This document shows, piece by piece, positions 1 to 64,000 of a DNA stretch of 64,000 bases. The stretch comes from a virus. The DNA lies in IMG/VR virus record IMGVR_UViG_3300021440_000013, positions 62,001 to 126,000 of that record, one strand, 5' to 3'. Position 1 is the stretch's first letter. Every line of letters begins with the position of its first letter. Made by a program: the position numbers and the translations under genes. A model generated the notes under the pieces. It worked only from the letters and a program-made list of their open reading frames with translations, searched no databases and was not told where the DNA came from.

Positions 1-2
1 TC

Positions 3-3000
3 TATATCAAACCCTCTACCTTCGAGCAGAAGCTTCTCACCGAGCCGTTCATTGAACGCTCTAAGTTCTATGCAGATGACACCAGTGCAGGAGACTATTT
101 TGGTGTCTCCTGCACCTTAAACGCAGAAGGCGACTACGCGATCGTGGGTGCCTGCTATGACGCAGATAAGGGCACTAACGCAGGTGCCTGCTACGCGTTC
201 AAGCGCGTAGGGCACAACTGGGTTCAGAAAGCCAAGTTTTATGGCCTAAATACTAAAGAAGGCGATCTTTTTGGCGTCGCGGTTTCGATGAACTCGGATG
301 CGAACTTCTTGGTTGTTGGTGCACCGGTAGGTAGTACGGAGGGTCGAGTTAATAGCGGCGCGATCTATCTGTTTGATCGTGAAGGTGAGACGTGGCGTCA
401 ACGTGGCTTGCCTTGGGCACATAGTGAAGCCATCGCTAACAACGGCCGGATCTTTGCTCGGTCGGTGGCCGTTAGTGATGATGGTGTTCACCTTCTTATT
501 GCCGCCTCTGCGGCTGATCAGGCTCCTGGTGGTCCGGCGTCAGGACTGGTTTACTATGTAACCTATGACGGTTCTGATTTTACTGAGCGTCAGAAGTTCT
601 GGAGTAGCACCGCAACGCAGAGTGACTACTTTGGCCATGGTCTTTCCATGAGCAAAGATGGTTTGATCGCAATCGTCGGTGCGCCTTATGATGATAATGG
701 TGTCTTGACCGACGACGGCTCAGCCTTTGTCTTTACTCGGAGTGGTTACACTTGGACCCAGGAACAAAAACTGATTGCGCCTGAGGCAGCTTCAGGTATG
801 ACGAGTCTTTGGACTTCCGCGATATCGGGAGACGGCAGCATCATTCTTCTCTCCAGTAATAACAGCGCTGGAATGGGTGCGTTTTATCTTTACAAGCGTG
901 TTCTGAGTACCTACACGCTGGTTAAGAAACTTTACAGCAAGGATGGCCAGGCGGGAGACGCGCTTAGTTTTAGCTTGGCGCTAAACTACGACGGTGCGGT
1001 AGCGCTCTCTGGCGCGGTGGGTGACGACGATCGGGGTTCTTCCGCTGGCGCAGTCTACACATTTGGGACTGGTGATATCGTCGGAGAAGGGTATCGCCTT
1101 TGCAACACGATCTATTGCCCTGAAGATCAGCGTAGCGTGGGCGATAATTTTGCCGCTGGCGTTGCGCTCTCTGGCGACGGCAACTATGCATTAATCGGTC
1201 GAACCTTTGGCAATGCTAAAAACGGCGATTTCTTCGCATTTGAAAGAAGTGGGGTCGACTGGATCAGCAAAGGTAGTTTCACCGCAAACGATCTTTCTAA
1301 CACCGATTTGTTCGGACTGCAGATTTCAATGAGTTTAGACGCTCAGCATGCGGTCATATCGGCGCAAATGCAGAGTGCTTCATCTCAGCCTGAAGTAGGT
1401 TCAATTTACTACTTCACCCGCAGTGGCGACACCTGGATCCAACAACAAAAGATCGTTTGCCCGGATGTAGAAGCCTACGCTAACTTTGGTGCTGGCTTGG
1501 CAATCTCTGGAGACTCTCTTCACCTTTTAGTTGGTGCTGAAAATAAAGACGTTGGAGGAAACACCGTGGCGGGTAAAGTTTACTACTTTACCCGAAGTGG
1601 AAACACCTGGACACTTGCAAGCAGTTTTACTCAACCCACTGGGCCTGTCGAACCGTGGCGTTTTGGCGGCGGTATTGCGCTTAACTACACGGGTGATTAC
1701 GCCATGGTGGGTGGGGTCTTCACATCGCTAACGGGATACGCTTCCGGCGCAGTGAATGTCCTTAACCGCAGTGGAAACACCTGGACCGGAACAGGACTGA
1801 TTGAAAGCCCTGAAAAGAACAGTGAGTCAACTGCGTTTGGTATTGGTATTGCGATAAGCCGCGATCTTAAGATCGCACTCATCGGCGCTTCGATTGCAGA
1901 TGGACTTTATCGTGACGAAGGTGCGGTTTACCTCTATGAGCGTAACGCCATCACCTATAAGTGGGACTTCGTACGCAAAATCGCACGGCCATTCAGGAAT
2001 TTTATCAGCTTTGGTCGAGCAGTGGCGATGAGTGAAAACGTTAACCACGTCCTTGTGTCGGAGCCACGCAGCGGGTATGCTGGCTCTGAAACAGGCGCTT
2101 TCCATTATTTCTCAATGGGACGTGAGAGCGATATCGTGCCGGTCGATGATAACCAACATCGGTTTAGAAGCGCTGTTGTTCCGATTGACGCAGGCCCGCT
2201 TGACCAATTTGGTTACAAAACTGCGATTCATCCCTCAGGTAACTGGATGATCGTAGGTGCGCGTAATAAAGACTTGGGTGGTATCGAAGCCGTTGGGAAA
2301 TATTACAGCTACAGGCGGATCGGTAACAAATGGGTCTATCACAGAAGCCACAATGGTAATTATGATCCCGGTATGGGTATAAATCCAGCGTTTGGTGCGT
2401 CGCTGGCATGGGCTCAGAAAACAGGCGGCTACTATGCCATTGGGGCTCCGAACGATGCGACCTACGGCGCCTCATTGGGCGCAGTCTATCTTTACACGGT
2501 GAGTAATCTCAGTCCGACGACTTTTGATCTTCCGAGCTTCGTCAGGATTGCATCGAATGCTCCGCAAAGCGGAGAGAATTTTGGTGAGGGCGTTGCCTTG
2601 TCGGGCGATGCGGAATACATCGCGGTTGGTGCGCCTTTTTACAGCGGCACTGTGACAAACCAGGGCCGCGTTCAGATCTTTACGCGGGTAGGAAGCGTTG
2701 TTACGCACCAAGCGACGATCGTGGCACCCACGCCTCAGAGCAATCATCGTTTTGGTAACCCCGTCGCAATCAATGGCGCAGGTGATGTACTGGCGGTCTC
2801 CGCTTACCATGACAGCAATGCGATGAATGACGGCGCCTCTCTAGCTGGAGCAGTCTTTATCTATAAGCGCGTGGGTTCTGTGTGGTCCTTCGCTGAGAAG
2901 ATCTTGCCGCCTGAAGTCACCACGGGTTTTGGCATCGGCTTAGCCTATGCCGAAAACAGAAAGCTTCTTCTGGTGAGTGCCTTTAAGCCAGGTCAGGTGG

Positions 3001-5393
3001 ATGCGTCGGTTTATCAGTATGACCTGAGTGGCAGTAACGCCGTTTATCAACGAAAAGCACTCACGGTCAAAGCGGGCATCAGTGACGTAGATGGCCAATA
3101 CCCACCCAGCCTCTCAACGGATGCATGGGGGCGCTGGATCGCCGCAGGCTGCTTTTATAAGGATCTCAGTGGCGTGGACAGTGGTGAAGTCCGGATGTTT
3201 AGCACCATGGATTTTAACTTCCAGACTGAGCCATATCTACTCATGGGTAATGAGAAGAAAGCGCTTCAGTTGAAAAAGATCCTGCCGCCTGTTTTGAACG
3301 CAAGCTTTAACTTCGGCGACCCGGTCAAAATCAGTGGTGATGATAATTACCTCGCGGTCTCTGAGCACTATGCGGCCGTTGCTGGCGTTACCAACGCTGG
3401 ACGTGTTCGTATTTTCACCAAAAACACCGAAGGTAACTGGGTACTTCAAACCACACTTGAAAACCCACTCCCGGTGGCAAACGATTACTTCGGAACCGGG
3501 CTTTCGTTTAATGAAGATGCCACTTACCTCATCGTGGGTGCGTATCGTGCAGACACGACAGCGGCCGATGCAGGCATCCTTTACACCTACACGCGTAGTG
3601 GAACCGTTTGGACCCGTGGTGCTTCGATCAATATCCCGGAAGCCGTCAGTGGTAATGAGTTCGGTATTTCGACTGCTCTTTCCACCAATCAACTCTATTT
3701 GGCTGTAGGTGCTCAAGTAGCTGGCGGGATTGTGGCGGGCTCTGGTGCGGTCTATTTGTTCTCAAGATCCAATACCGCGAGTGCGTGGACTTATCTCTAC
3801 AAGCTCTGGCCGTCCGATGGTGCATTGAACGACGGCTTTGGTCGGTCAGTTTCCTTTAGTGAGGACGGTTCACGGATGGTGGTGACCGCCTATGTCGATT
3901 CGGGCGCAGTTAACTACGTCGGCTCGGTCTATATCTACAAACGACCCGATTTGTCGCTCGACAACTGGATCTTGCAAGCGAAGATCTACGCACCTGAAGG
4001 CATCACGGATGATCGCTTTGGTATTTCGGCAAGTATCTCTGCCGATGGCGCGATCCTTGCGGTAGGTGCTTCTGCGCGAGACGATCGTGGTATGAACTCC
4101 GGGTGTGTCTACATCTATACGTGCCGTGGTAACGATTGGAAATATCGGTTCAAGATCTACCCCGATGATCCGATCGCAGGTCAAAGCTTTGGCATTTCGG
4201 TATGCTTTAGTAAATACGCCAACCACCTTTACGTGGGTGCCCAGTCGGACCCTCAGGCAGGTGCAAACGGCGGCGCGGTCTACGACTTCCTGATCAACAC
4301 GTCTGCCCAGGAAGTTAAGTACGGTTCACGCCTGGTGCCTGCCTACCGGTTCTCTGATCCGGTGCTTGCAAGCGGAGATGAGTTCTGCGGTGGGTCAGCG
4401 ATCAGTGAAGACGGTACGATGATGCTGGTGGGTTATCGTAAGGACGTCAGCACAGGCAATAAGGGTTACGTGTGGTTTTATAAACGTGACCAAGGTAAGA
4501 ACAACTTCCCGACCGCACCGACGGCGATCTTCGGCGCGCCTGACGGCGCCGCAAGCGATGGTTTTGGTGAACATATTGCTACCGATTCCACTTTGACACA
4601 CATTCTGGTCTGCGCCACAGGTGCGCCACTTGGAGGTGTTGAGCGAGGGAAAGTCTATTACTTCACACGCTCGGGTGATACGTTCACATTTGTGCAATCA
4701 ATCACCTCTCCTGTTCCGACCGACAGTGAACGATTTGCAGCGATAGTCGCTATGAACGATGCGGGTGACATAGCGTTGATTGGTAACTACAACTCTACGC
4801 CAGCGATCACCGGAGGTACGGCACGCGGTTCTGTTCATGTCATGACACGTAGTGGTTCAACCTGGACCCAGCAGCAAGTCATTCTTGCCCCCGATAAGGC
4901 GGACGGAGATAACTTTGGAACTCACATCGCAGTTAATAGCGATGCCACCCAGATCCTGATCACGGCCCGCTTTGATGATGACAGTGGAGCAGACACCGGC
5001 TCCGTTTATTACTACACACGGAGTGGTTCGGTCTACACGTTTGTAAACAAGGTCTACGATCCGATTCCTCAAACGGATACGCGCTGGGGTGGTGCTTTGT
5101 CACTCAACAGCGATGGGACGATTGCTACCATTGGTAACAGCAAGCGCGTTATAAACGGTTCCGTCTCGGGCGTGATCAACCGCTATAAACGCACCGGTTC
5201 GGTCTGGAAGCGCTATGAAGAAGTAGAAGGCGTTATCCCGACCAACGTCTGGGCTATTTTTGATCTCAACGTTTACGTGAGTAGAAATCAGAACTTCATG
5301 ATCGTTCCTGATAATGCTGGTGTATCGGGGCGCAACGGCGGACACACCCTTTACGCTAACCCAACCGTTAACCCTGAGTTCTTCTATAAGTAA
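3..5393 (+). CDS. Giant FG-GAP repeat protein, probable tail fibre or surface adhesin (5' partial)
   Basis: The reading frame is open from the left edge (frame starting at base 3) to a TAA at 5391, so at least 1796 residues are present and the N-terminus lies outside the window. The GTG at 144 is an internal valine, not a start. The whole chain repeats units of roughly 50-60 residues with a core like FGxxVALSGDG, a VGAP/VGA strand, an acidic loop, then GAVYxFxRSGxTW. This is the FG-GAP or integrin-alpha type repeat, which folds as beta-propeller blades. A terminator and a tail-fibre-chaperone-like gene follow. A role in fibre or adhesin structure is inferred from the repeats and this neighbour; no catalytic residues are recognised. 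Confidence 0.85.
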   Translation, partial: YIKPSTFEQKLLTEPFIERSKFYADDTSAGDYFGVSCTLNAEGDYAIVGACYDADKGTNAGACYAFKRVGHNWVQKAKFYGLNTKEGDLFGVAVSMNSDANFLVVGAPVGSTEGRVNSGAIYLFDREGETWRQRGLPWAHSEAIANNGRIFARSVAVSDDGVHLLIAASAADQAPGGPASGLVYYVTYDGSDFTERQKFWSSTATQSDYFGHGLSMSKDGLIAIVGAPYDDNGVLTDDGSAFVFTRSGYTWTQEQKLIAPEAASGMTSLWTSAISGDGSIILLSSNNSAGMGAFYLYKRVLSTYTLVKKLYSKDGQAGDALSFSLALNYDGAVALSGAVGDDDRGSSAGAVYTFGTGDIVGEGYRLCNTIYCPEDQRSVGDNFAAGVALSGDGNYALIGRTFGNAKNGDFFAFERSGVDWISKGSFTANDLSNTDLFGLQISMSLDAQHAVISAQMQSASSQPEVGSIYYFTRSGDTWIQQQKIVCPDVEAYANFGAGLAISGDSLHLLVGAENKDVGGNTVAGKVYYFTRSGNTWTLASSFTQPTGPVEPWRFGGGIALNYTGDYAMVGGVFTSLTGYASGAVNVLNRSGNTWTGTGLIESPEKNSESTAFGIGIAISRDLKIALIGASIADGLYRDEGAVYLYERNAITYKWDFVRKIARPFRNFISFGRAVAMSENVNHVLVSEPRSGYAGSETGAFHYFSMGRESDIVPVDDNQHRFRSAVVPIDAGPLDQFGYKTAIHPSGNWMIVGARNKDLGGIEAVGKYYSYRRIGNKWVYHRSHNGNYDPGMGINPAFGASLAWAQKTGGYYAIGAPNDATYGASLGAVYLYTVSNLSPTTFDLPSFVRIASNAPQSGENFGEGVALSGDAEYIAVGAPFYSGTVTNQGRVQIFTRVGSVVTHQATIVAPTPQSNHRFGNPVAINGAGDVLAVSAYHDSNAMNDGASLAGAVFIYKRVGSVWSFAEKILPPEVTTGFGIGLAYAENRKLLLVSAFKPGQVDASVYQYDLSGSNAVYQRKALTVKAGISDVDGQYPPSLSTDAWGRWIAAGCFYKDLSGVDSGEVRMFSTMDFNFQTEPYLLMGNEKKALQLKKILPPVLNASFNFGDPVKISGDDNYLAVSEHYAAVAGVTNAGRVRIFTKNTEGNWVLQTTLENPLPVANDYFGTGLSFNEDATYLIVGAYRADTTAADAGILYTYTRSGTVWTRGASINIPEAVSGNEFGISTALSTNQLYLAVGAQVAGGIVAGSGAVYLFSRSNTASAWTYLYKLWPSDGALNDGFGRSVSFSEDGSRMVVTAYVDSGAVNYVGSVYIYKRPDLSLDNWILQAKIYAPEGITDDRFGISASISADGAILAVGASARDDRGMNSGCVYIYTCRGNDWKYRFKIYPDDPIAGQSFGISVCFSKYANHLYVGAQSDPQAGANGGAVYDFLINTSAQEVKYGSRLVPAYRFSDPVLASGDEFCGGSAISEDGTMMLVGYRKDVSTGNKGYVWFYKRDQGKNNFPTAPTAIFGAPDGAASDGFGEHIATDSTLTHILVCATGAPLGGVERGKVYYFTRSGDTFTFVQSITSPVPTDSERFAAIVAMNDAGDIALIGNYNSTPAITGGTARGSVHVMTRSGSTWTQQQVILAPDKADGDNFGTHIAVNSDATQILITARFDDDSGADTGSVYYYTRSGSVYTFVNKVYDPIPQTDTRWGGALSLNSDGTIATIGNSKRVINGSVSGVINRYKRTGSVWKRYEEVEGVIPTNVWAIFDLNVYVSRNQNFMIVPDNAGVSGRNGGHTLYANPTVNPEFFYK

Positions 5394-5419
5394 TTTGAAG
5401 ATCTTCTGGTAAACCTTTT

Positions 5420-5457
5420 AAGACTGGGGAGACCTCAAAGCCTCCCCAGTCTTTTTT
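5420..5457 (+). terminator. Rho-independent terminator
   Basis: AGACTGGGGAG pairs with CTCCCCAGTCT and is followed by a run of T, just after the FG-GAP gene. Confidence 0.85.
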
Positions 5458-5487
5458 AACTTAAAATAGCTTTGGAGAATCTTTAAG

Positions 5488-6096
5488 ATGACTAATCTCG
5501 GAAATCCCCAAGACGTCTTTGCTCGTGTCGAAAACGGCCAGATCGTTGAATACCCGGTCTACCGTCTTCACATCGAAAACCGCTCACATCCGGTTGAGTG
5601 GTACACTCCGGTCGTCGAAGTGAATAAACCCGAAGTACCGGAGTTTCATTACCTGACCCCGACACTGACGCTTAAAGACGGTGTCGTTAATGTCACCTAC
5701 AGCGTTAAAGCTTTCGATCTTTCGCAACTACTGGCGCGTGTCAATAGCAGCGTGATGGATCTGCCGGGTAAATCAGAAGTCTTCATCAGCCAGATCGATC
5801 CCAAGCTGGCTGACCGGATCGTCAATCTGACCACCAACTACGCGGAAGGTAAACTCGAAGCGTTTATCGCCACACGCGGTTACGACAGCCTGAACAACCT
5901 TCTGTCGCGTTACAAAGACTCGAGCGTTGCCAAGTTTAAACTCGAGGCCAATCATGTCCAGGGTCTTCTTGATGCGCTGTGGAGCCGTCTCTTGGCTTAC
6001 TACGGTGAAATCAACACTGGCGTTAAACCCATCCCAATGAGTCTTAGCGAAATCGATGCAGTGATCGGTGAGTTCACCTGGGGTGATTTGGCGTAA
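5488..6096 (+). CDS. Tail-fibre-chaperone-like protein, paralogue of the gene at 20063
   Basis: 202 residues; the start follows GGAG at a normal distance. The N-terminus (FARVENGQIVEYPVY) and the C-terminus (a Trp-rich IGEFTWGDLA end) resemble small phage proteins encoded beside tail fibres (DUF4376/Tfa-like). The gene at 20063 shares both ends: YARIEEGKIVQYPV at the start, a central TRGYD, and PITWGDV at the end. It lies behind the giant FG-GAP gene, which suggests it helps fold or attach that protein. That role is inferred from position and similarity of layout only. Confidence 0.7.
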   Translation: MTNLGNPQDVFARVENGQIVEYPVYRLHIENRSHPVEWYTPVVEVNKPEVPEFHYLTPTLTLKDGVVNVTYSVKAFDLSQLLARVNSSVMDLPGKSEVFISQIDPKLADRIVNLTTNYAEGKLEAFIATRGYDSLNNLLSRYKDSSVAKFKLEANHVQGLLDALWSRLLAYYGEINTGVKPIPMSLSEIDAVIGEFTWGDLA

Positions 6097-6117
6097 TGTT
6101 TTAAAGAGATCCAATGA

Positions 6118-6147
6118 CCGAGGGACTTAACGGTCCCTCGGCTTTTA
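6118..6147 (+). terminator. Rho-independent terminator
   Basis: CCGAGGGAC/GTCCCTCGG stem with a six-base loop followed by TTTT. Confidence 0.8.
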
Positions 6148-6172
6148 TCACTTTTCTTTTAAGAGGTATGAC

Positions 6173-6490
6173 ATGCGCTTTCGCCACGTTTACATGATCG
6201 GTTTCACCTTTTTGACGTTCTTGATGCTCTTTGTAACGAGCCCTGATGTGGGTATCATCGACAGCTTGCCGATGGGAGCGGGTTTTATTGCAACGGTGGT
6301 CTTGATGCTCCGTGCGGTGATCTATGTTGCGATCCTGCACTTCTCTCGTAAGGCGCTCTTCGACTATCTTGACATGGAAGCGCTTCATGAGAAAGCCAAG
6401 ACCGAACCGATGGCTGCCGCCGTTGCGATGGTTGCGATGGCGATCGCGATGATCGCCATCGCGATGCTTATCGTCGCTGCTGTAGGTTAA
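6173..6490 (+). CDS. Small inner-membrane protein next to the transglycosylase
   Basis: 105 residues with three hydrophobic stretches: about residues 5-23, 33-55 and 78-104, the last very rich in Met, Ala and Ile. A basic segment with SRKALFDYLD lies between the second and third. It is placed directly before the secreted transglycosylase, so a lysis-related (holin-like) or DNA-entry role is possible. No holin family is clearly recognised. Confidence 0.65.
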   Translation: MRFRHVYMIGFTFLTFLMLFVTSPDVGIIDSLPMGAGFIATVVLMLRAVIYVAILHFSRKALFDYLDMEALHEKAKTEPMAAAVAMVAMAIAMIAIAMLIVAAVG

Positions 6491-6510
6491 ATCAAAAAGG
6501 AGAAAAGACT

Positions 6511-7251
6511 ATGACACGGACCCTTCAGTGTGTGCTGGGGGTCCTGTTCTATGCTTTTTGTATGCTAAGCATGGCGCAGGACGTTAAAACTTATATCCCC
6601 GAGAAGGCCTACCCACTGCTTCCGATCTTTTATAAAGAAGCGGGTAGGCTCATGCCCTATATTCCAACGCCGGCGTATTTTGGTGCTTTGGGTGAACAGG
6701 AGAGCTGTCTTTCACTTAAACACAGTCGGTGTTTCTCGCCAACTTCACAACTTTTAACACCACGGGAACAAGGTCTTGGGATTTTCCAGTTGACTAGGGC
6801 TTTCAAAACCGATGGAAGCACGCGCTTTGATGCACTTAGTGACATGCGTAAAAACTATGCCACTGAGCTCTCGGAGCTCTCATGGACTAACTTAAAGAGT
6901 CGACCGGATCTACAAATCCGAACAGCTGTCTTGATGGTACGAGAAAGCTATCAGCGCTTAGCAGGCGTTAAAGACCCTATGGCGCGCCTTCAGATGGCCG
7001 ACGCAGCCTATAACGGCGGGATCGGGGGCACACTCAAGGAAAGAACTGCGTGCGGCTTAGCGGCTAACTGTGACCCCTCTAAATGGTTTCATAATGTCGA
7101 GCTGTATTGCCTAAAAAGTAAAAAGCCGCTTTATGGGAATCGCTCCGCATGCATGATCAATCGTGAACACCCAGAGCTCATTTTTAATCACCGTCTTCCC
7201 AAGTACCAGCGGCACTATGAAGACTTTATAAAACGAGGTGTTAGAACATGA
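6511..7251 (+). CDS. Secreted lytic transglycosylase (SLT fold)
   Basis: 246 residues. An N-terminal hydrophobic signal segment (about residues 4-21, ending before AQD) predicts export. The SLT features follow: a catalytic-type Glu in ALGEQESC (about residue 60), GLGIFQLTRAF in place of the usual GxxQ(I/L)T block, and AAYNGG (about residue 165). Several cysteines (ESC, RC, AC, NC, YC) suggest disulfides outside the cytoplasm. The substrate would be peptidoglycan. The family resembles single-domain transglycosylases seen in integrative elements and large phages. Its stop overlaps the start of the next gene (ATGA), so the two are translationally coupled. Confidence 0.8.
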   Translation: MTRTLQCVLGVLFYAFCMLSMAQDVKTYIPEKAYPLLPIFYKEAGRLMPYIPTPAYFGALGEQESCLSLKHSRCFSPTSQLLTPREQGLGIFQLTRAFKTDGSTRFDALSDMRKNYATELSELSWTNLKSRPDLQIRTAVLMVRESYQRLAGVKDPMARLQMADAAYNGGIGGTLKERTACGLAANCDPSKWFHNVELYCLKSKKPLYGNRSACMINREHPELIFNHRLPKYQRHYEDFIKRGVRT

Positions 7252-8063
7252 ATTCGTCCTTAGAGGCGTACCAGCTTCTTGAAAAGCTGGCCGCCAAACC
7301 GATCGACAGCACTTCGTTTCCAACTCACTTTAATGTCGTGATGCGTTTAAAGAACGCCATGAGTGATCCTGACGTGCCTTTTAAGAAAGTCATCGATATT
7401 CTTAGGGGTGAGGTGGTCGTGAGCGCCAAGATCATAAAGACTGCCAACGCGGCAGTCTATCACGGCTATGGCGAAATTAAAGATATCGAAAAGGCCGTCA
7501 TGCGTCTAGGCTTGCAGGCGGTTAGACGCATCTCTTTGGGCATAGCGATGGCGCAGCTCTCCCACTCTAAAGAGATGCTCCACTACACAGCGCTAAGTCG
7601 TTTAATCTGGCTGCATTCGATCTATACGGCCTCCGCGGGTTATGTCTTAGCCCGCGAGTTTACCAAAGTGCATCCTGACGAAGCGTTCTTCACCGGCTTT
7701 GTGGTTAATCTAGGTGCGTTTTACCTGCTTTATAAAGCATCGAGTCATCCTGAACTCAGAGGAGTGGAAGACGATTTAAAGAGCGCAGTGATCACGCATC
7801 ACTTGGCGCTGAGTAGAAAACTTCTTATTCATCTTGAAATGCCGGGCTCGATGGTTGAGGCACTCTACATCGGAGAAGAGGACCATCTTCTTCCCAGTAA
7901 GCCGGTGACTTTACGTGATATCACCCATACGGCCAATAGACTGGCGACGGCGAAGTATAGCTGGTATGAAGAGCGTGAAGAATGTGCTTTTTCAGAAGAA
8001 GTCAAAGCGCTCGAACCGTTGATCAGTGAACATTTTAAAAACACGTTAGCAGAGTTTCGATAA
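7248..8063 (+). CDS. HDOD-domain protein
   Basis: 271 residues. The HDOD fold is recognisable from the N-terminal PVxP-like region through ISAKIIKTANAA (written VVSAKIIKTANAA here), the helix IEKAVMRLGLQAVRRISL, the central HSIYTA segment and FFTGFVVNLGAF. HDOD proteins are non-enzymatic relatives of HD phosphohydrolases and usually act in signalling or stress responses. The gene overlaps the transglycosylase stop by four bases and a strong terminator follows it. Why a phage carries it beside a cell-wall enzyme is unknown. Confidence 0.75.
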   Translation: MNSSLEAYQLLEKLAAKPIDSTSFPTHFNVVMRLKNAMSDPDVPFKKVIDILRGEVVVSAKIIKTANAAVYHGYGEIKDIEKAVMRLGLQAVRRISLGIAMAQLSHSKEMLHYTALSRLIWLHSIYTASAGYVLAREFTKVHPDEAFFTGFVVNLGAFYLLYKASSHPELRGVEDDLKSAVITHHLALSRKLLIHLEMPGSMVEALYIGEEDHLLPSKPVTLRDITHTANRLATAKYSWYEEREECAFSEEVKALEPLISEHFKNTLAEFR

Positions 8064-8071
8064 AGTAAAAA

Positions 8072-8109
8072 AGGACAGACTGGCCGCAAAGCCAGTCTGT
8101 CCTGTTCTT
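8072..8109 (+). terminator. Rho-independent terminator
   Basis: Perfect 12-bp stem GGACAGACTGGC/GCCAGTCTGTCC with a six-base loop. Confidence 0.8.
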
Positions 8110-8126
8110 AAAAAAGTTGAGCCATC

Positions 8127-8141
8127 TACATATTACTTGAC
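8127..8141 (+). promoter_or_regulatory. Early-type promoter (TATATTAC-like)
   Basis: TACATATTACTTGAC matches the recurring window consensus TATATATNNTACTTGAC and the known phiKZ early motif TATATTAC. It precedes the gene at 8169. Confidence 0.65.
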
Positions 8142-8168
8142 ATTGCCTAACAAAGAAAGGTTTTCAGT

Positions 8169-8441
8169 ATGTCCAATAGTCTGTTTAAAAGGTTCTTTGG
8201 CACGGTGGAAGAATCGCAAGCTCATCAACACACCGATCCGCCGTGTAAGACGTACTACATCTCAACCCATAAGGGGTTTGTGCAGGATGCTGTACGTGCC
8301 CATGAAAAGTGGACGCACTGGCATTTTACTCACGATCCACGCATGGCCACGGCCTTTGGCTCCTTTGAAGAAGCTGACACCTATATGAAGGAGTACGGCT
8401 ATACGCTTCATTATGCGATTTTTGTTCCGGCGTTTAAATAA
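8169..8441 (+). CDS. Hypothetical early protein, 90 residues
   Basis: First gene behind a TATATTAC-like promoter. The protein is rich in His and aromatic residues, with FGSFEEADTYMKEYGY near the end. No family is recognised. An alternative overlapping frame exists from 8137, but its composition looks non-coding. The position suggests a host-takeover protein. Confidence 0.6.
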   Translation: MSNSLFKRFFGTVEESQAHQHTDPPCKTYYISTHKGFVQDAVRAHEKWTHWHFTHDPRMATAFGSFEEADTYMKEYGYTLHYAIFVPAFK

Positions 8442-8449
8442 GGGGCGTT

Positions 8450-8518
8450 ATGAAAAGAGTCTCCTTAAGGCATTCTAAAGCTGGGGCTTTCCCAGCGATT
8501 AACAAACCACTATTCTAA
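8450..8518 (+). CDS. Possible 22-residue leader peptide
   Basis: Short frame MKRVSLRHSKAGAFPAINKP plus two residues, placed after AGGGGCGTT at ribosome-binding distance and just before the IS110-like gene. It could be a leader peptide or chance; nothing is recognised. Confidence 0.3.
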   Translation: MKRVSLRHSKAGAFPAINKPLF

Positions 8519-8530
8519 AGGAATTGAGCC

Positions 8531-9850
8531 ATGGCTCTACCGACCGTATTTAATGACACCAGCTCCACCCAGCGCAACTTTGTTCGCTCGCTCGTTAGGG
8601 GCGCATACGCACTCCAGCAACTGCGCATCCAAGCAGGAAACCGCATCGTCACCAACTATAAAGTCAAGCTCGGGATAGAGCCTGGCAAGGCAGAGAAAGA
8701 CACCAAGATCGCCGCAGAGATCCTCGATGAGTTGCGGAAAAACTACGCCCTTATCACAGACGGGATCGCGGACGAGATCGCTGCTGGAGAAGTGCTCGAG
8801 GATGAGGACGAGGACGAGGACGAAGAAGAGGACGACACAGAAAGCCCGCAAACAAAAACCCGTATTGGGAGGCTTCCGACACCTAAAAAGTTTAAGGAAC
8901 AAGGCCTCATCACAAACTACACCGAACTGATATTGGTCAACCAATACTTCGTCATGTGTAGTGCCGAGGAGCGTGAGTTCTCAAGATTGAAAAAACTGCT
9001 TGAGATGATCCCTATTTACAAGAACTTCCTCAAGAAGATCAGAGGTATGGGTCCCGCGATGGGTGGGGTGATTGTGAGTGAGATCGATATCCACTTGTCG
9101 GAGTATCCGTCGTCGATCCATGCTTACGCTGGACTCGACACGACGATCATCGGCTACTACGTCGATAAAAAGGGTGAAGAACAGACCGTTCGTGGGGACG
9201 AAGTTGCCAAGTTCTACGAAGATGGCGATCTGGATAAGGTTATGACCGTCAATGGTTTTGAAGTGAAGTACCGTTCGGTTGGTCGTTCCCGCAAAGGACC
9301 GTGTCTCGTAAAGCGCGAATACGTCTCAAAAGACGGGAAGCTCAATGTTCGCGACTCCATCACGTTTAACCCGTTTCTTAAAACCAAGCTCGTAGGTGTG
9401 TTGGCGGGAAGCTTTTTGAAACAATCCAGCACTTTTGTTGACGGAAAGAAAATGGGTGTGGGAAAGCGCACCGCATTGGCTAAGCAACTTGGTTGGAAAA
9501 TGGATTCGAAAAGTGAACTCACTTCCACTAAGCAGGTTGACGCGTTTCTTTCGCGTCAAGGTTATGAGCTTGAGTTTGTGATGGGTGAATGGGCGGAGTA
9601 TTACTACAACTACAAGCACCGTATTAGCAACATGCCTGAGCATGCCGAGAAGACTGAACTGCATCGGCACAACATGGCGGTGCGCTTTATGATCAAGCGC
9701 TTCCTTGTTGAGCTTTATAAGGTTTGGCGTGCAATGGAGGGTTTGCCTGTCGCTGAAGAATACAGCGTTGCTAAGCTTGGCATGGCGCATGGTAAGGCCA
9801 AGGGTCGCCCTGATGCACAAGGTCTTCAAAAGCTCGTTAAACGCGCCTAA
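8531..9850 (+). CDS. IS110-like helix-hairpin-helix protein without a visible RuvC domain
   Basis: 439 residues; start after AAAGGAATTGAGCC. The central part, FLKKIRGMGPAMGGVIVSEI then SSIHAYAGLD (about residues 170-210), matches the C-terminal Transposase_20 helix-hairpin-helix of IS110-family recombinases. The later NPFLKTKLVGVLAGSFLKQ and the end part with HNMAVRFMIKRFLVELYKVWR fit the same domain. The N-terminal about 90 residues lack the DEDD RuvC-like motifs of true IS110 enzymes, and a run of Asp/Glu (about residues 90-105) separates the parts. No flanking insertion ends are seen. It lies right before the 36-nt periodic array, which makes a nucleic-acid-binding partner role plausible. 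Function is inferred from the fold only. Confidence 0.7.
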   Translation: MALPTVFNDTSSTQRNFVRSLVRGAYALQQLRIQAGNRIVTNYKVKLGIEPGKAEKDTKIAAEILDELRKNYALITDGIADEIAAGEVLEDEDEDEDEEEDDTESPQTKTRIGRLPTPKKFKEQGLITNYTELILVNQYFVMCSAEEREFSRLKKLLEMIPIYKNFLKKIRGMGPAMGGVIVSEIDIHLSEYPSSIHAYAGLDTTIIGYYVDKKGEEQTVRGDEVAKFYEDGDLDKVMTVNGFEVKYRSVGRSRKGPCLVKREYVSKDGKLNVRDSITFNPFLKTKLVGVLAGSFLKQSSTFVDGKKMGVGKRTALAKQLGWKMDSKSELTSTKQVDAFLSRQGYELEFVMGEWAEYYYNYKHRISNMPEHAEKTELHRHNMAVRFMIKRFLVELYKVWRAMEGLPVAEEYSVAKLGMAHGKAKGRPDAQGLQKLVKRA

Positions 9851-9867
9851 GTAACATCAGTGTTTTT

Positions 9868-9896
9868 AAGGGAGGGGTGTTAAGCCCCCTCCCTTA
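9868..9896 (+). terminator. Hairpin terminator after the IS110-like gene
   Basis: AAGGGAGGGG/CCCCTCCCTT stem. Only a weak T stretch follows, so it may be partly leaky into the downstream array. Confidence 0.6.
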
Positions 9897-9948
9897 TCAA
9901 GTACAGACTATTCATCCGTTGTTGAAGAGCTCGCCATAGGCTTTTACA

Positions 9949-10853
9949 CACCCAATCAAAAGTAGCGCAGCAAGACAGAAAATACACCCAAGCAGAAAAA
10001 TTGAATCGGTGCTCCGAAGAAACCCAAGAATACCTACTGTATCAATCAAGAAAAGACACCCATTATACTTCTATGTATCAGTAACGAGTAGACACCCAAG
10101 TTTACTAAGTGAGTCAGTTAATAGAAAACACCCAAATAAAATTAGCGCACCATGATAGAAAATACACCCAAGTAAGTTTAGTGAATCAATAAGCAACATA
10201 CACCCAGTAAGAACGTAATAGAATCAGTGATAACAAACTCACCCATTGGAGTTTAGTGTGTCATCAGTTATTATAAAACCATAGCAACAATACGCACCTC
10301 TTTACACTAAACACCCAAGCCGCGACAGTGCGTCACTCTAGAATAGACACCCGGACCGAAAAATACATCAAAAGAAACAAACTCACCCATTGAAACGAAA
10401 TGCGCCAAAAGACTCAGCTTCACTCAAGTGTAGATAGCGCATCAGTAACGAGAAAACTCACTCAATGAAAATTAGTGAGCCACTATGAAGTAAACACCCA
10501 ATTGTAAATTAGCGCATCAGAGAAATTTACACACCCACGCTACCAAAGTGTGTCATTGAATCATAGACACCCATATTGCAACAACGCATCACCTGTTTCA
10601 AATACACCCAGCAATAAAAAGTGTGTCAGATATGCCGACATGCCCAAAGCAGCGAAGCGCATCAAGATCAACTATTACACCCAATGGTACGAAAATGCAG
10701 CATTCCAGTTCAGTCATCCAAGCTACGAGACTGAGCCATAGTGTTAAAATCACCCAGATGATCGCAGCGAACCAAGGCCGATTAGACACCCAATCATTTG
10801 TAGTGGATCGATGGATGTGAGTCACCCACTCGTTTTGAATGTTGTTTAAAGAT
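9949..10853. repeat. Periodic array of about 25 degenerate 36-nt units, non-coding
   Basis: CACCCA (or a one- or two-base variant) recurs at 9949, 9985, 10021, 10057, 10093, 10129, 10165, 10201, 10240, then with one poor unit at about 10279, 10312, 10348, 10384, 10421, 10459, 10495, 10532, 10568, 10605, 10641, 10678, 10715, 10751, 10787 and 10823. Spacing is 36 in most steps and 37-39 in the others. Inside each unit a second block, AGYGNRTCA, sits nine bases after CACCCA in most units. The nine bases between the blocks and the roughly twelve after the second block vary freely. The region has no convincing gene, is AT-rich, starts after the hairpin at 9868 and stops at the terminator at 10857. 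It is not a CRISPR array, because the conserved parts are far too short. Candidate roles are a protein-binding array or a repetitive non-coding RNA. Confidence 0.9.
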
Positions 10854-10856
10854 GAC

Positions 10857-10891
10857 CCAGAGCTTAACGGCTCTGGTGTCATTTTCTTTTT
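10857..10891 (+). terminator. Rho-independent terminator closing the array
   Basis: CCAGAGC/GCTCTGG stem, then ATTTTCTTTTT. It suggests that the array is transcribed on the + strand. Confidence 0.75.
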
Positions 10892-10902
10892 GAAAGAAAA
10901 GC

Positions 10903-11241
10903 ATGCTGCTAGATTACATCATCATCAAAAGTTTCAGAATCGATGATGACCATTTTCACCAAACACTTCATGTCGGTGAAGATGATCGCTGTGAAATCAT
11001 CGACCGTGAAAATAAAACGTTGCTTATTTTCACGGCTGACTGCATCGTTAAAACGCCCAGTGGAGATGTACTGGGGCGATTTCATTACACGGATAACCAT
11101 ATTGTCTTTAAGGCAGATGAAGATTCAGATCTAGCTGCGCTTTGCAAGAAAGTTGATCTTTCGGTTCCGCAAGGGCTTGAAACGATCTTTAAGCTTGAAC
11201 GCGAAGTCTTTAAGGTGTGGTATAAAAGCCGATATGTCTAG
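10903..11241 (+). CDS. Hypothetical protein, 112 residues
   Basis: Starts at the ATG after AAAGAAAAGC. Mostly short alternating hydrophobic segments, so probably beta-rich, with an acidic middle (KADEDSD). No family is recognised. Its stop codon lies inside the following terminator stem. Confidence 0.6.
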   Translation: MLLDYIIIKSFRIDDDHFHQTLHVGEDDRCEIIDRENKTLLIFTADCIVKTPSGDVLGRFHYTDNHIVFKADEDSDLAALCKKVDLSVPQGLETIFKLEREVFKVWYKSRYV

Positions 11242-11275
11242 AGAGGGTATCAGCCCTCTCTAGGTTTTTCTTTTG
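11238..11275 (+). terminator. Rho-independent terminator
   Basis: CTAGAGAGGG/CCCTCTCTAG, then TTTTTCTTTT. Confidence 0.8.
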
Positions 11276-11300
11276 TCCATTCATAAAAGATTTGGATCAT

Positions 11301-11316
11301 GTACATTTTAACTGAC
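11301..11316 (+). promoter_or_regulatory. Early-type promoter variant
   Basis: GTACATTTTAACTGAC, a variant of the recurring motif; it precedes the lipoprotein gene. Confidence 0.5.
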
Positions 11317-11367
11317 GACACTACTTAGTGTTGCCACTTTTTATTTCGATCTAAGGAGAAACTGATC

Positions 11368-11946
11368 ATGAAAACCAAACAATTCTTTCTGGCTCTTCTC
11401 ACTCTCGTTCTCATCACGGTCTTGGCAGGCTGTAATAAAGAGATCAGCTCCACACCAGTGGCGGAGAAACCCCATGAAACTCAGGCTGTTTCAAGTGAGT
11501 CCGGCTACACAACACTCACCGAAGCCGCACTCAGTGAGAAGTGGATCCAGACCCGGATCAAAGAGATCACGGCTGCGTGTCGTGAAAAAGGACGTACTCA
11601 GGAGTACGTGTGCGTGAAGGCAGAGTTTGCCGTCATTGAAAAAGAAACATCAGACCTACGCAGCATGGCGGTCTATGGTCCTAAAGCCAAGACCTATCCG
11701 GCGCTCTGGGTGCAGCAGCTGAAGGACCGTGTCGTCGCCACCGATACCAACAAGCCCCTCTACCGTACGTGCATGATTAACGCAGGCGTTGAAGAAGCAG
11801 CGATGCTTTACTGCGCGCTGGTTGAGCGCGCATGGATCGAAAAGCATTACAACGATCTGGAATCAGGCTACTGGAAAAACACGCAGACACTGACTGCTAT
11901 TCCGGAAGCCACCACAAAAGAATATGAAGAAAACACTGGTGATTAA
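11368..11946 (+). CDS. Lipoprotein, 192 residues
   Basis: Start after AAGGAGAAACTGATC. A lysine-containing N-terminus, a Leu/Val/Ile-rich core and the lipobox LAGC (Cys 22) mark it as a lipoprotein exported through Sec and lipidated. The mature part has two pairs of cysteines (AAC/YVC and RTC/YC) that could form disulfides. A periplasmic or outer-membrane role such as superinfection exclusion is possible but unproven. Confidence 0.75.
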   Translation: MKTKQFFLALLTLVLITVLAGCNKEISSTPVAEKPHETQAVSSESGYTTLTEAALSEKWIQTRIKEITAACREKGRTQEYVCVKAEFAVIEKETSDLRSMAVYGPKAKTYPALWVQQLKDRVVATDTNKPLYRTCMINAGVEEAAMLYCALVERAWIEKHYNDLESGYWKNTQTLTAIPEATTKEYEENTGD

Positions 11947-11958
11947 CTGATAATCTAG

Positions 11959-11984
11959 AAGGGTTAGGATTACCTAACCCTTTA
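11959..11984 (+). terminator. Hairpin terminator
   Basis: AAGGGTTAGG/CCTAACCCTT stem with a four-base loop; a TTTTTT run follows a few bases later. Confidence 0.65.
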
Positions 11985-12007
11985 AACTTCTTTTTTAGGA
12001 GACGAAC

Positions 12008-12223
12008 ATGGGTGCGCTACTTAACAATATCCAGACGAGCAAGGAGAGATTGCGTAAAAGTAATCCTTGGCTCCCAGCTGGATCAGCTGGGTATTACTGC
12101 AAGAATATCTGGGATTACATCGATCTCAAAGAAGCGGTGGAAGAATTTTATTATCCGGCTATTGAAATGATTGTTGATCAGTTTTGGGGGTATGACGATG
12201 ATTACGTTGATGGTGAGTCGTAA
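12008..12223 (+). CDS. Hypothetical protein, 71 residues
   Basis: Start after TAGGAGACGAAC. Trp- and Tyr-rich with an acidic end (GYDDDYVDGES). It overlaps the next gene by about 30 bases, so the two are probably coupled. Not recognised. Confidence 0.6.
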   Translation: MGALLNNIQTSKERLRKSNPWLPAGSAGYYCKNIWDYIDLKEAVEEFYYPAIEMIVDQFWGYDDDYVDGES

Positions 12224-12467
12224 TCTCGGTGTCACGTATGAGATTGACTACAGCTGCGATGACAAAGACGATCCGAGGCTCCAAGAACTGATCGCAAAGC
12301 GTGCCGAAGAAGGACTTCGCTACTACGTCGATGGGGATGACAGCGTGGTCTGCCGGCAGCATTTAGTGCCGATCGTTATCTTTAATGACGGCATCGTTCG
12401 CACCGGTGGATTTAAAAGCAATATTGAAGATAAGGTTGCGCGTCTTCGCAACCGGTTTTGTAAGTGA
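12192..12467 (+). CDS. Hypothetical protein, 91 residues
   Basis: The ATG at 12192 is chosen because GGGGG lies just upstream; two more in-frame ATGs follow closely. The protein ends basic (RLRNRFCK). It overlaps the end of the previous gene. Not recognised. Confidence 0.55.
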   Translation: MTMITLMVSRNLGVTYEIDYSCDDKDDPRLQELIAKRAEEGLRYYVDGDDSVVCRQHLVPIVIFNDGIVRTGGFKSNIEDKVARLRNRFCK

Positions 12468-12504
12468 AATTTAACCCCTGAAAAAGATCAAGGAGAAAGA
12501 GATC

Positions 12505-13635
12505 ATGGAAGAAAAAATCACCCTTCTTCACGCTAAGTGCGTGACCACTATTATCGAGATGCTTGAAAAGCATCCCTATTTCATCCTGGAGAAACTGAGT
12601 CTGCCGATGGAAGGCGTCTCAGTCCCGGTACTGAGCTGCTACGACGACCCCCTTGTGTTTCGGAACGTCTGCTTTATTGCGACGTTCCGTCCAAAGAACG
12701 GTGAGAACAAGGGTATGCGCTTTGGCGTCATCATGACAAGGCCCCAAGATAAAGAGTTTGTGATCGCAGTGGGTCAGATGGATGTGGGTTATGAGTTCTC
12801 TCACCTAACCCGTTCGGTGAAACTAAGGGACTGCGACCATTCCGTACACGCCATATCAATTCTTTTCACCACGCTTTGTAAAGATATTGCGTGCGTTTTT
12901 AGGCATGGCTGGAGAAACCATCACATCCCCAGGGAGTGGGTGAAGAGCTACCACAAAGCGATCTTTCGTTTTATCCCGGACATCAAGGACAGGGTTTGGA
13001 GAGACGCTGCCTTTTATCCCGGCGGAACCATGGTGATGCTTCGAGAACTTCATAGCTCTGGGCTAGCAGGGGAAGTCAACGTCACTGCGTGCGTAGGCAA
13101 TGGTCCAGGTCGCTATTTACTACAAACAGACCGGTACGCGGAGAAAGAGTATGACTACATCGATCGCCGGCCAGACGTCAGCACCGGATTTGTAAGCCGG
13201 ATCGTTAAACGTGGCAGTGGAAAAACAGCCACACCGGACGCCGCGTCCTATCTTTATCATCGAGCGTTTGCTGATGTCCCTGACGCAGTTGTGTCGTTTC
13301 ACGAATGTCAAAAAGAAGCACGACGGGGTGTTTTTAAGAACATTGTCGCAACAAAACGGACTTGGACCGGACCCGTTTATGATTTTGTGCTCAGCTACCT
13401 GTTGGCGTTTAGGCCTGGTGTTCTGACGTTCTCAAACACATACCAGTTTAAAGAACACGCCTTTATGGACGCGGTGTGTGAGCGAGGCTGGGATTACTCG
13501 GAAATCAAGATCAACAAAAAGCGTTTCAGGAAACAACTAAAACGCATTCACTGCTATTTTGAGAAACTGAGCACCGTTATTAAAGAGGATAAAATCGAAG
13601 AAGAACAAGATCTTAAGGACCTCGATATCTATTAA
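12505..13635 (+). CDS. Hypothetical protein, 376 residues
   Basis: Start after AAGGAGAAAGAGATC. A soluble, mostly basic protein with many Cys and His and a short acidic C-terminal tail (EDKIEEEQDLKDLD). No catalytic motif is recognised. Codon use resembles its neighbours, and a terminator follows directly, so it may end a transcript begun at 11301. Confidence 0.65.
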   Translation: MEEKITLLHAKCVTTIIEMLEKHPYFILEKLSLPMEGVSVPVLSCYDDPLVFRNVCFIATFRPKNGENKGMRFGVIMTRPQDKEFVIAVGQMDVGYEFSHLTRSVKLRDCDHSVHAISILFTTLCKDIACVFRHGWRNHHIPREWVKSYHKAIFRFIPDIKDRVWRDAAFYPGGTMVMLRELHSSGLAGEVNVTACVGNGPGRYLLQTDRYAEKEYDYIDRRPDVSTGFVSRIVKRGSGKTATPDAASYLYHRAFADVPDAVVSFHECQKEARRGVFKNIVATKRTWTGPVYDFVLSYLLAFRPGVLTFSNTYQFKEHAFMDAVCERGWDYSEIKINKKRFRKQLKRIHCYFEKLSTVIKEDKIEEEQDLKDLDIY

Positions 13636-13648
13636 AGCTCCGTTATCC

Positions 13649-13675
13649 GAGGGAGGGTTTTGACCCTCCCTCTGT
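13649..13675 (+). terminator. Hairpin terminator
   Basis: GAGGGAGGG/CCCTCCCTC stem with a six-base loop; the T tail is weak. Confidence 0.65.
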
Positions 13676-13729
13676 GTATACATCACTTAGAGGTTAAAAA
13701 CCCATGACCACAGTCGTAAGGAGAAAAGA

Positions 13730-14212
13730 GTGCTTAAAAGATCCAACGACAAGCTAAGCTTTCCAGGAAACCCCGATGCGCTTTTTGAGAAAGATGAAAA
13801 CGGGGAGCTGGTGGGGTTTCTGAGCTTACCGGTATCCCTTCTTCGGAGAGGGTCCGTTGAAGATTATATTAACGAGTCTAGCATCATCTTCCTGCGGGCT
13901 CAGAAACCCATTGTCAAATTCTTTCGCAATAAGTCACTGCGTTTTACGGGTCGGCTTTTTCGTGTCACCTTTAAGGCTCCGGTAAGTTGTGAAATCAACG
14001 ACATCCAGCTTTTCTCGAGCTTCTTTCATAGATGGGAGGAGGATATTGAGCCAACCTATTCAATCAATGGCTTTGGCGAATATGGTGATTGTGTCTCCGG
14101 GATTGATCTCTTCTTATTTAACCCAAAGCACGATGTCTTTAAAACGCATGCGGGTGCGGTCTTAACTGACGCGGTACGTTTTGTGACATCGATCAGTGAG
14201 ATTAAGTTCTAG
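13730..14212 (+). CDS. Hypothetical protein, 160 residues, GTG start
   Basis: The GTG at 13730 is supported by TAAGGAG at the right distance. Soluble, with aromatic-rich beta-like segments (FLSLPVSLLRRGS, FFHRWEEDIEP). Not recognised. Confidence 0.6.
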   Translation: MLKRSNDKLSFPGNPDALFEKDENGELVGFLSLPVSLLRRGSVEDYINESSIIFLRAQKPIVKFFRNKSLRFTGRLFRVTFKAPVSCEINDIQLFSSFFHRWEEDIEPTYSINGFGEYGDCVSGIDLFLFNPKHDVFKTHAGAVLTDAVRFVTSISEIKF

Positions 14213-14281
14213 AGAAAGATGAAGATATCTATGCGGTGTGGATATCTTTTAGTGTAGTGTTCTTTTATGGAGTCTAACCTC

Positions 14282-14629
14282 ATGCCACACCGTTCGGTCA
14301 GTAGCGCTAATATTACCTTTAACCGTATTGCTAAGGAGAAAGGCTATACGGACGAAGACCTTCTCTGGGAAGGAGGTGTGTACGTCAAAGAAGAGATCAG
14401 ACTTCTCTTTAAAGGCTTTCTGATGGGCATGCGCTCAACGATTAATCACTCTGATTGCTATGCCATCGGAAGTGTCGAAGGTGGTAAATTCCGTTTCCCA
14501 CCGACTTCGATCGTGATCAGCGATCATAAAGAAGCCAAAACGCGCATGAAAGAACTGGCGGCTAGGTACGTAGGCACTACCTTCGTGCTTTTCACGAAGA
14601 TCAAATCGTACCATGTCAAAAGAACTTAA
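14282..14629 (+). CDS. Hypothetical protein, 115 residues
   Basis: The ATG at 14282 fits the upstream GGAG better than the in-frame ATG at 14267, which would add five residues. Not recognised; contains FKGFLMGMRSTINHSDCYAI. Confidence 0.55.
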   Translation: MPHRSVSSANITFNRIAKEKGYTDEDLLWEGGVYVKEEIRLLFKGFLMGMRSTINHSDCYAIGSVEGGKFRFPPTSIVISDHKEAKTRMKELAARYVGTTFVLFTKIKSYHVKRT

Positions 14630-14647
14630 GATCAAGGAGAAATGATC

Positions 14648-15091
14648 ATGACGGAATCAAGAGTTAATGCGCTCGATGTTTTTGATCGAGCTTATAAAGA
14701 AATCACTAAGACGATCTCTTATGATCGTTCTTGGTCCGATGGCCATGGATACCATGTGCCGTTTCTGAAAGCAACCGACTTCTATTTCGTTAAGGTCGGG
14801 GATGTGCTGCGCTCGGTCACGCCGGGTGGACGTCGCCTCATCATGATCCGAACCCGCTACGGTATGGTGATGGTCAGTGAACGTTATATGCCGGATGACA
14901 AACGGGGTCAACACATCGTCGTTGAGGCGTGCGATGCTGTTCACGCGGTCTTTAACGACTACTTTGAAGAAGGGGGTTTGATTGAGCCGGTTAACGGCGT
15001 TAATCTAACCGTCGTACTTGGGACAGACGATGTCATTAAAGAAAACATCGGGTTCGTGATTGAAAATATCGTTGAGTATAACTTGGTCTAA
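14648..15091 (+). CDS. Hypothetical protein, paralogue of the gene at 39110
   Basis: 147 residues; the ATG at 14648 lies nine bases after AAGGAG, better than the ATG at 14642. It is similar to the protein at 39110: an N-terminal AYKEITKTISYDRSWSDGHG block aligns with AFATISKEIEYNAAWENGTG, and PGGRRLIMIRTRYGMV aligns with PNGRRIIVIGTRFGNV. Function unknown. The pair suggests a small phage-specific family duplicated within the early region. Confidence 0.65.
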   Translation: MTESRVNALDVFDRAYKEITKTISYDRSWSDGHGYHVPFLKATDFYFVKVGDVLRSVTPGGRRLIMIRTRYGMVMVSERYMPDDKRGQHIVVEACDAVHAVFNDYFEEGGLIEPVNGVNLTVVLGTDDVIKENIGFVIENIVEYNLV

Positions 15092-15110
15092 ATTAAAAGA
15101 AAAATAGATC

Positions 15111-15515
15111 ATGGCAAACAAAAAAGAAATACGGGAAAATGGTTTTGAGGGCTTCACGTCGTTTAAGAAACTCCTAGAAAACCGAGAAAGTTGGGAGCTT
15201 CGGGACGACGCGGACGTACATGTTTCAAAGATGAATAACGAAGAGTTGCGTCGAGCTATCATCGAGAACATCTTGGTTGTCACGATGTGGGAAAAGACCT
15301 TTAAAGAAAGGGCTGTTTATACGCTGGCTGAGCTTTTTCACCACGTGCACCCTGTCAATTATGTACGCGTCCAGGGTCAGTTTTACTCAAGTCACGTCCA
15401 GGATCTCCTTGAGAAGGGCTCTAAAGAGCTGCGTATCAAACAATCGATGCTTGAAGCCGCTATGACCTACTGCGGTGTTTTTTATCACGGCTACGGCCCT
15501 TTAAAAGGAGCGTAA
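15111..15515 (+). CDS. Hypothetical protein, 134 residues
   Basis: Charged, mostly helical protein beginning MANKKEIRENGFEGF, placed 19 bases after the previous stop and 3 bases before the next start, so part of the same operon. Not recognised. Confidence 0.6.
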   Translation: MANKKEIRENGFEGFTSFKKLLENRESWELRDDADVHVSKMNNEELRRAIIENILVVTMWEKTFKERAVYTLAELFHHVHPVNYVRVQGQFYSSHVQDLLEKGSKELRIKQSMLEAAMTYCGVFYHGYGPLKGA

Positions 15516-15518
15516 ACG

Positions 15519-15716
15519 ATGCTGATGTTTAGTCAAAGTGAAGTCGCTCAGTTCCGTCACACCAACAAAGCTAAGCGGTGGGGGCAGGCGTTCTTTGATC
15601 ACTTCAAACTCAGTAAAGTGACGGGTCAAGACAAAGTCTTTTGCGATAAGCTTTATAACGCGAGTGACGACACCGCTAAAGCCATGGTGGCTTCACGCAC
15701 AGATAAGACGCAATAA
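15519..15716 (+). CDS. Hypothetical protein, 65 residues
   Basis: Start after AAAAGGAGCGTAAACG. Basic protein (RHTNKAKRWGQAFFDHFKLS). Last gene of the 13.7-15.7 kb operon. Not recognised. Confidence 0.55.
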   Translation: MLMFSQSEVAQFRHTNKAKRWGQAFFDHFKLSKVTGQDKVFCDKLYNASDDTAKAMVASRTDKTQ

Positions 15717-15960
15717 ACATAACCTGGATGGCGCGTCGTGCTATACCGAAAGATAGATCCCGATTGGCTATATAGAGTGGCCAAAGCGGTTTTGCCCGGA
15801 GTGATCCTACTCCGTTAGTCTGTACTTGGATATCCAGTTAGTCGTTGCGGCGCTCATTAAATGCTGCCTGGATAGCTTGGATTAGACATAGGTAGAAAAG
15901 AGTTTGTACTTTTCCTGGAGCGCACATAGCCTAACCGCTATGTGCGCTCTGGGAAGCGTA
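15717..15960 (+). ncRNA. Structured non-coding region, possible RNA
   Basis: No gene is found. Several short stems can be drawn (for example CGGAGT/ACTCCG at about 15799-15817), and the region closes with a perfect 13-bp stem, GAGCGCACATAGC/GCTATGTGCGCTC, at about 15919-15951. It does not fold as a tRNA. It may be a small RNA with a strong end hairpin, or simply a long 3' untranslated region. Confidence 0.35.
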
Positions 15961-15994
15961 TAGGTCTTTACACTTTTTCTAAAAGAGTTCAGCC

Positions 15995-16012
15995 GTATAT
16001 ATCCTAACTGAA
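15995..16012 (+). promoter_or_regulatory. Early-type promoter
   Basis: GTATATATCCTAACTGAA, a close variant of the recurring motif; the genes at 16070 and 16183 follow. Confidence 0.6.
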
Positions 16013-16069
16013 GAACGCCAACGATAGTGTCAACTGAAATTTTTTATTTCATGTATAAAGGGTAGAGCT

Positions 16070-16177
16070 ATGAAAAACATTTTTAATCAACAACATCCCA
16101 TGGACAAAACGCCGGCTCAAATGCTCTGGGAAGTCGCTACACGATTTAAACAACCCGCAACCAATCTTAAAGGCTAA
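16070..16177 (+). CDS. Small hypothetical protein, 35 residues
   Basis: ATG after GGTAGAGCT, first frame after the promoter at 15995 and five bases before the next start. It begins MKNIFNQQHPMDKTPAQMLW. Not recognised. Confidence 0.45.
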   Translation: MKNIFNQQHPMDKTPAQMLWEVATRFKQPATNLKG

Positions 16178-16182
16178 CAGTC

Positions 16183-16767
16183 ATGAGTAAATTCGAAGAT
16201 TTTCTTAAATCACTGAGAAGCGATGAGCTGATTGGCCTTCCTTCTAACCTCATCAATGAGCTTAAGGTGATTAATTTTACCGACGATGGCCTTGGCGAGG
16301 GGAAAAACCACTTGTCGGGATACAGCTGCGATCTACCTTTTACGAACCCTATCGACGAAGAAAAAAGCGGCATCAACATTGAAACTCTTTGCCAGGTCTA
16401 TACGCGGTTTATTGAAGAGTTTTTTCAGGTGTGTGAAAACCAAGCCGTTCAATACTCTTTGCGTAAAGCGTCAAGTATCAGGGTTCCTCATCCGGCCGGT
16501 GTTCAGCTCTTAGTCGAATTCTTCACAGGAGTTATCAAAAAGATCTTTCAAGGTCATCCTGAATATAAAGACTATGTGAACAAAGAAGAGCCGGAATCGG
16601 ACCTAGGAGAAAAAGTGGTCATGGCGCGTCTTTGCTTTGGCATATTTAACAATAAAGAAGATGGGTGCATGGATTTAATTCCGCTCATTGTCTTTTCCTA
16701 TTGGGAAGTGGATAAAAAAGACCCTTCGATGATCACTAAGGTTAAAGACCTCGTCATGGCTAGTTAA
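16183..16767 (+). CDS. Hypothetical protein, 194 residues
   Basis: Acidic, mostly helical soluble protein. Directly follows the 35-residue gene and shares its promoter. No family recognised. Confidence 0.6.
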   Translation: MSKFEDFLKSLRSDELIGLPSNLINELKVINFTDDGLGEGKNHLSGYSCDLPFTNPIDEEKSGINIETLCQVYTRFIEEFFQVCENQAVQYSLRKASSIRVPHPAGVQLLVEFFTGVIKKIFQGHPEYKDYVNKEEPESDLGEKVVMARLCFGIFNNKEDGCMDLIPLIVFSYWEVDKKDPSMITKVKDLVMAS

Positions 16768-16787
16768 AAAACTGCCCTGAAAAGATC

Positions 16788-16814
16788 TTGGTCGCGTACA
16801 TCTTATGCGACCAA
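16788..16814 (+). promoter_or_regulatory. Promoter-like core inside an inverted repeat
   Basis: TTGGTCGC and GCGACCAA form a perfect 8-bp inverted repeat around GTACATCTTAT, which resembles the early promoter core. This could be an operator over a promoter, or an RNA hairpin. Confidence 0.45.
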
Positions 16815-16885
16815 CACCGATCTCTGAAATCAATACTAGAGATAGTGTCACCTTTCACAGCACAACATGTTCAAGGAGTGAGATC

Positions 16886-17593
16886 GTGAAAGTCGTATTC
16901 AAGCTTAATGCCGCCCAGCTCACCATCGCCAAGCTCATCGCTGATGAGCTTGGCGAAAAACTTGAAGGGTTGGCCGAGCTCATAGAGGCCGCCAACACCG
17001 CCAGAAACATGTACCACGAGGCAGGGTGGGATACCCACGTCGCGGCCAGGGAAGCTTCCCTGGCCGCTATGGCGGCCTACGAGGCCTACGAGGCCGTAGG
17101 CCTCTATGTAAGCGGGAATCTCCACGCCCCGTACGACCATGCCTTTTGTTTTAACCCCGACCAGGCGCTAAACCTAGTCGGGGGTCAGGTGGTCTACGAG
17201 GGCCAGCGTCACCCTCTCCAGCAAGACGGCGGTCTTGACGTCCTGGTCGAAATCGCTGGCTATACCTCGTTAAAAGAGGCGTTTGCCGACAAGTTCGGCA
17301 GACTAAAAGTAGTAGAATACCAAACCAGCGACAAACGCCTAGTCTGGTATGAGACTTTATCTGATTGGGAAAAGCGGGAGGAAGATCGTATCCTCTCCAG
17401 CGGAAGCTGGGGAGAAGTACTTTCTACGATGCTTTCTACAAGAAGAGAAGTAGAAATCCCGAGCCGCTTCCCCCAAAAGCAGCGCCTTTACGGCCTGCTG
17501 GCATCCGGCGACATCAGAAAGGCTTCGGCAGAGTTCTCCTCCGCTGAAATCCGCGAAATGGGGCGTCTTATCGCCTCTGGCAGACTAGGCTGA
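16886..17593 (+). CDS. Hypothetical protein, 235 residues, GC-rich gene, GTG start
   Basis: The GTG at 16886 is preferred because TCAAGGAGTGAGATC lies just before it; the frame is open back to 16805. The N-terminal third is alanine-rich and helical (for example AAREASLAAMAAYEAYEAVG). The gene is more GC-rich than most neighbours and uses GCC and GGC often, which hints at recent acquisition. Not recognised. Confidence 0.6.
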   Translation: MKVVFKLNAAQLTIAKLIADELGEKLEGLAELIEAANTARNMYHEAGWDTHVAAREASLAAMAAYEAYEAVGLYVSGNLHAPYDHAFCFNPDQALNLVGGQVVYEGQRHPLQQDGGLDVLVEIAGYTSLKEAFADKFGRLKVVEYQTSDKRLVWYETLSDWEKREEDRILSSGSWGEVLSTMLSTRREVEIPSRFPQKQRLYGLLASGDIRKASAEFSSAEIREMGRLIASGRLG

Positions 17594-17662
17594 TCAATCC
17601 TAGTACTCATGCAGGAGCTCACGGGGAGCTCCTGCATCCATCAATACTCTGGAGATAGTAGA

Positions 17663-18019
17663 ATGCTAAACCTTACGAAGCGCTCGATAACGGTAGTGCA
17701 GCAGGACGGGGGGCGAATCACCTTTAGCCCCAGTGGCACGTTGGCCACGGTAGACAAACTCGAGGAGAAGGGCGAAGACCTGATAAGCGTCGTCATTTAC
17801 TTCGGGGAAGAGAAGGAGAGCGTAAAACTAAGAACCGTGAAGTTCAAGGTTGGGAAGGTGGAAGGCCTCCCAAAGGAAGGCACTCCTTGTCTGGTTGACA
17901 AGGAGGTGGCCGCGGCAGTGCCGGGTCGCAAGGGCGTCTACACGCCAGATACTGGCCCAACGGCCATAAGGGACAAAAAAGGATTACTTGAGGCGGTTAC
18001 TCGTCTCATCGCAGCCTAA
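17663..18019 (+). CDS. Small conserved-type protein ending in a VPGRKGVYTPDTGPTAIRD motif
   Basis: 118 residues; the ATG at 17663 follows CTGGAGATAGTAG, while an upstream in-frame ATG at 17609 lacks a site. The end, VEGLPKEGTPCLVDKEVAAA then VPGRKGVYTPDTGPTAIRD, matches from memory a widespread family of small bacterial proteins of unknown function. The gene shares the high GC content of its upstream neighbour, so the two may have come in together. Confidence 0.6.
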   Translation: MLNLTKRSITVVQQDGGRITFSPSGTLATVDKLEEKGEDLISVVIYFGEEKESVKLRTVKFKVGKVEGLPKEGTPCLVDKEVAAAVPGRKGVYTPDTGPTAIRDKKGLLEAVTRLIAA

Positions 18020-18021
18020 GT

Positions 18022-18061
18022 AAGAGAGGAGGGCTTAATGCCCTCCTCTCTTTTCTTTTTT
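18022..18061 (+). terminator. Rho-independent terminator
   Basis: AAGAGAGGAGGGC/GCCCTCCTCTCTT stem followed by TTCTTTTTT. Confidence 0.85.
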
Positions 18062-18067
18062 GTCATA

Positions 18068-18292
18068 GTAAAAAAGTTACACCGATCTATATGCCTTGGT
18101 AGCGCAGTAAAGGCTACCTAGACGAACTCAGCCGTTTAATTGTCCAGTTAACTCTGTAGACAGCACTGAGGGTTTTTCGAAAAGAAAAACCCTACACGCG
18201 GCTCACACCCGCGTGTAGGACTCACTATTCGATAACAGCATGGAAAGTAGTGCTTTCTCTCCACTCTATACTGAGTGTGATAGATTTTTTTA
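18068..18292 (+). ncRNA. Structured non-coding element, copy A1 (no tnpB directly attached)
   Basis: First of two tandem copies before the tnpB-like gene at 18542. Shared order of parts: GTAAAAAGTT-like start; stem GGTAGC/GCTACC (about 18098-18119); AGGGTTTTTC/GAAAAACCCT hairpin; CCTACACGCGG/CCGCGTGTAGG hairpin (18191-18219); a variable stretch of about 30 bases; CTTTCTCTCCAC; a small hairpin CACTC/GAGTG; and a T run ending at 18292. The parts are conserved in A2 and in the element at 31937, while sequences between them differ. This pattern fits a terminated RNA of about 200 nt. Confidence 0.65.
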
Positions 18293-18297
18293 CCACG

Positions 18298-18523
18298 TAG
18301 TAAAAAGTTCTACGGCTGACAAATGTTCTGGTAGCGCAGTAAAGGCTACCTAGACGAACTCAGCCGTTTAATTGTCTGGTTAAGTCCATGATAGCACTGA
18401 GGGTTTTTCGAAAAGAAAAACCCTACACGCGGCAGAGACCCGCGTGTAGGAACTTCCAATCGAGAGCTAACGCAACACGTTGTACTTTCTCTCCACCTTA
18501 TACTGGGTGTGATAGATTTTTTT
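18298..18523 (+). ncRNA. Structured non-coding element, copy A2, immediately before a tnpB-like gene
   Basis: Near-repeat of A1 with the same stems (GGTAGC/GCTACC; AGGGTTTTTC/GAAAAACCCT; CCTACACGCGG/CCGCGTGTAGG at 18422-18450) and the same terminal hairpin plus T run. The roughly 30 bases between the third stem and CTTTCTCTCCAC differ from A1. The gene starts 19 bases after the T run. It could be a guide-type RNA for the nuclease or a leader that controls it. Confidence 0.65.
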
Positions 18524-18541
18524 ACTCAAGGGGGACTTATT

Positions 18542-19690
18542 GTGAAAACGATAGTTCGAGGTTACAAATATACGCTTAAACCTAATGCAAGTCAAATCAA
18601 AATACTTGACAGCATGCTTCGGGACTGTCGAAGCTTTAGGAACCGCGTGTTACGCTTCATTAAAAAGCGTCGCTCAACGAGCCTTGACTGGCACAAAGAG
18701 TTCGATATCAAGAAAGTCGTGAAGATTGGTGAGATCATTAAGTATCTCCACTTTCAAAACACGAAAGTGCCAGGGCGTGCGCTTACGACGGTATGCGAAC
18801 TTCTCCATAGCCAACACAAAGCCACGGATCTACTCAAACAAAAACCCCCTATGTATAAGGGTTTGGAGTCAGAGTATGCCATCCATCTACCGCGTGAGTG
18901 TGTCAAGATCATTGACAATAAACTCTATATCACGGCTCTAGAGGACGCGCTCGATGTAAAATGGTCACGCGCCTTTGATACTGAGCGTATCGTAAAGGTG
19001 ATCATAAGTCGTAGTCGCTTTAATAAATACACCATCTCTTTTGATGTCCGCTGTGATGTAGAAGAAAACCATGGCGCAAGCGTAATCGGAATCGACGTCA
19101 ATGTCTCGGACGTGGTTGTGACTTCAAGCGGCATTAAGTTTCCAGCATCACCCATTCCTAAAGAAGTGGGCCAAAGGATCGATACATGGATCAAGATGCT
19201 GCCCCGCTTTAAATATAACTCTCGCGCTTATAGGAAAGTCATTCAAAGAATCCAAACCTTCACCAAGAAGGCAGACGCTATACGAACGACCTATTTTTAT
19301 AAGATCGCGCACCAGCTAGCCGATCAAGCTCATATCTTTGCGGTTGAACGACTTAACATCGCTAAAATCATCGTGAGTGCCCGCTATCAAAACTCCATCA
19401 CCATGTCCGCGTGGGGTCAGCTCAACTTGATCTTAAAGAATGTGGCGGAGAAGCGCAGAGTCATCATGGTTTACGCTGGACTCTATTTTCCGAGCACGCG
19501 CCTTGCGTCGTGCTGTGGGTATTTAAACTCGGAAGCTATCCCTACGAGCGTACGAGAATGGGACTGCCCAAACTGCGGGACGGTACTTGATCGTGATGTT
19601 AACGCCGCTGTCAATATCCGTAACTTCGCCATGGACAGCTTAAAGAAGTTTAAAGGTCAGATTGAAACTGTCGATTACGTTATCTGCTGA
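18542..19690 (+). CDS. TnpB-like RuvC nuclease, copy 1
   Basis: 382 residues from the GTG at 18542, chosen because it aligns with the ATG start of the copy at 32157 (KTIVRGYKY/KTVVRGYKY). IS605/IS607 OrfB family: N-terminal basic RNA-binding region, RuvC-I Asp in IGIDVNVSD (about residue 185), RuvC-II Glu in FAVERLNI, zinc segment ASCCG then CPNCG, and RuvC-III Asp in LDRDVNAAVNI. All three catalytic acids are present. The first Cys of the usual CxxC is Ala here, with a neighbouring Cys. There is no TnpA partner and no recognisable element ends. The family cuts DNA guided by an RNA; whether the upstream element is that RNA is an inference. Confidence 0.85.
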   Translation: MKTIVRGYKYTLKPNASQIKILDSMLRDCRSFRNRVLRFIKKRRSTSLDWHKEFDIKKVVKIGEIIKYLHFQNTKVPGRALTTVCELLHSQHKATDLLKQKPPMYKGLESEYAIHLPRECVKIIDNKLYITALEDALDVKWSRAFDTERIVKVIISRSRFNKYTISFDVRCDVEENHGASVIGIDVNVSDVVVTSSGIKFPASPIPKEVGQRIDTWIKMLPRFKYNSRAYRKVIQRIQTFTKKADAIRTTYFYKIAHQLADQAHIFAVERLNIAKIIVSARYQNSITMSAWGQLNLILKNVAEKRRVIMVYAGLYFPSTRLASCCGYLNSEAIPTSVREWDCPNCGTVLDRDVNAAVNIRNFAMDSLKKFKGQIETVDYVIC

Positions 19691-19713
19691 GATGGGTTTG
19701 ATGCCCATCTCAG
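19687..19713 (+). terminator. Hairpin terminator
   Basis: CTGAGATGGG/CCCATCTCAG stem overlapping the tnpB stop codon; the T tail is weak. Confidence 0.6.
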
Positions 19714-19776
19714 CCGTATGTTCTTTGCCTAGGTTTTCTTTTTGAAATCCAATGGATCTTTTCAAAGAGAATAAAA

Positions 19777-20073
19777 ATGAATCTAGAAAGAGAAGCGTAT
19801 CGAGGGATTGAACTTGATCGAGCTCGTGCGATGGCGATTATTAAATATCTTGAGAAGGGGTTGGGGGAATACCGGGATCATTATGTTTTAGACATAGATC
19901 GAGTAGGTGCCCTGATGCTTTATATCCGCCTTAAAGACGGAAGTATCGTTAACTGTGATTATTGTTATAAAGACACGGATCGACGTTTATTTTTTGACGT
20001 AAAAACAATCTACATTGACGCCACAGGGAATATCGCTGGTGTTAAATTCAGAGAGGGTGAAAATGCACAGTGA
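19777..20073 (+). CDS. Hypothetical protein, 98 residues
   Basis: Starts MNLEREAYRGIELDRARAM; its end overlaps the start of the next gene by about eleven bases, so the two are coupled. First gene of a fibre-like cassette. Not recognised. Confidence 0.6.
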   Translation: MNLEREAYRGIELDRARAMAIIKYLEKGLGEYRDHYVLDIDRVGALMLYIRLKDGSIVNCDYCYKDTDRRLFFDVKTIYIDATGNIAGVKFREGENAQ

Positions 20074-20668
20074 GAAAATATATGCGCGTATCGAAGAGGG
20101 AAAGATCGTGCAGTATCCCGTTACGATTGCGATGATTAATGAAAGAGCCAATCCGCTCGACACGTATTACCAGTGTTATTTCCCCGGTGAAGGCGATCAC
20201 CCTAACCCAACACTTTATCAGAAGATCGTTCAGACGCCTACGTTGATTGGCTCTGCGGTCTATATCGATGAAAAGCTCGTCAATAGAACCGTCGATGAGA
20301 TGTTTGCTTTACTCTTCGAGATGGCGGGGTCCGTGACAGAATCGGGTGAGCTCCAGCTTAACACGGCGCTCATCACATCCGATCTCATCGATGCGTTTGA
20401 GACGATCGTTAAGATCGTCGTACAAAAGATGTTGGATGATTTTGCTTTAACGCGGGGCTACGACGATATCAAGTCAGCGTGCGATTATGTTAACTCTAAG
20501 ATCCCGGAGTATAAAGCTGAGGCAATTCGCTGCATCGATCTCAGGGACGACGTCTGGCATAGCTTAACGACCTATATCAATGCGGTTAAAGCGGGCACGG
20601 AGCCTCCACCGATGGCGTGGAGTGATATCGCTGTCCATATCCCGCCCATCACGTGGGGTGATGTATGA
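20063..20668 (+). CDS. Tail-fibre-chaperone-like protein, paralogue of the gene at 5488
   Basis: 201 residues from the ATG at 20063, which follows GAGAGGGTGAA; the frame is open further upstream but without a good site. It shares the N-terminal YARIEEGKIVQYPV block, a central ALTRGYD and a C-terminal PITWGDV with the protein at 5488. The ATGA overlap with the next gene, a probable fibre or surface protein, supports a chaperone or accessory role for that protein. Confidence 0.65.
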   Translation: MHSEKIYARIEEGKIVQYPVTIAMINERANPLDTYYQCYFPGEGDHPNPTLYQKIVQTPTLIGSAVYIDEKLVNRTVDEMFALLFEMAGSVTESGELQLNTALITSDLIDAFETIVKIVVQKMLDDFALTRGYDDIKSACDYVNSKIPEYKAEAIRCIDLRDDVWHSLTTYINAVKAGTEPPPMAWSDIAVHIPPITWGDV

Positions 20669-21489
20669 AACTTATTAAGACCGATGCGCTGCCTGTAACG
20701 CTCGAACCCAATTCGATCTATTTTGTAAAGTCGGTTAATTCAACGGTTATCCGGATTTACGCAACGGATAACATGGGCCAAGAAGCCTTTACTTCAGACA
20801 CGGCGGGTTTCACCTATGAAGCTTTTGTTCAGTATCTTAACGAGGCGCTCTCCACAAACACCAGTGTCGCGACACTCGACACACAGGGCTTTTTAAACAG
20901 CGGTATAAAGATTAATGGACAAGACACATCCCTTCTAGGGCCAACGGGTCTCGCTGTCTGGAAAGACAACGTTTCAAGTTTTGTGGTGAAGAACTTTGGT
21001 GGGGGTGGCAACCCTACCTTTGGTCCAGTTCTTGGCAACATTCAAGGCCTGATCTTTGCTAAAGACTCGATGAATCAGGTCTGGTGTGATTTTCATATCG
21101 ACCACGACATCGCTTTAGGCACTAAGATCTATCCACATGTCCACTACATGCCGATAAGTAATAATGGAGGTGTGGTGCGCTGGGGGATCGAATACTACAT
21201 CGCCAAGGGCCATCAGCAGCAAAAGTTTCAAGGCCCCTTTACGATCTATATTGAACAGACCATTCCGGTTAACAGCCTGGGTCTACACATGGTCGCTGAA
21301 GCCAGTGATGCCAGCGCGATTCTCTCGAGCGCCATCGAACCGGATTCGTTTGTTAAAACACGGGTGTTTAGAGACGCGCAGCACGTAAACGACACACATC
21401 CGAATAATATTCATGCCTGGTGTGCCGATCTTCATTACCAAGTCATTCGTGTCGGTACGAAAAACAAAGGACCTAATTTCTTCACATAA
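20665..21489 (+). CDS. Probable fibre or virion surface protein, 274 residues
   Basis: Overlaps the previous gene by ATGA. A Gly/Ser/Thr-rich N-terminal half with LDTQGFLNSGIKING is typical of phage fibre stalks. The C-terminal half has KIYPHVHYMPISN, VVRWGIEYYIAKGHQQQ and GLHMVAEASDAS, a His-rich beta region. A strong terminator follows. A structural role is inferred from composition and from the chaperone-like neighbour. Confidence 0.55.
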   Translation: MKLIKTDALPVTLEPNSIYFVKSVNSTVIRIYATDNMGQEAFTSDTAGFTYEAFVQYLNEALSTNTSVATLDTQGFLNSGIKINGQDTSLLGPTGLAVWKDNVSSFVVKNFGGGGNPTFGPVLGNIQGLIFAKDSMNQVWCDFHIDHDIALGTKIYPHVHYMPISNNGGVVRWGIEYYIAKGHQQQKFQGPFTIYIEQTIPVNSLGLHMVAEASDASAILSSAIEPDSFVKTRVFRDAQHVNDTHPNNIHAWCADLHYQVIRVGTKNKGPNFFT

Positions 21490-21494
21490 AACTC

Positions 21495-21535
21495 ACGAGG
21501 ATAGGGTATAGGTCCCTATCCTCGTAGATTCTTTT
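21495..21535 (+). terminator. Rho-independent terminator
   Basis: ACGAGGATAGGG/CCCTATCCTCGT stem followed by a T-rich stretch. Confidence 0.75.
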
Positions 21536-21571
21536 CAAAACATCAAATGGATTAAGAGGGTATGTTTTAAT

Positions 21572-21590
21572 CTTTTATATGTTCATTGAC
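21572..21590 (+). promoter_or_regulatory. Possible early-type promoter
   Basis: TTTTATATGTTCATTGAC resembles the recurring motif (TATAT, then TTGAC). If correct, it overlaps the in-frame ATG at 21579 and favours the later start at 21603. Confidence 0.4.
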
Positions 21591-21602
21591 TGGAGCGCCA
21601 TC

Positions 21603-22778
21603 ATGCGTGTAATCAATCGCCACACCGCAAGCGAAGATGAGCTTGCAAAAAGTGTCTATGTGGGTCGAGGCACGCCGTTGGGTAACTGGTTTCCGACCGG
21701 AACAGAATACGGCGACAATGAAAATGTCGTTAAGTTATACCGCAGAAAGCTTGCGCGTAAGCTCATTTCACGTGACGCTAAGGTCGAGAATGCGCTTAGG
21801 GCATTGAATAAAGACAGCATCCTTGCGTGCTCCTGTAAACCTAAGGCCTGCCATGGGGATGTACTAATTGAGTTCTGGGAAAGGCTCTATGGGCAAGGAG
21901 GTTCTTATGAAGAGAACCTCCTTAAGCTAAGGCGCGATCTGGGTATCGAGGACTTTAACTACAGTCCAATTGATGATGGCGTTACCCACATCAACGTCTG
22001 GAGTAAGGGCCGGACTGAACTGGGTCGACTTCTAAGTAACTTTGCGCACACGCCCTTTAAACACCCGGAGTATGGCCATTTTGCTTCAGTAGAAGCCTTT
22101 TGGTACTGGTTGAGTTTGGGTCAAACCAACGATGAGCTGCGTGGCCTTCATGGCTTTCAATCAAAACAGGCCGGCAGGCTGATTCGTGATGAGGTTTTAA
22201 AGCATAGCAAGTTGCCCCATGTTGAAAACTTTGATGCAAAAATCAAAAAAGCCATCCTTTGTAAGATCGAACAAAACGATCACGTCAAAGAACTTCTTCG
22301 TTTAAGTGAACTGCCATTAACGCACTATTACGTCTGGGGAACATCTGAGAGCTATAAGCAGACCTATCCAGAAGAGTACGCATGGATCCACGAATACATC
22401 GCTGATGTGCGTGATTATCTTAAAGCTAAGGCGCACCGCTTAGTCATCGCGGGTTCTCGCTCGATCACGGATTTTAACGCATTAGAAAGAGCGTACCATG
22501 AAGCGAAGTTTAAAGCCATCGAGATCGTCTCGGGCCGGGCACCAGGTGTCGACACGTTAGGGGAGGTTTTAGCAAAAAAGCTTAAACTGCCCGTGGCGCT
22601 TTTTCCGGCAGACTGGGATGGCTTAGGAAAGCGGGCGGGCTTTATCAGAAATGAGGCGATGGCTGACTATGCAGACGCTGGGTTGATTCTCTGGGACGGG
22701 GTAAGCCCAGGCACTCAACACATGGTTAATGCGCTCAAAACGCGTAATAAACCCTTTAAACTCATCACCATTAAGTGA
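21603..22778 (+). CDS. Three-domain fusion: DUF4326, NADAR and YspA-like SLOG domain
   Basis: 391 residues from the ATG at 21603, which follows GGAGCGCCATC; an earlier in-frame ATG at 21579 sits inside a promoter-like sequence. Residues about 1-95 match DUF4326 (VYVGRGTPLGNWF, ILACSCKPKACHGD). About 125-270 look like NADAR (WSKGRTELGRLLSNFAHTPF, SVEAFWYW). About 280-391 form a DUF2493/YspA Rossmann domain of the SLOG superfamily (RLVIAGSRSI, VSGRAPGVDTLGE, KRAGFIRNEAMADYADAGLI). NADAR enzymes can remove ADP-ribose from modified nucleobases, and SLOG domains bind nucleotide-type ligands. A role in countering NAD- or ADP-ribose-based host defence is a reasonable inference, not shown. Confidence 0.75.
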   Translation: MRVINRHTASEDELAKSVYVGRGTPLGNWFPTGTEYGDNENVVKLYRRKLARKLISRDAKVENALRALNKDSILACSCKPKACHGDVLIEFWERLYGQGGSYEENLLKLRRDLGIEDFNYSPIDDGVTHINVWSKGRTELGRLLSNFAHTPFKHPEYGHFASVEAFWYWLSLGQTNDELRGLHGFQSKQAGRLIRDEVLKHSKLPHVENFDAKIKKAILCKIEQNDHVKELLRLSELPLTHYYVWGTSESYKQTYPEEYAWIHEYIADVRDYLKAKAHRLVIAGSRSITDFNALERAYHEAKFKAIEIVSGRAPGVDTLGEVLAKKLKLPVALFPADWDGLGKRAGFIRNEAMADYADAGLILWDGVSPGTQHMVNALKTRNKPFKLITIK

Positions 22779-22782
22779 CACG

Positions 22783-22819
22783 TAGACAGCTAGGGCTAAA
22801 ACCCTAGCTGTCTATTTTT
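22783..22819 (+). terminator. Rho-independent terminator
   Basis: TAGACAGCTAGGG/CCCTAGCTGTCTA stem followed by TTTTT. Confidence 0.8.
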
Positions 22820-22834
22820 AGTTAAGGTATTTTT

Positions 22835-23040
22835 TATTCCACCCTGTAGATATAGTAGCGAGAAGCTTCATCGCGCTACGCCGGCGTCCCACGGTAAAAA
22901 GTCGGGTTAACTCTCGAAAACAGGGATGGTTTTCCACAAAATGTAAAAACCGCTACACGCGGTGGCAACCGCGTGTAGCATCACCCTTAAATGTAAAAAC
23001 CACTACGTGAGAACTAAAAAGGTTTCTCACCTACTTTATA
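22835..23040 (+). ncRNA. Diverged structured non-coding element before the second tnpB-like gene
   Basis: Same position and overall plan as the elements at 18068, 18298 and 31937 but strongly diverged: stem GTAGCG/CGCTAC (about 22855-22879), a GGTTTT/AAAACC hairpin, a perfect 11-bp stem GCTACACGCGG/CCGCGTGTAGC (22952-22979), then a GTGAGAA/TTCTCAC hairpin near the gene start. The T run seen in the other copies is missing. Confidence 0.55.
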
Positions 23041-23046
23041 AGGATT

Positions 23047-24198
23047 ATGAAAGAAAAAATACTCACTCGGGGGTACAAGTATCAAATACATCCGACACCC
23101 GAACAAGCTAAGCATCTTAACAAGGTAATGCGAGACTGTCGAAGTCTGCATAATCGTGTATTAAAGATGATGAAAGCCGCGCGCTCTACCATAAAGCCGT
23201 GGACAGAAGAGTTTAAGTTTGAAGATATCTTGCGTTATGGTGAGAGTCTAAAACACGGTGTCTTTAAAGGCTCGGTAGCACCTGGGCGTGTTCTAACCAA
23301 TGCTGTCGAAATTTTGTATCGACAGCATAAAGTGGTTGACCTTCTAAAACAGAGCGATCTGAAGTTTAAACGGCTTGACGGGTTTCACTCTGCCCATTAC
23401 CCGCGTGAACTGATTCGTGTTAATAACGACTTTCTTCACATAGCTGGCGTTGAGGGTGAGATCGCAATCTCAATGAGTCGTCCGTTGCCTTCACATGACT
23501 TTACGAAGGTGGTGATCTCCAGATCGAGCGAAGGACGCTACTACGCGTCGTTTAACGTGCGTGTAACGCCTCATGGTCTGCATGGAGATGAGGTTGTCGG
23601 GATCGATCTTGGTGTGATCGATCTAGCCGTCACGTCTTACGGTGAGAAGTTTAAAACAACGCCGCAGCCTGATGTCGTGATTAAACGTTTGTGTCGTTTT
23701 CACAGTCTTTTAAAAGAACACACACCTCTGTCATATGTGTGGCGCACACTTCACGCTAAGTTGTCTCGCTTTAAGCGTAAGGTCGTTAACCAACGAAATA
23801 CCCACTTCTGTCAGGTTGCCGCCTCGATTGTCAAGAAAGCCTCCGCGATCGCCTTAGAAAACCTTAACATCGTCAAGATGCTTTTGACGAGTAAGTATAG
23901 TCACGGCATCATGCAGTCTGCCTGGGACGGTTTTCAGAGAGTCTTAGTTGAAGCAGCACAAAGAGCCGATATCCCAGTGGGGTTTGTGGAAAGATTCTTT
24001 CCAAGCACGCGCCTTGCGTCATGCTGTGGTTATTTGCACCCACAGCCTATACCGACCTATTTTCGTGAATGGGAGTGTCCTGACTGCGGGGTCATCCTTG
24101 ACCGAGACATCAATGCAGCAATCAATCTTGAACGACGCTTTAACGCATGTTTAAACACACACGGCATCAAGGGTTTTAAAATAGTAAAACTAGACTAA
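23047..24198 (+). CDS. TnpB-like RuvC nuclease, copy 2
   Basis: 383 residues. Same family as the copies at 18542 and 32157 but more distant. Catalytic acids are seen in VGIDLGVIDLAV (RuvC-I), IALENLNI (RuvC-II) and LDRDINAAINL (RuvC-III). The zinc segment reads ASCCGYL then CPDCG, with the same missing first Cys. N-terminal region KILTRGYKYQIHPTPEQ. No TnpA or element ends. A terminator hairpin follows the stop. Confidence 0.85.
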   Translation: MKEKILTRGYKYQIHPTPEQAKHLNKVMRDCRSLHNRVLKMMKAARSTIKPWTEEFKFEDILRYGESLKHGVFKGSVAPGRVLTNAVEILYRQHKVVDLLKQSDLKFKRLDGFHSAHYPRELIRVNNDFLHIAGVEGEIAISMSRPLPSHDFTKVVISRSSEGRYYASFNVRVTPHGLHGDEVVGIDLGVIDLAVTSYGEKFKTTPQPDVVIKRLCRFHSLLKEHTPLSYVWRTLHAKLSRFKRKVVNQRNTHFCQVAASIVKKASAIALENLNIVKMLLTSKYSHGIMQSAWDGFQRVLVEAAQRADIPVGFVERFFPSTRLASCCGYLHPQPIPTYFREWECPDCGVILDRDINAAINLERRFNACLNTHGIKGFKIVKLD

Positions 24199-24230
24199 GA
24201 GCGGGCACTAAAGCCCGCTCTTAGTCTTTC
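24194..24230 (+). terminator. Rho-independent terminator
   Basis: ACTAAGAGCGGGC/GCCCGCTCTTAGT stem followed by CTTTCT; overlaps the tnpB stop. Confidence 0.75.
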
Positions 24231-24245
24231 TAAAAGATTTTGACA

Positions 24246-24263
24246 GTATATATATTACTTGAG
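24246..24263 (+). promoter_or_regulatory. Early-type promoter
   Basis: GTATATATATTACTTGAG contains the exact phiKZ early motif TATATTAC; the gene at 24292 follows. Confidence 0.75.
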
Positions 24264-24291
24264 CGTGTAGATGATTTCTTGGAGAAAGACT

Positions 24292-24603
24292 GTGGACGAC
24301 GTTACTGAAAAATTGAGCATCCTTGATGACGGCGCGAAAGTCGTTATCACGAACTGGAGGATCGAGCCTGAAGTCGGGCGCAATATCATCGTCAGCGGAA
24401 CACTAAACGGCAAGTATTGGTCAACCAACGCCATCAAACAATACTTGGTGGAAAACGGTAATCGTTTTATCATAACTGCCTCTGGGGCGGTCTTTAAACT
24501 GGTGGAAAGGAATCAGAGTAATTTGGAGGCTTCACTTAAGTTCTGGCGCTCAAGTGAGTTGAGCCGACTTAAAAAAATTGGTTTTTTTATAAACACCTAT
24601 TGA
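24292..24603 (+). CDS. Hypothetical protein, 103 residues, GTG start
   Basis: The GTG at 24292 follows CTTGGAGAAAGACT; the in-frame ATG at 24271 lies too close to the promoter for a ribosome site. Contains GAVFKLVERNQSNLEASLKF. Not recognised. Confidence 0.55.
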   Translation: MDDVTEKLSILDDGAKVVITNWRIEPEVGRNIIVSGTLNGKYWSTNAIKQYLVENGNRFIITASGAVFKLVERNQSNLEASLKFWRSSELSRLKKIGFFINTY

Positions 24604-24621
24604 TCTAAGGAGAAACTGATC

Positions 24622-25017
24622 ATGAACTGGTTTACAAAGTCCTATGTGTCCGCTAGGACACTCGAAGCAAAGAAGGCGTTTGTCGCTGAGCATGGCGGCT
24701 GCGAGCATGTCGAGGCGGATCCTTCACTGCTCTTCTGTATCTCCTATGAGAACGACTCATTTGGCCGAGAAGGCTACTGCATGTGTGATGCATGTGACGA
24801 TCTCGCACTTGAGCAAGAAGACAACGAAGACGTTGTGTGTACTGATTGTAAAGGCACGTTCAAGAAAAAGGACACGCGGGAGTGGAGGTGGTACGACTTT
24901 TATGCCGCCCAAGGTGATGAACCCTATGTGTTGTGTGAGACGTGCAGGAGGGCTGAAAAACATCGAGAGCGTGTCAGGCGGGATGAGCGTGACCGCATCG
25001 ATGAGATGGGTGAGTAA
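24622..25017 (+). CDS. Cys-rich, probably zinc-binding protein, 131 residues
   Basis: Start after AAGGAGAAACTGATC. Cysteine pairs CMCDAC, CTDC and CETC, plus further single Cys and His, suggest two zinc-ribbon-like sites. The C-terminus is highly charged (EKHRERVRRDERDRIDEMGE). Could bind nucleic acid or a host protein; no family is named. Confidence 0.65.
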   Translation: MNWFTKSYVSARTLEAKKAFVAEHGGCEHVEADPSLLFCISYENDSFGREGYCMCDACDDLALEQEDNEDVVCTDCKGTFKKKDTREWRWYDFYAAQGDEPYVLCETCRRAEKHRERVRRDERDRIDEMGE

Positions 25018-25046
25018 TAAAAACATGTTTCTAAGAAAATCTAACC

Positions 25047-25064
25047 CTATATATCCTACTTGAC
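25047..25064 (+). promoter_or_regulatory. Early-type promoter
   Basis: CTATATATCCTACTTGAC; the 30 bases after it are nearly identical to those after the promoter at 39746. Confidence 0.7.
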
Positions 25065-25112
25065 AACACTCATTCGAGTGCTTGCACCCCTACGTCTAAG
25101 GAGACATGGACC

Positions 25113-26078
25113 ATGAACACCAACACCAACGCCACCACCACCAAGATCACCGCCGTAACCCACGGTGGTGTGTTCCATACTGACGAGCTCGTCGGCTTGG
25201 CCATCCTGGCCATTCGCGCCGGCGGCACCCAGAACATCGAGGTCTTCCGTTCACGGAGCCTCGACGTGATCACTGACATCGTCGAGAAGGGCGGCTACGC
25301 GCTCGATGTCGGCGGGGTGTATGAGCCCGTAAAGGGTCAGTACGACCATCACCAGCGTGGCGGTGCCGGAAACCGCGACAATGGCGTTCCCTACGCAACG
25401 GCAGGTCTGGTGTGGAAACACCACGCCGAAGAGGCGGTGGGTCACATCGCCTACTGCCTCGGCGTGGACTTGACCGCCGGCCAAATGGCGGCCATCATCG
25501 CCCGTGTCGACGACGAGCTGATCGCCGTCGTCGACAGCATCGACACCGGTCACAGCCGGGAGCGGATTGACAACCCGCTGAACATGGTGGTCAACGCCAT
25601 GAAGCCGAGTTGGCTGTCCTCGGCTTCAGGAGCGGCGCTGCGGGCGGCGTTTGACGCCGCCTACGTCGCGGCCTACCACTACCTCGGCGGGGTCATCGAA
25701 AATGCCATCGGGGACGCGATCGCTGAGGCTGAAGTCACCGCGGCGCTTGAGAAGGTCGAAGGCGACGTGTTGGTGCTGTCGCGCTTCATGCCGTGGCAGA
25801 AGGTCCTGAAGGACAACCCGGCTGCGCACCCGATCAACTGGGTGGTGTTCCAATCTCTGGAGGGGAATTGGAACATATCGGCGGTGCCGATGCCCGGTAC
25901 GTTCCGAGACAGCAAGCGGCTGCTCCCGGAAGCTTGGCGGGGGCTGAAGCCAGACGAACTGCTGGCCGTCAGTGGCATCGACGATATCGTGTTCTGTCAC
26001 CCCGCTGGTTTTATCGGTGGGGCGAAGAGCCAGGAAGGCGCCATCGCGATGGCAAAAGCTGCTAGCCTAGCGGCCTAA
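25113..26078 (+). CDS. MYG1-like (UPF0160) metal-dependent phosphoesterase, GC-rich gene
   Basis: 321 residues. The N-terminal THGGVFHTDELVGLAIL, the VGGVYEPVKGQYDHHQRG block with its DHH and a later RVDDELIAVVDSID match the MYG1/UPF0160 family, a DHH-related group with predicted nuclease or phosphohydrolase activity. C-terminal VCHPAGF-like segment (VFCHPAGFIGGAKSQEGAI) is also typical. The gene is clearly more GC-rich than its surroundings with many GCC, GGC and GTC codons, suggesting transfer from a high-GC source. Confidence 0.75.
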   Translation: MNTNTNATTTKITAVTHGGVFHTDELVGLAILAIRAGGTQNIEVFRSRSLDVITDIVEKGGYALDVGGVYEPVKGQYDHHQRGGAGNRDNGVPYATAGLVWKHHAEEAVGHIAYCLGVDLTAGQMAAIIARVDDELIAVVDSIDTGHSRERIDNPLNMVVNAMKPSWLSSASGAALRAAFDAAYVAAYHYLGGVIENAIGDAIAEAEVTAALEKVEGDVLVLSRFMPWQKVLKDNPAAHPINWVVFQSLEGNWNISAVPMPGTFRDSKRLLPEAWRGLKPDELLAVSGIDDIVFCHPAGFIGGAKSQEGAIAMAKAASLAA

Positions 26079-26084
26079 CAGAGA

Positions 26085-26120
26085 AGAGAGGGGGTTTCAA
26101 AACCCCCTCTCTCTTTTTTC
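26085..26120 (+). terminator. Rho-independent terminator
   Basis: AGAGAGGGGGTTT/AAACCCCCTCTCT stem followed by CTTTTTT. Confidence 0.85.
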
Positions 26121-26166
26121 TTTGCAACTCTAAAGCAACGTGGTCTTTGTAAAAAAAGACTGTCAC

Positions 26167-26182
26167 GTATATATTACATGCC
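26167..26182 (+). promoter_or_regulatory. Early-type promoter
   Basis: GTATATATTACATGCC contains TATATTAC; the gene at 26219 follows. Confidence 0.65.
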
Positions 26183-26218
26183 AACCCTGCTAACACCGCG
26201 TTTCATTAAGGAAAAAGT

Positions 26219-26608
26219 ATGTTTTATATCAACAGCATCGATGTGTCGGCCAAAGAATACATCTGTCGTGAATACATCATGAAGGTGATGAATTGTGGTC
26301 ACCCGCTCTCACACGGTCGTGGCAAAGAAGTGGTGTATGCGATCATGAAAGTTTACCCTACGATCGTTGATCGTGATGAAACGACAAGCGATCTTCTCTA
26401 CGCGGCGGCTCTCGGATGTGAAAGTGATCTTCCAGTCGAGGAGATCGTAGCGACCACGCTCAAAGGTGGGGCGCTGGATGCGTTGTTTAACCATATCTAC
26501 AACACGGAGTTTGTGCAAAACATGGTGAACTCGGCCCAGAGCGTTCACGTCATGGCCGAGAGGGATGAGTCCGGTGAGATCGTTCCTGTCATAAAAACCC
26601 TCCAGTAA
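26219..26608 (+). CDS. Hypothetical protein, 129 residues
   Basis: Start after AAGGAAAAAGT. Acidic, mostly helical; includes SDLPVEEIVATTLKGGALDA. First gene after the 26167 promoter. Not recognised. Confidence 0.6.
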   Translation: MFYINSIDVSAKEYICREYIMKVMNCGHPLSHGRGKEVVYAIMKVYPTIVDRDETTSDLLYAAALGCESDLPVEEIVATTLKGGALDALFNHIYNTEFVQNMVNSAQSVHVMAERDESGEIVPVIKTLQ

Positions 26609-26627
26609 ACTTTCAAGAGCTTTTAAA

Positions 26628-26813
26628 ATGGCCATAGTCCTCCGTGTTGTTAAAGAGGTCGTCAGAACATTCCCGACAGCGTCTCCTGAAAAGGTCATTA
26701 TGTCGATTGAATCCTATCGGAAGAACCGGAATAAAGGATCAACCGACTGGGAAGGGCGACGTGCTCAGTTTCAACGCATCCTTTCGATCGCTATTAAGAA
26801 TCGTCACCGTTAA
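26628..26813 (+). CDS. Small basic protein, 61 residues
   Basis: Begins MAIVLRVVKEVVRTFPTASP and ends in a basic stretch (RILSIAIKNRHR). Follows the 26219 gene in the same transcript and is closed by a terminator. Not recognised. Confidence 0.5.
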   Translation: MAIVLRVVKEVVRTFPTASPEKVIMSIESYRKNRNKGSTDWEGRRAQFQRILSIAIKNRHR

Positions 26814-26816
26814 AGG

Positions 26817-26850
26817 ATCTACCTGGGGTATGGAACCCCAGGTAGATTTA
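26817..26850 (+). terminator. Hairpin terminator
   Basis: ATCTACCTGGGG/CCCCAGGTAGAT perfect 12-bp stem with a seven-base loop. Confidence 0.65.
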
Positions 26851-26907
26851 TGTGTATCTGTCTGATTGGTTGGAAGCCTTCCATAACCTTTACTTAAATT
26901 CTTCAAA

Positions 26908-27018
26908 ATGAAGACCCTCATTATTTTTATCCGCAGCTTGTTTAAATTTAACGCTCCTCTCGGCGAATACACCGACATGGGGTATGAAGCAGCGGACACA
27001 CGGACCTTACATATATGA
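26908..27018 (+). CDS. Small hydrophobic-start protein, 36 residues
   Basis: MKTLIIFIRSLFKFNAPLGE at the start; its TGA overlaps the ATG of the next small gene (ATGA at 27015). The overlap supports a real coupled pair, but the ribosome site is weak. Confidence 0.4.
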   Translation: MKTLIIFIRSLFKFNAPLGEYTDMGYEAADTRTLHI

Positions 27019-27194
27019 ACCCTTTTAAAAGTCTGATCCGGCATTTTTTGAGTAAGCGAAAAACACCCGCTGTCATCGAAGAGATGCCGCACTATCGGCT
27101 AAAGACCCGGTGCCCTCGGTGTGGACAGATGGTGCGTGTGGGTCAGAGTCATCGAGACTCTGATGGCTTTGTCTGCCAAGATCGAATTAGGTAG
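27015..27194 (+). CDS. Small zinc-ribbon-like protein, 59 residues
   Basis: Overlaps the previous gene by ATGA. Contains CPRCGQMV and a later single Cys in GFVCQD, after a basic N-terminus (SLIRHFLSKRKTP). Looks like a half zinc ribbon. Function unknown. Confidence 0.45.
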   Translation: MNPFKSLIRHFLSKRKTPAVIEEMPHYRLKTRCPRCGQMVRVGQSHRDSDGFVCQDRIR

Positions 27195-27261
27195 CAGATA
27201 GCTCCCTTTTATTGATTTTAACCACCGATACGTTATCAATGAAAGATTTGAAAGGAGCGTC

Positions 27262-27669
27262 GTGAGCAGCAAATACTTTAGTCAAAAGAAACTTGATTTT
27301 TATAAGAGCAAACTGGGAGATCTGAGCTATACCGAGATTCTCAGTTTGCTTGAAGAAGCGAACCGTTTGATCGGTGAATTGGGCCCGTTTGATCCGGCGG
27401 TCGATTATTTCTACCGCCAGCGTGAAGCCTTTCAGCAATTTGCTGATTGTTTTTACTATGTCAATCCGGACGATGAGACCTATCGCGCACACTTGGTCAA
27501 GAAGACCATGTTGTATACAATCCATGGCGGTGAGATCAGGGAGGCCACTTCGTATGTACCTGTCTGGTATAAAGAAGGTTCGAGCGATTACCGTATCCGC
27601 TTAGCCTCCGGTGTCTATGAGCAGTACCCCGATATAGATCGGCGCTATATTGAAATTATATCCGTTTAA
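27262..27669 (+). CDS. Hypothetical protein, 135 residues, GTG start
   Basis: The GTG at 27262 lies after AAAGGAGCGTC. Aromatic-rich helical protein (FYRQREAFQQFADCFYYVNP). Not recognised. Confidence 0.6.
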   Translation: MSSKYFSQKKLDFYKSKLGDLSYTEILSLLEEANRLIGELGPFDPAVDYFYRQREAFQQFADCFYYVNPDDETYRAHLVKKTMLYTIHGGEIREATSYVPVWYKEGSSDYRIRLASGVYEQYPDIDRRYIEIISV

Positions 27670-27681
27670 AAAGAGTGGTGT

Positions 27682-27840
27682 ATGTCCATGGTCTTTCGTG
27701 TACTCTTAGTTGCTTTGGTGATTTACGTCGTTCTCTCCATCTTTTCGGGAAAAGATGAGATTGTGGAGCGTGTTCGTAAAAGTATTCCTACGTCCGTTCG
27801 GGGTGAAGCATGTCTGATATTGTTAACCAAGAGCTCTTAA
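27682..27840 (+). CDS. Small membrane protein, 52 residues
   Basis: One clear membrane segment (VFRVLLVALVIYVVLSIF) at the N-terminus, then a charged part. It overlaps the next gene by about 30 bases. Not recognised. Confidence 0.5.
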   Translation: MSMVFRVLLVALVIYVVLSIFSGKDEIVERVRKSIPTSVRGEACLILLTKSS

Positions 27841-28139
27841 CGTCGTCGATCTTAGAGGATCGACCCACGACATTCGTTAACGCCGCATTGAGAGGTCATC
27901 TTGCACGGTATAGGTTCCGAACCTTCTACACGGTTGAACAAGGCAAAGAGATCTGGATTTGGAAGGGCTTTATAGAGGCTGAATGCGAGATCTTGGTTCC
28001 GGACCTTCATTATTCATCATCCACCTTTACGTCCGAGTACGCCGCGTTGAGCCATGCTCTTGAAATGATTAAGCATTACAAACTCTCCCCGATTGTCCAA
28101 AAGCCTGTACCGAATTCTCAAGACACCTGGTTCTACTAA
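27810..28139 (+). CDS. Hypothetical protein, 109 residues
   Basis: Starts inside the 3' end of the small membrane protein gene, so probably coupled. Contains FYTVEQGKEIWIWKGFIEAE. Not recognised. Confidence 0.55.
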   Translation: MSDIVNQELLTSSILEDRPTTFVNAALRGHLARYRFRTFYTVEQGKEIWIWKGFIEAECEILVPDLHYSSSTFTSEYAALSHALEMIKHYKLSPIVQKPVPNSQDTWFY

Positions 28140-28171
28140 AAGGGTTTTTGAACTTTCAATGAAGCAAGGTT

Positions 28172-28187
28172 TTCATATTAACTGCCT
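28172..28187 (+). promoter_or_regulatory. Weak early-type promoter candidate
   Basis: TCATATTAACTGCC resembles the promoter core; the start codon at 28196 would lie very close, so the transcript would be nearly leaderless or the match is chance. Confidence 0.3.
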
Positions 28188-28195
28188 AACTTACC

Positions 28196-28696
28196 ATGGC
28201 TAAATCAAAGAAACCCAAAAAGAAGTACCACCCCAGGGAGGTATTCATCCCTTCGATCCTAAACGCGCATTTCACGTTTCAGCCGTTTGAGGATGCACTC
28301 AAGCGGATGCTCGAGACCGGTGAGATGGAAGTCGATGAGGTCGGTATTCCGATCTATAAAGACACCTATGGGAAAGCGCAGTCGTTCGAATCCGGGCTTA
28401 AGATCTATATCCGTTTTATCTCGGTGTATTCTGAATGCATCGAGCTCAACATCAATACCAAGCCTTTCGAAGTGCTGATGAACGCACTTCGGGAAGGGTA
28501 TGTGGTCGATGAAGAAAACATCGAGGACGTGATGGTGTGTTTTAAAGCGTGCCGTGAACTCGTTGCGATCACGGCACCACGCACCATGACGCTTCTTATG
28601 CAGCAGGTGCGTAAGGAAATGAATGATGAGAAGATAGAACAGATCGCTCAGATAAATCAAAAACTTTACAGCGAGGAAATTGTCAAAAGTGCCTAA
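28196..28696 (+). CDS. Hypothetical protein, 166 residues
   Basis: Lys-rich N-terminus (AKSKKPKKKYHPREVFIP) followed by a mixed helical body. Contains MTLLMQQVRKEMNDEKIEQI near the end. Could bind nucleic acid through its basic tail. Not recognised. Confidence 0.6.
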   Translation: MAKSKKPKKKYHPREVFIPSILNAHFTFQPFEDALKRMLETGEMEVDEVGIPIYKDTYGKAQSFESGLKIYIRFISVYSECIELNINTKPFEVLMNALREGYVVDEENIEDVMVCFKACRELVAITAPRTMTLLMQQVRKEMNDEKIEQIAQINQKLYSEEIVKSA

Positions 28697-28698
28697 AC

Positions 28699-28729
28699 GC
28701 ACAGGGTGGGTTTAAGACCCACCCTGTGC
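28699..28729 (+). terminator. Hairpin terminator
   Basis: GCACAGGGTGGG/CCCACCCTGTGC stem with a seven-base loop. Confidence 0.65.
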
Positions 28730-28793
28730 CGTAAAAAGCCTAACAGACCAATAAAGACCCGTCGGGAACGATACTGTTTTAAAGGAACATTGT

Positions 28794-28908
28794 ATGTGGT
28801 CGATCGAAGATTTTAAAAAGCTAGAAAAACCAGGAAGACCACCCTACTCTGGAGAAAGTTGAAAAAGAACTCTTGGATAAGATCCAAGAGAAAACACTCA
28901 TGTCTTAA
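28794..28908 (+). pseudogene. Possible frameshifted small gene
   Basis: ATG at 28794 after AAAGGAACATTGT opens MWSIEDFKKLEK and stops after 22 codons. A +1 shift at the A run before CCAGG restores a charged frame, NQEDHPTLEKVEKELLDKIQ, that runs to a TAA at 28906. Either a broken gene, a sequencing error in the A run, or a real 22-residue peptide. Confidence 0.35.
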
Positions 28909-28921
28909 AGATCTAATAGAC

Positions 28922-28955
28922 AGGAGAGGGGTGTGAGACCCTCTCCTTTTTCTTT
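28922..28955 (+). terminator. Rho-independent terminator
   Basis: AGGAGAGGG/CCCTCTCCT stem followed by TTTTCTTT. Confidence 0.8.
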
Positions 28956-28970
28956 CCTAGGGGGAACATC

Positions 28971-29216
28971 GTGAGTAATAAATTAAGCGCACTTGAATTT
29001 GTTCGTAAAGAACTTAACCACCACGAATATAATAAAGTCATGCCTGAAAGCAGACTTGAAAAAGACCTCGGGGTCGACAGCCTTGAGCTTCTGGAACTTG
29101 TCATGACGGTGGAAAAATATTACAGCGTTGATTTTGAAGACGATGAACTTGAGGCGCTTGTGACGGTTCAAGATTTCTGCACTTTGATCGAAGGAAAGAT
29201 CACGTGTCTTTCATAG
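28971..29216 (+). CDS. Acyl carrier protein
   Basis: 81 residues, GTG start. Acidic four-helix carrier fold with the attachment motif LGVDSLELLELV; the Ser of DSL (about residue 36) would carry phosphopantetheine added by a host transferase. The length matches bacterial ACP (about 78). No acyl-transferring partner gene is seen nearby. Related single ACP genes occur in some large phages; the partner and purpose are unknown. Its 3' end overlaps the next gene. Confidence 0.8.
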   Translation: MSNKLSALEFVRKELNHHEYNKVMPESRLEKDLGVDSLELLELVMTVEKYYSVDFEDDELEALVTVQDFCTLIEGKITCLS

Positions 29217-29443
29217 TCGTCAAATACGCAGCAGACGGCTACTGGCGTGATCGATGGCTGCAAGATCCAAAACGCATCGGTGTGCTTGAGTCAGACACAG
29301 CTGCGTTTTCACACAGTGGTAAAGTTGCGGCACTTAAAACAAAATATCTTTGTTCAGCTGAGGCTGAAGACGCTGTGGGTCGAATCAACCAAATTAATCC
29401 ATGTGGCGGCTACGCGGTCTGTCCCCAAATAAAAGCGGTGTAA
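29204..29443 (+). CDS. Hypothetical protein, 79 residues
   Basis: GTG start inside the ACP gene end, so probably coupled. Contains VKYAADGYWRDRWLQDPKRI and AEDAVGRINQINPCGGYAVC. Not recognised. Confidence 0.5.
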   Translation: MSFIVVKYAADGYWRDRWLQDPKRIGVLESDTAAFSHSGKVAALKTKYLCSAEAEDAVGRINQINPCGGYAVCPQIKAV

Positions 29444-29444
29444 T

Positions 29445-29831
29445 ATGTCCATCACTTTTAAGATCATCTACACCCTTGAGCATGTAGAGACATACTCCTT
29501 TTCTGCCAACTCACTCAACGAAGCCATCTGTGCCGTCGCAATACCGATTCTCAGGGACAGAAACATCGCTGTTGAAAGAATTCTTGTAGAGGAGAGCGTC
29601 CTCCGTATTGTTGTGGTTGATGCGCTTCTCGACATCTCAATGATACCAGATAGTGTTCTCTTCATAGTAAGTAACGACGGAACTGGCCGGAAACTATTTG
29701 ACACCACACTTCATGAGTGGATGGCGCAGTTTAACCTGCTATTCGTTTCTGAAAAGACACACATCTCACGATTCATTCATAAAGGTGATTTTTTAAAAAG
29801 GAAGCGCTGGATAAAGATACCATCCGCATAA
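29445..29831 (+). CDS. Hypothetical protein, 128 residues, with a -1 frameshift-type site near its end
   Basis: Starts two bases after the previous stop. A T TTA AAA heptamer in the zero frame lies at 29792-29798, close to the stop. A -1 shift there would replace the last residues with about 49 others and run to the TAG at 29945. Product not recognised. Confidence 0.55.
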   Translation: MSITFKIIYTLEHVETYSFSANSLNEAICAVAIPILRDRNIAVERILVEESVLRIVVVDALLDISMIPDSVLFIVSNDGTGRKLFDTTLHEWMAQFNLLFVSEKTHISRFIHKGDFLKRKRWIKIPSA

Positions 29832-29947
29832 TCTGTTTGGAAAACGGCTATACGCTACGTAAACAGGAAGATGGTTCCAATGACCTTAACGACTATGTCT
29901 TTAAAACAGCCCAGCTCTTTTACGAACTGGGCTTAAAAAGGAGGTAG
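29798..29947 (+). other. Possible -1 frame extension of the preceding gene
   Basis: An open frame without its own good start begins at the slippery heptamer and encodes KEALDKDTIRIICLENGYTL then LNDYVFKTAQLFYELGLKRR, which looks like real protein. It is either reached by -1 frameshifting or is the separated end of a gene broken by one base. Confidence 0.4.
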
Positions 29948-29951
29948 TGTG

Positions 29952-30446
29952 ATGATCACTGCTAGTCAAAAAGTGCTTGAGATCTTTATCAACAAACTGT
30001 TTTTTAAATACGGAGAAAAGACTGAGCTCTCTTCGTCGGAGTTCTTTGAACTCAAAAACGAGATCCGACAGGCGATGCTGGACTGGGCGGACGCACAAAA
30101 GACAGTAAGAATGCCGTGGCAGTTTAACCCACCGCTCTCTAAAGAAGGGTGTGACTACAAGCGTCCTTTAGACACGCGGGAGTTTCTCAAAAAAGAATCT
30201 CTAGGTATCCAGTACGAGATCGCCTCTCGCGTAAGACCTACGGGTTACGATGAAATTTCACGACTTCTTAAAACCTCAGGGTGCTCTAAAGAAAAACCCT
30301 ATTGGATCCACAGTGTCTTGGGTGTTTTGGAGACATCGCGAGGCACGCTGGTGCTGATTCCTGAAGATTGGGTTATTAAGGTCGCAAAGGACTTCTATCT
30401 CGTTTTGGATGACGCTACATATAGGGCGCTGTACCTCGATGCTTAA
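29952..30446 (+). CDS. Hypothetical protein, 164 residues
   Basis: The ATG at 29952 lies seven bases after AGGAGG; a GTG one codon earlier is possible. Mixed helical protein with a Trp-containing C-terminal part (GTLVLIPEDWVIKVAKDFYL). Its stop overlaps the next start. Not recognised. Confidence 0.6.
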   Translation: MITASQKVLEIFINKLFFKYGEKTELSSSEFFELKNEIRQAMLDWADAQKTVRMPWQFNPPLSKEGCDYKRPLDTREFLKKESLGIQYEIASRVRPTGYDEISRLLKTSGCSKEKPYWIHSVLGVLETSRGTLVLIPEDWVIKVAKDFYLVLDDATYRALYLDA

Positions 30447-30780
30447 ACGCCTTCTGAGGTCTCTTCAAGGTATGCCTAAGAGGCGCTCAGCAAAAGAGCG
30501 CCTCTTAGAGCTCATGGAGACCGATTACCAATGGCTCTATGCTGACGAGCGGCTTAAGAGCCTTATCGAGCGTTATTATCCGTTATTGACCGAAGAGGCA
30601 GACAACTATACTCCCGAAGATATCTTTAGCTTACGCACAAGACATAAGATGAGGGCCTTGGACGCGGAAGATTTTCTTTCAATCCGAACAATCCCTATAG
30701 AACCCACACACCTCAAGAAAGAATCCCATGAGCCTACTGCCCGATTGGAAGATACGCCAACTCTGCCACACACAGTTTAA
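30439..30780 (+). CDS. Hypothetical protein, 113 residues
   Basis: ATG at 30439 overlaps the previous stop (ATGCTTAA). Very basic start (MLKRLLRSLQGMPKRRSAKE), then a helical part. A 13-bp inverted repeat, CTAAGAGGCGCTC/GAGCGCCTCTTAG, lies within its 5' part (about 30476-30508), which looks like the terminators elsewhere. The true start may therefore be the later in-frame ATG near 30514. The end overlaps dcd. Confidence 0.45.
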   Translation: MLKRLLRSLQGMPKRRSAKERLLELMETDYQWLYADERLKSLIERYYPLLTEEADNYTPEDIFSLRTRHKMRALDAEDFLSIRTIPIEPTHLKKESHEPTARLEDTPTLPHTV

Positions 30781-31348
30781 CTCCAAACCGATGATCGAGC
30801 CTTTTGTTGAAACCTCGGTCAAAAAAGTCTTTATTGGAGAAAATGCCACGCCTGTCGGCATTCTTTCCTACGGACTATCGAGTGCGGGTTACGATATTCG
30901 TTTGTCGCCGAACGATCTTAAGATCTTCACCAACACGCATGCCAAGTTGGTTGACCCGCGTAAAGTTGATCCTGAATCCTACATTCAGCCTAAGTTGCTG
31001 GTTGATGAGGACGGGCTTGACTATGTCATCTTGCCGCCCAATACCGTGATGCTGGGTCACACATTGGAATGGTTTAACATTCCAAGAAACCTCATGGCGA
31101 TCTGCATGGCCAAGAGCACGCTGGCGCGTGTTGGCGTGCAAATTCTCGTAACGCCGCTTGAACCGGAGTGGTCGGGTCGGTTGGTGGTAGAGATCAGCTC
31201 TAACATCCCTTCTCCTGTTAAGATCTACCCGAATCAAGGTATCGGTCAGTTGATCTTTTTTGAAACTAGCGGCGTCTGCGAAGTGAGCTACGCGGATCGT
31301 GGCGGAAAATATCAAAACCAAACCGGAACACAAGACGCAATCGTTTAA
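30728..31348 (+). CDS. dcd: dCTP deaminase
   Basis: 206 residues. Converts dCTP to dUTP and ammonia, feeding dUMP to thymidylate synthase. Family motifs: SSAGYDIRLS near residue 51, the catalytic block KSTLARVGV (Ser, Arg, with a downstream Glu in TPLEPEWSGRLVVEIS), IGQLIFF, and the end YADRGGKYQNQTG. Length agrees with bacterial Dcd (about 193). The bifunctional dUTPase form cannot be excluded. Works with the thyA, folA and tmk genes near 40-45 kb. Confidence 0.92.
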   Translation: MSLLPDWKIRQLCHTQFNSKPMIEPFVETSVKKVFIGENATPVGILSYGLSSAGYDIRLSPNDLKIFTNTHAKLVDPRKVDPESYIQPKLLVDEDGLDYVILPPNTVMLGHTLEWFNIPRNLMAICMAKSTLARVGVQILVTPLEPEWSGRLVVEISSNIPSPVKIYPNQGIGQLIFFETSGVCEVSYADRGGKYQNQTGTQDAIV

Positions 31349-31351
31349 TCT

Positions 31352-31390
31352 AAGAGAGGAGGGGACAAACCCCTCCTCTCTTTTATTTTT
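31352..31390 (+). terminator. Rho-independent terminator
   Basis: AAGAGAGGAGGGG/CCCCTCCTCTCTT stem followed by TTATTTTT; separates dcd from the convergent - strand gene. Confidence 0.85.
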
Positions 31391-31418
31391 CACCATCTTC
31401 CATAGATTGCTTGATTGT

Positions 31419-31928
31419 TTACACCCTCGAGGGTGTAAACGCGCCATAGAGTTTCAAGGTAGTGTATCCAAAACCGCCAGGCACCCACGAGTCCTTAGGT
31501 TCTTTTGGGTCGTTAAATGGATGGTAATAGATCTTCTCTACCTTAGAGATGTTTTTAATTCTGATCTTAGCGACCTTTGTTATCTTGACGCTACTAAGAA
31601 TAGCGTGTTCTTTAGTGACAAACGCGTCATGCACCGTTCTTTTTTTTGTGAGCTCCTCGGGTGTTAAAAGCTTGGTATTCTTGGTAAGCTCAGGTGAATA
31701 AACATAGAAGTCTAAGTGCGGGTAATGTTCTAAATCAAAGAAGTTCTTAACGTTAGGGTAAACAGCTTGAAAACACTGAACGATGCTGGGTGAGCATGAA
31801 AACCGAGGGATGTCGGGCTCCGGATACACCTCTTCTTCATAAAGAGGTTCATCCTCATAGATACCATCAGCTCTTTTTGGATCAATGATGGTAGGAAGAT
31901 CACTTTTGAACGAGATATGGAACAGCAT
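31419..31928 (-). CDS. Hypothetical protein, 169 residues, - strand
   Basis: One of few - strand genes. The ATG at 31928 (complement) follows CCGGAGAAAA; the frame is open further upstream. N-terminal third is acidic and proline-rich (EDEPLYEEEVYPEPDIPRFS); no family recognised. Its start region abuts the structured element at 31937. Confidence 0.6.
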   Translation of the reverse strand: MLFHISFKSDLPTIIDPKRADGIYEDEPLYEEEVYPEPDIPRFSCSPSIVQCFQAVYPNVKNFFDLEHYPHLDFYVYSPELTKNTKLLTPEELTKKRTVHDAFVTKEHAILSSVKITKVAKIRIKNISKVEKIYYHPFNDPKEPKDSWVPGGFGYTTLKLYGAFTPSRV

Positions 31929-31936
31929 TTTTCTCC

Positions 31937-32141
31937 GGTAAAAAGTTTTAAGGCATATAAATAAGTTGGTAGCGCAGTCCTGGCTTCCTAGCTGTTTCAA
32001 GCCGGCGAAAAGATATAGTTAAGTCTATATTAGCACTTGGGGTTTTTCTTACGGAAAACTCCACACGCGGGTGGTCCGCGTGTGGAATCCATGAAACGTT
32101 GTGTCTGCTACCACTTTATTTAAAGTGCGTGGATTTTTTTA
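31937..32141 (+). ncRNA. Structured non-coding element, copy C, before the third tnpB-like gene
   Basis: Same plan as A1/A2: GTAAAAAGTT start, GGTAGCGCAGT with a partner GCTTCCTAG, a GGGGTTTTTC/GAAAACTCC hairpin, a CCACACGCGG/CCGCGTGTGG hairpin (32061-32085), a variable stretch, a CACTTT/AAAGTG terminal hairpin (about 32112-32126), then seven T. The third hairpin differs from A1/A2 by a paired change (T-A to C-G), which supports RNA structure. The gene starts 16 bases later. Confidence 0.65.
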
Positions 32142-32156
32142 CTAGGGGAACTACTG

Positions 32157-33305
32157 ATGAAAACAGTTGTTCGAGGTTATAAATATCGACTCAAGCCAAA
32201 CGCTGAGCAAAAGAAACAGCTCGACGTCATGCTTAAAGAGTGTCGAAGTTTTAGAAATCGAGTCGTGAGCTTTGTAAGAAAGCATCGCTCAACGAGCCTT
32301 GAGTGGCATAAAGAATTTGACATCAAGAAGATGGTCAGTATCGGATTGATTGTCAAATACAAACACTTTAAAAACACACGTGTTCCGAGTCGTTCACTTA
32401 CCACTGCGTGTGAGATCCTGTATAAACAGTTTAAGTACGCCGACAAGCTGTTTGAACGTCCACCGGGGTATAAACGACCCGAGTCTATCCACACGATCCA
32501 TTTTGCTCGTGAGTGCGTTAAAGCTCACGGGGACAAGATCGCTATTAAGAACATTGGCGGCCTCTTCGATATTCGGTGGTCTCGTCGTTTTTCTTTTGAT
32601 GATGTTGCCAAGATCGTGGTCAGTCGCGACATCTTTGGTGAGTATTCGATTTCGTTTGACGTACACACCTCGGTTGCTGAATGTCACGGGAGTGGTATTG
32701 TCGGCATCGATATGAATGTGAGCGACGTGGTCGTGACTTCGGAAGGTGAGAAGTTTCAAGCGGCGATGATTCCTAGAAAGACTGGTGAGCGGATTGCTTA
32801 CCTTATGGATCGACTACGAGAACTCAAACACGGTTCACGCGCCTGGAATAAAGTGAAGAGGCGTATCTATCTCTTTACAAAACATGCTGACGATAAACGT
32901 AAAGGATTATTTTACAAAATCGCTCACCATCTCTCAAACACATCTTCAATCATCGGAATTGAAGCGCTCGACATCGCAAAGATCATCATGAGTGCAAAAT
33001 ATAGCTCATCGATCACGCAGTCCGCATGGGGTCAACTGCGCCTTATCTTAAGAAATGTGTGTGAAAAACGAGGCGTCACGCTTGCTATCGCTGCATCGTA
33101 TTTTCCTTCTACACGTCTTGCTTCGTGCTGCGGAACTCTAATTGGGAAAAGTATTCCAACCTATGTGCGCATGTGGATCTGTCCGAAATGTAAAACCCCT
33201 CTAGACCGAGATATCAACGCGGCGGTAAACATCGCAGAATACGTTAAGACGCATTTAAAAACACACAAGCATCTTTTATCGGGCCAACCCATCGTCATCT
33301 GCTAG
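32157..33305 (+). CDS. TnpB-like RuvC nuclease, copy 3
   Basis: 382 residues, close relative of the copy at 18542 (shared RSTSLEWHKEFDIKK-type segment). Catalytic acids: VGIDMNVSDVVV (RuvC-I), IGIEALDI (RuvC-II) and LDRDINAAVNI (RuvC-III). Zinc part: ASCCGTL then CPKCK, so the last Gly-type position also varies. Preceded by structured element C and followed by a terminator. No TnpA gene nearby. Confidence 0.87.
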   Translation: MKTVVRGYKYRLKPNAEQKKQLDVMLKECRSFRNRVVSFVRKHRSTSLEWHKEFDIKKMVSIGLIVKYKHFKNTRVPSRSLTTACEILYKQFKYADKLFERPPGYKRPESIHTIHFARECVKAHGDKIAIKNIGGLFDIRWSRRFSFDDVAKIVVSRDIFGEYSISFDVHTSVAECHGSGIVGIDMNVSDVVVTSEGEKFQAAMIPRKTGERIAYLMDRLRELKHGSRAWNKVKRRIYLFTKHADDKRKGLFYKIAHHLSNTSSIIGIEALDIAKIIMSAKYSSSITQSAWGQLRLILRNVCEKRGVTLAIAASYFPSTRLASCCGTLIGKSIPTYVRMWICPKCKTPLDRDINAAVNIAEYVKTHLKTHKHLLSGQPIVIC

Positions 33306-33338
33306 AGGGCTTTTAAGGCCCTCTAGCAGTGTTTTTGT
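33301..33338 (+). terminator. Rho-independent terminator
   Basis: GCTAGAGGGC/GCCCTCTAGC stem, then GTTTTT a few bases later; overlaps the tnpB stop. Confidence 0.75.
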
Positions 33339-33386
33339 CGTTTTACAGAATCCTGTGGCTAAATCTATACTTGAGGATGACCTGAG

Positions 33387-34058
33387 ATGAAAAGAACCGT
33401 TATCGCTGAAGAACTTGAAGAGATGGAGTTTCCTGACCCAGAGGAGCAAACCGGGGTCGAGGACGATATCCACACTACCGGACAAGAGATCATCAAGTCC
33501 TTTGAAACCATCAAGAATCAGCTCAAGATGGTAGAAGTGCTTGAAGGCATCTCTTTTGATGCAAAAAACAATAAGATCTCGGCTGAGCAAGAACGCTATG
33601 TGCGCTTTGCGGTAGAAAGCGCCACCTGGCTAGACGCGGATACTAAGCATTCGGTGCTCTCGACTGAACACATCGGCAACCGCATCATGGAGGTACTTGT
33701 CGGGATCTGGCAAAACATCCACGAGAGCATCAAAAAGCTCCTGGACTATATCCAGTATAGCTGGACGTACTTTAACTTCCAGGGTAGTCGTATTCGCCGT
33801 ATTGAGCGCAGGCTTCGTGAGAGCAAGTCGGACTTTGCGAATATTCGCGCTGGGCTTAATAAGCACATGGAGCACGGTAAGCACAGCGAGTATGTCACCG
33901 ACATGGACGAATACATGAAGGCGTACCGTTACTTTACGGAAACCGCAGGTGCGTTTGTTACCGCCACAGCAGATCTCACCGAAGAAGACCTGGGTTCTGT
34001 ACTCCGTTACTACAAAGAATATCTCTTTGGTGAACCGGAGACGTTCTTTCGTGATTAG
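33387..34058 (+). CDS. Hypothetical helical protein, 223 residues
   Basis: Acidic N-terminus (EELEEMEFPDPEEQTGVEDD), then long helices, possibly coiled coil (RIRRIERRLRESKSDFANIR). Three bases before the next gene. Of a type seen among internal or structural proteins of large phages, but not recognised. Confidence 0.6.
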   Translation: MKRTVIAEELEEMEFPDPEEQTGVEDDIHTTGQEIIKSFETIKNQLKMVEVLEGISFDAKNNKISAEQERYVRFAVESATWLDADTKHSVLSTEHIGNRIMEVLVGIWQNIHESIKKLLDYIQYSWTYFNFQGSRIRRIERRLRESKSDFANIRAGLNKHMEHGKHSEYVTDMDEYMKAYRYFTETAGAFVTATADLTEEDLGSVLRYYKEYLFGEPETFFRD

Positions 34059-34061
34059 TTT

Positions 34062-34622
34062 ATGCAGCTCTCAAGGAACCTTAATAAGGCCAAAGCGGCT
34101 TTTAAGGGTAAGCGAACCGTAAGCACTGCGGCCTATGAAGAGTATGTCAGTGACGTGATGTTGGGTGTCTCTACGGCAGTCGTGCGTCTACCTAAGGAGA
34201 ACTCCTATAAGCTGAGTGACTACGAATCGATCGTTGAAGCACAACGATACTTCTACATGTATATTCGGCGTGAAAAGAAAGTCGACGTTAAGAAACTTTT
34301 CACGGGTTCGATCAAACTCGATGTATCTCGCAAGAATGTCGAGGAGATCCTCAAGCTCTTGGATGCGCTTTTACACAAAGCCAACGAGCTCTTGAAGTTC
34401 TCAGTGATGTTTTCGCACTTCAACACGACACTTGAAGCCAATGTCAACAAACATCGAGAAATCGATGTCTCGGGCGATATCAGCGACACGATACGCGGGA
34501 CTCGGATTTACTTGCGGATCTGCTCCATCATCTATGACAGCGTGAGCACGGGTTACACACTCTCACTGGGGAATATGAAACAGGCACTCACCATCTGTGA
34601 GAAGGCCGTTAAACAGTTTTAA
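34062..34622 (+). CDS. Hypothetical helical protein, 186 residues
   Basis: Operon partner of the 33387 gene, three bases after its stop. Almost entirely helical (NVEEILKLLDALLHKANELL). Possibly works with its neighbour. Not recognised. Confidence 0.6.
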   Translation: MQLSRNLNKAKAAFKGKRTVSTAAYEEYVSDVMLGVSTAVVRLPKENSYKLSDYESIVEAQRYFYMYIRREKKVDVKKLFTGSIKLDVSRKNVEEILKLLDALLHKANELLKFSVMFSHFNTTLEANVNKHREIDVSGDISDTIRGTRIYLRICSIIYDSVSTGYTLSLGNMKQALTICEKAVKQF

Positions 34623-34629
34623 TCTACAC

Positions 34630-34660
34630 TAGAGAGGGAGGCACAACGCCTCCCTCTCTA
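34630..34660 (+). terminator. Hairpin terminator
   Basis: TAGAGAGGGAGGC/GCCTCCCTCTCTA stem with a five-base loop; no T tail. Confidence 0.6.
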
Positions 34661-34681
34661 TGTTCAAACATCCTAAATCTC

Positions 34682-35089
34682 ATGGATCTTGACGTAAAGA
34701 TAGGGTTAGGAATGCACAGTGTAGAAAAAGAGTGTGTTGAAAAATACCGTCTAGTTACCACCGAAGGAGAGATCTTTTTTACGCTTGGGACAGATACGAT
34801 AGGTACGAACTTTAGGTTTGGTCGATTAACTTTAGATCTTAAGAAAAAGAGAATTTTCTTCCATCCTGACAAAAAAGGGATGGAGAGTCGGGTCGTAATG
34901 TTTTATCTAAACCGTGCCGACTATGTCCCTGAGACAAACAGAGAGCTCATTGAGCTTTATCGGTCTCTGAAAGTCATTCTTAAAAAACCACGATGGGTAA
35001 TCATGCAACGCGGTCTTTTCTATTGTTCTTATAGCGAAGATTTTAAAAACGACAAAAACTATGAACAAAGTCATCGTCATTTTACATAA
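34682..35089 (+). CDS. Hypothetical protein, 135 residues
   Basis: Begins MDLDVKIGLGMHSVEKECVE; basic with beta segments in the middle (FRFGRLTLDLKKKRIFFHPD). Overlaps the next gene by 29 bases. Not recognised. Confidence 0.55.
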   Translation: MDLDVKIGLGMHSVEKECVEKYRLVTTEGEIFFTLGTDTIGTNFRFGRLTLDLKKKRIFFHPDKKGMESRVVMFYLNRADYVPETNRELIELYRSLKVILKKPRWVIMQRGLFYCSYSEDFKNDKNYEQSHRHFT

Positions 35090-35246
35090 AGAATGTGGTC
35101 AGTGTGGCCGTGTTCTGGACAGTGAAAAAGAGTATTCTGAAGAGACGTGGGATAAATTCACACGCCATAATCCGACAGACAACTACACCGACAGTGAGGG
35201 TGTTAAACACCACCACATCTTCGACGTGTGTCAAGCGTGCTCATAA
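35061..35246 (+). CDS. Small Cys-rich protein, 61 residues
   Basis: ECGQCGRVL near the start and CQACS at the end form a two-pair zinc-binding pattern. Overlaps the end of the previous gene. Function unknown. Confidence 0.55.
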   Translation: MNKVIVILHKECGQCGRVLDSEKEYSEETWDKFTRHNPTDNYTDSEGVKHHHIFDVCQACS

Positions 35247-35248
35247 AA

Positions 35249-35278
35249 AGAGAGTTGGGTTTTTAGCCCAACTCTCTT
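35249..35278 (+). terminator. Hairpin terminator
   Basis: AAGAGAGTTGGG/CCCAACTCTCTT stem with a seven-base loop, pyrimidine-rich tail. Confidence 0.7.
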
Positions 35279-35345
35279 CCATAGGTTTTCTTTTTAATCA
35301 CGCTTAATCTTCTGGTAAACACACTCCACGATAAGGAAACATGTT

Positions 35346-36380
35346 GTGTATTTTGAAAAAGACTCGTATCAAAACTTGGTCGATCGTATTGATGTGGACG
35401 AACTTCTTGACCGGATAGAAAACGCCACCGATATCACGATCGTTCACGATAAAGACCCCGATGGTTTTTGTGCTGCCGCACTCATGAAGCTTTTTATCGA
35501 ACACGCGAACTCGGTTGATACGCCTATCCGGCGTTTTCCGATTAGCCATGGTCGGCCGTTTCAGGAAGCCAATCTCTTTGAGACGGTTGGTCAGTGTGAC
35601 CTCTTGATCATCCTTGATCATGCGTGCAATCGCGCTAAAATCTGTGATCTCAAAGCGCTCGCTAAGCATCTTCTTGTAATCGACCATCATCCTGAGAGCC
35701 TCGATGGTTTGGATGCGTCTGAAGGCTTTTACAACGGAACAGAGGGCGATGTAACGCGTATCGTCTCAACCCAATTCTCAAGCACCGCGCTTACTGATCT
35801 TCTCTTACGCGCCTACTACCCACTGGTCGATGTGTACTCTGAGGAACTCGCCAGTATCGTTAACCACTACGACATGTGGCTCTTTGGTGAAGACGAGCAC
35901 TTTGATAAGCGCGTTAAGGCTTTTGCAGCGGCGTTCTTTCATTATGGCCATGCGTCGATTGAATGGGATAAGATCGTACATGATGGGGACGGCTACGTAT
36001 ATCTGTCACGTACGATTGACATGGGGCTGGCACTGCTTGAGTTTAAAAACAGGCAGATCGATACGATCCTTAAAAACCGCGTCATCACCACGAACTTTAT
36101 GTTCGATGGGCTCCCTTACTGCGTAGCGATCGCGTACCATACCGACAGCTATGATGAACTGGGTTCCCGGATGGTGAAAGAGATCGAGGGAGTGGATTTT
36201 GCTATGATTGTGGCACCGATCGCAGGAGATGAACGAAACCATCGTCTTTACTTTAGGTCGGACAATCAGCATAAGGATTGTAGTGTGTTTGCGCGCTATC
36301 TGGGTGGCGGTGGACATCGCAATAGCTGTGGGGCCGTTGTCACGCCAAGAACCTACGTGACCTTTTTTAATCTTCTCTGA
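35346..36380 (+). CDS. DHH-family phosphoesterase
   Basis: 344 residues, GTG start after AAGGAAACATGTT. DHH motifs in order: VHDKDPDGFCAAALM (about residue 31), CDLLIILDHACNRA, and the signature LVIDHHPES (about residue 117), with a C-terminal DHHA1-like GGGGHRNSCG. The family includes RecJ-type nucleases and oligoribonuclease or cyclic-dinucleotide phosphodiesterases (NrnA, GdpP). A phage enzyme could recycle nucleotides or destroy signalling dinucleotides; the substrate cannot be told here. Confidence 0.85.
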   Translation: MYFEKDSYQNLVDRIDVDELLDRIENATDITIVHDKDPDGFCAAALMKLFIEHANSVDTPIRRFPISHGRPFQEANLFETVGQCDLLIILDHACNRAKICDLKALAKHLLVIDHHPESLDGLDASEGFYNGTEGDVTRIVSTQFSSTALTDLLLRAYYPLVDVYSEELASIVNHYDMWLFGEDEHFDKRVKAFAAAFFHYGHASIEWDKIVHDGDGYVYLSRTIDMGLALLEFKNRQIDTILKNRVITTNFMFDGLPYCVAIAYHTDSYDELGSRMVKEIEGVDFAMIVAPIAGDERNHRLYFRSDNQHKDCSVFARYLGGGGHRNSCGAVVTPRTYVTFFNLL

Positions 36381-36387
36381 GTTAAAA

Positions 36388-37050
36388 ATGAACATCGAGA
36401 TCAACTCCAAGTTTTTGTGTTTTGTTGAACCGCTCTATCAAAGGCTGATCGACCTTAGTCTTAATGAATCGACGACTGAAACTGAACAGCCTGCCCGCCA
36501 TCAACTGCATCTTAAGTTTAGCACGCCGGGCTGGCCGTGGCCTGAGTCTTATTACCAAGATAAGGTAAACCTTAAGAGCCCGCCTGATTGCGTCACCGCT
36601 GGGGCCAGTAACTACATTCTCACGCCACTGGAGGAACTGGTTTCCCGGCTCTATGGGCCGCATGAGAAAAGTCGTGAAGTGATCGCATCGATCGTTCCTT
36701 CTGAACACTACGACCATATCTTTAACCCCGGTGAGTCACAAGAGCATTATGTCCTGACGATCAATCAGATTGAGTTGATTGATGACGATATCTTCGTCGT
36801 CATCAATAGTCAATATAACAGGACTCGATTGCGCTTGACATTCTGGGACACGACAAAGCCGCTTTTTGAGCGTTTTAACTGGCAGTATCTTTTGGGTGCG
36901 GACGCAAGCTCGTTATACCGCTCTTCTTTTGAAGAGCTTTGGTCAGCACTTAGCACCAATGTCTATAGCCTTGAGCTTTATTTGACACCACACTTTGCTG
37001 TGGATAAGATGCGGATGGTCAGAAACTACACCGTCAAGCTCAATACCTGA
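36388..37050 (+). CDS. Hypothetical protein, 220 residues, diverged paralogue of the next gene
   Basis: Follows the DHH gene by seven bases. Its C-terminal half has LTFWDTTKPLFERFNW and LELYLTPHFAVDKMRMV, which align with VKFWNTKDAEVLLKPLRDFN and LKIHLSPYFAIKAIERV in the next gene. Function unknown. Confidence 0.6.
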   Translation: MNIEINSKFLCFVEPLYQRLIDLSLNESTTETEQPARHQLHLKFSTPGWPWPESYYQDKVNLKSPPDCVTAGASNYILTPLEELVSRLYGPHEKSREVIASIVPSEHYDHIFNPGESQEHYVLTINQIELIDDDIFVVINSQYNRTRLRLTFWDTTKPLFERFNWQYLLGADASSLYRSSFEELWSALSTNVYSLELYLTPHFAVDKMRMVRNYTVKLNT

Positions 37051-37061
37051 ACGTTATTCTG

Positions 37062-37087
37062 AGGTGTGGTCTTTAAAGACCACACCT
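37062..37087 (+). terminator. Hairpin terminator
   Basis: AGGTGTGGTCTT/AGACCACACCT stem with a very small loop. Confidence 0.65.
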
Positions 37088-37114
37088 TGACTATTTTAGG
37101 AGGTGATAAAAACA

Positions 37115-37768
37115 ATGGACACGCCATCAGGAGTTAGAGAGTTTAACTTCTTAACCAGCGGAACGATCATCCCGTTCCTAGAACTACCCTACATTTGTCT
37201 TAAAGCAAGGATGTATCGCCTTTATTACAAAGCCAAGTTGGGTGGTGAACAGAATTACGCGGCACCCAGAATGCTTCATCCCTCAGTGTTAAATGAACGC
37301 TGGTGGATTAACTTCTTCTATCGTGATTTTGACTTTAGTCACTATCACAGGGGTATAAAAGAATATCGCAGTCATGTTGAGCTCAGGCACTTCTTTAATG
37401 AGCATAACCCTTACTCTGAAGTGGTATTAAGAAATCTTGACTTAAATGAAAAGATCGAAGCGCTTCCCGAAGGTAAAGGGTTTATCATTCACGCTGCGAA
37501 CTTCGTTGTTGAAGAGGGTTACGTCAGTATAAAGTTTCATAAAGGGAGTAAGCTGGTTGACTGGCCCGTTAAGTTCTGGAATACCAAAGACGCAGAAGTT
37601 CTTTTAAAACCTCTGAGGGACTTTAATCGCACAGATGGATGGGCGGACGTTATTAACCATCTATTTAATCGCCAGCACACCCTACCTAAGGAGAGTGGTG
37701 ATTCTCTTAAGATTCATCTCTCTCCATATTTTGCCATTAAAGCGATTGAGCGTGTATCCGCTTCGTAG
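37115..37768 (+). CDS. Hypothetical protein, 217 residues, diverged paralogue of the previous gene
   Basis: The ATG at 37115 lies after AGGAGGTGATAAAAACA. Shares the FW(D/N)T and LxP(H/Y)FA C-terminal pattern with the 36388 product. The N-terminal half, FLTSGTIIPFLELPYICLKA, is unlike it. Function unknown. Confidence 0.6.
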   Translation: MDTPSGVREFNFLTSGTIIPFLELPYICLKARMYRLYYKAKLGGEQNYAAPRMLHPSVLNERWWINFFYRDFDFSHYHRGIKEYRSHVELRHFFNEHNPYSEVVLRNLDLNEKIEALPEGKGFIIHAANFVVEEGYVSIKFHKGSKLVDWPVKFWNTKDAEVLLKPLRDFNRTDGWADVINHLFNRQHTLPKESGDSLKIHLSPYFAIKAIERVSAS

Positions 37769-37836
37769 AGACTGTTTCAAATAAATCTTGGTCACAGATA
37801 TTTTACCTGAGTTTCCTGTTCTTATAAGCTTACTAA

Positions 37837-37866
37837 ACGACTGAGAGGCCAAAACCTCTCAGTCGT
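37837..37866 (+). terminator. Hairpin terminator
   Basis: ACGACTGAGAGG/CCTCTCAGTCGT perfect 12-bp stem, no T tail. Confidence 0.6.
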
Positions 37867-37902
37867 GATTAATCCTAATTAATAAAAGAAAGCCTACGCA
37901 TC

Positions 37903-38157
37903 GTGACCACCGATAAAAATCTATGCCTTCCGCGACCGATCATAGCGACTGTCTATGACCGCGCTAAAAAGGTCGTGAGGCGGTACCACTTTAAACGCCT
38001 CAAAACAGCCCTCCCACGCTGTCTTTATTACGCGATGGATCTTGAGCCCGGCTTTACGATCCAACTCAACCACGCCATGAATAATGCGTGGATTGGCGAT
38101 ATGGTGGTGAAGGTAGAAGGTAAGATCAACACACACTACGTCTGGGATGAAGAGTGA
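37903..38157 (+). CDS. Hypothetical protein, 84 residues, GTG start
   Basis: Basic, begins VTTDKNLCLPRPIIATVYDR and ends NTHYVWDEE. Not recognised. Confidence 0.5.
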   Translation: MTTDKNLCLPRPIIATVYDRAKKVVRRYHFKRLKTALPRCLYYAMDLEPGFTIQLNHAMNNAWIGDMVVKVEGKINTHYVWDEE

Positions 38158-38192
38158 AAAATAATGCGCACTTCACAATAGGAGGTTAGATC

Positions 38193-38612
38193 ATGCATCT
38201 CGAAGAAGTCAAGAGCAGAATGCTCCAATTCTACAAGGAGACCAAGCTTAACCCTTGGGAGGTCGCAATCGGCGCAGGTGCTGCACTGCTCTACCATGGT
38301 CTCCGAGAAGAGGCCAACGACATCGACATCTCAATCCCGAAGAAGCGTTTTGAGAAGTACCGCGATCAAGGTAACTTCCCCAAGGACAGCTACGTCGTTC
38401 CTTACGACGAAGCGATCGATCTACATGTACGGGAGAACATGGTCGGTTCCGTGCAGACGATCTGGGGTTCTTTCTACTCCCTTGAGGAGATTATCGATCA
38501 AAAAGAGACGCTCCTCAAACTTCCTCACAGAAGTCCTGAGAAGAAAGCTCAGGACAAAAAAGACATCGAAGCAGCGAAGAAGAAGCTGAAAACCATTCTG
38601 GAGAGGTGGTAG
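38193..38612 (+). CDS. Nucleotidyltransferase-fold protein, 139 residues
   Basis: Start after GGAGGTTAGATC. AIGAGAALLYHGLREEANDI followed by DIDISIP resembles the glycine-rich loop and the paired acids of minimal nucleotidyltransferases (the MNT/AbiEii-like group). The C-terminus is Lys-rich and helical. Such domains occur in toxin-antitoxin or immunity systems, but no HEPN partner is seen beside it. The next gene starts three bases after its stop. Confidence 0.6.
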   Translation: MHLEEVKSRMLQFYKETKLNPWEVAIGAGAALLYHGLREEANDIDISIPKKRFEKYRDQGNFPKDSYVVPYDEAIDLHVRENMVGSVQTIWGSFYSLEEIIDQKETLLKLPHRSPEKKAQDKKDIEAAKKKLKTILERW

Positions 38613-38615
38613 ACC

Positions 38616-38966
38616 ATGCGCAATATGCTCATCGTCACCGGCGTGGTCTCCGACAGCGGCGTCGACCATGAAGTCCAAGTAATTCTCAGTAATAAAGCCT
38701 ATCTGGAAGATCTAAAGAAGGTCTTCAAGGTAGTCTCTCGAATTGAGTCAGCTATGGATTTCAACGAAAGCTACATCGTTTCCCGGTGCTCAAACAAAGA
38801 CCTGAAGTGTATTTCAGGTGTGCGGCTTGGCGATCCTTGTGTCTGGACGATCCTCTATCCTAGAAGCGTCTCATCTACTTTGATGGTGCAGGCTTTCACG
38901 GGTGGGTTTTGGTCCACCCATGAGTTTGTCCTAATGACACCCCATGGAGCGGTCTCGTTCTTTTAA
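38616..38966 (+). CDS. Hypothetical protein, 116 residues
   Basis: Start after GGAGAGGTGGTAGACC, coupled to the nucleotidyltransferase-like gene. Contains VSDSGVDHEVQVILSNKAYL and beta-rich segments. May be the partner of the preceding gene; not recognised. Confidence 0.55.
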   Translation: MRNMLIVTGVVSDSGVDHEVQVILSNKAYLEDLKKVFKVVSRIESAMDFNESYIVSRCSNKDLKCISGVRLGDPCVWTILYPRSVSSTLMVQAFTGGFWSTHEFVLMTPHGAVSFF

Positions 38967-38970
38967 AACT

Positions 38971-39004
38971 ACATGGAGGGTTTTTAGACCCTCCATGTTT
39001 TTCT
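38971..39004 (+). terminator. Rho-independent terminator
   Basis: ACATGGAGGG/CCCTCCATGT stem followed by TTTTCTTT. Confidence 0.8.
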
Positions 39005-39033
39005 TTGTTTTCCTTTTTCTAAACATTTTCAGT

Positions 39034-39053
39034 CATATATATTCTACTTGACG
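39034..39053 (+). promoter_or_regulatory. Early-type promoter
   Basis: CATATATATTCTACTTGACG; the gene at 39110 follows. Confidence 0.7.
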
Positions 39054-39109
39054 ATACTCACACGAGTATCATTTTTCGCAGCATACTAACTTGATCAAGG
39101 AGTAAGATC

Positions 39110-39568
39110 ATGAGCAACGCATCCGTCTTCGCCACCGCTTTTGCAACCATCTCCAAGGAGATTGAATACAATGCCGCCTGGGAAAATGGCACCGGGTATC
39201 TCGACCATATCTGCAGCGGTGCCGCAGCACCGGCCCTGAAGCCGGCTGAGATCGTAAAGACGATCGATCCGAATGGCCGTCGGATCATCGTCATTGGCAC
39301 GCGCTTTGGGAACGTAGCGGTGTTTGACCGCTATGCTCCGCGTGCTGGTAACTCCAGCACGTTCGTCACGAACGCACCGGAGGGAAAGAAGATCTTCAAG
39401 TTCCTCCTCTCCGGCTCCGCAGTCGGAGAGCACGAGATGATCAACCTCCTCGGAGGGTGGAGTGATATCGATGATAACCTCGGTCGCAAGATCGAGGATA
39501 TTATCGCCGTCCTCACTGAGGAAGAACTCCACGCAGTATTCCTTTATGAAGAGAACCGAACTCTCTAG
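39110..39568 (+). CDS. Hypothetical protein, paralogue of the gene at 14648, with a protease-derived tail
   Basis: 152 residues, start after CAAGGAGTAAGATC. Residues about 1-130 match the 14648 protein (AFATISKEIEYNAAWENGTG; PNGRRIIVIGTRFGNV). The last about 20 residues, LTEEELHAVFLYEENRTL, instead match LTEKELHAVLLHEEGH in the metalloprotease at 39811. The gene therefore looks like a chimera made when part of a protease copy fused to the end of this gene. Function unknown. Confidence 0.65.
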   Translation: MSNASVFATAFATISKEIEYNAAWENGTGYLDHICSGAAAPALKPAEIVKTIDPNGRRIIVIGTRFGNVAVFDRYAPRAGNSSTFVTNAPEGKKIFKFLLSGSAVGEHEMINLLGGWSDIDDNLGRKIEDIIAVLTEEELHAVFLYEENRTL

Positions 39569-39682
39569 AGAAGAAGTTCTAAAAACAACATCGGGTTAAT
39601 CATGGACCTCGAGATCGAACACAGGGCTGACCTCTACGCCATTGAGAACGGTGCGGAGCCTGAGGTTCTTTTTCTGGGGTAA
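39530..39682 (+). pseudogene. Decayed duplicate fragment of the metalloprotease gene
   Basis: Two stretches match the gene at 39811. One encodes LTEEELHAVFLYEEN at the end of the 39110 gene. The other, from the ATG at 39602, encodes DLEIEHRADLYAIENGAEP and matches DFEIEHRADLYAIENGARP. The HEEGH active site has become YEENR and the part between is lost. A leftover of a tandem duplication. Confidence 0.65.
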
Positions 39683-39689
39683 GAAAGAT

Positions 39690-39724
39690 AGACTGGGGGT
39701 TTATGCCCCCAGTCTTTGTTTTTC
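39690..39724 (+). terminator. Rho-independent terminator
   Basis: AGACTGGGGG/CCCCCAGTCT stem, then TTGTTTTTCT. Confidence 0.8.
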
Positions 39725-39745
39725 TCTTTTTAAACATTTTCAGTC

Positions 39746-39763
39746 GTATATATACTACTTGAC
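39746..39763 (+). promoter_or_regulatory. Early-type promoter
   Basis: GTATATATACTACTTGAC, followed by a 30-base stretch nearly identical to that after the promoter at 25047, up to AAGGAGACAT. Confidence 0.75.
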
Positions 39764-39810
39764 AACACTCATTCGAGTGCTTGCATCCACACGTCTAAGG
39801 AGACATTGAC

Positions 39811-40272
39811 ATGAAAGTCCGAGTTGAAAAATACACGTGGTCAGAAGTGAAGCCTCTGGCAACCAGTGAAAACATAGCCCTCCTTGCTGGAGGGTTCTTC
39901 ACAGCCTGGACACCCAAGCTCGACGGACCTGGAGAAGAGCTCTGTATCTTCATGGATACAGAAGCGGCGGCACTCCTCACGGAGAAAGAACTTCATGCGG
40001 TGCTGCTGCATGAGGAAGGCCACGCCGTCTTCGACGGGGATCTCTTGAAGAACAGTGTCGGGGTCGTCGTTGATTTCGAGATCGAGCACAGGGCTGATCT
40101 TTACGCCATTGAGAACGGCGCACGCCCGGAAGACCTCTTTGCGGGAGCAAAAAAGACAGTCGAGGTCTTTTTCTCAAGAACAAAACTTCAGGAGGACCAA
40201 AAAGCGCTTGGTATAAAAAACACCATAGCGCTGATGCGGCAATATCCCTACTATCAGGGTATCGCAGCGTAG
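39811..40272 (+). CDS. Small HExxH-type metalloprotease
   Basis: 153 residues, start after AAGGAGACATTGAC. The motif LLHEEGHAVFDGDLL (HEEGH, about residues 69-73) is a zincin signature, and EIEHRADLYAIENG, about 20 residues on, supplies the likely third ligand, as in M48- or ImmA-like peptidases whose second motif is E(xxx)D-type. A phage protease of this kind could cut a host regulator or a virion precursor; the target is unknown. Confidence 0.65.
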   Translation: MKVRVEKYTWSEVKPLATSENIALLAGGFFTAWTPKLDGPGEELCIFMDTEAAALLTEKELHAVLLHEEGHAVFDGDLLKNSVGVVVDFEIEHRADLYAIENGARPEDLFAGAKKTVEVFFSRTKLQEDQKALGIKNTIALMRQYPYYQGIAA

Positions 40273-40317
40273 AAGACAGGAGGGGTTTGCGCCCCCCCTG
40301 TCTTCTTCTTTTTGTTT
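40271..40317 (+). terminator. Bidirectional terminator
   Basis: AGAAGACAGGAGGGG/CCCCCCCTGTCTTCT stem followed by TTCTTTTTG, between the convergent protease and folA genes. Confidence 0.8.
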
Positions 40318-40837
40318 AACTACGTTCGTAATAAACGATGTCGTACCGATAGTCATCCCGCGGATCATCATCCGCCGTAACCCGATAGATCTCCCGAATC
40401 GATGGATCGTTCTTAAACTCAGGCATATAGGTGTCACCGTTGATTTCAGCATCGACCTCAGTAACCACGAGCCGACGCACATGTGGTAAAAGCTGGCTAT
40501 AGATCTCACCACCCCCGATCACAAAAAGCTTCTCGTCAGGCGTCGTTAAACGAAAAAGCTCATCGATCGAGCGGGCCACGATTTCTCCGCGAGGTCTATA
40601 GCGCATATCCCGAGACAAAATGATGTTGCGTCGATCCGGTAGCGCTCTGCCAATCGATTCATAGGTACGCCGACCCATCACCACGGTACCCTTTAGCGTC
40701 AGTAGCTTAAAGTGATAGAGATCACTCGGCAATGACCACAAAAGCTTATTATCTTTTCCAATAGCGCCGGTTTTATCCATGGCAGCTACCAGCGTGATGT
40801 CGCGATCCAGCATACACTTACTCTTTATCGAACGCAT
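40316..40837 (-). CDS. folA: Dihydrofolate reductase
   Basis: 173 residues on the - strand. Regenerates tetrahydrofolate used up by thymidylate synthase. Family features: ITLVAAMDKTGAIGKDNKLLW (substrate Asp replaced region plus Met20-type loop), LPSDLYHFKLLT, the NADPH segments TVVMGRRTYESIG and NIILSRD, and FVIGGGEIY. Length is close to bacterial DHFR (about 160). It is transcribed away from the rest of the thymidylate genes. Start: first ATG, after AAAGGACACGCGCTT. Confidence 0.93.
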   Translation of the reverse strand: MRSIKSKCMLDRDITLVAAMDKTGAIGKDNKLLWSLPSDLYHFKLLTLKGTVVMGRRTYESIGRALPDRRNIILSRDMRYRPRGEIVARSIDELFRLTTPDEKLFVIGGGEIYSQLLPHVRRLVVTEVDAEINGDTYMPEFKNDPSIREIYRVTADDDPRDDYRYDIVYYERS

Positions 40838-40869
40838 AAGCGCGTGTCCTTTTTGGATGAACTTTAACT

Positions 40870-40902
40870 ACGTCAGTTACCCCTTGATAGGGTAACTGAC
40901 GT
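40870..40902. terminator. Hairpin upstream of folA
   Basis: ACGTCAGTTACCC/GGGTAACTGACGT perfect 13-bp inverted repeat in the divergent intergenic region; could be a terminator or an operator for folA. Confidence 0.5.
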
Positions 40903-43525
<2,623 letters not shown>

Positions 43526-43532
43526 GTGTAGT

Positions 43533-44189
43533 ATGATTGAAAATATGCTCTACGTGACAATCGAGGGCATCGATGGGTGTGGTAAAACCACTCTCGCCGC
43601 TAAGTTGATCGATACCCTTAAACAAAAAGGGTATCGAGTTGGACACTTCTCCATGCTTCCACATGGACGATTGCGTGAAGCGGTACTCTGGGACAAAGAC
43701 CTTACGCCACTTCAACGCGCAACGCTCTATAAGGTTGCTGCTGAGACGACCCGGCTTCAGATGCTTAAGAGCGCCAGCGATTTTGATATCGCTGTCGTTG
43801 AACGCGGGGTTGACACATTTATCGCGTATCAAGGCTTTGGAGACCGACTGCTTAGCGAAGTAAGTCGTTTAGGGGAACTCTACCCGAAGTTCCCAGAGCC
43901 CGACAGGACCTACTATCTCGACGTACCTGTCGAGCTGGCCCTTATCCGAACAGAGCAGCGAGGTAGCGCACTTGACCACTTCGAGCAGCAAGGAGAAGCG
44001 TTCTTCAGACGCATCCAGGAAGGCTTTCGACAGTGCATCCTGGCTGACCAAGACCACAGTGAAAAGTCTGGTCATCACGCTCGTTTTAAGCATGTGGACG
44101 GCACCCTTTCTAAGAATGCCGTTTTTACTCACGTTCTTAACGACGTTCTGGCTTTACTTAAAGAAAAGGAAAAAACCGTAACAAGCTAA
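43533..44189 (+). CDS. tmk: Thymidylate kinase
   Basis: 218 residues from the ATG at 43533, which follows TTAAGGAGTAAGTGTAGT. Phosphorylates dTMP to dTDP. P-loop GIDGCGKTT near the start, DIAVVERGVDTFIAYQG in place of the DR(Y/F) block, and YYLDVPVELALIRTEQR. Starts eight bases after the ligA stop, so probably one operon with ligA and thyA. Confidence 0.88.
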   Translation: MIENMLYVTIEGIDGCGKTTLAAKLIDTLKQKGYRVGHFSMLPHGRLREAVLWDKDLTPLQRATLYKVAAETTRLQMLKSASDFDIAVVERGVDTFIAYQGFGDRLLSEVSRLGELYPKFPEPDRTYYLDVPVELALIRTEQRGSALDHFEQQGEAFFRRIQEGFRQCILADQDHSEKSGHHARFKHVDGTLSKNAVFTHVLNDVLALLKEKEKTVTS

Positions 44190-44239
44190 GATAAGTTAGA
44201 CGTTCCTTAACAGAGTTAAAAACATTCAAGAGGATTACC

Positions 44240-44383
44240 ATGACCGACACCCAAGTACCTAGTCAAAACACCATTAAAGAAATCTTTTTTGGTGCTCAGC
44301 CGATCCAGGTTTCTCTCCGCAAACCCCGCAAACATACCACCATCCAGCCGGTAAAAGTCGACAACAAGAAGGACGCACTGTAA
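44240..44383 (+). CDS. Small protein upstream of thyA, 47 residues
   Basis: ATG after AAGAGGATTACC; its TAA overlaps the thyA start (TAATG). Basic C-terminal half (SLRKPRKHTTIQPVKVDNKK). The tight coupling supports a real gene. Not recognised. Confidence 0.55.
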   Translation: MTDTQVPSQNTIKEIFFGAQPIQVSLRKPRKHTTIQPVKVDNKKDAL

Positions 44384-45510
44384 TGAAGGTTTATCTCGAT
44401 CTCCTGAAGGACATTCTCGAAAACGGTCACGATCACGAAGACCGCACCGGCACGGGTCGGCGCAGTGTCTTTTCTCGTGAAGTTCGCTTTAACCTGAAGG
44501 AAGGTTTTCCCTTGGTGACGACTCGCCGGATAAAGCCGGATGTCTTTATCGCGGAGAACCTGTTCTTTCTGTCTGGCCGTACCGACATCAAGTTCTTGAA
44601 CGAGCGTGGGGTGAAGATCTGGGATGCGTGGGCCGTTAACGCTAACACGTTTAAAGGTTACGCGGATAAGATGCTCAAAAAGGGCATCATCAGCGAAGAA
44701 GAAGTGAATCTTCTTCTTGAAACCGTACCGCTGAACCTCCTGGGCGATATCGGTCCGATGTATGGCAACATGTGGCGGATGTGGCCTGTGGCTTCGCCCT
44801 CGGGTCAAGAATTCGGTATCCGTAAAGAAAACATGGTTCGCGCTTTCGAGGAGCTGCCCTCCGATATGCTTGCCGTCGCCAAAGAGGTGTACGACAACCT
44901 GGAAGACGACCAAAAGGAAGGGATGGACTTCGAGACCTTCGCACTGGTTTTTTACTACTCGTCGGTTGATCAGATCAACGAACTTATCTGGGAGCTCAAA
45001 AAGAACCCGTATAGCTCGCGTTTGGTTGTGACCGCGCTTAACCCCCAGTTCACGCCGACACCGGGTTTTAGCCCCGATGAAAACGTCCTTCTGGGTAAAG
45101 GCGCGCTCATGCCGTGCCACTTTGCTTTTCAGTGCTTCGTAAAACCCGCTGTTAAAGAAGGCGGTAAACTGCGTCTGTCGCTTAAAGCGATGATCCGCTC
45201 ATGGGACGTGCCGGTCGGTGGTCCTTTTAACATCGCTGGTTACGCGCTGATCCTGAGTCTTTTGGCGCACTGCTGTGACATGGAGGTCGATGAACTGATT
45301 ATTTCTGCAGGCGATGCCCACATTTATCTTAACCAGATCGATGAGGTTAAACGCCAGCTGGAGCGCGAACCCCAGCCCTTGCCGCTCCTGGCCCTTAGCT
45401 CCGAGAAAAAGGATCTCTTCGCTTTTACAATGGATGACATCAAGATCATCGATTACGTAACGCACCCTAAAGACGCACTTGAACCCATCAAGTACGCCGT
45501 CTCTATCTAA
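44383..45510 (+). CDS. thyA: Thymidylate synthase with a large insertion
   Basis: 375 residues, about 110 more than E. coli ThyA. Methylates dUMP to dTMP using methylene-tetrahydrofolate. Conserved parts: DRTGTGRRSVF, EGFPLVTTRR, IWDAW, GPMYGNMWR, the catalytic Cys in LMPCHFAFQ, RSWDV, GPFNIAGYAL (Asn of the dUMP pocket) and SAGDAHIYLNQ. Insertions lie between IWDAW and GPMYG and after WPVASPSG. Partner of folA and tmk. Start overlaps the previous stop. Confidence 0.95.
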   Translation: MKVYLDLLKDILENGHDHEDRTGTGRRSVFSREVRFNLKEGFPLVTTRRIKPDVFIAENLFFLSGRTDIKFLNERGVKIWDAWAVNANTFKGYADKMLKKGIISEEEVNLLLETVPLNLLGDIGPMYGNMWRMWPVASPSGQEFGIRKENMVRAFEELPSDMLAVAKEVYDNLEDDQKEGMDFETFALVFYYSSVDQINELIWELKKNPYSSRLVVTALNPQFTPTPGFSPDENVLLGKGALMPCHFAFQCFVKPAVKEGGKLRLSLKAMIRSWDVPVGGPFNIAGYALILSLLAHCCDMEVDELIISAGDAHIYLNQIDEVKRQLEREPQPLPLLALSSEKKDLFAFTMDDIKIIDYVTHPKDALEPIKYAVSI

Positions 45511-45533
45511 CGCTCTTTTTCACGAATAAGCTC

Positions 45534-45833
45534 ATGACCAAGCCCATTACCAAAAAACCGATTATTAAAATCGGTAACGCTCAGCCGAAAAATAAGCTGG
45601 AGCAATTTAAGACGCAGCTGGCCACCTCCGATAGCGTCGAGAACGAGGTTGTTCAACCTGTCGAAGAAGAAGAGATCGTTTATCTTCCGCCAGCGATGGT
45701 GCGTAAGGCGGCCCCGCCGCCCGCTAAGAAAAACGTGACCGCCACCGGCAAGCTCGACTTCTCTACGATCACACTGCCGGGCGAAGTCGAAGTTCAGCCT
45801 ATCTTTGACGCCGCACGTTACCTTAAGAAGTAA
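45534..45833 (+). CDS. Hypothetical protein, 99 residues
   Basis: Low-complexity, Pro-, Lys- and Ala-rich (KKPIIKIGNAQPKNKLEQFK; AAPPPAKKNVTATGKLDF). Likely disordered. Last gene of the ligA-thyA transcript. Not recognised. Confidence 0.55.
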   Translation: MTKPITKKPIIKIGNAQPKNKLEQFKTQLATSDSVENEVVQPVEEEEIVYLPPAMVRKAAPPPAKKNVTATGKLDFSTITLPGEVEVQPIFDAARYLKK

Positions 45834-45845
45834 GCCCTCTTTCAC

Positions 45846-45878
45846 ACATACCTGAGCTCCTAAAAGGCTCAGGTATGT
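45846..45878 (+). terminator. Hairpin terminator
   Basis: ACATACCTGAGC/GCTCAGGTATGT perfect 12-bp stem with a nine-base loop. Confidence 0.6.
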
Positions 45879-45904
45879 ACAACTCTTTCTAAAGGACATT
45901 CGGC

Positions 45905-45922
45905 AACATATATTTTTAATGC
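45905..45922 (+). promoter_or_regulatory. Promoter candidate before the polymerase gene
   Basis: AACATATATTTTTAATGCAG: AT-rich core like the early motif but without TTGAC. Confidence 0.4.
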
Positions 45923-45947
45923 AGTACACCTTACTTTAGGAGGAAAA

Positions 45948-48885
45948 ATGCCGTTATACCTTAAACTCCTTAACCTCGATGAGGTTTTTTCACGCGCACA
46001 AAACCCCGTCATCATCAATGAGCTTCCCAATCTCACAACCGAGGACAGAGAACGCTTCAGTGCGCTTGTACGAGAAACGTACACCAGTGACATGGTGTCC
46101 GTCATGCCAAAATGCGCCTGCGTCGGCGACGAAGGACTTCGAGGCGAACACTTGGTGGGCGAGACGTGCGATATCTGCAACACGACCGTCAAGCACTCGA
46201 TCGAGGATGATATTGTTCCGACGCTCTGGTTTAGAAAGCCTAAAGGCGTCAAGGCACTCATTAATCCGATTGTCTGGATCATGCTCAATCAGCGGTTCTC
46301 AAAAAGCAAGTTCCGCGTACTTCAGTGGCTGACCGATCGACACTACGGTTCAAACTCGGGTCTCAAGACACCCGAGATCATCTATAAGCTTACCGCCGAA
46401 GGTATTCCGAGAGGATACAACGCCTTCGTTGAGAACTTCGATGAGATCACTCGGTTTTTATTCAGCCTCAAGGATTTTCAAGACAAGAAAGGCGCTACAA
46501 AGTCGATCATCGACATGCTCGGCCTCACGCATCCGTCAAAAGATCCTCTCCAGCAGTTGATCCAAGATCACCGAGACTCGATCTTCTGCGAACACATCCC
46601 GCTCCTAAATAAAACCCTTCTCGTGATCGAAAAGACCGCGATGGGCTATGACTACGGTGAGGCGACCATGTTTAGCATGGTCAACGTCACCAACACGATG
46701 CTCTCCATCGACAGGGATTACCACGATAAGAACCCCCTCTCGGTTGAAAACCGCACTGCCCGCATCCATGCGATGCTGGGGGATTACTACACGGACTTCT
46801 TTAAGAAGAACGTGGCACCCAAGGAGGGTTTGATACGTAAGCAGGTGTATAGTGGTCGAGGTAACCACAGCTTTCGGGCAGTGATTACCTCACACGAAGA
46901 CCTTCATGATCATGATGAGATTCACATACCGTGGTGCGTAGCGGTCACGGTATGGCGTCAGCACATACTAAACGTGATGATGCGGGATGACCATCCATGC
47001 GGCGGCTATACGCTTAATAAAGCCGTCAGTCTCATGATGAGTCACATCTACAAATACCACCCACATCTTGACCAGATCTTTAAAGAGTTTATACAAGGCA
47101 GTGATAACGGCCGGGGTCCTTGCGTTTTAGTTCAACGAAATGAAGAAGGTTTGTATTCTTGAGCTATAAAGGAATGCGAATCTCGGTTTCCTTCTGTAGA
47201 AATACAGTCGACACAACACGCTTAATTGACGGGAACCCCATAAAACTCGATACACCAAACGTATGCTTCGAAAGACATGCGTGGCCGGAGTAATTAGCCG
47301 GGTAGGGTAAAAGAGATCGAGATGCGGCTTTTATAAAGCCAAAATTGGAAACCACGCAGCTGATCTCCTAAGGCCATGTGGCTATGGAGCGAGTTCAACG
47401 ACTATAAACGCCAAGCTAATGGGCAGTGAATAGCGTGCATCTGACCGCGTTAAGGCGAAGATGAAGAGATAGTCTGTTCTATGATGAGAGTCGTAGCGGG
47501 TGCCAGGAATCGCACCGGGGTGATCTTGCAAGCCACCTGGACAAAAAGCCAACACTAATGCAAGGTTCAGCACAGCCGTGCTATATCACAAAAGTCAAAC
47601 CTGATCCGAAGGACACAACGGTTTCAATCAGTGATCTAATCGCTATGTAGAATGGCCTCTTGATTAGAAATGGTCAAGTGAACTCTCTCTAATTGCTGGA
47701 AAACCCTGAAGGCTGCCTCACCACAAGCATCGCGAAAGCAGATGTTGATGGTTTAACAACGAGGCGGATGATCCGATAAAGTCGGTGAAAGGGGCAACCG
47801 TGGAGTGAAACACTCCCTTTAGCAGCGAAGACCCTAAGGCAAACGATATGGGTAACGTTCAACGATCATGGCGGGAGCCAGTAGAGCCTCAAGCGAGGCA
47901 GAAATGGGAGACACCTTACCGTGTGATGACGAAGGTGAAGATATGATCTGTTCCATGATGAAAGTCATAGCGGGTGCCAGGAATCGCACCGAGTGAAGAA
48001 AGTACGTCGTGATGACGGAGCGCCTTCACTGGACAATAAGACAGCGATGAATGCTTAATTAGGCCAGTTGGTTAGAAATAATCAACGAGTAACCCCTTGA
48101 ATTGCTGGAAACCCCTAAAGCTGTCTCACCACTGCGAGCTGAAAAGCAAAGCCATGGTTTAAAAACGAGACGGATGCGGCGTAAGCCAAAATGGGCAACC
48201 GTGGGCTCTAAGAGCCCCTTTAGCAGCGAAGACCCTAAGGCTTCGGCTATGGGTAATGTTCAACGACCATGTCTCTCAAGTGAGAGTAGCGGGGGGCACC
48301 TGACCACGTAACGGTGAAGGTGATGATATGTTCTGTACTATGGCGAAAGTCATAGCGGGTGCCAGGAATCGCACCGGGATGGACCCACGACCCATCTGGA
48401 CAATTAGGATTACGACGGTGAATAACATTGCCGTTCGATCCAGTAATGGATTGAATTATGAGTGCGGAATAAAGCATAGACCCTGAGATGGGGATGTGAA
48501 CCGAAGGCTAGATGTAAAGATTTAGTCAGGGGCAGAGCATAGGAGGTGATCCTGCGTAAGCAGACTATAATCCTCCCACGAGTCCGCGCCACCCGACCGT
48601 TTTAAACGAGGGTGAAAACGTATGCCGAACTATAGCGAACCAAAGCCATAGAAGTAGAGGATAAAAAGCCTTTACGATAACATCTTGGATGAGATCATGT
48701 TTATACTGGCGCTTGACAAGAAGATGGAGCGGATGTTTTACCCGCTCAGTCCCTTCTTTAACTTGCTGCCCCTTAATAAACCCCTCGAGATCGGTCGAAA
48801 TGCATCAATGACCGACTCAATCGTTGCATCTACTTCGGAATGGATCGAAGCACAAAGAAGAGACATTAAGAACAACCTTCAGTAA
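45948..48885 (+). CDS. Phage RNA polymerase, beta-prime N-terminal part, interrupted by four introns
   Basis: Proposed join: 45948-47141, 47549-47644, 48041-48055, 48408-48419, 48688-48885, giving about 504 residues. Exon 1 ends in VQRN. Exon 2 adds PTLMQGSAQPCYITKVKPDP and on to SDLIA. The 15-base exon 3 adds TAMNA, the 12-base exon 4 adds DYDG and exon 5 starts DEIMFILALDKKME. Together they form NADYDGDEIM, a close version of the beta-prime active-site motif NADFDGD that binds the catalytic metal. Every upstream exon ends in T and every intron ends in G, as group I splicing requires, and the frame is kept throughout. Exon 1 also has a CPK-type Cys cluster (CACVGDEGL, CDIC). By gene order and content it corresponds to phiKZ gp55 of the non-virion polymerase. 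Start after TAGGAGGAAAA. Confidence 0.88.
47142..47548 (+). other. Group I intron 1 of the beta-prime gene (407 nt)
   Basis: Follows CGAAAT and ends in AAAAAG. IA-type core pieces: AATTGACGGGAA (P), CCACGCAGCTGAT (Q), GTTCAACGACTAT (R) and GAGATAGTCTG (S). Exon CAACGAAAT can pair with GTATTCTTG just inside the intron with a U-G pair at the splice point. No endonuclease gene. Confidence 0.85.
47645..48040 (+). other. Group I intron 2 of the beta-prime gene (396 nt)
   Basis: Between ATCGCT and ACAGCG; ends in AATAAG. Core: AATTGCTGGAAAACCC, AGCAGCGAAGACCC, GTTCAACGATCAT and AAGATATGATCTG. The R and S pairing partners (GATCAT with ATGATC) are both changed from the usual GACTA/TAGTC, a compensating pair change. 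Exon CTAATC pairs with GATTAG, and GCU with GGC. No endonuclease gene. Confidence 0.85.
48056..48407 (+). other. Group I intron 3 of the beta-prime gene (352 nt)
   Basis: Between the 15-base exon 3 (ends AATGCT) and the 12-base exon 4; ends in CAATTAG. Core: AATTGCTGGAAACCCC, AGCAGCGAAGACCC, GTTCAACGACCAT and TGATATGTTCTG. Closely related to intron 2 over its full length. No endonuclease gene. Confidence 0.82.
48420..48687 (+). other. Intron 4 of the beta-prime gene, short and of uncertain class (268 nt)
   Basis: Between GACGGT and GATGAG; ends in ATCTTG. Exon ACGGT pairs with GCCGT ten bases inside, with U-G at the junction, as in group I introns. The usual R and S order is not clear: TTAGTC appears before GACTATA, opposite to the normal order, and a CCCTG/CAGGG stem is present. 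It is unrelated to introns 1-3. Necessity for the reading frame is strong; class is not. Confidence 0.65.
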
Positions 48886-48901
48886 AACAAGGAGAAAGAT
48901 C

Positions 48902-49546
48902 TTGCAGATAGCCGTTATCCACGGTTCTGATCCGAGCTTCTTTGGGAACAACCTCTTTCCTGAGGCACCGCCCGAAGCCAAGCAGTGGATCCAGAATCAA
49001 TTCAACCAAGGTCTTAATCTACTCACCGATGTCGGTAATCGATTTCGGCAGCAGGCGGTAGACCTGTATCAAAAACTGCACGACCCGACGCTTGAGGCGC
49101 GGGCCCGTGCTTTTTATCGAAAGGCAAAAGGCATCACGCACCCGAACGCTATTCTTGCGTTTGACACCGTGGGTGAGATCCAGGCTGCTAAACCGCTCAT
49201 GCAGCGCTTCATCATGGCTGAGCCCAGTATTCGTGAGCTCTATCACAAGCAGCTTTGTGATGGGTATAGCGACAGCTATGTTGATTATGAGCCAGGTAAG
49301 ATCGGCGAAGCGCATTACGATTACCGCCGTGTTATGAACGGCATTATCACGGAATCCTTTTCCGACGATGCGGCCAACGACTATCAATGGAAGGTGGTGA
49401 TGTACGCTGAGGATCTTCATGAAGGTGACAATGAGCTTCATATCGACCAACAGGCAGCGATTCTGAAAGTCCACAACTTGGCCTGCCAAGCGCTCTTTAA
49501 TAAGATCGATCCGACCGACATCTTTAATGGTGAGATTGGTGGTTAA
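48902..49546 (+). CDS. Conserved phage protein, 214 residues, probable TTG start
   Basis: The TTG at 48902 lies after AAGGAGAAAGATC, 16 bases after the polymerase stop. Contains GSDPSFFGNNLFPEAPPEAK and LYHKQLCDGYSDSYVDYEPG then HYDYRRVMNGI. I recall this type in phiKZ-like phages as a virion protein, without certainty. Function unknown. Confidence 0.6.
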   Translation: MQIAVIHGSDPSFFGNNLFPEAPPEAKQWIQNQFNQGLNLLTDVGNRFRQQAVDLYQKLHDPTLEARARAFYRKAKGITHPNAILAFDTVGEIQAAKPLMQRFIMAEPSIRELYHKQLCDGYSDSYVDYEPGKIGEAHYDYRRVMNGIITESFSDDAANDYQWKVVMYAEDLHEGDNELHIDQQAAILKVHNLACQALFNKIDPTDIFNGEIGG

Positions 49547-49560
49547 CGGCTAAATACAAC

Positions 49561-49605
49561 TTAGAGAGTGGGGTTTTAGCCCCACTCTCTAATGATCTTT
49601 TTCTT
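49561..49605 (+). terminator. Rho-independent terminator
   Basis: TTAGAGAGTGGGG/CCCCACTCTCTAA stem, then TTTTTCTTTTT. Confidence 0.8.
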
Positions 49606-49666
49606 TTTAGTGATATCTTTCACAGGACGTAAGATAAGGTGACTGCCCTATTTGAGGAACCCTTTT

Positions 49667-50074
49667 ATGACGTCTAAACACTTATTCCCCAGTCTCGATA
49701 CCGACGGTTGGGTGGAGAGCCCCATCAAAGTTGCCGACTACATGCTCTCCCACTTCTTTTTGTCAGACTACAGTCAAACGGCCTTTTTCCGTAACAAGGT
49801 CGCCTCATTCGCCTGGCTCCTTCAACGCCACCAAGGAAACCTAACAGCGCTTTTTGATGAGACCCAGCAGATCCTTTCTTCGTATTTTTCTACCCAGTTT
49901 AGTAATGTAGAGGTCCAGGTTACCGAAGTACCCGATACGACAACTTCAAACAAGACCGGATTAAGTCTCTTTTTGGAGTTCGTTGACGCCGACGGAACCA
50001 CGCACAACCTGTCACGACTGGTGAAGTATTCGGGCATGAAAGTCAGTGAAGTGCTCGCCGTAATCAATAGCTAA
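49667..50074 (+). CDS. Hypothetical phage protein, 135 residues
   Basis: ATG after GAGGAACCCTTTT. Contains DTDGWVESPIKVADYMLSHF and a beta-rich second half (GLSLFLEFVDADGTTHNLSR). May be a small virion or baseplate-type protein; the family is not certain. Confidence 0.55.
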   Translation: MTSKHLFPSLDTDGWVESPIKVADYMLSHFFLSDYSQTAFFRNKVASFAWLLQRHQGNLTALFDETQQILSSYFSTQFSNVEVQVTEVPDTTTSNKTGLSLFLEFVDADGTTHNLSRLVKYSGMKVSEVLAVINS

Positions 50075-50091
50075 ATAAGGAGTTTCTGAGC

Positions 50092-50688
50092 ATGGATGAA
50101 AATAGCCGCAAACGTGAAATCGCTGAATCGTTTACCAAACAGATCAGCAAAATCGATCAAGAGACCGAACGGGCCTTTATTTCAGGCGTCTTAGAGGCGG
50201 TTCAGGCGCCTCCCAAGAAGATCCCCGAGCCCGTGTTTCGCGAGATCTTCATGCCGTACTTGGTGGGTGATAAAGTACCCAACGCTGAAAACGATGTCCT
50301 GGCGCACTGGATCGGGCTGGTGGGCAGCGCCACCGATCCGGCCGATATCGTTGACACCAAGGGCGACACGCTTTTCCAAGTACCGCCGGTCTATGACACA
50401 TCGGACCTCTCTACGATCCGTTCCGAAAAAGGCATGGGGTTCGCCACCATCTTTGAGCAGTATCAAGAGCAATCGAAAGTACACGGCATGCTGGGCAAGC
50501 GCTTCTTGGTCGAAGAGCTCAGTAATAAAGCCGCTGCCAATATCCCTGAGGGCTCCTTAGAGGGCCGTGGCTGGCTTCCCGCACTCGAGTATTACGGATT
50601 GGTTAAACCGACCCATGACGCGACGCCTCTCTCCACCAAACACCTCCCTGGGGACGATGACCTTGACTTTGAAGATGCCGCTTCGTAG
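50092..50688 (+). CDS. Hypothetical phage protein, 198 residues
   Basis: Start after AAGGAGTTTCTGAGC. Acidic, with FMPYLVGDKVPNAENDVLAH and an acidic tail (PGDDDLDFEDAAS). Overlaps the start of the SbcD-like gene by 14 bases. Not recognised. Confidence 0.6.
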   Translation: MDENSRKREIAESFTKQISKIDQETERAFISGVLEAVQAPPKKIPEPVFREIFMPYLVGDKVPNAENDVLAHWIGLVGSATDPADIVDTKGDTLFQVPPVYDTSDLSTIRSEKGMGFATIFEQYQEQSKVHGMLGKRFLVEELSNKAAANIPEGSLEGRGWLPALEYYGLVKPTHDATPLSTKHLPGDDDLDFEDAAS

Positions 50689-51802
50689 TTACTTGGTGAT
50701 CTCTGACGTGCACTTAGGTGCACGTTCGACCACCGCTGAAGAGATCCTCGAACACCTCACCACTTTCTTTGAAGACTTTTCAGATCTCTCTGAACTTGCC
50801 CAGATCGATACACTCTTTATCGCTGGTGATCTCTGGGACGATACGTTACCCTTGGCGAGCGACGTCGTACCGCAGGTGATCTACTGGTTTAACCGTGTGG
50901 TGCGGTGGTGTGCGCGCAATCATATCCAACTAAGGATCTTGGAGGGGACGCCTCGGCACGATAGGCGTCAAGGCGTCTCTTTAAAAAGCATCGTTGAAGT
51001 GCTTGAGATCGATATCGATTTTAAATATGTCACACAGCTTTCAATCGAGAAGAACGAACGCCTAGGGTTGTCGGTCCTTTATGTGCCGGATGAATGTCGC
51101 CCTACCGCTGAAATTTGTCGGGCTGATGTTGAAACCCTCTTGGCTGAACACCAGCTTCAAAAAGTCGATATCGCCATCATGCATGGGGCGTTTAAGTATC
51201 AGTTAGGCTTAATGCCCATGACCCCGAAGGTCCATGACGAGGTCTGGTATCTCCAGCATGTTAAACACTACATCTCGATCGGCCACGTCCACACACCGAG
51301 CCAGTTTAACCGAATCGTTGCACAAGGCTCGTTCGACCGACTGAGCCACGGTGAAGAAGAGGCCAAAGGAGCCGTTCTCATTAAAGAGATTAAGCCAGAT
51401 GAATGGATGCATTTCTTTATCGAAAACGTCCACGCCAAGCGCTATTTGACGATTGATGTCGATGGCCCTCTAGAAGATGTTCTTAAGAAGATCGATCGTT
51501 TGATCCGACCGCTTCCTTTTGGAAGTTATGTGCGTATTCGAGGTCTCAGTAACCATCCCGTCTTTCAGGGCTTTGAGACGCTGCGCGCGCGTTATCCCCT
51601 CTTTATCTTCAGTAAGAAGACACTGAGCCAGGAAGACACTGATAAACCCGCAGAGCTGACTAAGACGCTTGATTATAAACCCATCGTCTTAAATAAACAA
51701 ACGCTTACCGACGCGATCTTGACTGAGGTCACGACGCGCCGCCCACTCACCCCGCTTGAAGAAGAGCGTCTTCACACACACCTGGAGGCGCTCCACTTTT
51801 AA
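50675..51802 (+). CDS. SbcD/Mre11-like metallophosphoesterase
   Basis: 375 residues from the ATG at 50675. Calcineurin-type motifs in order: SDVHLGA (DxH), IAGDLWDD (GDxxD), LEGTPRHD (in place of GNHD), MHGAF (H) and GHVHTP (GHxH). Such enzymes are the nuclease half of SbcCD/Mre11-Rad50 or T4 gp47-gp46 pairs and process DNA ends. No SbcC/gp46 gene is in this window. The C-terminal 120 residues are phage-specific. Confidence 0.8.
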   Translation: MPLRSYLVISDVHLGARSTTAEEILEHLTTFFEDFSDLSELAQIDTLFIAGDLWDDTLPLASDVVPQVIYWFNRVVRWCARNHIQLRILEGTPRHDRRQGVSLKSIVEVLEIDIDFKYVTQLSIEKNERLGLSVLYVPDECRPTAEICRADVETLLAEHQLQKVDIAIMHGAFKYQLGLMPMTPKVHDEVWYLQHVKHYISIGHVHTPSQFNRIVAQGSFDRLSHGEEEAKGAVLIKEIKPDEWMHFFIENVHAKRYLTIDVDGPLEDVLKKIDRLIRPLPFGSYVRIRGLSNHPVFQGFETLRARYPLFIFSKKTLSQEDTDKPAELTKTLDYKPIVLNKQTLTDAILTEVTTRRPLTPLEEERLHTHLEALHF

Positions 51803-51815
51803 TGGAGTTTAAAGC

Positions 51816-52679
51816 ATGGATTACGTAGCAGGAAGTAATCTAACAGGTCGAGCCGTCTCAGGCTTTCCTTTATCGATCGGGACATCTCTTGCGCTGGAGT
51901 CGATCTTTGCCCCTCAGCAGAATCCCTACGACCCGCTTCGCAAAATCCCTCAGCAGATCGATCTGACCAAGTACCATACCTTCTGGGTCAACATCACTAC
52001 GCTTTACCGCAACATGATCGGGGCCGTCTCAAAAGAAGCCTATCAAAGCGTGGTGGCCGAAGAGCTATGCATGGCCCTCGAAGAAGAGATGGATGTCATC
52101 AATCTTCTTTTTCAAAACGAAGGGCAAAATCTTTGTAAGGTGAGCTATTATTATGGCGCCTACGAGAGCCTTGAAAAAGAAAAGACACCGGGTTTTGGTT
52201 TGCGTAAACCAACCACGCCCTCACAGATCCATTACCAGGGTCTTTTGGAGCATGTCTTAAAACTGCTCCAAAAGAGAACCGACACGATCCATGTCTTTAA
52301 AGATGCGGTAAAGCCAAAGCGCCGTGACCGCGCTTTAATCTTGACACATCAGCCCTACGACTTGGTGGATTTTAAACACTTTGACCGTCTGGATCTCCTG
52401 GAGAGTAACACAGGCGTGTTAAAGCCCCGTGCGCTATGGAGTACGAAATACAACCCCATGAGTGGTGTTTCGTTTTCAAATCTCCCGTTTACTCGCAAAC
52501 TCCTGATGATCTTTGGTGATCGGTATCTTATTAAACCGATTGGTCCGGTTAGAAAGCTGATCTTGGACGTGGCTGAGAAAAATAAGTGGACCGCTGTCAC
52601 CACTGAGGAAAAAGTTGACTTCGATGTTAATCGTAGTGTGAGAGATCCTTACGCGATCGCGGTCTTTAAAGCGCTTTAA
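51816..52679 (+). CDS. Conserved phage protein, 287 residues
   Basis: Start after GGAGTTTAAAGC. Contains GFPLSIGTSLALESIFAPQQ, a segment I associate with conserved phiKZ-like proteins of unknown role. Followed by the tRNA gene after five bases. Confidence 0.6.
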   Translation: MDYVAGSNLTGRAVSGFPLSIGTSLALESIFAPQQNPYDPLRKIPQQIDLTKYHTFWVNITTLYRNMIGAVSKEAYQSVVAEELCMALEEEMDVINLLFQNEGQNLCKVSYYYGAYESLEKEKTPGFGLRKPTTPSQIHYQGLLEHVLKLLQKRTDTIHVFKDAVKPKRRDRALILTHQPYDLVDFKHFDRLDLLESNTGVLKPRALWSTKYNPMSGVSFSNLPFTRKLLMIFGDRYLIKPIGPVRKLILDVAEKNKWTAVTTEEKVDFDVNRSVRDPYAIAVFKAL

Positions 52680-52684
52680 ATCAC

Positions 52685-52770
52685 CCCCGGATGGCGAAAC
52701 AAGGTATCCGCAGTGCGTTTAAAACGCACCGTCTTATGACTTACGGGTTCGAGTCCCGTTCCGGGGACCA
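52685..52770 (+). tRNA. tRNA-Leu (anticodon UAA)
   Basis: Acceptor CCCCGGA/TCCGGGG, three-pair D stem GCG/CGC with GG in the loop, anticodon stem GTGCG/CGCAC with loop TTTAAAA (anticodon TAA, reading UUA leucine codons), long variable arm, T stem ACGGG/CCCGT with TTCGAGT, and an encoded CCA end. Class II with 86 bases. Only tRNA seen in the window. Confidence 0.93.
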
Positions 52771-52794
52771 TCTTCTTTTACTAGGGATATCGCG

Positions 52795-53064
52795 ATGGAT
52801 ATCGATAGAAAATACATAATCAGTGCGCTCAATCCGTGCTCAGGCTCTCACCATACTCAAGAAGATTCGGTGCTTTTCTTGGCAAAAGACAAAGCGTTTC
52901 TTGAAGGGGTGCTACCGGGTTATCGTGCAAAGTGTGTTGAGCTTGGTGCAAATTCGGCACATATCGAGTCGATTGATCTTTTGATCGATCGCGTCAAACT
53001 GTACCAAGAGAGCGTTGAAGTCAAAGTCCCTGATACTGACCTGCCGTGTGAAATCCGGCGCTGA
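52795..53064 (+). CDS. Hypothetical protein, 89 residues
   Basis: Begins MDIDRKYIISALNPCSGSHH. Small acidic protein just after the tRNA. Not recognised. Confidence 0.5.
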   Translation: MDIDRKYIISALNPCSGSHHTQEDSVLFLAKDKAFLEGVLPGYRAKCVELGANSAHIESIDLLIDRVKLYQESVEVKVPDTDLPCEIRR

Positions 53065-53080
53065 ATCGATGGAGAAGACC

Positions 53081-53410
53081 ATGCCTGAACTTAAAAAGGC
53101 TGTCACTCGTGAAGATGTCGAAGCGGTCATCACCGGTGAAGAATATATCACACGCCCACCCGGTCTTACGATCTGCATCCTCAGTCTTAAAAACGGTTCA
53201 AAACAAGTGGGTGTGAACTATGGGCATATCGATCCTGCCCAGCATGACTGGCTGCTTGGCCAACGTGCTGCAAGAACTGCTGCCTTTGCAAAAGTCTGGG
53301 AAGCTGAAGCATATCTTTTGCGCGAGCGCATAATGTCTGGCTGCTCCCCGGCGTGTCTTGAAAAAGACACCTCCTGTTTCACCAGTGGCGTTAATCGTAT
53401 CCAAGAATAA
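53081..53410 (+). CDS. Gp49-like phage protein, 109 residues
   Basis: ATG at 53081 after ATGGAGAAGACC; an in-frame ATG at 53069 is possible. VTREDVEAVITGEEYI, LTICILSLKNGSKQVGVNYG and an AEAYLLRERI end match the Phage_Gp49 family (N4 gp49, Sf6 gp66) of small phage proteins of unknown role. Confidence 0.7.
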   Translation: MPELKKAVTREDVEAVITGEEYITRPPGLTICILSLKNGSKQVGVNYGHIDPAQHDWLLGQRAARTAAFAKVWEAEAYLLRERIMSGCSPACLEKDTSCFTSGVNRIQE

Positions 53411-53436
53411 CCTTTTCTTTTAAAAAGAGTCCCCTT

Positions 53437-54117
53437 ATGTCCAATCAAGAAAACGAAGTCTTTAGCCGTCCTAACGCTGATGCCAAGATTTATGATCTCG
53501 AACAGTTCACGCTCTGGACTGATCCGGTTGAAAAGGGTGGCAAGCGTCCGCGCCTGGTGTTCGGTGAGCGTAACGGCGCACCGCGTATTACGGTGTATCC
53601 GGGTCAAGAAGCGGTCAAGGTGGTGTGGATCGGTTTTGGTCCTGGTGAGTTCGAGATGTTCCTCACGACGTTTGAGCGTCTCGCTGCGGGTGAAAACGAC
53701 AAGGAGTGTTTTATCGACAACCTTGATCGTGATCCCAACGGCGATAAGCGGGACCCGAACCCTGCCAACAAAGTCGTGCGTAACCGCATGCAGTTTGGTA
53801 AAGATGCCAACGGTATTTGCTGGATGGGTTTCCAGCAAAAGAATCTGAAGCCGGTGCGCTTTAACATTGTCCCCAATGGTTGGCATAACTTCTATCGTGA
53901 AGGGGGCGCGAAACTCACCGAGTCCGAAGCATCGGCGCTTTACACGCGCGGTCTCATCAATATCTTGCGCCGAGTCTATGGACATTGGGCGACCCGCATC
54001 CGTCAACCGATGGAGCGTGGCCGCATGGGCGCGTCCAGCCCCGAGCAGCAACAACATGTTAATAAGGAACCCGCTGTGACCTCGATTTCGACATTTGACA
54101 ACGACATTCAGTTCTAA
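53437..54117 (+). CDS. Probable single-stranded DNA-binding protein
   Basis: 226 residues. The protein ends in an acidic tip with a terminal Phe (STFDNDIQF), like the DDDIPF tip by which bacterial SSB recruits partners. The body has beta-rich segments (RPRLVFGERNGAPRITVYPG; VKVVWIGFGPGEFEMFLTTF) that suit an OB fold. A Gln-rich linker precedes the tip. The call rests mainly on the tip and the layout, not on a clear OB family match. Confidence 0.6.
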   Translation: MSNQENEVFSRPNADAKIYDLEQFTLWTDPVEKGGKRPRLVFGERNGAPRITVYPGQEAVKVVWIGFGPGEFEMFLTTFERLAAGENDKECFIDNLDRDPNGDKRDPNPANKVVRNRMQFGKDANGICWMGFQQKNLKPVRFNIVPNGWHNFYREGGAKLTESEASALYTRGLINILRRVYGHWATRIRQPMERGRMGASSPEQQQHVNKEPAVTSISTFDNDIQF

Positions 54118-54136
54118 CTAAGAGCTGAACACACCC

Positions 54137-54176
54137 TAGGTGCAGGACTCTCCTTTGCGGGAGAGTCCTGCACCTA
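54137..54176 (+). terminator. Hairpin terminator
   Basis: TAGGTGCAGGACTCTCC/GGAGAGTCCTGCACCTA perfect 17-bp stem, no T tail. Confidence 0.65.
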
Positions 54177-54187
54177 AACATAGGTCA

Positions 54188-54208
54188 ATCACATATATCT
54201 TACCTGAC
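54188..54208 (+). promoter_or_regulatory. Early-type promoter
   Basis: CACATATATCTTACCTGACC before the gp68-like gene. Confidence 0.6.
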
Positions 54209-54249
54209 CACAAAGCGATGGTTGTCACTTAACGGAGGCTTACAATAAC

Positions 54250-55779
54250 ATGAAGATGTATGCAGAGATTCAAAATGCTAAGCCTGAAGTCCACATTGAA
54301 CACGCCGGGCGTATCATTGCCTTCTCGGCAAGTGTCTTCACAAAACGCTCTTTTGAAGGGACGTTCGACGTATTTGAAAACATCAACCGGTTCTGGGAAA
54401 GACTGCCTTTCAAGCAGCAGCAAGAGATCTTCGATGTGTACGACCAGGTCTACATCGGGATTGACCAGATTAGAAAGTCTAAGGATCTGCATGAGTTTCT
54501 GAACGAGCAGGTTAAAATAATCATCAAATATCATCCGCTTGATCGTTTAGAGGATTTTCTTTCACTCGAAACCAGCATTCATATTCCGAGCACATGTAAG
54601 GAAGAGTATTTCGACGACGTTAACGATAACAACACGCGCGATAAAACCTATACCGCCAAAGACTACAAACGCCTCTTGGCGTTCTCGCTCTTTTTAAGAA
54701 CTTTGATTCCGGTCTGGGGCGAGTACATCAGCTCAACGCGTAAAGACACCGGAATGGAGTATAAGGAGTATGTCGCGCTTCAGCTCCTAACCGGAACTGG
54801 GATGCTCGAGTGCGAGGCGGCACGTAAGCTTCAAGTCTACATCGATCAAATTACACGAGAGAAGCATTATAATCTTGAGAAGATCTTGAACGGTGTGAGT
54901 AGTGAAGACATGGGGTTTTTGCTCTTTGCTCTGGTGTGTGTGCGTAAGCTGTGTGTAGGAGACCTTCGGGCTGAAGACGATAAAAGTCATCTGGTTGCTT
55001 TGGTTTATAAGTACCTCTATCAGAAGGTCTTTAATCCTTCTGAAGCGGGCAGTATGGTTCAAGAAAAGCGTTTTACTGAAGCAGGCTCAAGTTCTGATCA
55101 GAATAAACGCTCAATCATGGAAAGTTATAAGAAAAGAGCCGAGCTCTCTAAAGGCGAAGTCCAAGAGTTCGAATTTGCAATGCAGAACCTGTACGGCACT
55201 GCGCGTCGTCTAGCCCCATCGATCACTAAAGAAGAAATCGATGCGGCACTCGAAAGTACGTACGAGCATCGGCACGAGCGCCTAGGTAAGCCTCAGCTGG
55301 ACCTGATGGCATGGACCTTTAAGACCGTGTTTCCTCCGCGATCACTTCAGTATGTCTTAAAAAGCTCTAACTTTAAACAACTGGCGGTATTAGAAGCTGT
55401 GTTATGGAACTGGGGACACAAGTACCTTTCGATTCTTGCTACCAGCCACATGGTCATTGGGCGTGATGAGATTCATATCACCTCAATCGACAGTCGTGGA
55501 CAAATTCCAATTGAGCTGCAAGCAGAAATCTTCAAATATTACCCTTATACATGGAGCAGCTTTAAACGCAGTACCCAAACCACCACGCAAGAGCCCCATC
55601 CTGTTTTACAAGACATCGATCTGATGGTCGATGAGTTTGCAAAAAACTCATGGAGAAGTACCGCGCACGAAAGTAAACTGATCGAGGTGTTTGGCGATAC
55701 ACGTCGCCGTGTCCCCATTTTCTCAACTATTAAAAATGATCTAGCGCGATTGATCGTTGACATTGAGAATCGTCGTTAA
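54250..55779 (+). CDS. Large phage protein, possible phiKZ gp68-type polymerase subunit
   Basis: 509 residues, start after GGAGGCTTACAATAAC. Helical, soluble; no named motif found. It stands three genes before the beta C part and beta-prime C part, the same order as gp68, gp69, gp70, gp71-73, gp74 in phiKZ, where gp68 is the fifth subunit of the non-virion polymerase and has about the same length. The assignment rests on position and length only. Confidence 0.5.
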   Translation: MKMYAEIQNAKPEVHIEHAGRIIAFSASVFTKRSFEGTFDVFENINRFWERLPFKQQQEIFDVYDQVYIGIDQIRKSKDLHEFLNEQVKIIIKYHPLDRLEDFLSLETSIHIPSTCKEEYFDDVNDNNTRDKTYTAKDYKRLLAFSLFLRTLIPVWGEYISSTRKDTGMEYKEYVALQLLTGTGMLECEAARKLQVYIDQITREKHYNLEKILNGVSSEDMGFLLFALVCVRKLCVGDLRAEDDKSHLVALVYKYLYQKVFNPSEAGSMVQEKRFTEAGSSSDQNKRSIMESYKKRAELSKGEVQEFEFAMQNLYGTARRLAPSITKEEIDAALESTYEHRHERLGKPQLDLMAWTFKTVFPPRSLQYVLKSSNFKQLAVLEAVLWNWGHKYLSILATSHMVIGRDEIHITSIDSRGQIPIELQAEIFKYYPYTWSSFKRSTQTTTQEPHPVLQDIDLMVDEFAKNSWRSTAHESKLIEVFGDTRRRVPIFSTIKNDLARLIVDIENRR

Positions 55780-55808
55780 CTCCCCTTGTCCAAGGAGAAA
55801 AAAGAACT

Positions 55809-57278
55809 ATGAACAGCCAGATCTTCGTTGCAAACATGCTCATCCAAGAGACGGGTACGTTTAATCAGCTCTATGCGCGCCCCTACGCAGCCCACACCAC
55901 CAATGAATCGCTCGAGATTCTTTCTCGACGTCTTGAGTCGACGATGTACGGTGATCCGTCGTCCCGTGTGATGGGTTCTTTGATCGCGGGTATCTCAAGT
56001 GGTCTTGTGATGCCCGACGCGTCCTGGGAGCGTCGTCTCTCGATCCCGAATGGTTGGAATGAACGGCGCCTGCGCTTTATCATGGAAGTGCATGTTCAGG
56101 CGGCCTTTAACACACAGGTCTACTACCTACAAGGGTACTCGGATCACGTCGGCGTCTCTGCAACGGGTTTTATTGACCCCCAGATGCCGTTCTTCATCAA
56201 CAGCTACGTACGCGTGGGTCGAAGCACCGATTATACCAACGTCGGCATGACGATTGACCGAGTCAGTGAAATGGCCCAAGTGATCAATGGTCAGTTCCAC
56301 ATCACGGACGCCATCTCGGGCCAGGTCTTTACGCTTCGGCCAGAAGACCTCATGGTCGGCATCCAGAGTAATTATTTCAACGACGCATTTGCAAGTAGCG
56401 GGAGTCCGTCTGTGGGTAACATGCTCGATACGCGCACACGAGGCTTGCCCTCTACGGTGCGCTCTAACCGCAGTAATGCCATCCCGAGTAACTTCATCGC
56501 TAATTACATCTCGGGGTATCGTCGTGCGGCGTATTCGGCTGAGTTTGGCCGGGGAGATGAAGATATCTACACGCGCACGATCCAAGACCTGCATGAGCCC
56601 TCGCCGTATGAGAATCCGTTTATTCGTGCACTGAGTCAGGTAACGGGGATCCCCAACACCACGACCTTTACGATGAGTGATCTGGTTTCGATTGATCCGG
56701 ATGCGGTCAGTTCTGGACGCGTCAGCTATCAGCCTGCGCGTGATGTTTTCCAACTCCATCAGACAGGGCAGACTGAGGACTGGGGTGGTGCGAACCTTAA
56801 GACCCAGTTGGCGACGCTTTTGATCAACTCCGTCTCGGGTTTGATGATCGACTGCATGTTGAAATCGATCGCGCTTGACACAACCACGCTTACGGTAGAT
56901 GGACAGCCGTATACGCGGATCATCAACGCACAAAGCTTCACCAATATGAATCTGTCTGCACACTTCGTGCGGTTCATTGAGCGGTTTAACTCCGAAATTC
57001 TTCCGGACGTTACCTACAACGGCAGCTTTGCGATCGACGCGGTCATCATGATCGATCTTCATGGCCAGAGTTCTGTCGATATCTCGGTTGATGGGGATGC
57101 TCGGATCCCCTATGCGGCACCGAGTTTCTGCGATTCGATCTTCACACCCGTGGTAACGACGGACACTAACCGCTATCACGATTTGATTAACGGCATGGAA
57201 TACATTACCAAGGCGGTCGAGTCTGCTGTGCCTCGGCTCTTCACTGCGGGTGGTGACAACCTGGTTCACGACGTCTAA
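55809..57278 (+). CDS. Conserved phage protein, 489 residues
   Basis: Start after CAAGGAGAAAAAAGAACT. Neutral, with many Asn/Ser/Gly segments (SIPNGWNERRLRFIMEVHVQ; YYLQGYSDHVGVSATGFIDP) typical of structural proteins. Position corresponds to phiKZ gp69. Function unknown. Confidence 0.6.
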   Translation: MNSQIFVANMLIQETGTFNQLYARPYAAHTTNESLEILSRRLESTMYGDPSSRVMGSLIAGISSGLVMPDASWERRLSIPNGWNERRLRFIMEVHVQAAFNTQVYYLQGYSDHVGVSATGFIDPQMPFFINSYVRVGRSTDYTNVGMTIDRVSEMAQVINGQFHITDAISGQVFTLRPEDLMVGIQSNYFNDAFASSGSPSVGNMLDTRTRGLPSTVRSNRSNAIPSNFIANYISGYRRAAYSAEFGRGDEDIYTRTIQDLHEPSPYENPFIRALSQVTGIPNTTTFTMSDLVSIDPDAVSSGRVSYQPARDVFQLHQTGQTEDWGGANLKTQLATLLINSVSGLMIDCMLKSIALDTTTLTVDGQPYTRIINAQSFTNMNLSAHFVRFIERFNSEILPDVTYNGSFAIDAVIMIDLHGQSSVDISVDGDARIPYAAPSFCDSIFTPVVTTDTNRYHDLINGMEYITKAVESAVPRLFTAGGDNLVHDV

Positions 57279-57293
57279 AAAGGAAAAAACGGC

Positions 57294-58754
57294 ATGTCTA
57301 AACTGATTGAGCTGTATAAGAACATCCTTGAATACGCCACGATGCGCCCTAACGAAAATGGCGAACTCGACACGGTTCTGGATGATATAAAGAAACCTAC
57401 GCTGATCGGTAATAAGCGTCTCATGATGCCTACTGAGAAAAATCTCAAGCATTATGATCCAGAAACACAGGTCATCTTCCATCCGCTGCAAGAGTTTGTT
57501 GATCGTGGTGAGTCGGATGTTGTTAAGCGACTTCGCTTGTCGCTTAACATCAGGATCAACTACGTTACGTTTGTAATCACGGCAGCGCTCTTTCGTATCG
57601 TGGCATCCCCTGCGATCCATAAAGAACTTACGCCTGAGCAGCGCGAACTTCTGCTGTCTTTGCCTAAGGTCGATGGAAACACGGAGAAGAACTATATCGA
57701 CTTCGTGATTAAACACTATAAGGAGCATGAGAGTCGTTTCTTCACCAACATCTACCTGAAAAAATCCGGGACGTACCAAGGCGTTAAGCATCCGCGTATC
57801 GGCGTGGTGACCTTTCCGTTCTATGAGTTCGTTGAGAACCCTGAGCTCAAGGTCAGGAAAATTGATCGAGAAAGCTTCGCGGCGATGCTGCGTTTCGTCT
57901 TTCCTGAAAGTGAAACCGACGCGGAGGCGTTTAATTCATTCTCAGACAATCACGACGCACCATGGCTCAACGCGCTTCTTAAGACCAGCTATCGGCTAAC
58001 CAGTCGTCTTAACGAACTGGTTGATCTTTACGCTGAACACATCCCTGACGCAGCCACACTTAAGTTCAACCTTAAGTGGCTTGAACCGATGGATGATTTG
58101 AAGCCGTACCGCGGAGAGATTCTCAAGATCCCGGCCCAGAAAGGCAATGGAGGTTCAGCAGTTGTCGAAGAAGTCGCTAAGGTTCCGTCACCCGCAGCTC
58201 TTGCACCCACAGCCGCTCCGGCGGCGATTCCGATGCCGACCCCGCAATACACCCAGACGCCGCCAGTGCCCATGCAAGCCCCGCCTCAGCAGCCGGTTTA
58301 CTATCCCGGCTCTCCAGGCATCGCGCCGGGATACTACTATCCATACCAACTGCAACAGTTTATTCAACAACAACCCCAGCCGCCTCAGCAGCCTCCAGTA
58401 CCAACCAAGACGGCTGACGGTAAGTTGAGTTTTCAAGCCGTTGAAAGGGCTAACCCGATGGTCGCAGCAAGCGGCAATATCCCATCGCCGCTTAATCCAT
58501 GGGCAGGGCAGTATGCCACCCAGATGCCGCAGCAGATGGTTGCTCAAGGCCCCGGTATCCCTGCGCTCGCTCCAACCGGTCCGCAGATGTTCTATCAGCA
58601 GGTGCCTCAGCAGCAGTTTGTTCAGCAGCCGGGTTTGGTCTTACCCGGATATGTCCAACCCTTAACCCAGCAACAACTCATGCAAGAGCAGTACATGCAG
58701 AGCCAGCGGACACAACAGGCTTATGCTCAACCGGGTAGTGTGTACGCAGTCTAA
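57294..58754 (+). CDS. Phage protein with a long Pro/Gln-rich tail, 486 residues
   Basis: N-terminal about 280 residues are folded-looking (VKRLRLSLNIRINYVTFVIT); the rest is low complexity rich in Pro, Gln, Ala and Tyr (PVPMQAPPQQPVYYPGSP; QQPQPPQQPPVPTKT) and most likely disordered. Position corresponds to phiKZ gp70. Function unknown. Confidence 0.6.
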   Translation: MSKLIELYKNILEYATMRPNENGELDTVLDDIKKPTLIGNKRLMMPTEKNLKHYDPETQVIFHPLQEFVDRGESDVVKRLRLSLNIRINYVTFVITAALFRIVASPAIHKELTPEQRELLLSLPKVDGNTEKNYIDFVIKHYKEHESRFFTNIYLKKSGTYQGVKHPRIGVVTFPFYEFVENPELKVRKIDRESFAAMLRFVFPESETDAEAFNSFSDNHDAPWLNALLKTSYRLTSRLNELVDLYAEHIPDAATLKFNLKWLEPMDDLKPYRGEILKIPAQKGNGGSAVVEEVAKVPSPAALAPTAAPAAIPMPTPQYTQTPPVPMQAPPQQPVYYPGSPGIAPGYYYPYQLQQFIQQQPQPPQQPPVPTKTADGKLSFQAVERANPMVAASGNIPSPLNPWAGQYATQMPQQMVAQGPGIPALAPTGPQMFYQQVPQQQFVQQPGLVLPGYVQPLTQQQLMQEQYMQSQRTQQAYAQPGSVYAV

Positions 58755-58769
58755 CCATTAAGCATACGT

Positions 58770-58810
58770 ACAGGAGGGGTCTAAAAACCCCTCCTGTGTG
58801 CTTTTCTTTT
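58770..58810. terminator. Bidirectional terminator
   Basis: ACAGGAGGGGT/ACCCCTCCTGT stem followed by CTTTTCTTTTT, between convergent genes. Confidence 0.75.
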
Positions 58811-58811
58811 T

Positions 58812-59141
58812 CTAATCTTCAAGACTGTCGTAGAGCTGGATGATCGCACTCGCTTCACTGATGTTAGGGATACGTAAAGAATCCCTCAGACCATCATAAT
58901 CGCTTGAGGACACCATATCGTTCATCCGCATGACTAAGAAATGGTATTTTCTTTCAATACCCAGAAATAATAGTAGGCCATAGAGGTCACCCTTATATTT
59001 CTCTGCGTCAAGGCCGGTTATGGAAACCACATCGGTGGTGGTTTTATTTTTAAAGTATTCGACGTGCGTTTCTAAGTGAACGTAGAAGCGTGGATCGAGC
59101 ACCATACTTTCAGGGATATCTAAACTAGCGAGAAGCGACAT
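58812..59141 (-). CDS. Hypothetical protein, 109 residues, - strand
   Basis: Acidic, begins MSLLASLDIPESMVLDPRFY and ends LYDSLED. Convergent with the 57294 gene. Not recognised. Confidence 0.55.
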   Translation of the reverse strand: MSLLASLDIPESMVLDPRFYVHLETHVEYFKNKTTTDVVSITGLDAEKYKGDLYGLLLFLGIERKYHFLVMRMNDMVSSSDYDGLRDSLRIPNISEASAIIQLYDSLED

Positions 59142-59224
59142 AGGTCACAAGCCTTTTAAATAAGGGGTTAACTTTTCATTCAATTTATTTCTTTCCAGGA
59201 CACTTTTTCTAGAAAACCTTTGGT

Positions 59225-59243
59225 AATATATATCTTACTTGAC
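59225..59243 (+). promoter_or_regulatory. Early-type promoter before the beta gene
   Basis: AATATATATCTTACTTGAC, 45 bases before the start codon. Confidence 0.65.
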
Positions 59244-59288
59244 AGTCGATGTCATTTTTAAACTCTCTCTGTCCAAGGAGCTCAGTCA

Positions 59289-61998
59289 ATGGAAAATAAA
59301 AAAGCACTTTATCGACGCGTCAATGAACTTCACCCAGAGCTTCTGGGTGTGCACGCACTTAACTATGCGACCGCGTATAACGCGCCTGCCCGTGGCGTGA
59401 TGTTTGCGGGACACTGGGCTCAGCGACTTGTCATCAAAGGCTCTGAGCCCAAGATTATCCAGACGGGCGCTGAAGAAGAGTTTGGGAAATACACACTCTC
59501 GATCAAGATGCCCAAGGACGGTGTGATTCTTCGGGTCATTGAGCGTTATTCAACCAATTCCCCCACGGATCAGATTGGTTTTAATCCTGAAACGCTGGTG
59601 ATCTACCGGGCACACGAAACCGGCGAAGTAGACTGCTTTACCATCCCATACCATTCAAACTACCATCCGAACTTTGGCTTTAAATATGAGCCAAAGGAAG
59701 CCTACGAGGAACTAGTTGTTGGGCGTAGTTTTCCGAAGGACACGGTCATTGCGGACTCTCCTGCCGTAAAAGGAGAGTCGCACTACACCTACGGAAGGAA
59801 TCTAAACGTCGTCTACATGAGTCACCCGAACGTTGGTTTGGACGGCTATGTCATTTCTCGAGATGTTCTCGATGAGTTTGAATTTCGTTTTTACGAGACA
59901 CGCACTGTCGAGTTTGGTGCCAATGAGTTTCCACTCAACATCTACGGAACTGAGGAGATCTATAAGCCGTTTCCTGAGATCGGTGAATATATCCGTGAGG
60001 ATGGGTTGGTGGCAGCACTACGGCGTTTCGAGTCCTCGCTATCACCTGCTTTGTTAAGTCGAAAAGACCTCATGGAGGTCGATCAGTATTTCGACAACCG
60101 AACATACTCCCGTCCTGGTGTGGGTCGTGTGGTCGACATGGTGGTGATCCACTCAGAAAACATCAACCGACAACTGCCTCCGCAGATGACGGATCAGCTC
60201 AATAAATACGCACGGGCATTGATCCGTTTTCATAAGGAGATCGTGAACTTTGACATCCATACTACGGTCGAACACCGTAAACAACACGGCGGCGCAAAAC
60301 CACGCTACAGTGAACAGCTTCAACGTTTGATCGTTGAATCGCTGGCGATGGTCGAGAACGAAAACCCAAGGAGTCGTCAAAACCTCACGCTGGCTTATCG
60401 GAAAGAACCCTTAGATGGCTGGCGCGTCACTTTTACGATCGAATATTTGATAAAACCAGACCGCGGGTTCAAGATCACCTGCGAAAATGGTGGTTTGTAC
60501 ATAGTCACTACACACTAGCGGTTTTATATACTCTGTGGAACTCATACAACCACGGAGTATAGCCATGAAAATAGAAGCGTTTCGAGTAATACCGGGATTC
60601 GAGGAATGGTGCATCGCGCGGGATGGTAAGATCTATCACGCTAAGACTGGAAAAAGAATTCGCACCCATCAGTCGCACTGAAAACAAAGTATTCGGATCA
60701 ACTCGAGACAGAAAAGTGTGCAGTAGATTAAAAACAAGCCTTACGTGCGGCGAAAGCCTACGTAATATCCCGAAGAATTGCTGGGACGTCCTAAGAGCCT
60801 CACTACCACAAGCATCGCGAAAGAAGATGTTGACGGTTTGAAAAGTGTGAGGATAGTGCAGTGGGCAATCAGCAGCCGTCTTGGCCTGTCGTAAGACGAC
60901 CTCGAGGTTCAACGACTATCCCCTTACCAGGGAGTACACTTAAGTGAGTGGAAGTATCGGGTACCCAAACAGATCACGCTGTGGGTAAAGATATAGTCTC
61001 GCCTGCATGGAAAGCATGCAGCTGCACGTTATGGTGCGGGTGGTGTCTAACGAACACTGCTGAAGGTCGCGAAGGGTGTTATTTGTCGCATCGAAGAGCC
61101 GGAGAACATGCCAGTGGATGCAGATGGAAATCGCGCAGACATCATCTCAGGTCCTGACTCGATTCCGGGCCGGATGAACCTAGGGCGTCTTTATACGCCC
61201 TATTTTACTGGCGCAGCACGCGATGTTCGCAAACAGATGTTAGAAGAAATGGGTTTCGATCGAAACTTCAAAGGTCCGATCGAAACGTCCGCGTTACACA
61301 CCATCGACCCCGTTCGATATCAACACGGTATCAAAACCTTACTTCTTTTCTATTCAATTGTTTCACCCCGAACCTACAAGGAATTCACGGAGATCCTGAC
61401 AGACGAAGAGCGCCTAGAGTGGGTCGCGAAAATCATTAACGATAAGATCTATCTATACATCCCGATCGAGAGTGAACACATGCTCGACGAGATGGTGTTG
61501 ATGATTGAGAAGAATTTTAAATTAGTCTATGGTCCGGTCTCATACGTGGGGCGAAGTGGCCAACGTGTCGTTACGCGTGATAAGTTTAGGATCGCGCCAC
61601 TACCCATGATGCTTCTCGATAAGATCGCTGACACATGGCTTTCTGTGGATATCGGTAAGTATAACAACTTTGGTCTCGTGGCCGCCATGAATAAGGCCGA
61701 TAAATATTCGGCACCTTGGAAAAAGACGCCTCCACGGGTACTGGGTGAAACCGAAAGTGGTCTCTATGTCTCTTATGGGGGTCGCGAAATGATCGCTGAG
61801 CTTCATGACCGAACCGGCGCCGTGGCCAGTCAAAAGGAGATTTCCAAAACCATCCTGGGTGCCGCCGATCCGATCAACATCGAAGAAGTGATTAACAGGG
61901 AGAAAGTTCCGTTGGGTAATTCTCGCCCGATCCAGATTTCGCAGCATCTGTTTAACTGCGCTGGTTTTTCGATTGTCTATAGTGAAGAGAAAGTATGA
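59289..61998 (+). CDS. Phage RNA polymerase, beta C-terminal part, interrupted by one intron
   Basis: Proposed join 59289-60494 and 61072-61998, about 710 residues. Exon 1 ends in FKITCENGG and exon 2 opens KGVICRIEEPENMPVDADGN. Joined, they give a GGKGV block followed by DADGNRADIISGPDSIPGRM and NLGRLY, the lobe of beta that carries active-site Lys and Arg residues. Exon 1 ends in T and the intron in G. The match is to the beta C part encoded by phiKZ gp71-73, which also has an intron. The start follows AAGGAGCTCAGTCA. Confidence 0.88.
60495..61071 (+). other. Group I intron of the beta gene (577 nt)
   Basis: IA2-type core close to T4 td: AATTGCTGGGACGTCC (P), CAATCAGCAGCCG (Q), GTTCAACGACTATCCCC (R) and AAAGATATAGTCTC (S). 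Exon GGTGGT pairs with GTCACT shortly inside the intron with U-G at the splice point; the intron ends in TCGCG. It holds a short endonuclease-like remnant. Confidence 0.88.
60565..60681 (+). pseudogene. Homing-endonuclease remnant (NUMOD4-like) in the beta intron
   Basis: 38 codons encoding FRVIPGFEEWCIARDGKIYH then AKTGKRIRTH, which looks like the NUMOD4 DNA-binding start of HNH intron endonucleases. The HNH part is absent, so mobility has probably been lost. Confidence 0.5.
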
Positions 61999-64000
61999 TG
62001 TCTACAGACCGTCCCGTCTTTCACGTTAGAGAAATCATTCAGATGCGTAAGGACGAAGTGGTGTCCTTGCCACTTGTTCATTCTGTCGTCTTTGATGACG
62101 GGGAAACACTCACGAACGTACTTCAAAATGAAACGATCTATTCCTGGTTGTTCTGGAAGATCTTCCGTGTGTATAAAAACACACGCATTTTACCGAAGCA
62201 CCATGTCGCAAGTGTGCTTAAAGGCAATGCGCTTAACACGGACACGCACGCGAAACTTTGCAGTGCAATCCTTAAATCCATCGTAGCGGACGAGAACCTT
62301 TTCTATCCGCAGCAAAAGGAGCCCGTCCTTAAACTGATCTATAAAACCATCAGTGACGCGATGAGTGAACTCTCGCTCTTAAGTGAAGCTAACGTCACAT
62401 CGATCGATATCCTGGATTTCATCCAGGCGGCGCACCACCCGACCGTCACGCAGCTCAAGGATCAGGCACACCAGGATCATCGCGCGATCAAGTATGCATA
62501 TGAGGAGACCGTCAAACTCATCCGCACGTCGAAGGATTTTGAGGAAAATGGTCTGGCTAAAGCCGTTAAAGCTGAAATGGTCAAGACCAATCAGGTTGTG
62601 CAGTGCGTGGTCTTCCGGGGCTTTGGTAGTGATGTGGATGGTGCAATCTATTCTGAACCGGTCTGGGGGAACTATACCTTCGGGAATACGCGCTTTTATG
62701 ACTTCGTAGTGGATTCTCGAACGGCTGCAAAGAGTCACTTCTATTCTGACACGGCGCTTAAAGACTCCGAATACATGGCGCGTAAGTTTAGGTTGTTTGC
62801 CACGGTGCTTGAACGTATTAACTACACTGACTGCGGCTCAACCGACCACGTTCTATGGGAAGTCAAAGGAGAACAGCGCGATAGCTCTGGTACGGTGCTT
62901 TATCCGGGTGATCTGCCTTTCCTGATTGGCAAGAACTACCTTGATGAATCAACCGGCGGCTATCTCTCAATCGAAGGAGATGAGCGGCACCTCATCGGAA
63001 AGAAGATCAAGTTCCGTTCACTACTTCACTGCAAAGAGCCGGATCCTAAAGCAGTGTGTCATATGTGCGCGGGTCGTCTCTCCGAGAACATCTCGCGCTT
63101 TGCCAACCTAGGCCATCTGGGTAGTGTAACGACCACCAAGGAGATTACCCAAAACCTTCTCTCGATCAAGCACGTCAACACCAGTAGCACGCTGATCAAG
63201 ATCTTGATGGGTGAACATGAACGCAAATACCTTAACACCGGCACCGCAGGCACCGCAATCTATCTGAATGAGCCTCTAAAGATGCTCAGGCCTAAGCTGG
63301 TGGTCTTGCGTGATGAGGCCACAGGCCTTATTGCGCTTAACAACGTGGAGGATCTAGAACAGATTACGCTCTCCCGTATCTCACAGGTGACGGTCGTTAA
63401 ACTTATCGTTGAGGCGCACGGCGTTATCCAGGACACGACACTCACGGTCGAGCAAAAGAGCAAACCGGCTATGATGTCGGGCGATCTGATCCGTTACTTG
63501 AAACTTAAGTCATGGACCATCGACGAGCAGAACAACTTCATGATCGATATGTCGGGTTGGGATTACCGTCTACCGGTCTTCGTTATGCAGAATAGGGAGG
63601 AGAGCTACGTTGACTTGGCCAATCAAGTCAACGTGATGGTCCAGTCTAGCCAGAAGAACCTGCAAAAGCGTCAAGCCAAAGCCGCCGCCACACTCCTCTT
63701 GCAAGAGCTCTTTGATCTAGTGAACTCGAAGCTGCGCGTTAATATCCTGTCTTTTGAAATCATCATCTATGCTTTGATGGTGGAGTCAAAGAGCAGCTAT
63801 GCGCTTGCACGCGGTGCCATGGACCCGGTGTTGGGTGTGTCAGAATTGTTGACAAAATACCGATCTCTTGGAGCAGCGATGGCTTTTGAAGACCAAGCTG
63901 AGACGATCACGGACCCGGCGAACTTCTACCAAGGACGCCGACCCGATAGTCCGCTCGATGTGTTCTTTGCACCCAACGAGGTTGTGAGGGCCTATCGAAA
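61995..64000 (+). CDS. Phage RNA polymerase, beta-prime C-terminal part (3' partial)
   Basis: Open from ATGATG at 61995/61998, overlapping the beta stop, to the right edge; at least 668 residues. Contains FRGFGSDVDGAIYSEPVWGN, FVVDSRTAAKSHFYSDTALK then DSEYMARKFRLFATVLERIN (bridge-helix region), a Cys cluster (CKEPDPKAVCHMCAG) and LGHLGSVTTTKEITQNLLSI followed by KHVNTS. These are the order and motifs of the beta-prime C part as in phiKZ gp74. Together with the 45948 gene it completes the beta-prime chain. No intron is seen in the visible part. Confidence 0.9.
   Translation, partial: MMSTDRPVFHVREIIQMRKDEVVSLPLVHSVVFDDGETLTNVLQNETIYSWLFWKIFRVYKNTRILPKHHVASVLKGNALNTDTHAKLCSAILKSIVADENLFYPQQKEPVLKLIYKTISDAMSELSLLSEANVTSIDILDFIQAAHHPTVTQLKDQAHQDHRAIKYAYEETVKLIRTSKDFEENGLAKAVKAEMVKTNQVVQCVVFRGFGSDVDGAIYSEPVWGNYTFGNTRFYDFVVDSRTAAKSHFYSDTALKDSEYMARKFRLFATVLERINYTDCGSTDHVLWEVKGEQRDSSGTVLYPGDLPFLIGKNYLDESTGGYLSIEGDERHLIGKKIKFRSLLHCKEPDPKAVCHMCAGRLSENISRFANLGHLGSVTTTKEITQNLLSIKHVNTSSTLIKILMGEHERKYLNTGTAGTAIYLNEPLKMLRPKLVVLRDEATGLIALNNVEDLEQITLSRISQVTVVKLIVEAHGVIQDTTLTVEQKSKPAMMSGDLIRYLKLKSWTIDEQNNFMIDMSGWDYRLPVFVMQNREESYVDLANQVNVMVQSSQKNLQKRQAKAAATLLLQELFDLVNSKLRVNILSFEIIIYALMVESKSSYALARGAMDPVLGVSELLTKYRSLGAAMAFEDQAETITDPANFYQGRRPDSPLDVFFAPNEVVRAYR

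What the first reader, a model, noticed from the sequence alone, without database searches (positions are those of the whole stretch)
9949..10853. Non-coding array of about 25 degenerate 36-nt units next to an IS110-like protein
CACCCA recurs at nearly constant 36-base steps (16 of about 24 steps exactly 36), and a second block AGYGNRTCA sits nine bases after it in most units, while the rest of each unit varies. The array begins just after the hairpin of the IS110-like gene and ends in its own terminator, so it may be a transcript. It is not CRISPR (conserved parts of 6 and 9 bases, no spacers of fixed type), not a coding repeat and not a normal iteron set. IS110 recombinases use structured bridge RNAs, so a helix-hairpin-helix relative beside a repetitive non-coding region is a natural candidate for a new RNA- or DNA-guided system. 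A binding array for partition, replication or packaging is the main alternative. Basis: the periodicity is seen; function is inference.
Basis: partly seen in the sequence, partly recalled or inferred. Interest (0 to 1): 0.93.

Follow-up and report, generated by a model that had tools for sequence, protein, structure and literature searches.

The report
TIGR-Tas guide array in jumbo phage
A giant, probably nucleus-forming bacteriophage carries a gene and a 25-unit array of short paired guide sequences that together form a TIGR-Tas system, an RNA-guided DNA-binding machinery described in 2025; the find is a new member of that known kind in a class of virus not named in the founding paper's main text, and what it targets is still unknown.

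Summary
The repeat array is real and is a dual-repeat TIGR array beside a nuclease-less Tas (TasA-type) gene. It has 25 units: edge AGYGNRYCA, spacer A (9 nt), loop ANWCACCCA, spacer B (9 nt). It starts with a degenerate edge, ends in a truncated one, and is followed by a terminator hairpin.

The neighbouring 439-aa protein matches the NCBIfam TIGR-Tas model. Its predicted fold matches TasH-tigRNA and TasR-tigRNA cryo-EM structures best, ahead of IS110 and Nop5. A DNA scan of IMG/VR with the repeats alone found 67 loci. Of these, 48 encode a Tas protein nearby, and 97 of 98 arrays lie on the tas strand. A mirrored control pattern found none.

The phage has a homologue of the nuclear-shell protein and phiKZ-type RNA polymerase subunits. 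Its closest Tas relatives (42-50% identity) lie in other large phage contigs; the five of those tested also have a shell homologue.

Related arrays rearrange at edge repeats, so whole guides are swapped. No targets were found in the phage's own genome or in about 2.3 Mb of mostly TIGR-bearing phage DNA.

What remains open is the target and the role.

The parts
8531..9850 (+). tasA-type gene, 439 aa, Nop-domain protein without a recognised nuclease domain
   Evidence: NCBIfam NF052498 TIGR_Tas_endo E 3e-19; phmmer hit to TasR 9mty E 9e-6; Foldseek hits to TasH/TasR-tigRNA complexes; starts directly with the coiled coil
9870..9895 (+). G+C-rich hairpin after tas with no strong T-run (GGGAGGGG...CCCCTCCC); array may be read through from tas or have its own promoter
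   Evidence: sequence; not listed as a terminator by the scan
9910..9927 (+). degenerate loop-like block ATTCATCCG and 9-nt spacer TTGTTGAAG, possibly remnant of one more unit
   Evidence: dynamic-programming parse
9928..9936 (+). first (5'-degenerate) edge repeat AGCTCGCCA
9928..10841 (+). TIGR array: 25 units of edge AGYGNRYCA - spacer A 9 nt - loop ANWCACCCA - spacer B 9 nt
10838..10841 (+). last, 3'-truncated edge repeat AATG
   Evidence: sequence; Faure et al. describe a 3'-truncated edge before the terminator
10857..10876 (+). intrinsic-terminator-like hairpin (CCAGAGCTTAACGGCTCTGG) ending the array transcript

Best explanation
The locus is a TIGR-Tas system of the nuclease-less (TasA) type in a probably nucleus-forming jumbo phage. 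The array is read as one precursor RNA and cut within the edge repeats (AGYGNRYCA) into 25 tigRNAs of about 36 nt. A TasA dimer holds each tigRNA through the box C/D-like ends of the edge and loop repeats. The two 9-nt spacers then pair with opposite strands of an approximately 18-bp DNA site. With no nuclease, the complex would bind and bend its target and silence or block it rather than cut it. Shown here: repeat anatomy, identity of the protein, linkage of repeats and gene across viruses, and whole-unit turnover at edge repeats. Inferred from characterised relatives: processing, RNA binding, tandem-spacer DNA targeting. Not known: the targets and the benefit to the phage. The most likely use is interference with, or control of, DNA that is not the phage's own.
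For: Protein: NCBIfam TIGR_Tas_endo 3.3e-19 and no IS110 model hit; profile of P0002 plus relatives hits TasR 9mty 1e-23 and TasH 21kl 2e-16. The AlphaFold model (mean pLDDT 80, about 90 in the core) finds TasH/TasR chains as the top ten PDB hits, well ahead of Nop5 and IS621. Array: edge/spacer/loop/spacer in 9/9/9/9 register, truncated last edge and terminator. Nearly the same repeats (AGCGAGCCA and AGACAACCA) occur in Salicola phage CGphi29, whose system was shown to make 36-nt tigRNAs and cut DNA. Association: the repeat-only pattern finds 67 IMG/VR stretches, 48 with a Tas ORF; 97 of 98 arrays are on the tas strand; control pattern 0 hits. Evolution: spacers shared between related arrays stay joined across CACCCA (87 kept, 8 broken) but are separated across AGYG (76 kept, 65 broken), so edge-to-edge is the unit.
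Against: P0002 scores below the curated NCBIfam cut-off (69.7 against 100 bits); it carries two large insertions absent from smaller relatives. Several repeats in the array are degenerate, so partial decay is possible. No target was found. No RNA data exist.
Confidence: 0.9

Rival explanations
1. The array is a DNA-level binding site (partition, replication or packaging) for the adjacent protein, not a guide RNA source.
For: Regular spacing on one strand, many units; TasA genes are sometimes in operons with ParB-like genes.
Against: The two blocks alternate with fixed 9-nt variable stretches that differ between phages, the array is followed by a terminator, and it lies on the same strand as tas in 97 of 98 arrays of relatives. 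Units are exchanged edge to edge. Relatives with nearly the same repeats are processed into 36-nt RNA.
Confidence: 0.03
2. The gene is an IS110-family recombinase and the array a multi-copy bridge-RNA-like element.
For: Weak Transposase_20 match (E 0.054) and a phrog named transposase.
Against: No DEDD catalytic domain; the chain starts with the coiled coil. NCBIfam TIGR-Tas is the only family hit and IS110 gives none. IS621 structures rank far below Tas structures.
Confidence: 0.02
3. The TIGR-TasA locus is decaying: the gene persists but the array no longer makes a useful set of guides.
For: Seven of the 25 CACCCA blocks deviate and some edge repeats lack consensus bases; no targets found.
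Against: 439-aa open frame without stops and invariant residues kept; box C ends of nearly all repeats kept (position 8 is C in 24 of 24 of both repeat types).
Confidence: 0.07
4. TasA uses the tigRNAs to regulate the phage's own genome.
For: TasA has no nuclease, so self-binding would be tolerable.
Against: No excess of tandem matches in the own genome over re-paired spacers, with either pairing.
Confidence: 0.1

Closest known systems
TIGR-TasH of Salicola phage CGphi29 (SpTIGR)
   Same: Phage-borne; edge AGCGAGCCA / loop AGACAACCA almost the same as here; truncated last edge next to a terminator; homologous Nop domain (solved TasH structures 9w04, 9vzx, 21kl)
   Different: SpTasH has an N-terminal HNH nuclease, 8-nt spacers and a shorter array; the protein here has no HNH and two extra insertions
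TIGR-TasA (solo-Nop) systems, e.g. Flavonifractor plautii FpTIGR (PMC12045711)
   Same: Nop protein without nuclease, dual-repeat array, 9-nt spacers
   Different: Here 439 aa with acidic and Nop-domain insertions, 25 units (paper: most often 5-15), in a probably nucleus-forming jumbo phage
Microcystis phage Mvi-JY20 241-aa protein (XAI95461.1) and its array
   Same: Solo Nop protein followed at once by a dual-repeat array and terminator; C-terminal 47.6% identity over 42 aa
   Different: Half the size, about 8-nt spacers in the units read by eye, repeats ATGCGAGCCA / ACGAAACCCA
Large-phage contigs G001-G007 in IMG/VR (e.g. IMGVR_UViG_3300047472_000309)
   Same: Closest Tas (42-50% identity, about 410-450 aa), same repeats; nuclear-shell homologue in the five tested
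   Different: Array mostly upstream of tas, no shared spacers with this phage
IS110 bridge-RNA recombinases and archaeal box C/D snoRNP (Nop5)
   Same: Nop-domain RNA-binding fold
   Different: Catalytic or fibrillarin-recruiting domains; single guide RNAs, not arrays; much weaker structural match

Membership tests
TIGR-Tas, dual-repeat type | Two distinct alternating 8-12-nt repeats separated by 9-nt spacers, 36-nt units | tested here: met
   9/9/9/9 register, 16 of 25 steps exactly 36
TIGR-Tas, dual-repeat type | Array begins with 5'-truncated edge and ends with 3'-truncated edge plus intrinsic terminator | tested here: met
   Degenerate first edge 9928, AATG at 10838, hairpin 10857-10876
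TIGR-Tas, dual-repeat type | Adjacent Nop-domain Tas protein | tested here: met
   score below the curated NCBIfam cut-off
TIGR-Tas, dual-repeat type | Repeats and gene travel together in other genomes | tested here: met
   48 of 67 repeat-found loci have tas; control pattern 0
TIGR-Tas, dual-repeat type | Processing into 36-nt tigRNAs bound by Tas | not testable with these tools
   needs RNA sequencing
TIGR-Tas, dual-repeat type | Tandem-spacer DNA targeting | tested here: inconclusive
   No targets in own genome or about 2.3 Mb of fetched, mostly phage DNA; three 18-mer scans at about the few hits expected by chance
TasA subtype | No HNH or RuvC domain | tested here: met
   No Pfam nuclease; N-terminus is the coiled coil; insertions have no recognised family
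IS110 recombinase | DEDD (RuvC-like) plus serine catalytic domains | tested here: not met
CRISPR array | One repeat of about 25-36 nt with spacers of similar size, cas genes | tested here: not met
   Two 9-nt repeats and 9-nt spacers; neighbouring ORFs tested show no Cas or defence-system family

The most novel reading that the evidence does not exclude
Nucleus-forming jumbo phages carry their own clade of enlarged TasA proteins with long, rapidly reshuffled tigRNA arrays and use them as a cleavage-free, RNA-guided silencing arm against competing phages, plasmids or host genes; the arrays diversify by exchanging whole guides at edge repeats, without adaptation genes.
Probability: 0.3. Interest if true: 0.75.

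Novelty: new member of a known kind. Interest (0 to 1): 0.5.

Why it matters
TIGR-Tas systems were described in 2025 with unknown natural targets, unknown role for the nuclease-less TasA, and unknown array growth. This places TasA in a clade of nucleus-forming jumbo phages (the main text of the founding paper does not mention jumbo phages). It also gives a concrete rule for how arrays change: units swap at edge repeats. Families of related arrays in one phage clade are what is needed to hunt for targets.

Tried and rejected
(1) First labelled CACCCA as edge and AGYG as loop. Rejected, because arrays in CGphi29 and Mvi-JY20 begin and end with the AGYG-type repeat, as does this one, and rearrangement breakpoints lie there too. 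The target searches used the wrong pairing and were redone, with the same negative result. (2) Own genome as target: no excess over permuted pairings. (3) About 2.3 Mb of fetched DNA, mostly TIGR-bearing phages, as target, all 642 spacer pairs: no excess in the predicted orientation. (4) Three exact 18-bp targets in IMG/VR: 1, 3 and 1 hits in different contigs, about what chance gives. (5) Direct protein search in IMG/VR with the tas protein failed, as did a search with the neighbouring HDOD gene; the repeat pattern worked instead. (6) Rfam: nothing in the array. (7) PADLOC: no hit. (8) No tblastn match to the protein at E 1e-5 among 50,697 phage records, although 281 of them have the RNA polymerase relative.

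Full report
OBSERVATION. The array is real. CACCCA occurs 18 times in 9900-10880 (shuffles: mean 0.86, maximum 4). Lag-36 identity is 0.40 against 0.273 +/- 0.013 in 500 dinucleotide shuffles, and lag 36 is the best of lags 5-129. A full parse gives 25 units from 9928 to 10841: edge AGYGNRYCA, spacer A, loop ANWCACCCA, spacer B. Sixteen of 25 steps are exactly 36; 40 of 50 spacers are 9 nt. A terminator-like hairpin follows at 10857-10876. Apart from a duplicate view of this stretch, no other array was found in the 216,876-base record.

WHERE. The window is bases 62001-126000 of an IMG/VR virus record. It is a phiKZ-type jumbo phage: several RNA polymerase beta and beta-prime fragments and a homologue of the nuclear shell protein gp105 of phage 201phi2-1 (E 5e-12, 24% identity over 471 aa, G000:2723-4075). 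It is therefore probably nucleus-forming.

THE PROTEIN. The 439-aa product of 8531-9850 scores only weakly with Pfam Transposase_20 (E 0.054). It matches TasR (PDB 9mty) at 9e-6 by phmmer and at 1e-23 with a profile of relatives, and TasH at 2e-16. NCBIfam's only hit is TIGR_Tas_endo, 3.3e-19, though below the curated cut-off (69.7 against 100 bits), as expected for a chain with insertions. The AlphaFold model (mean pLDDT 80; about 90 in the core) returns TasH and TasR chains as its ten best PDB matches. Archaeal Nop5 (3pla) and IS621 (8wt6) come far behind. The chain begins with the coiled coil, so there is no room for an N-terminal HNH or RuvC: TasA type. Two insertions (about 205-250 and 300-350) and an acidic, disordered stretch (about 86-111) are absent from the 290-330-aa relatives.

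THE ARRAY IS A TIGR ARRAY. Faure et al. (PMC12045711) define alternating 8-12-nt edge and loop repeats with 9-nt spacers, a 5'-truncated first edge, a 3'-truncated last edge and a terminator. All are met. Salicola phage CGphi29, whose tigRNAs and DNA cleavage were shown experimentally, has repeats AGCGAGCCA and AGACAACCA, nearly those seen here. In that array and in Microcystis phage Mvi-JY20 the AGYG-type repeat is first and last, hence it is the edge.

INDEPENDENT TEST OF GENE-ARRAY LINKAGE. A DNA pattern made only from the repeats found 67 stretches in IMG/VR. The same pattern complemented but not reversed found none. Of the 67, 62 hold a scored array and 48 a Tas ORF by HMM. In those 48, 97 of 98 arrays lie on the tas strand, at a median of 159 bases from it, 57 downstream and 41 upstream. 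The closest Tas proteins (42-50% identity) are in contigs G001-G007 of 172-315 kb. The five tested (G001, G003, G004, G005, G006) all have a nuclear-shell homologue.

HOW ARRAYS CHANGE. Related arrays share some spacers and not others. In 14 locus pairs with at least six identical spacers, neighbours across the CACCCA repeat were kept 87 times and broken 8 times, whereas neighbours across AGYG were kept 76 and broken 65 times (Fisher P 2e-10; pairs are related, so this P is too small). Thus whole edge-to-edge units, i.e. whole tigRNAs, are gained, lost or exchanged. This supports the edge/loop assignment without any RNA data. This phage shares no unit with the other seven contigs compared.

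TARGETS. By the published cutting rule a target should read spacer B followed by the reverse complement of spacer A, gap 0-2. In the own genome plus other fetched DNA (about 2.3 Mb in all, mostly TIGR-bearing phages, arrays masked), neither this array (23 pairs) nor all 642 pairs exceed re-paired controls in that orientation. Three 18-bp exact scans of IMG/VR gave 1, 3 and 1 hits, about what chance gives. Targets remain unknown, as in the original paper.

MECHANISM. Shown: anatomy, protein identity, linkage, unit exchange. Inferred from characterised relatives: precursor cleaved within edges to 36-nt tigRNAs; TasA dimer; each spacer pairs with one DNA strand; strong bending. Inferred from the lack of a nuclease: silencing or blocking rather than cutting. 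The own genome as target is disfavoured but not excluded, because mismatch tolerance of TasA is unknown.

VERDICT. A clear new member of TIGR-Tas (TasA type), in a phage class not mentioned in the main text of the founding paper. Interest lies in the jumbo-phage clade, the enlarged TasA and the unit-exchange rule.

Noticed in passing
window 18097-18600 and 18509-19690, 23047-24198: Two TnpB-family genes (NF040570); a roughly 230-bp imperfect direct duplication with two hairpins lies just upstream of the first. Possibly guide-RNA or insertion related.
   Followed up: partly
window 144-5393: 1749-aa protein with 17 FG-GAP repeats.
   Followed up: no
window 7248-8063: HDOD-domain protein (E 8e-26) just upstream of tas; a scan of IMG/VR found no close relative.
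   Followed up: partly
window 21579-22778: Fusion of DUF4326 and a YspA-like SLOG domain.
   Followed up: no
G000:C1:2723-4075 (outside the window): Homologue of the phage nuclear shell protein gp105.
   Followed up: yes
L003 (Microcystis phage Mvi-JY20, PP438412.1 21367-22440): Unannotated TIGR-TasA system in an isolated phage with known host; annotated as hypothetical protein. A tractable model.
   Followed up: yes
L014, L016, L017 (Rhodococcus, Gordonia, Mycobacterium phages): Tas-like genes, in related mycobacteriophages annotated as transposase or DNA-binding protein, flanked by palindromic blocks like the published stem-loop TIGR arrays; the Mycobacterium phage copy sits beside a gene annotated as Cas4 exonuclease.
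   Followed up: partly
G005:C1:156243-157403: The tas gene of this large-phage contig holds an internal TAA stop beside arrays of 43 parsed units.
   Followed up: no
L101:4879-5409 (G008): A second array of 14 units in G008, far from its other array and tas.
   Followed up: no
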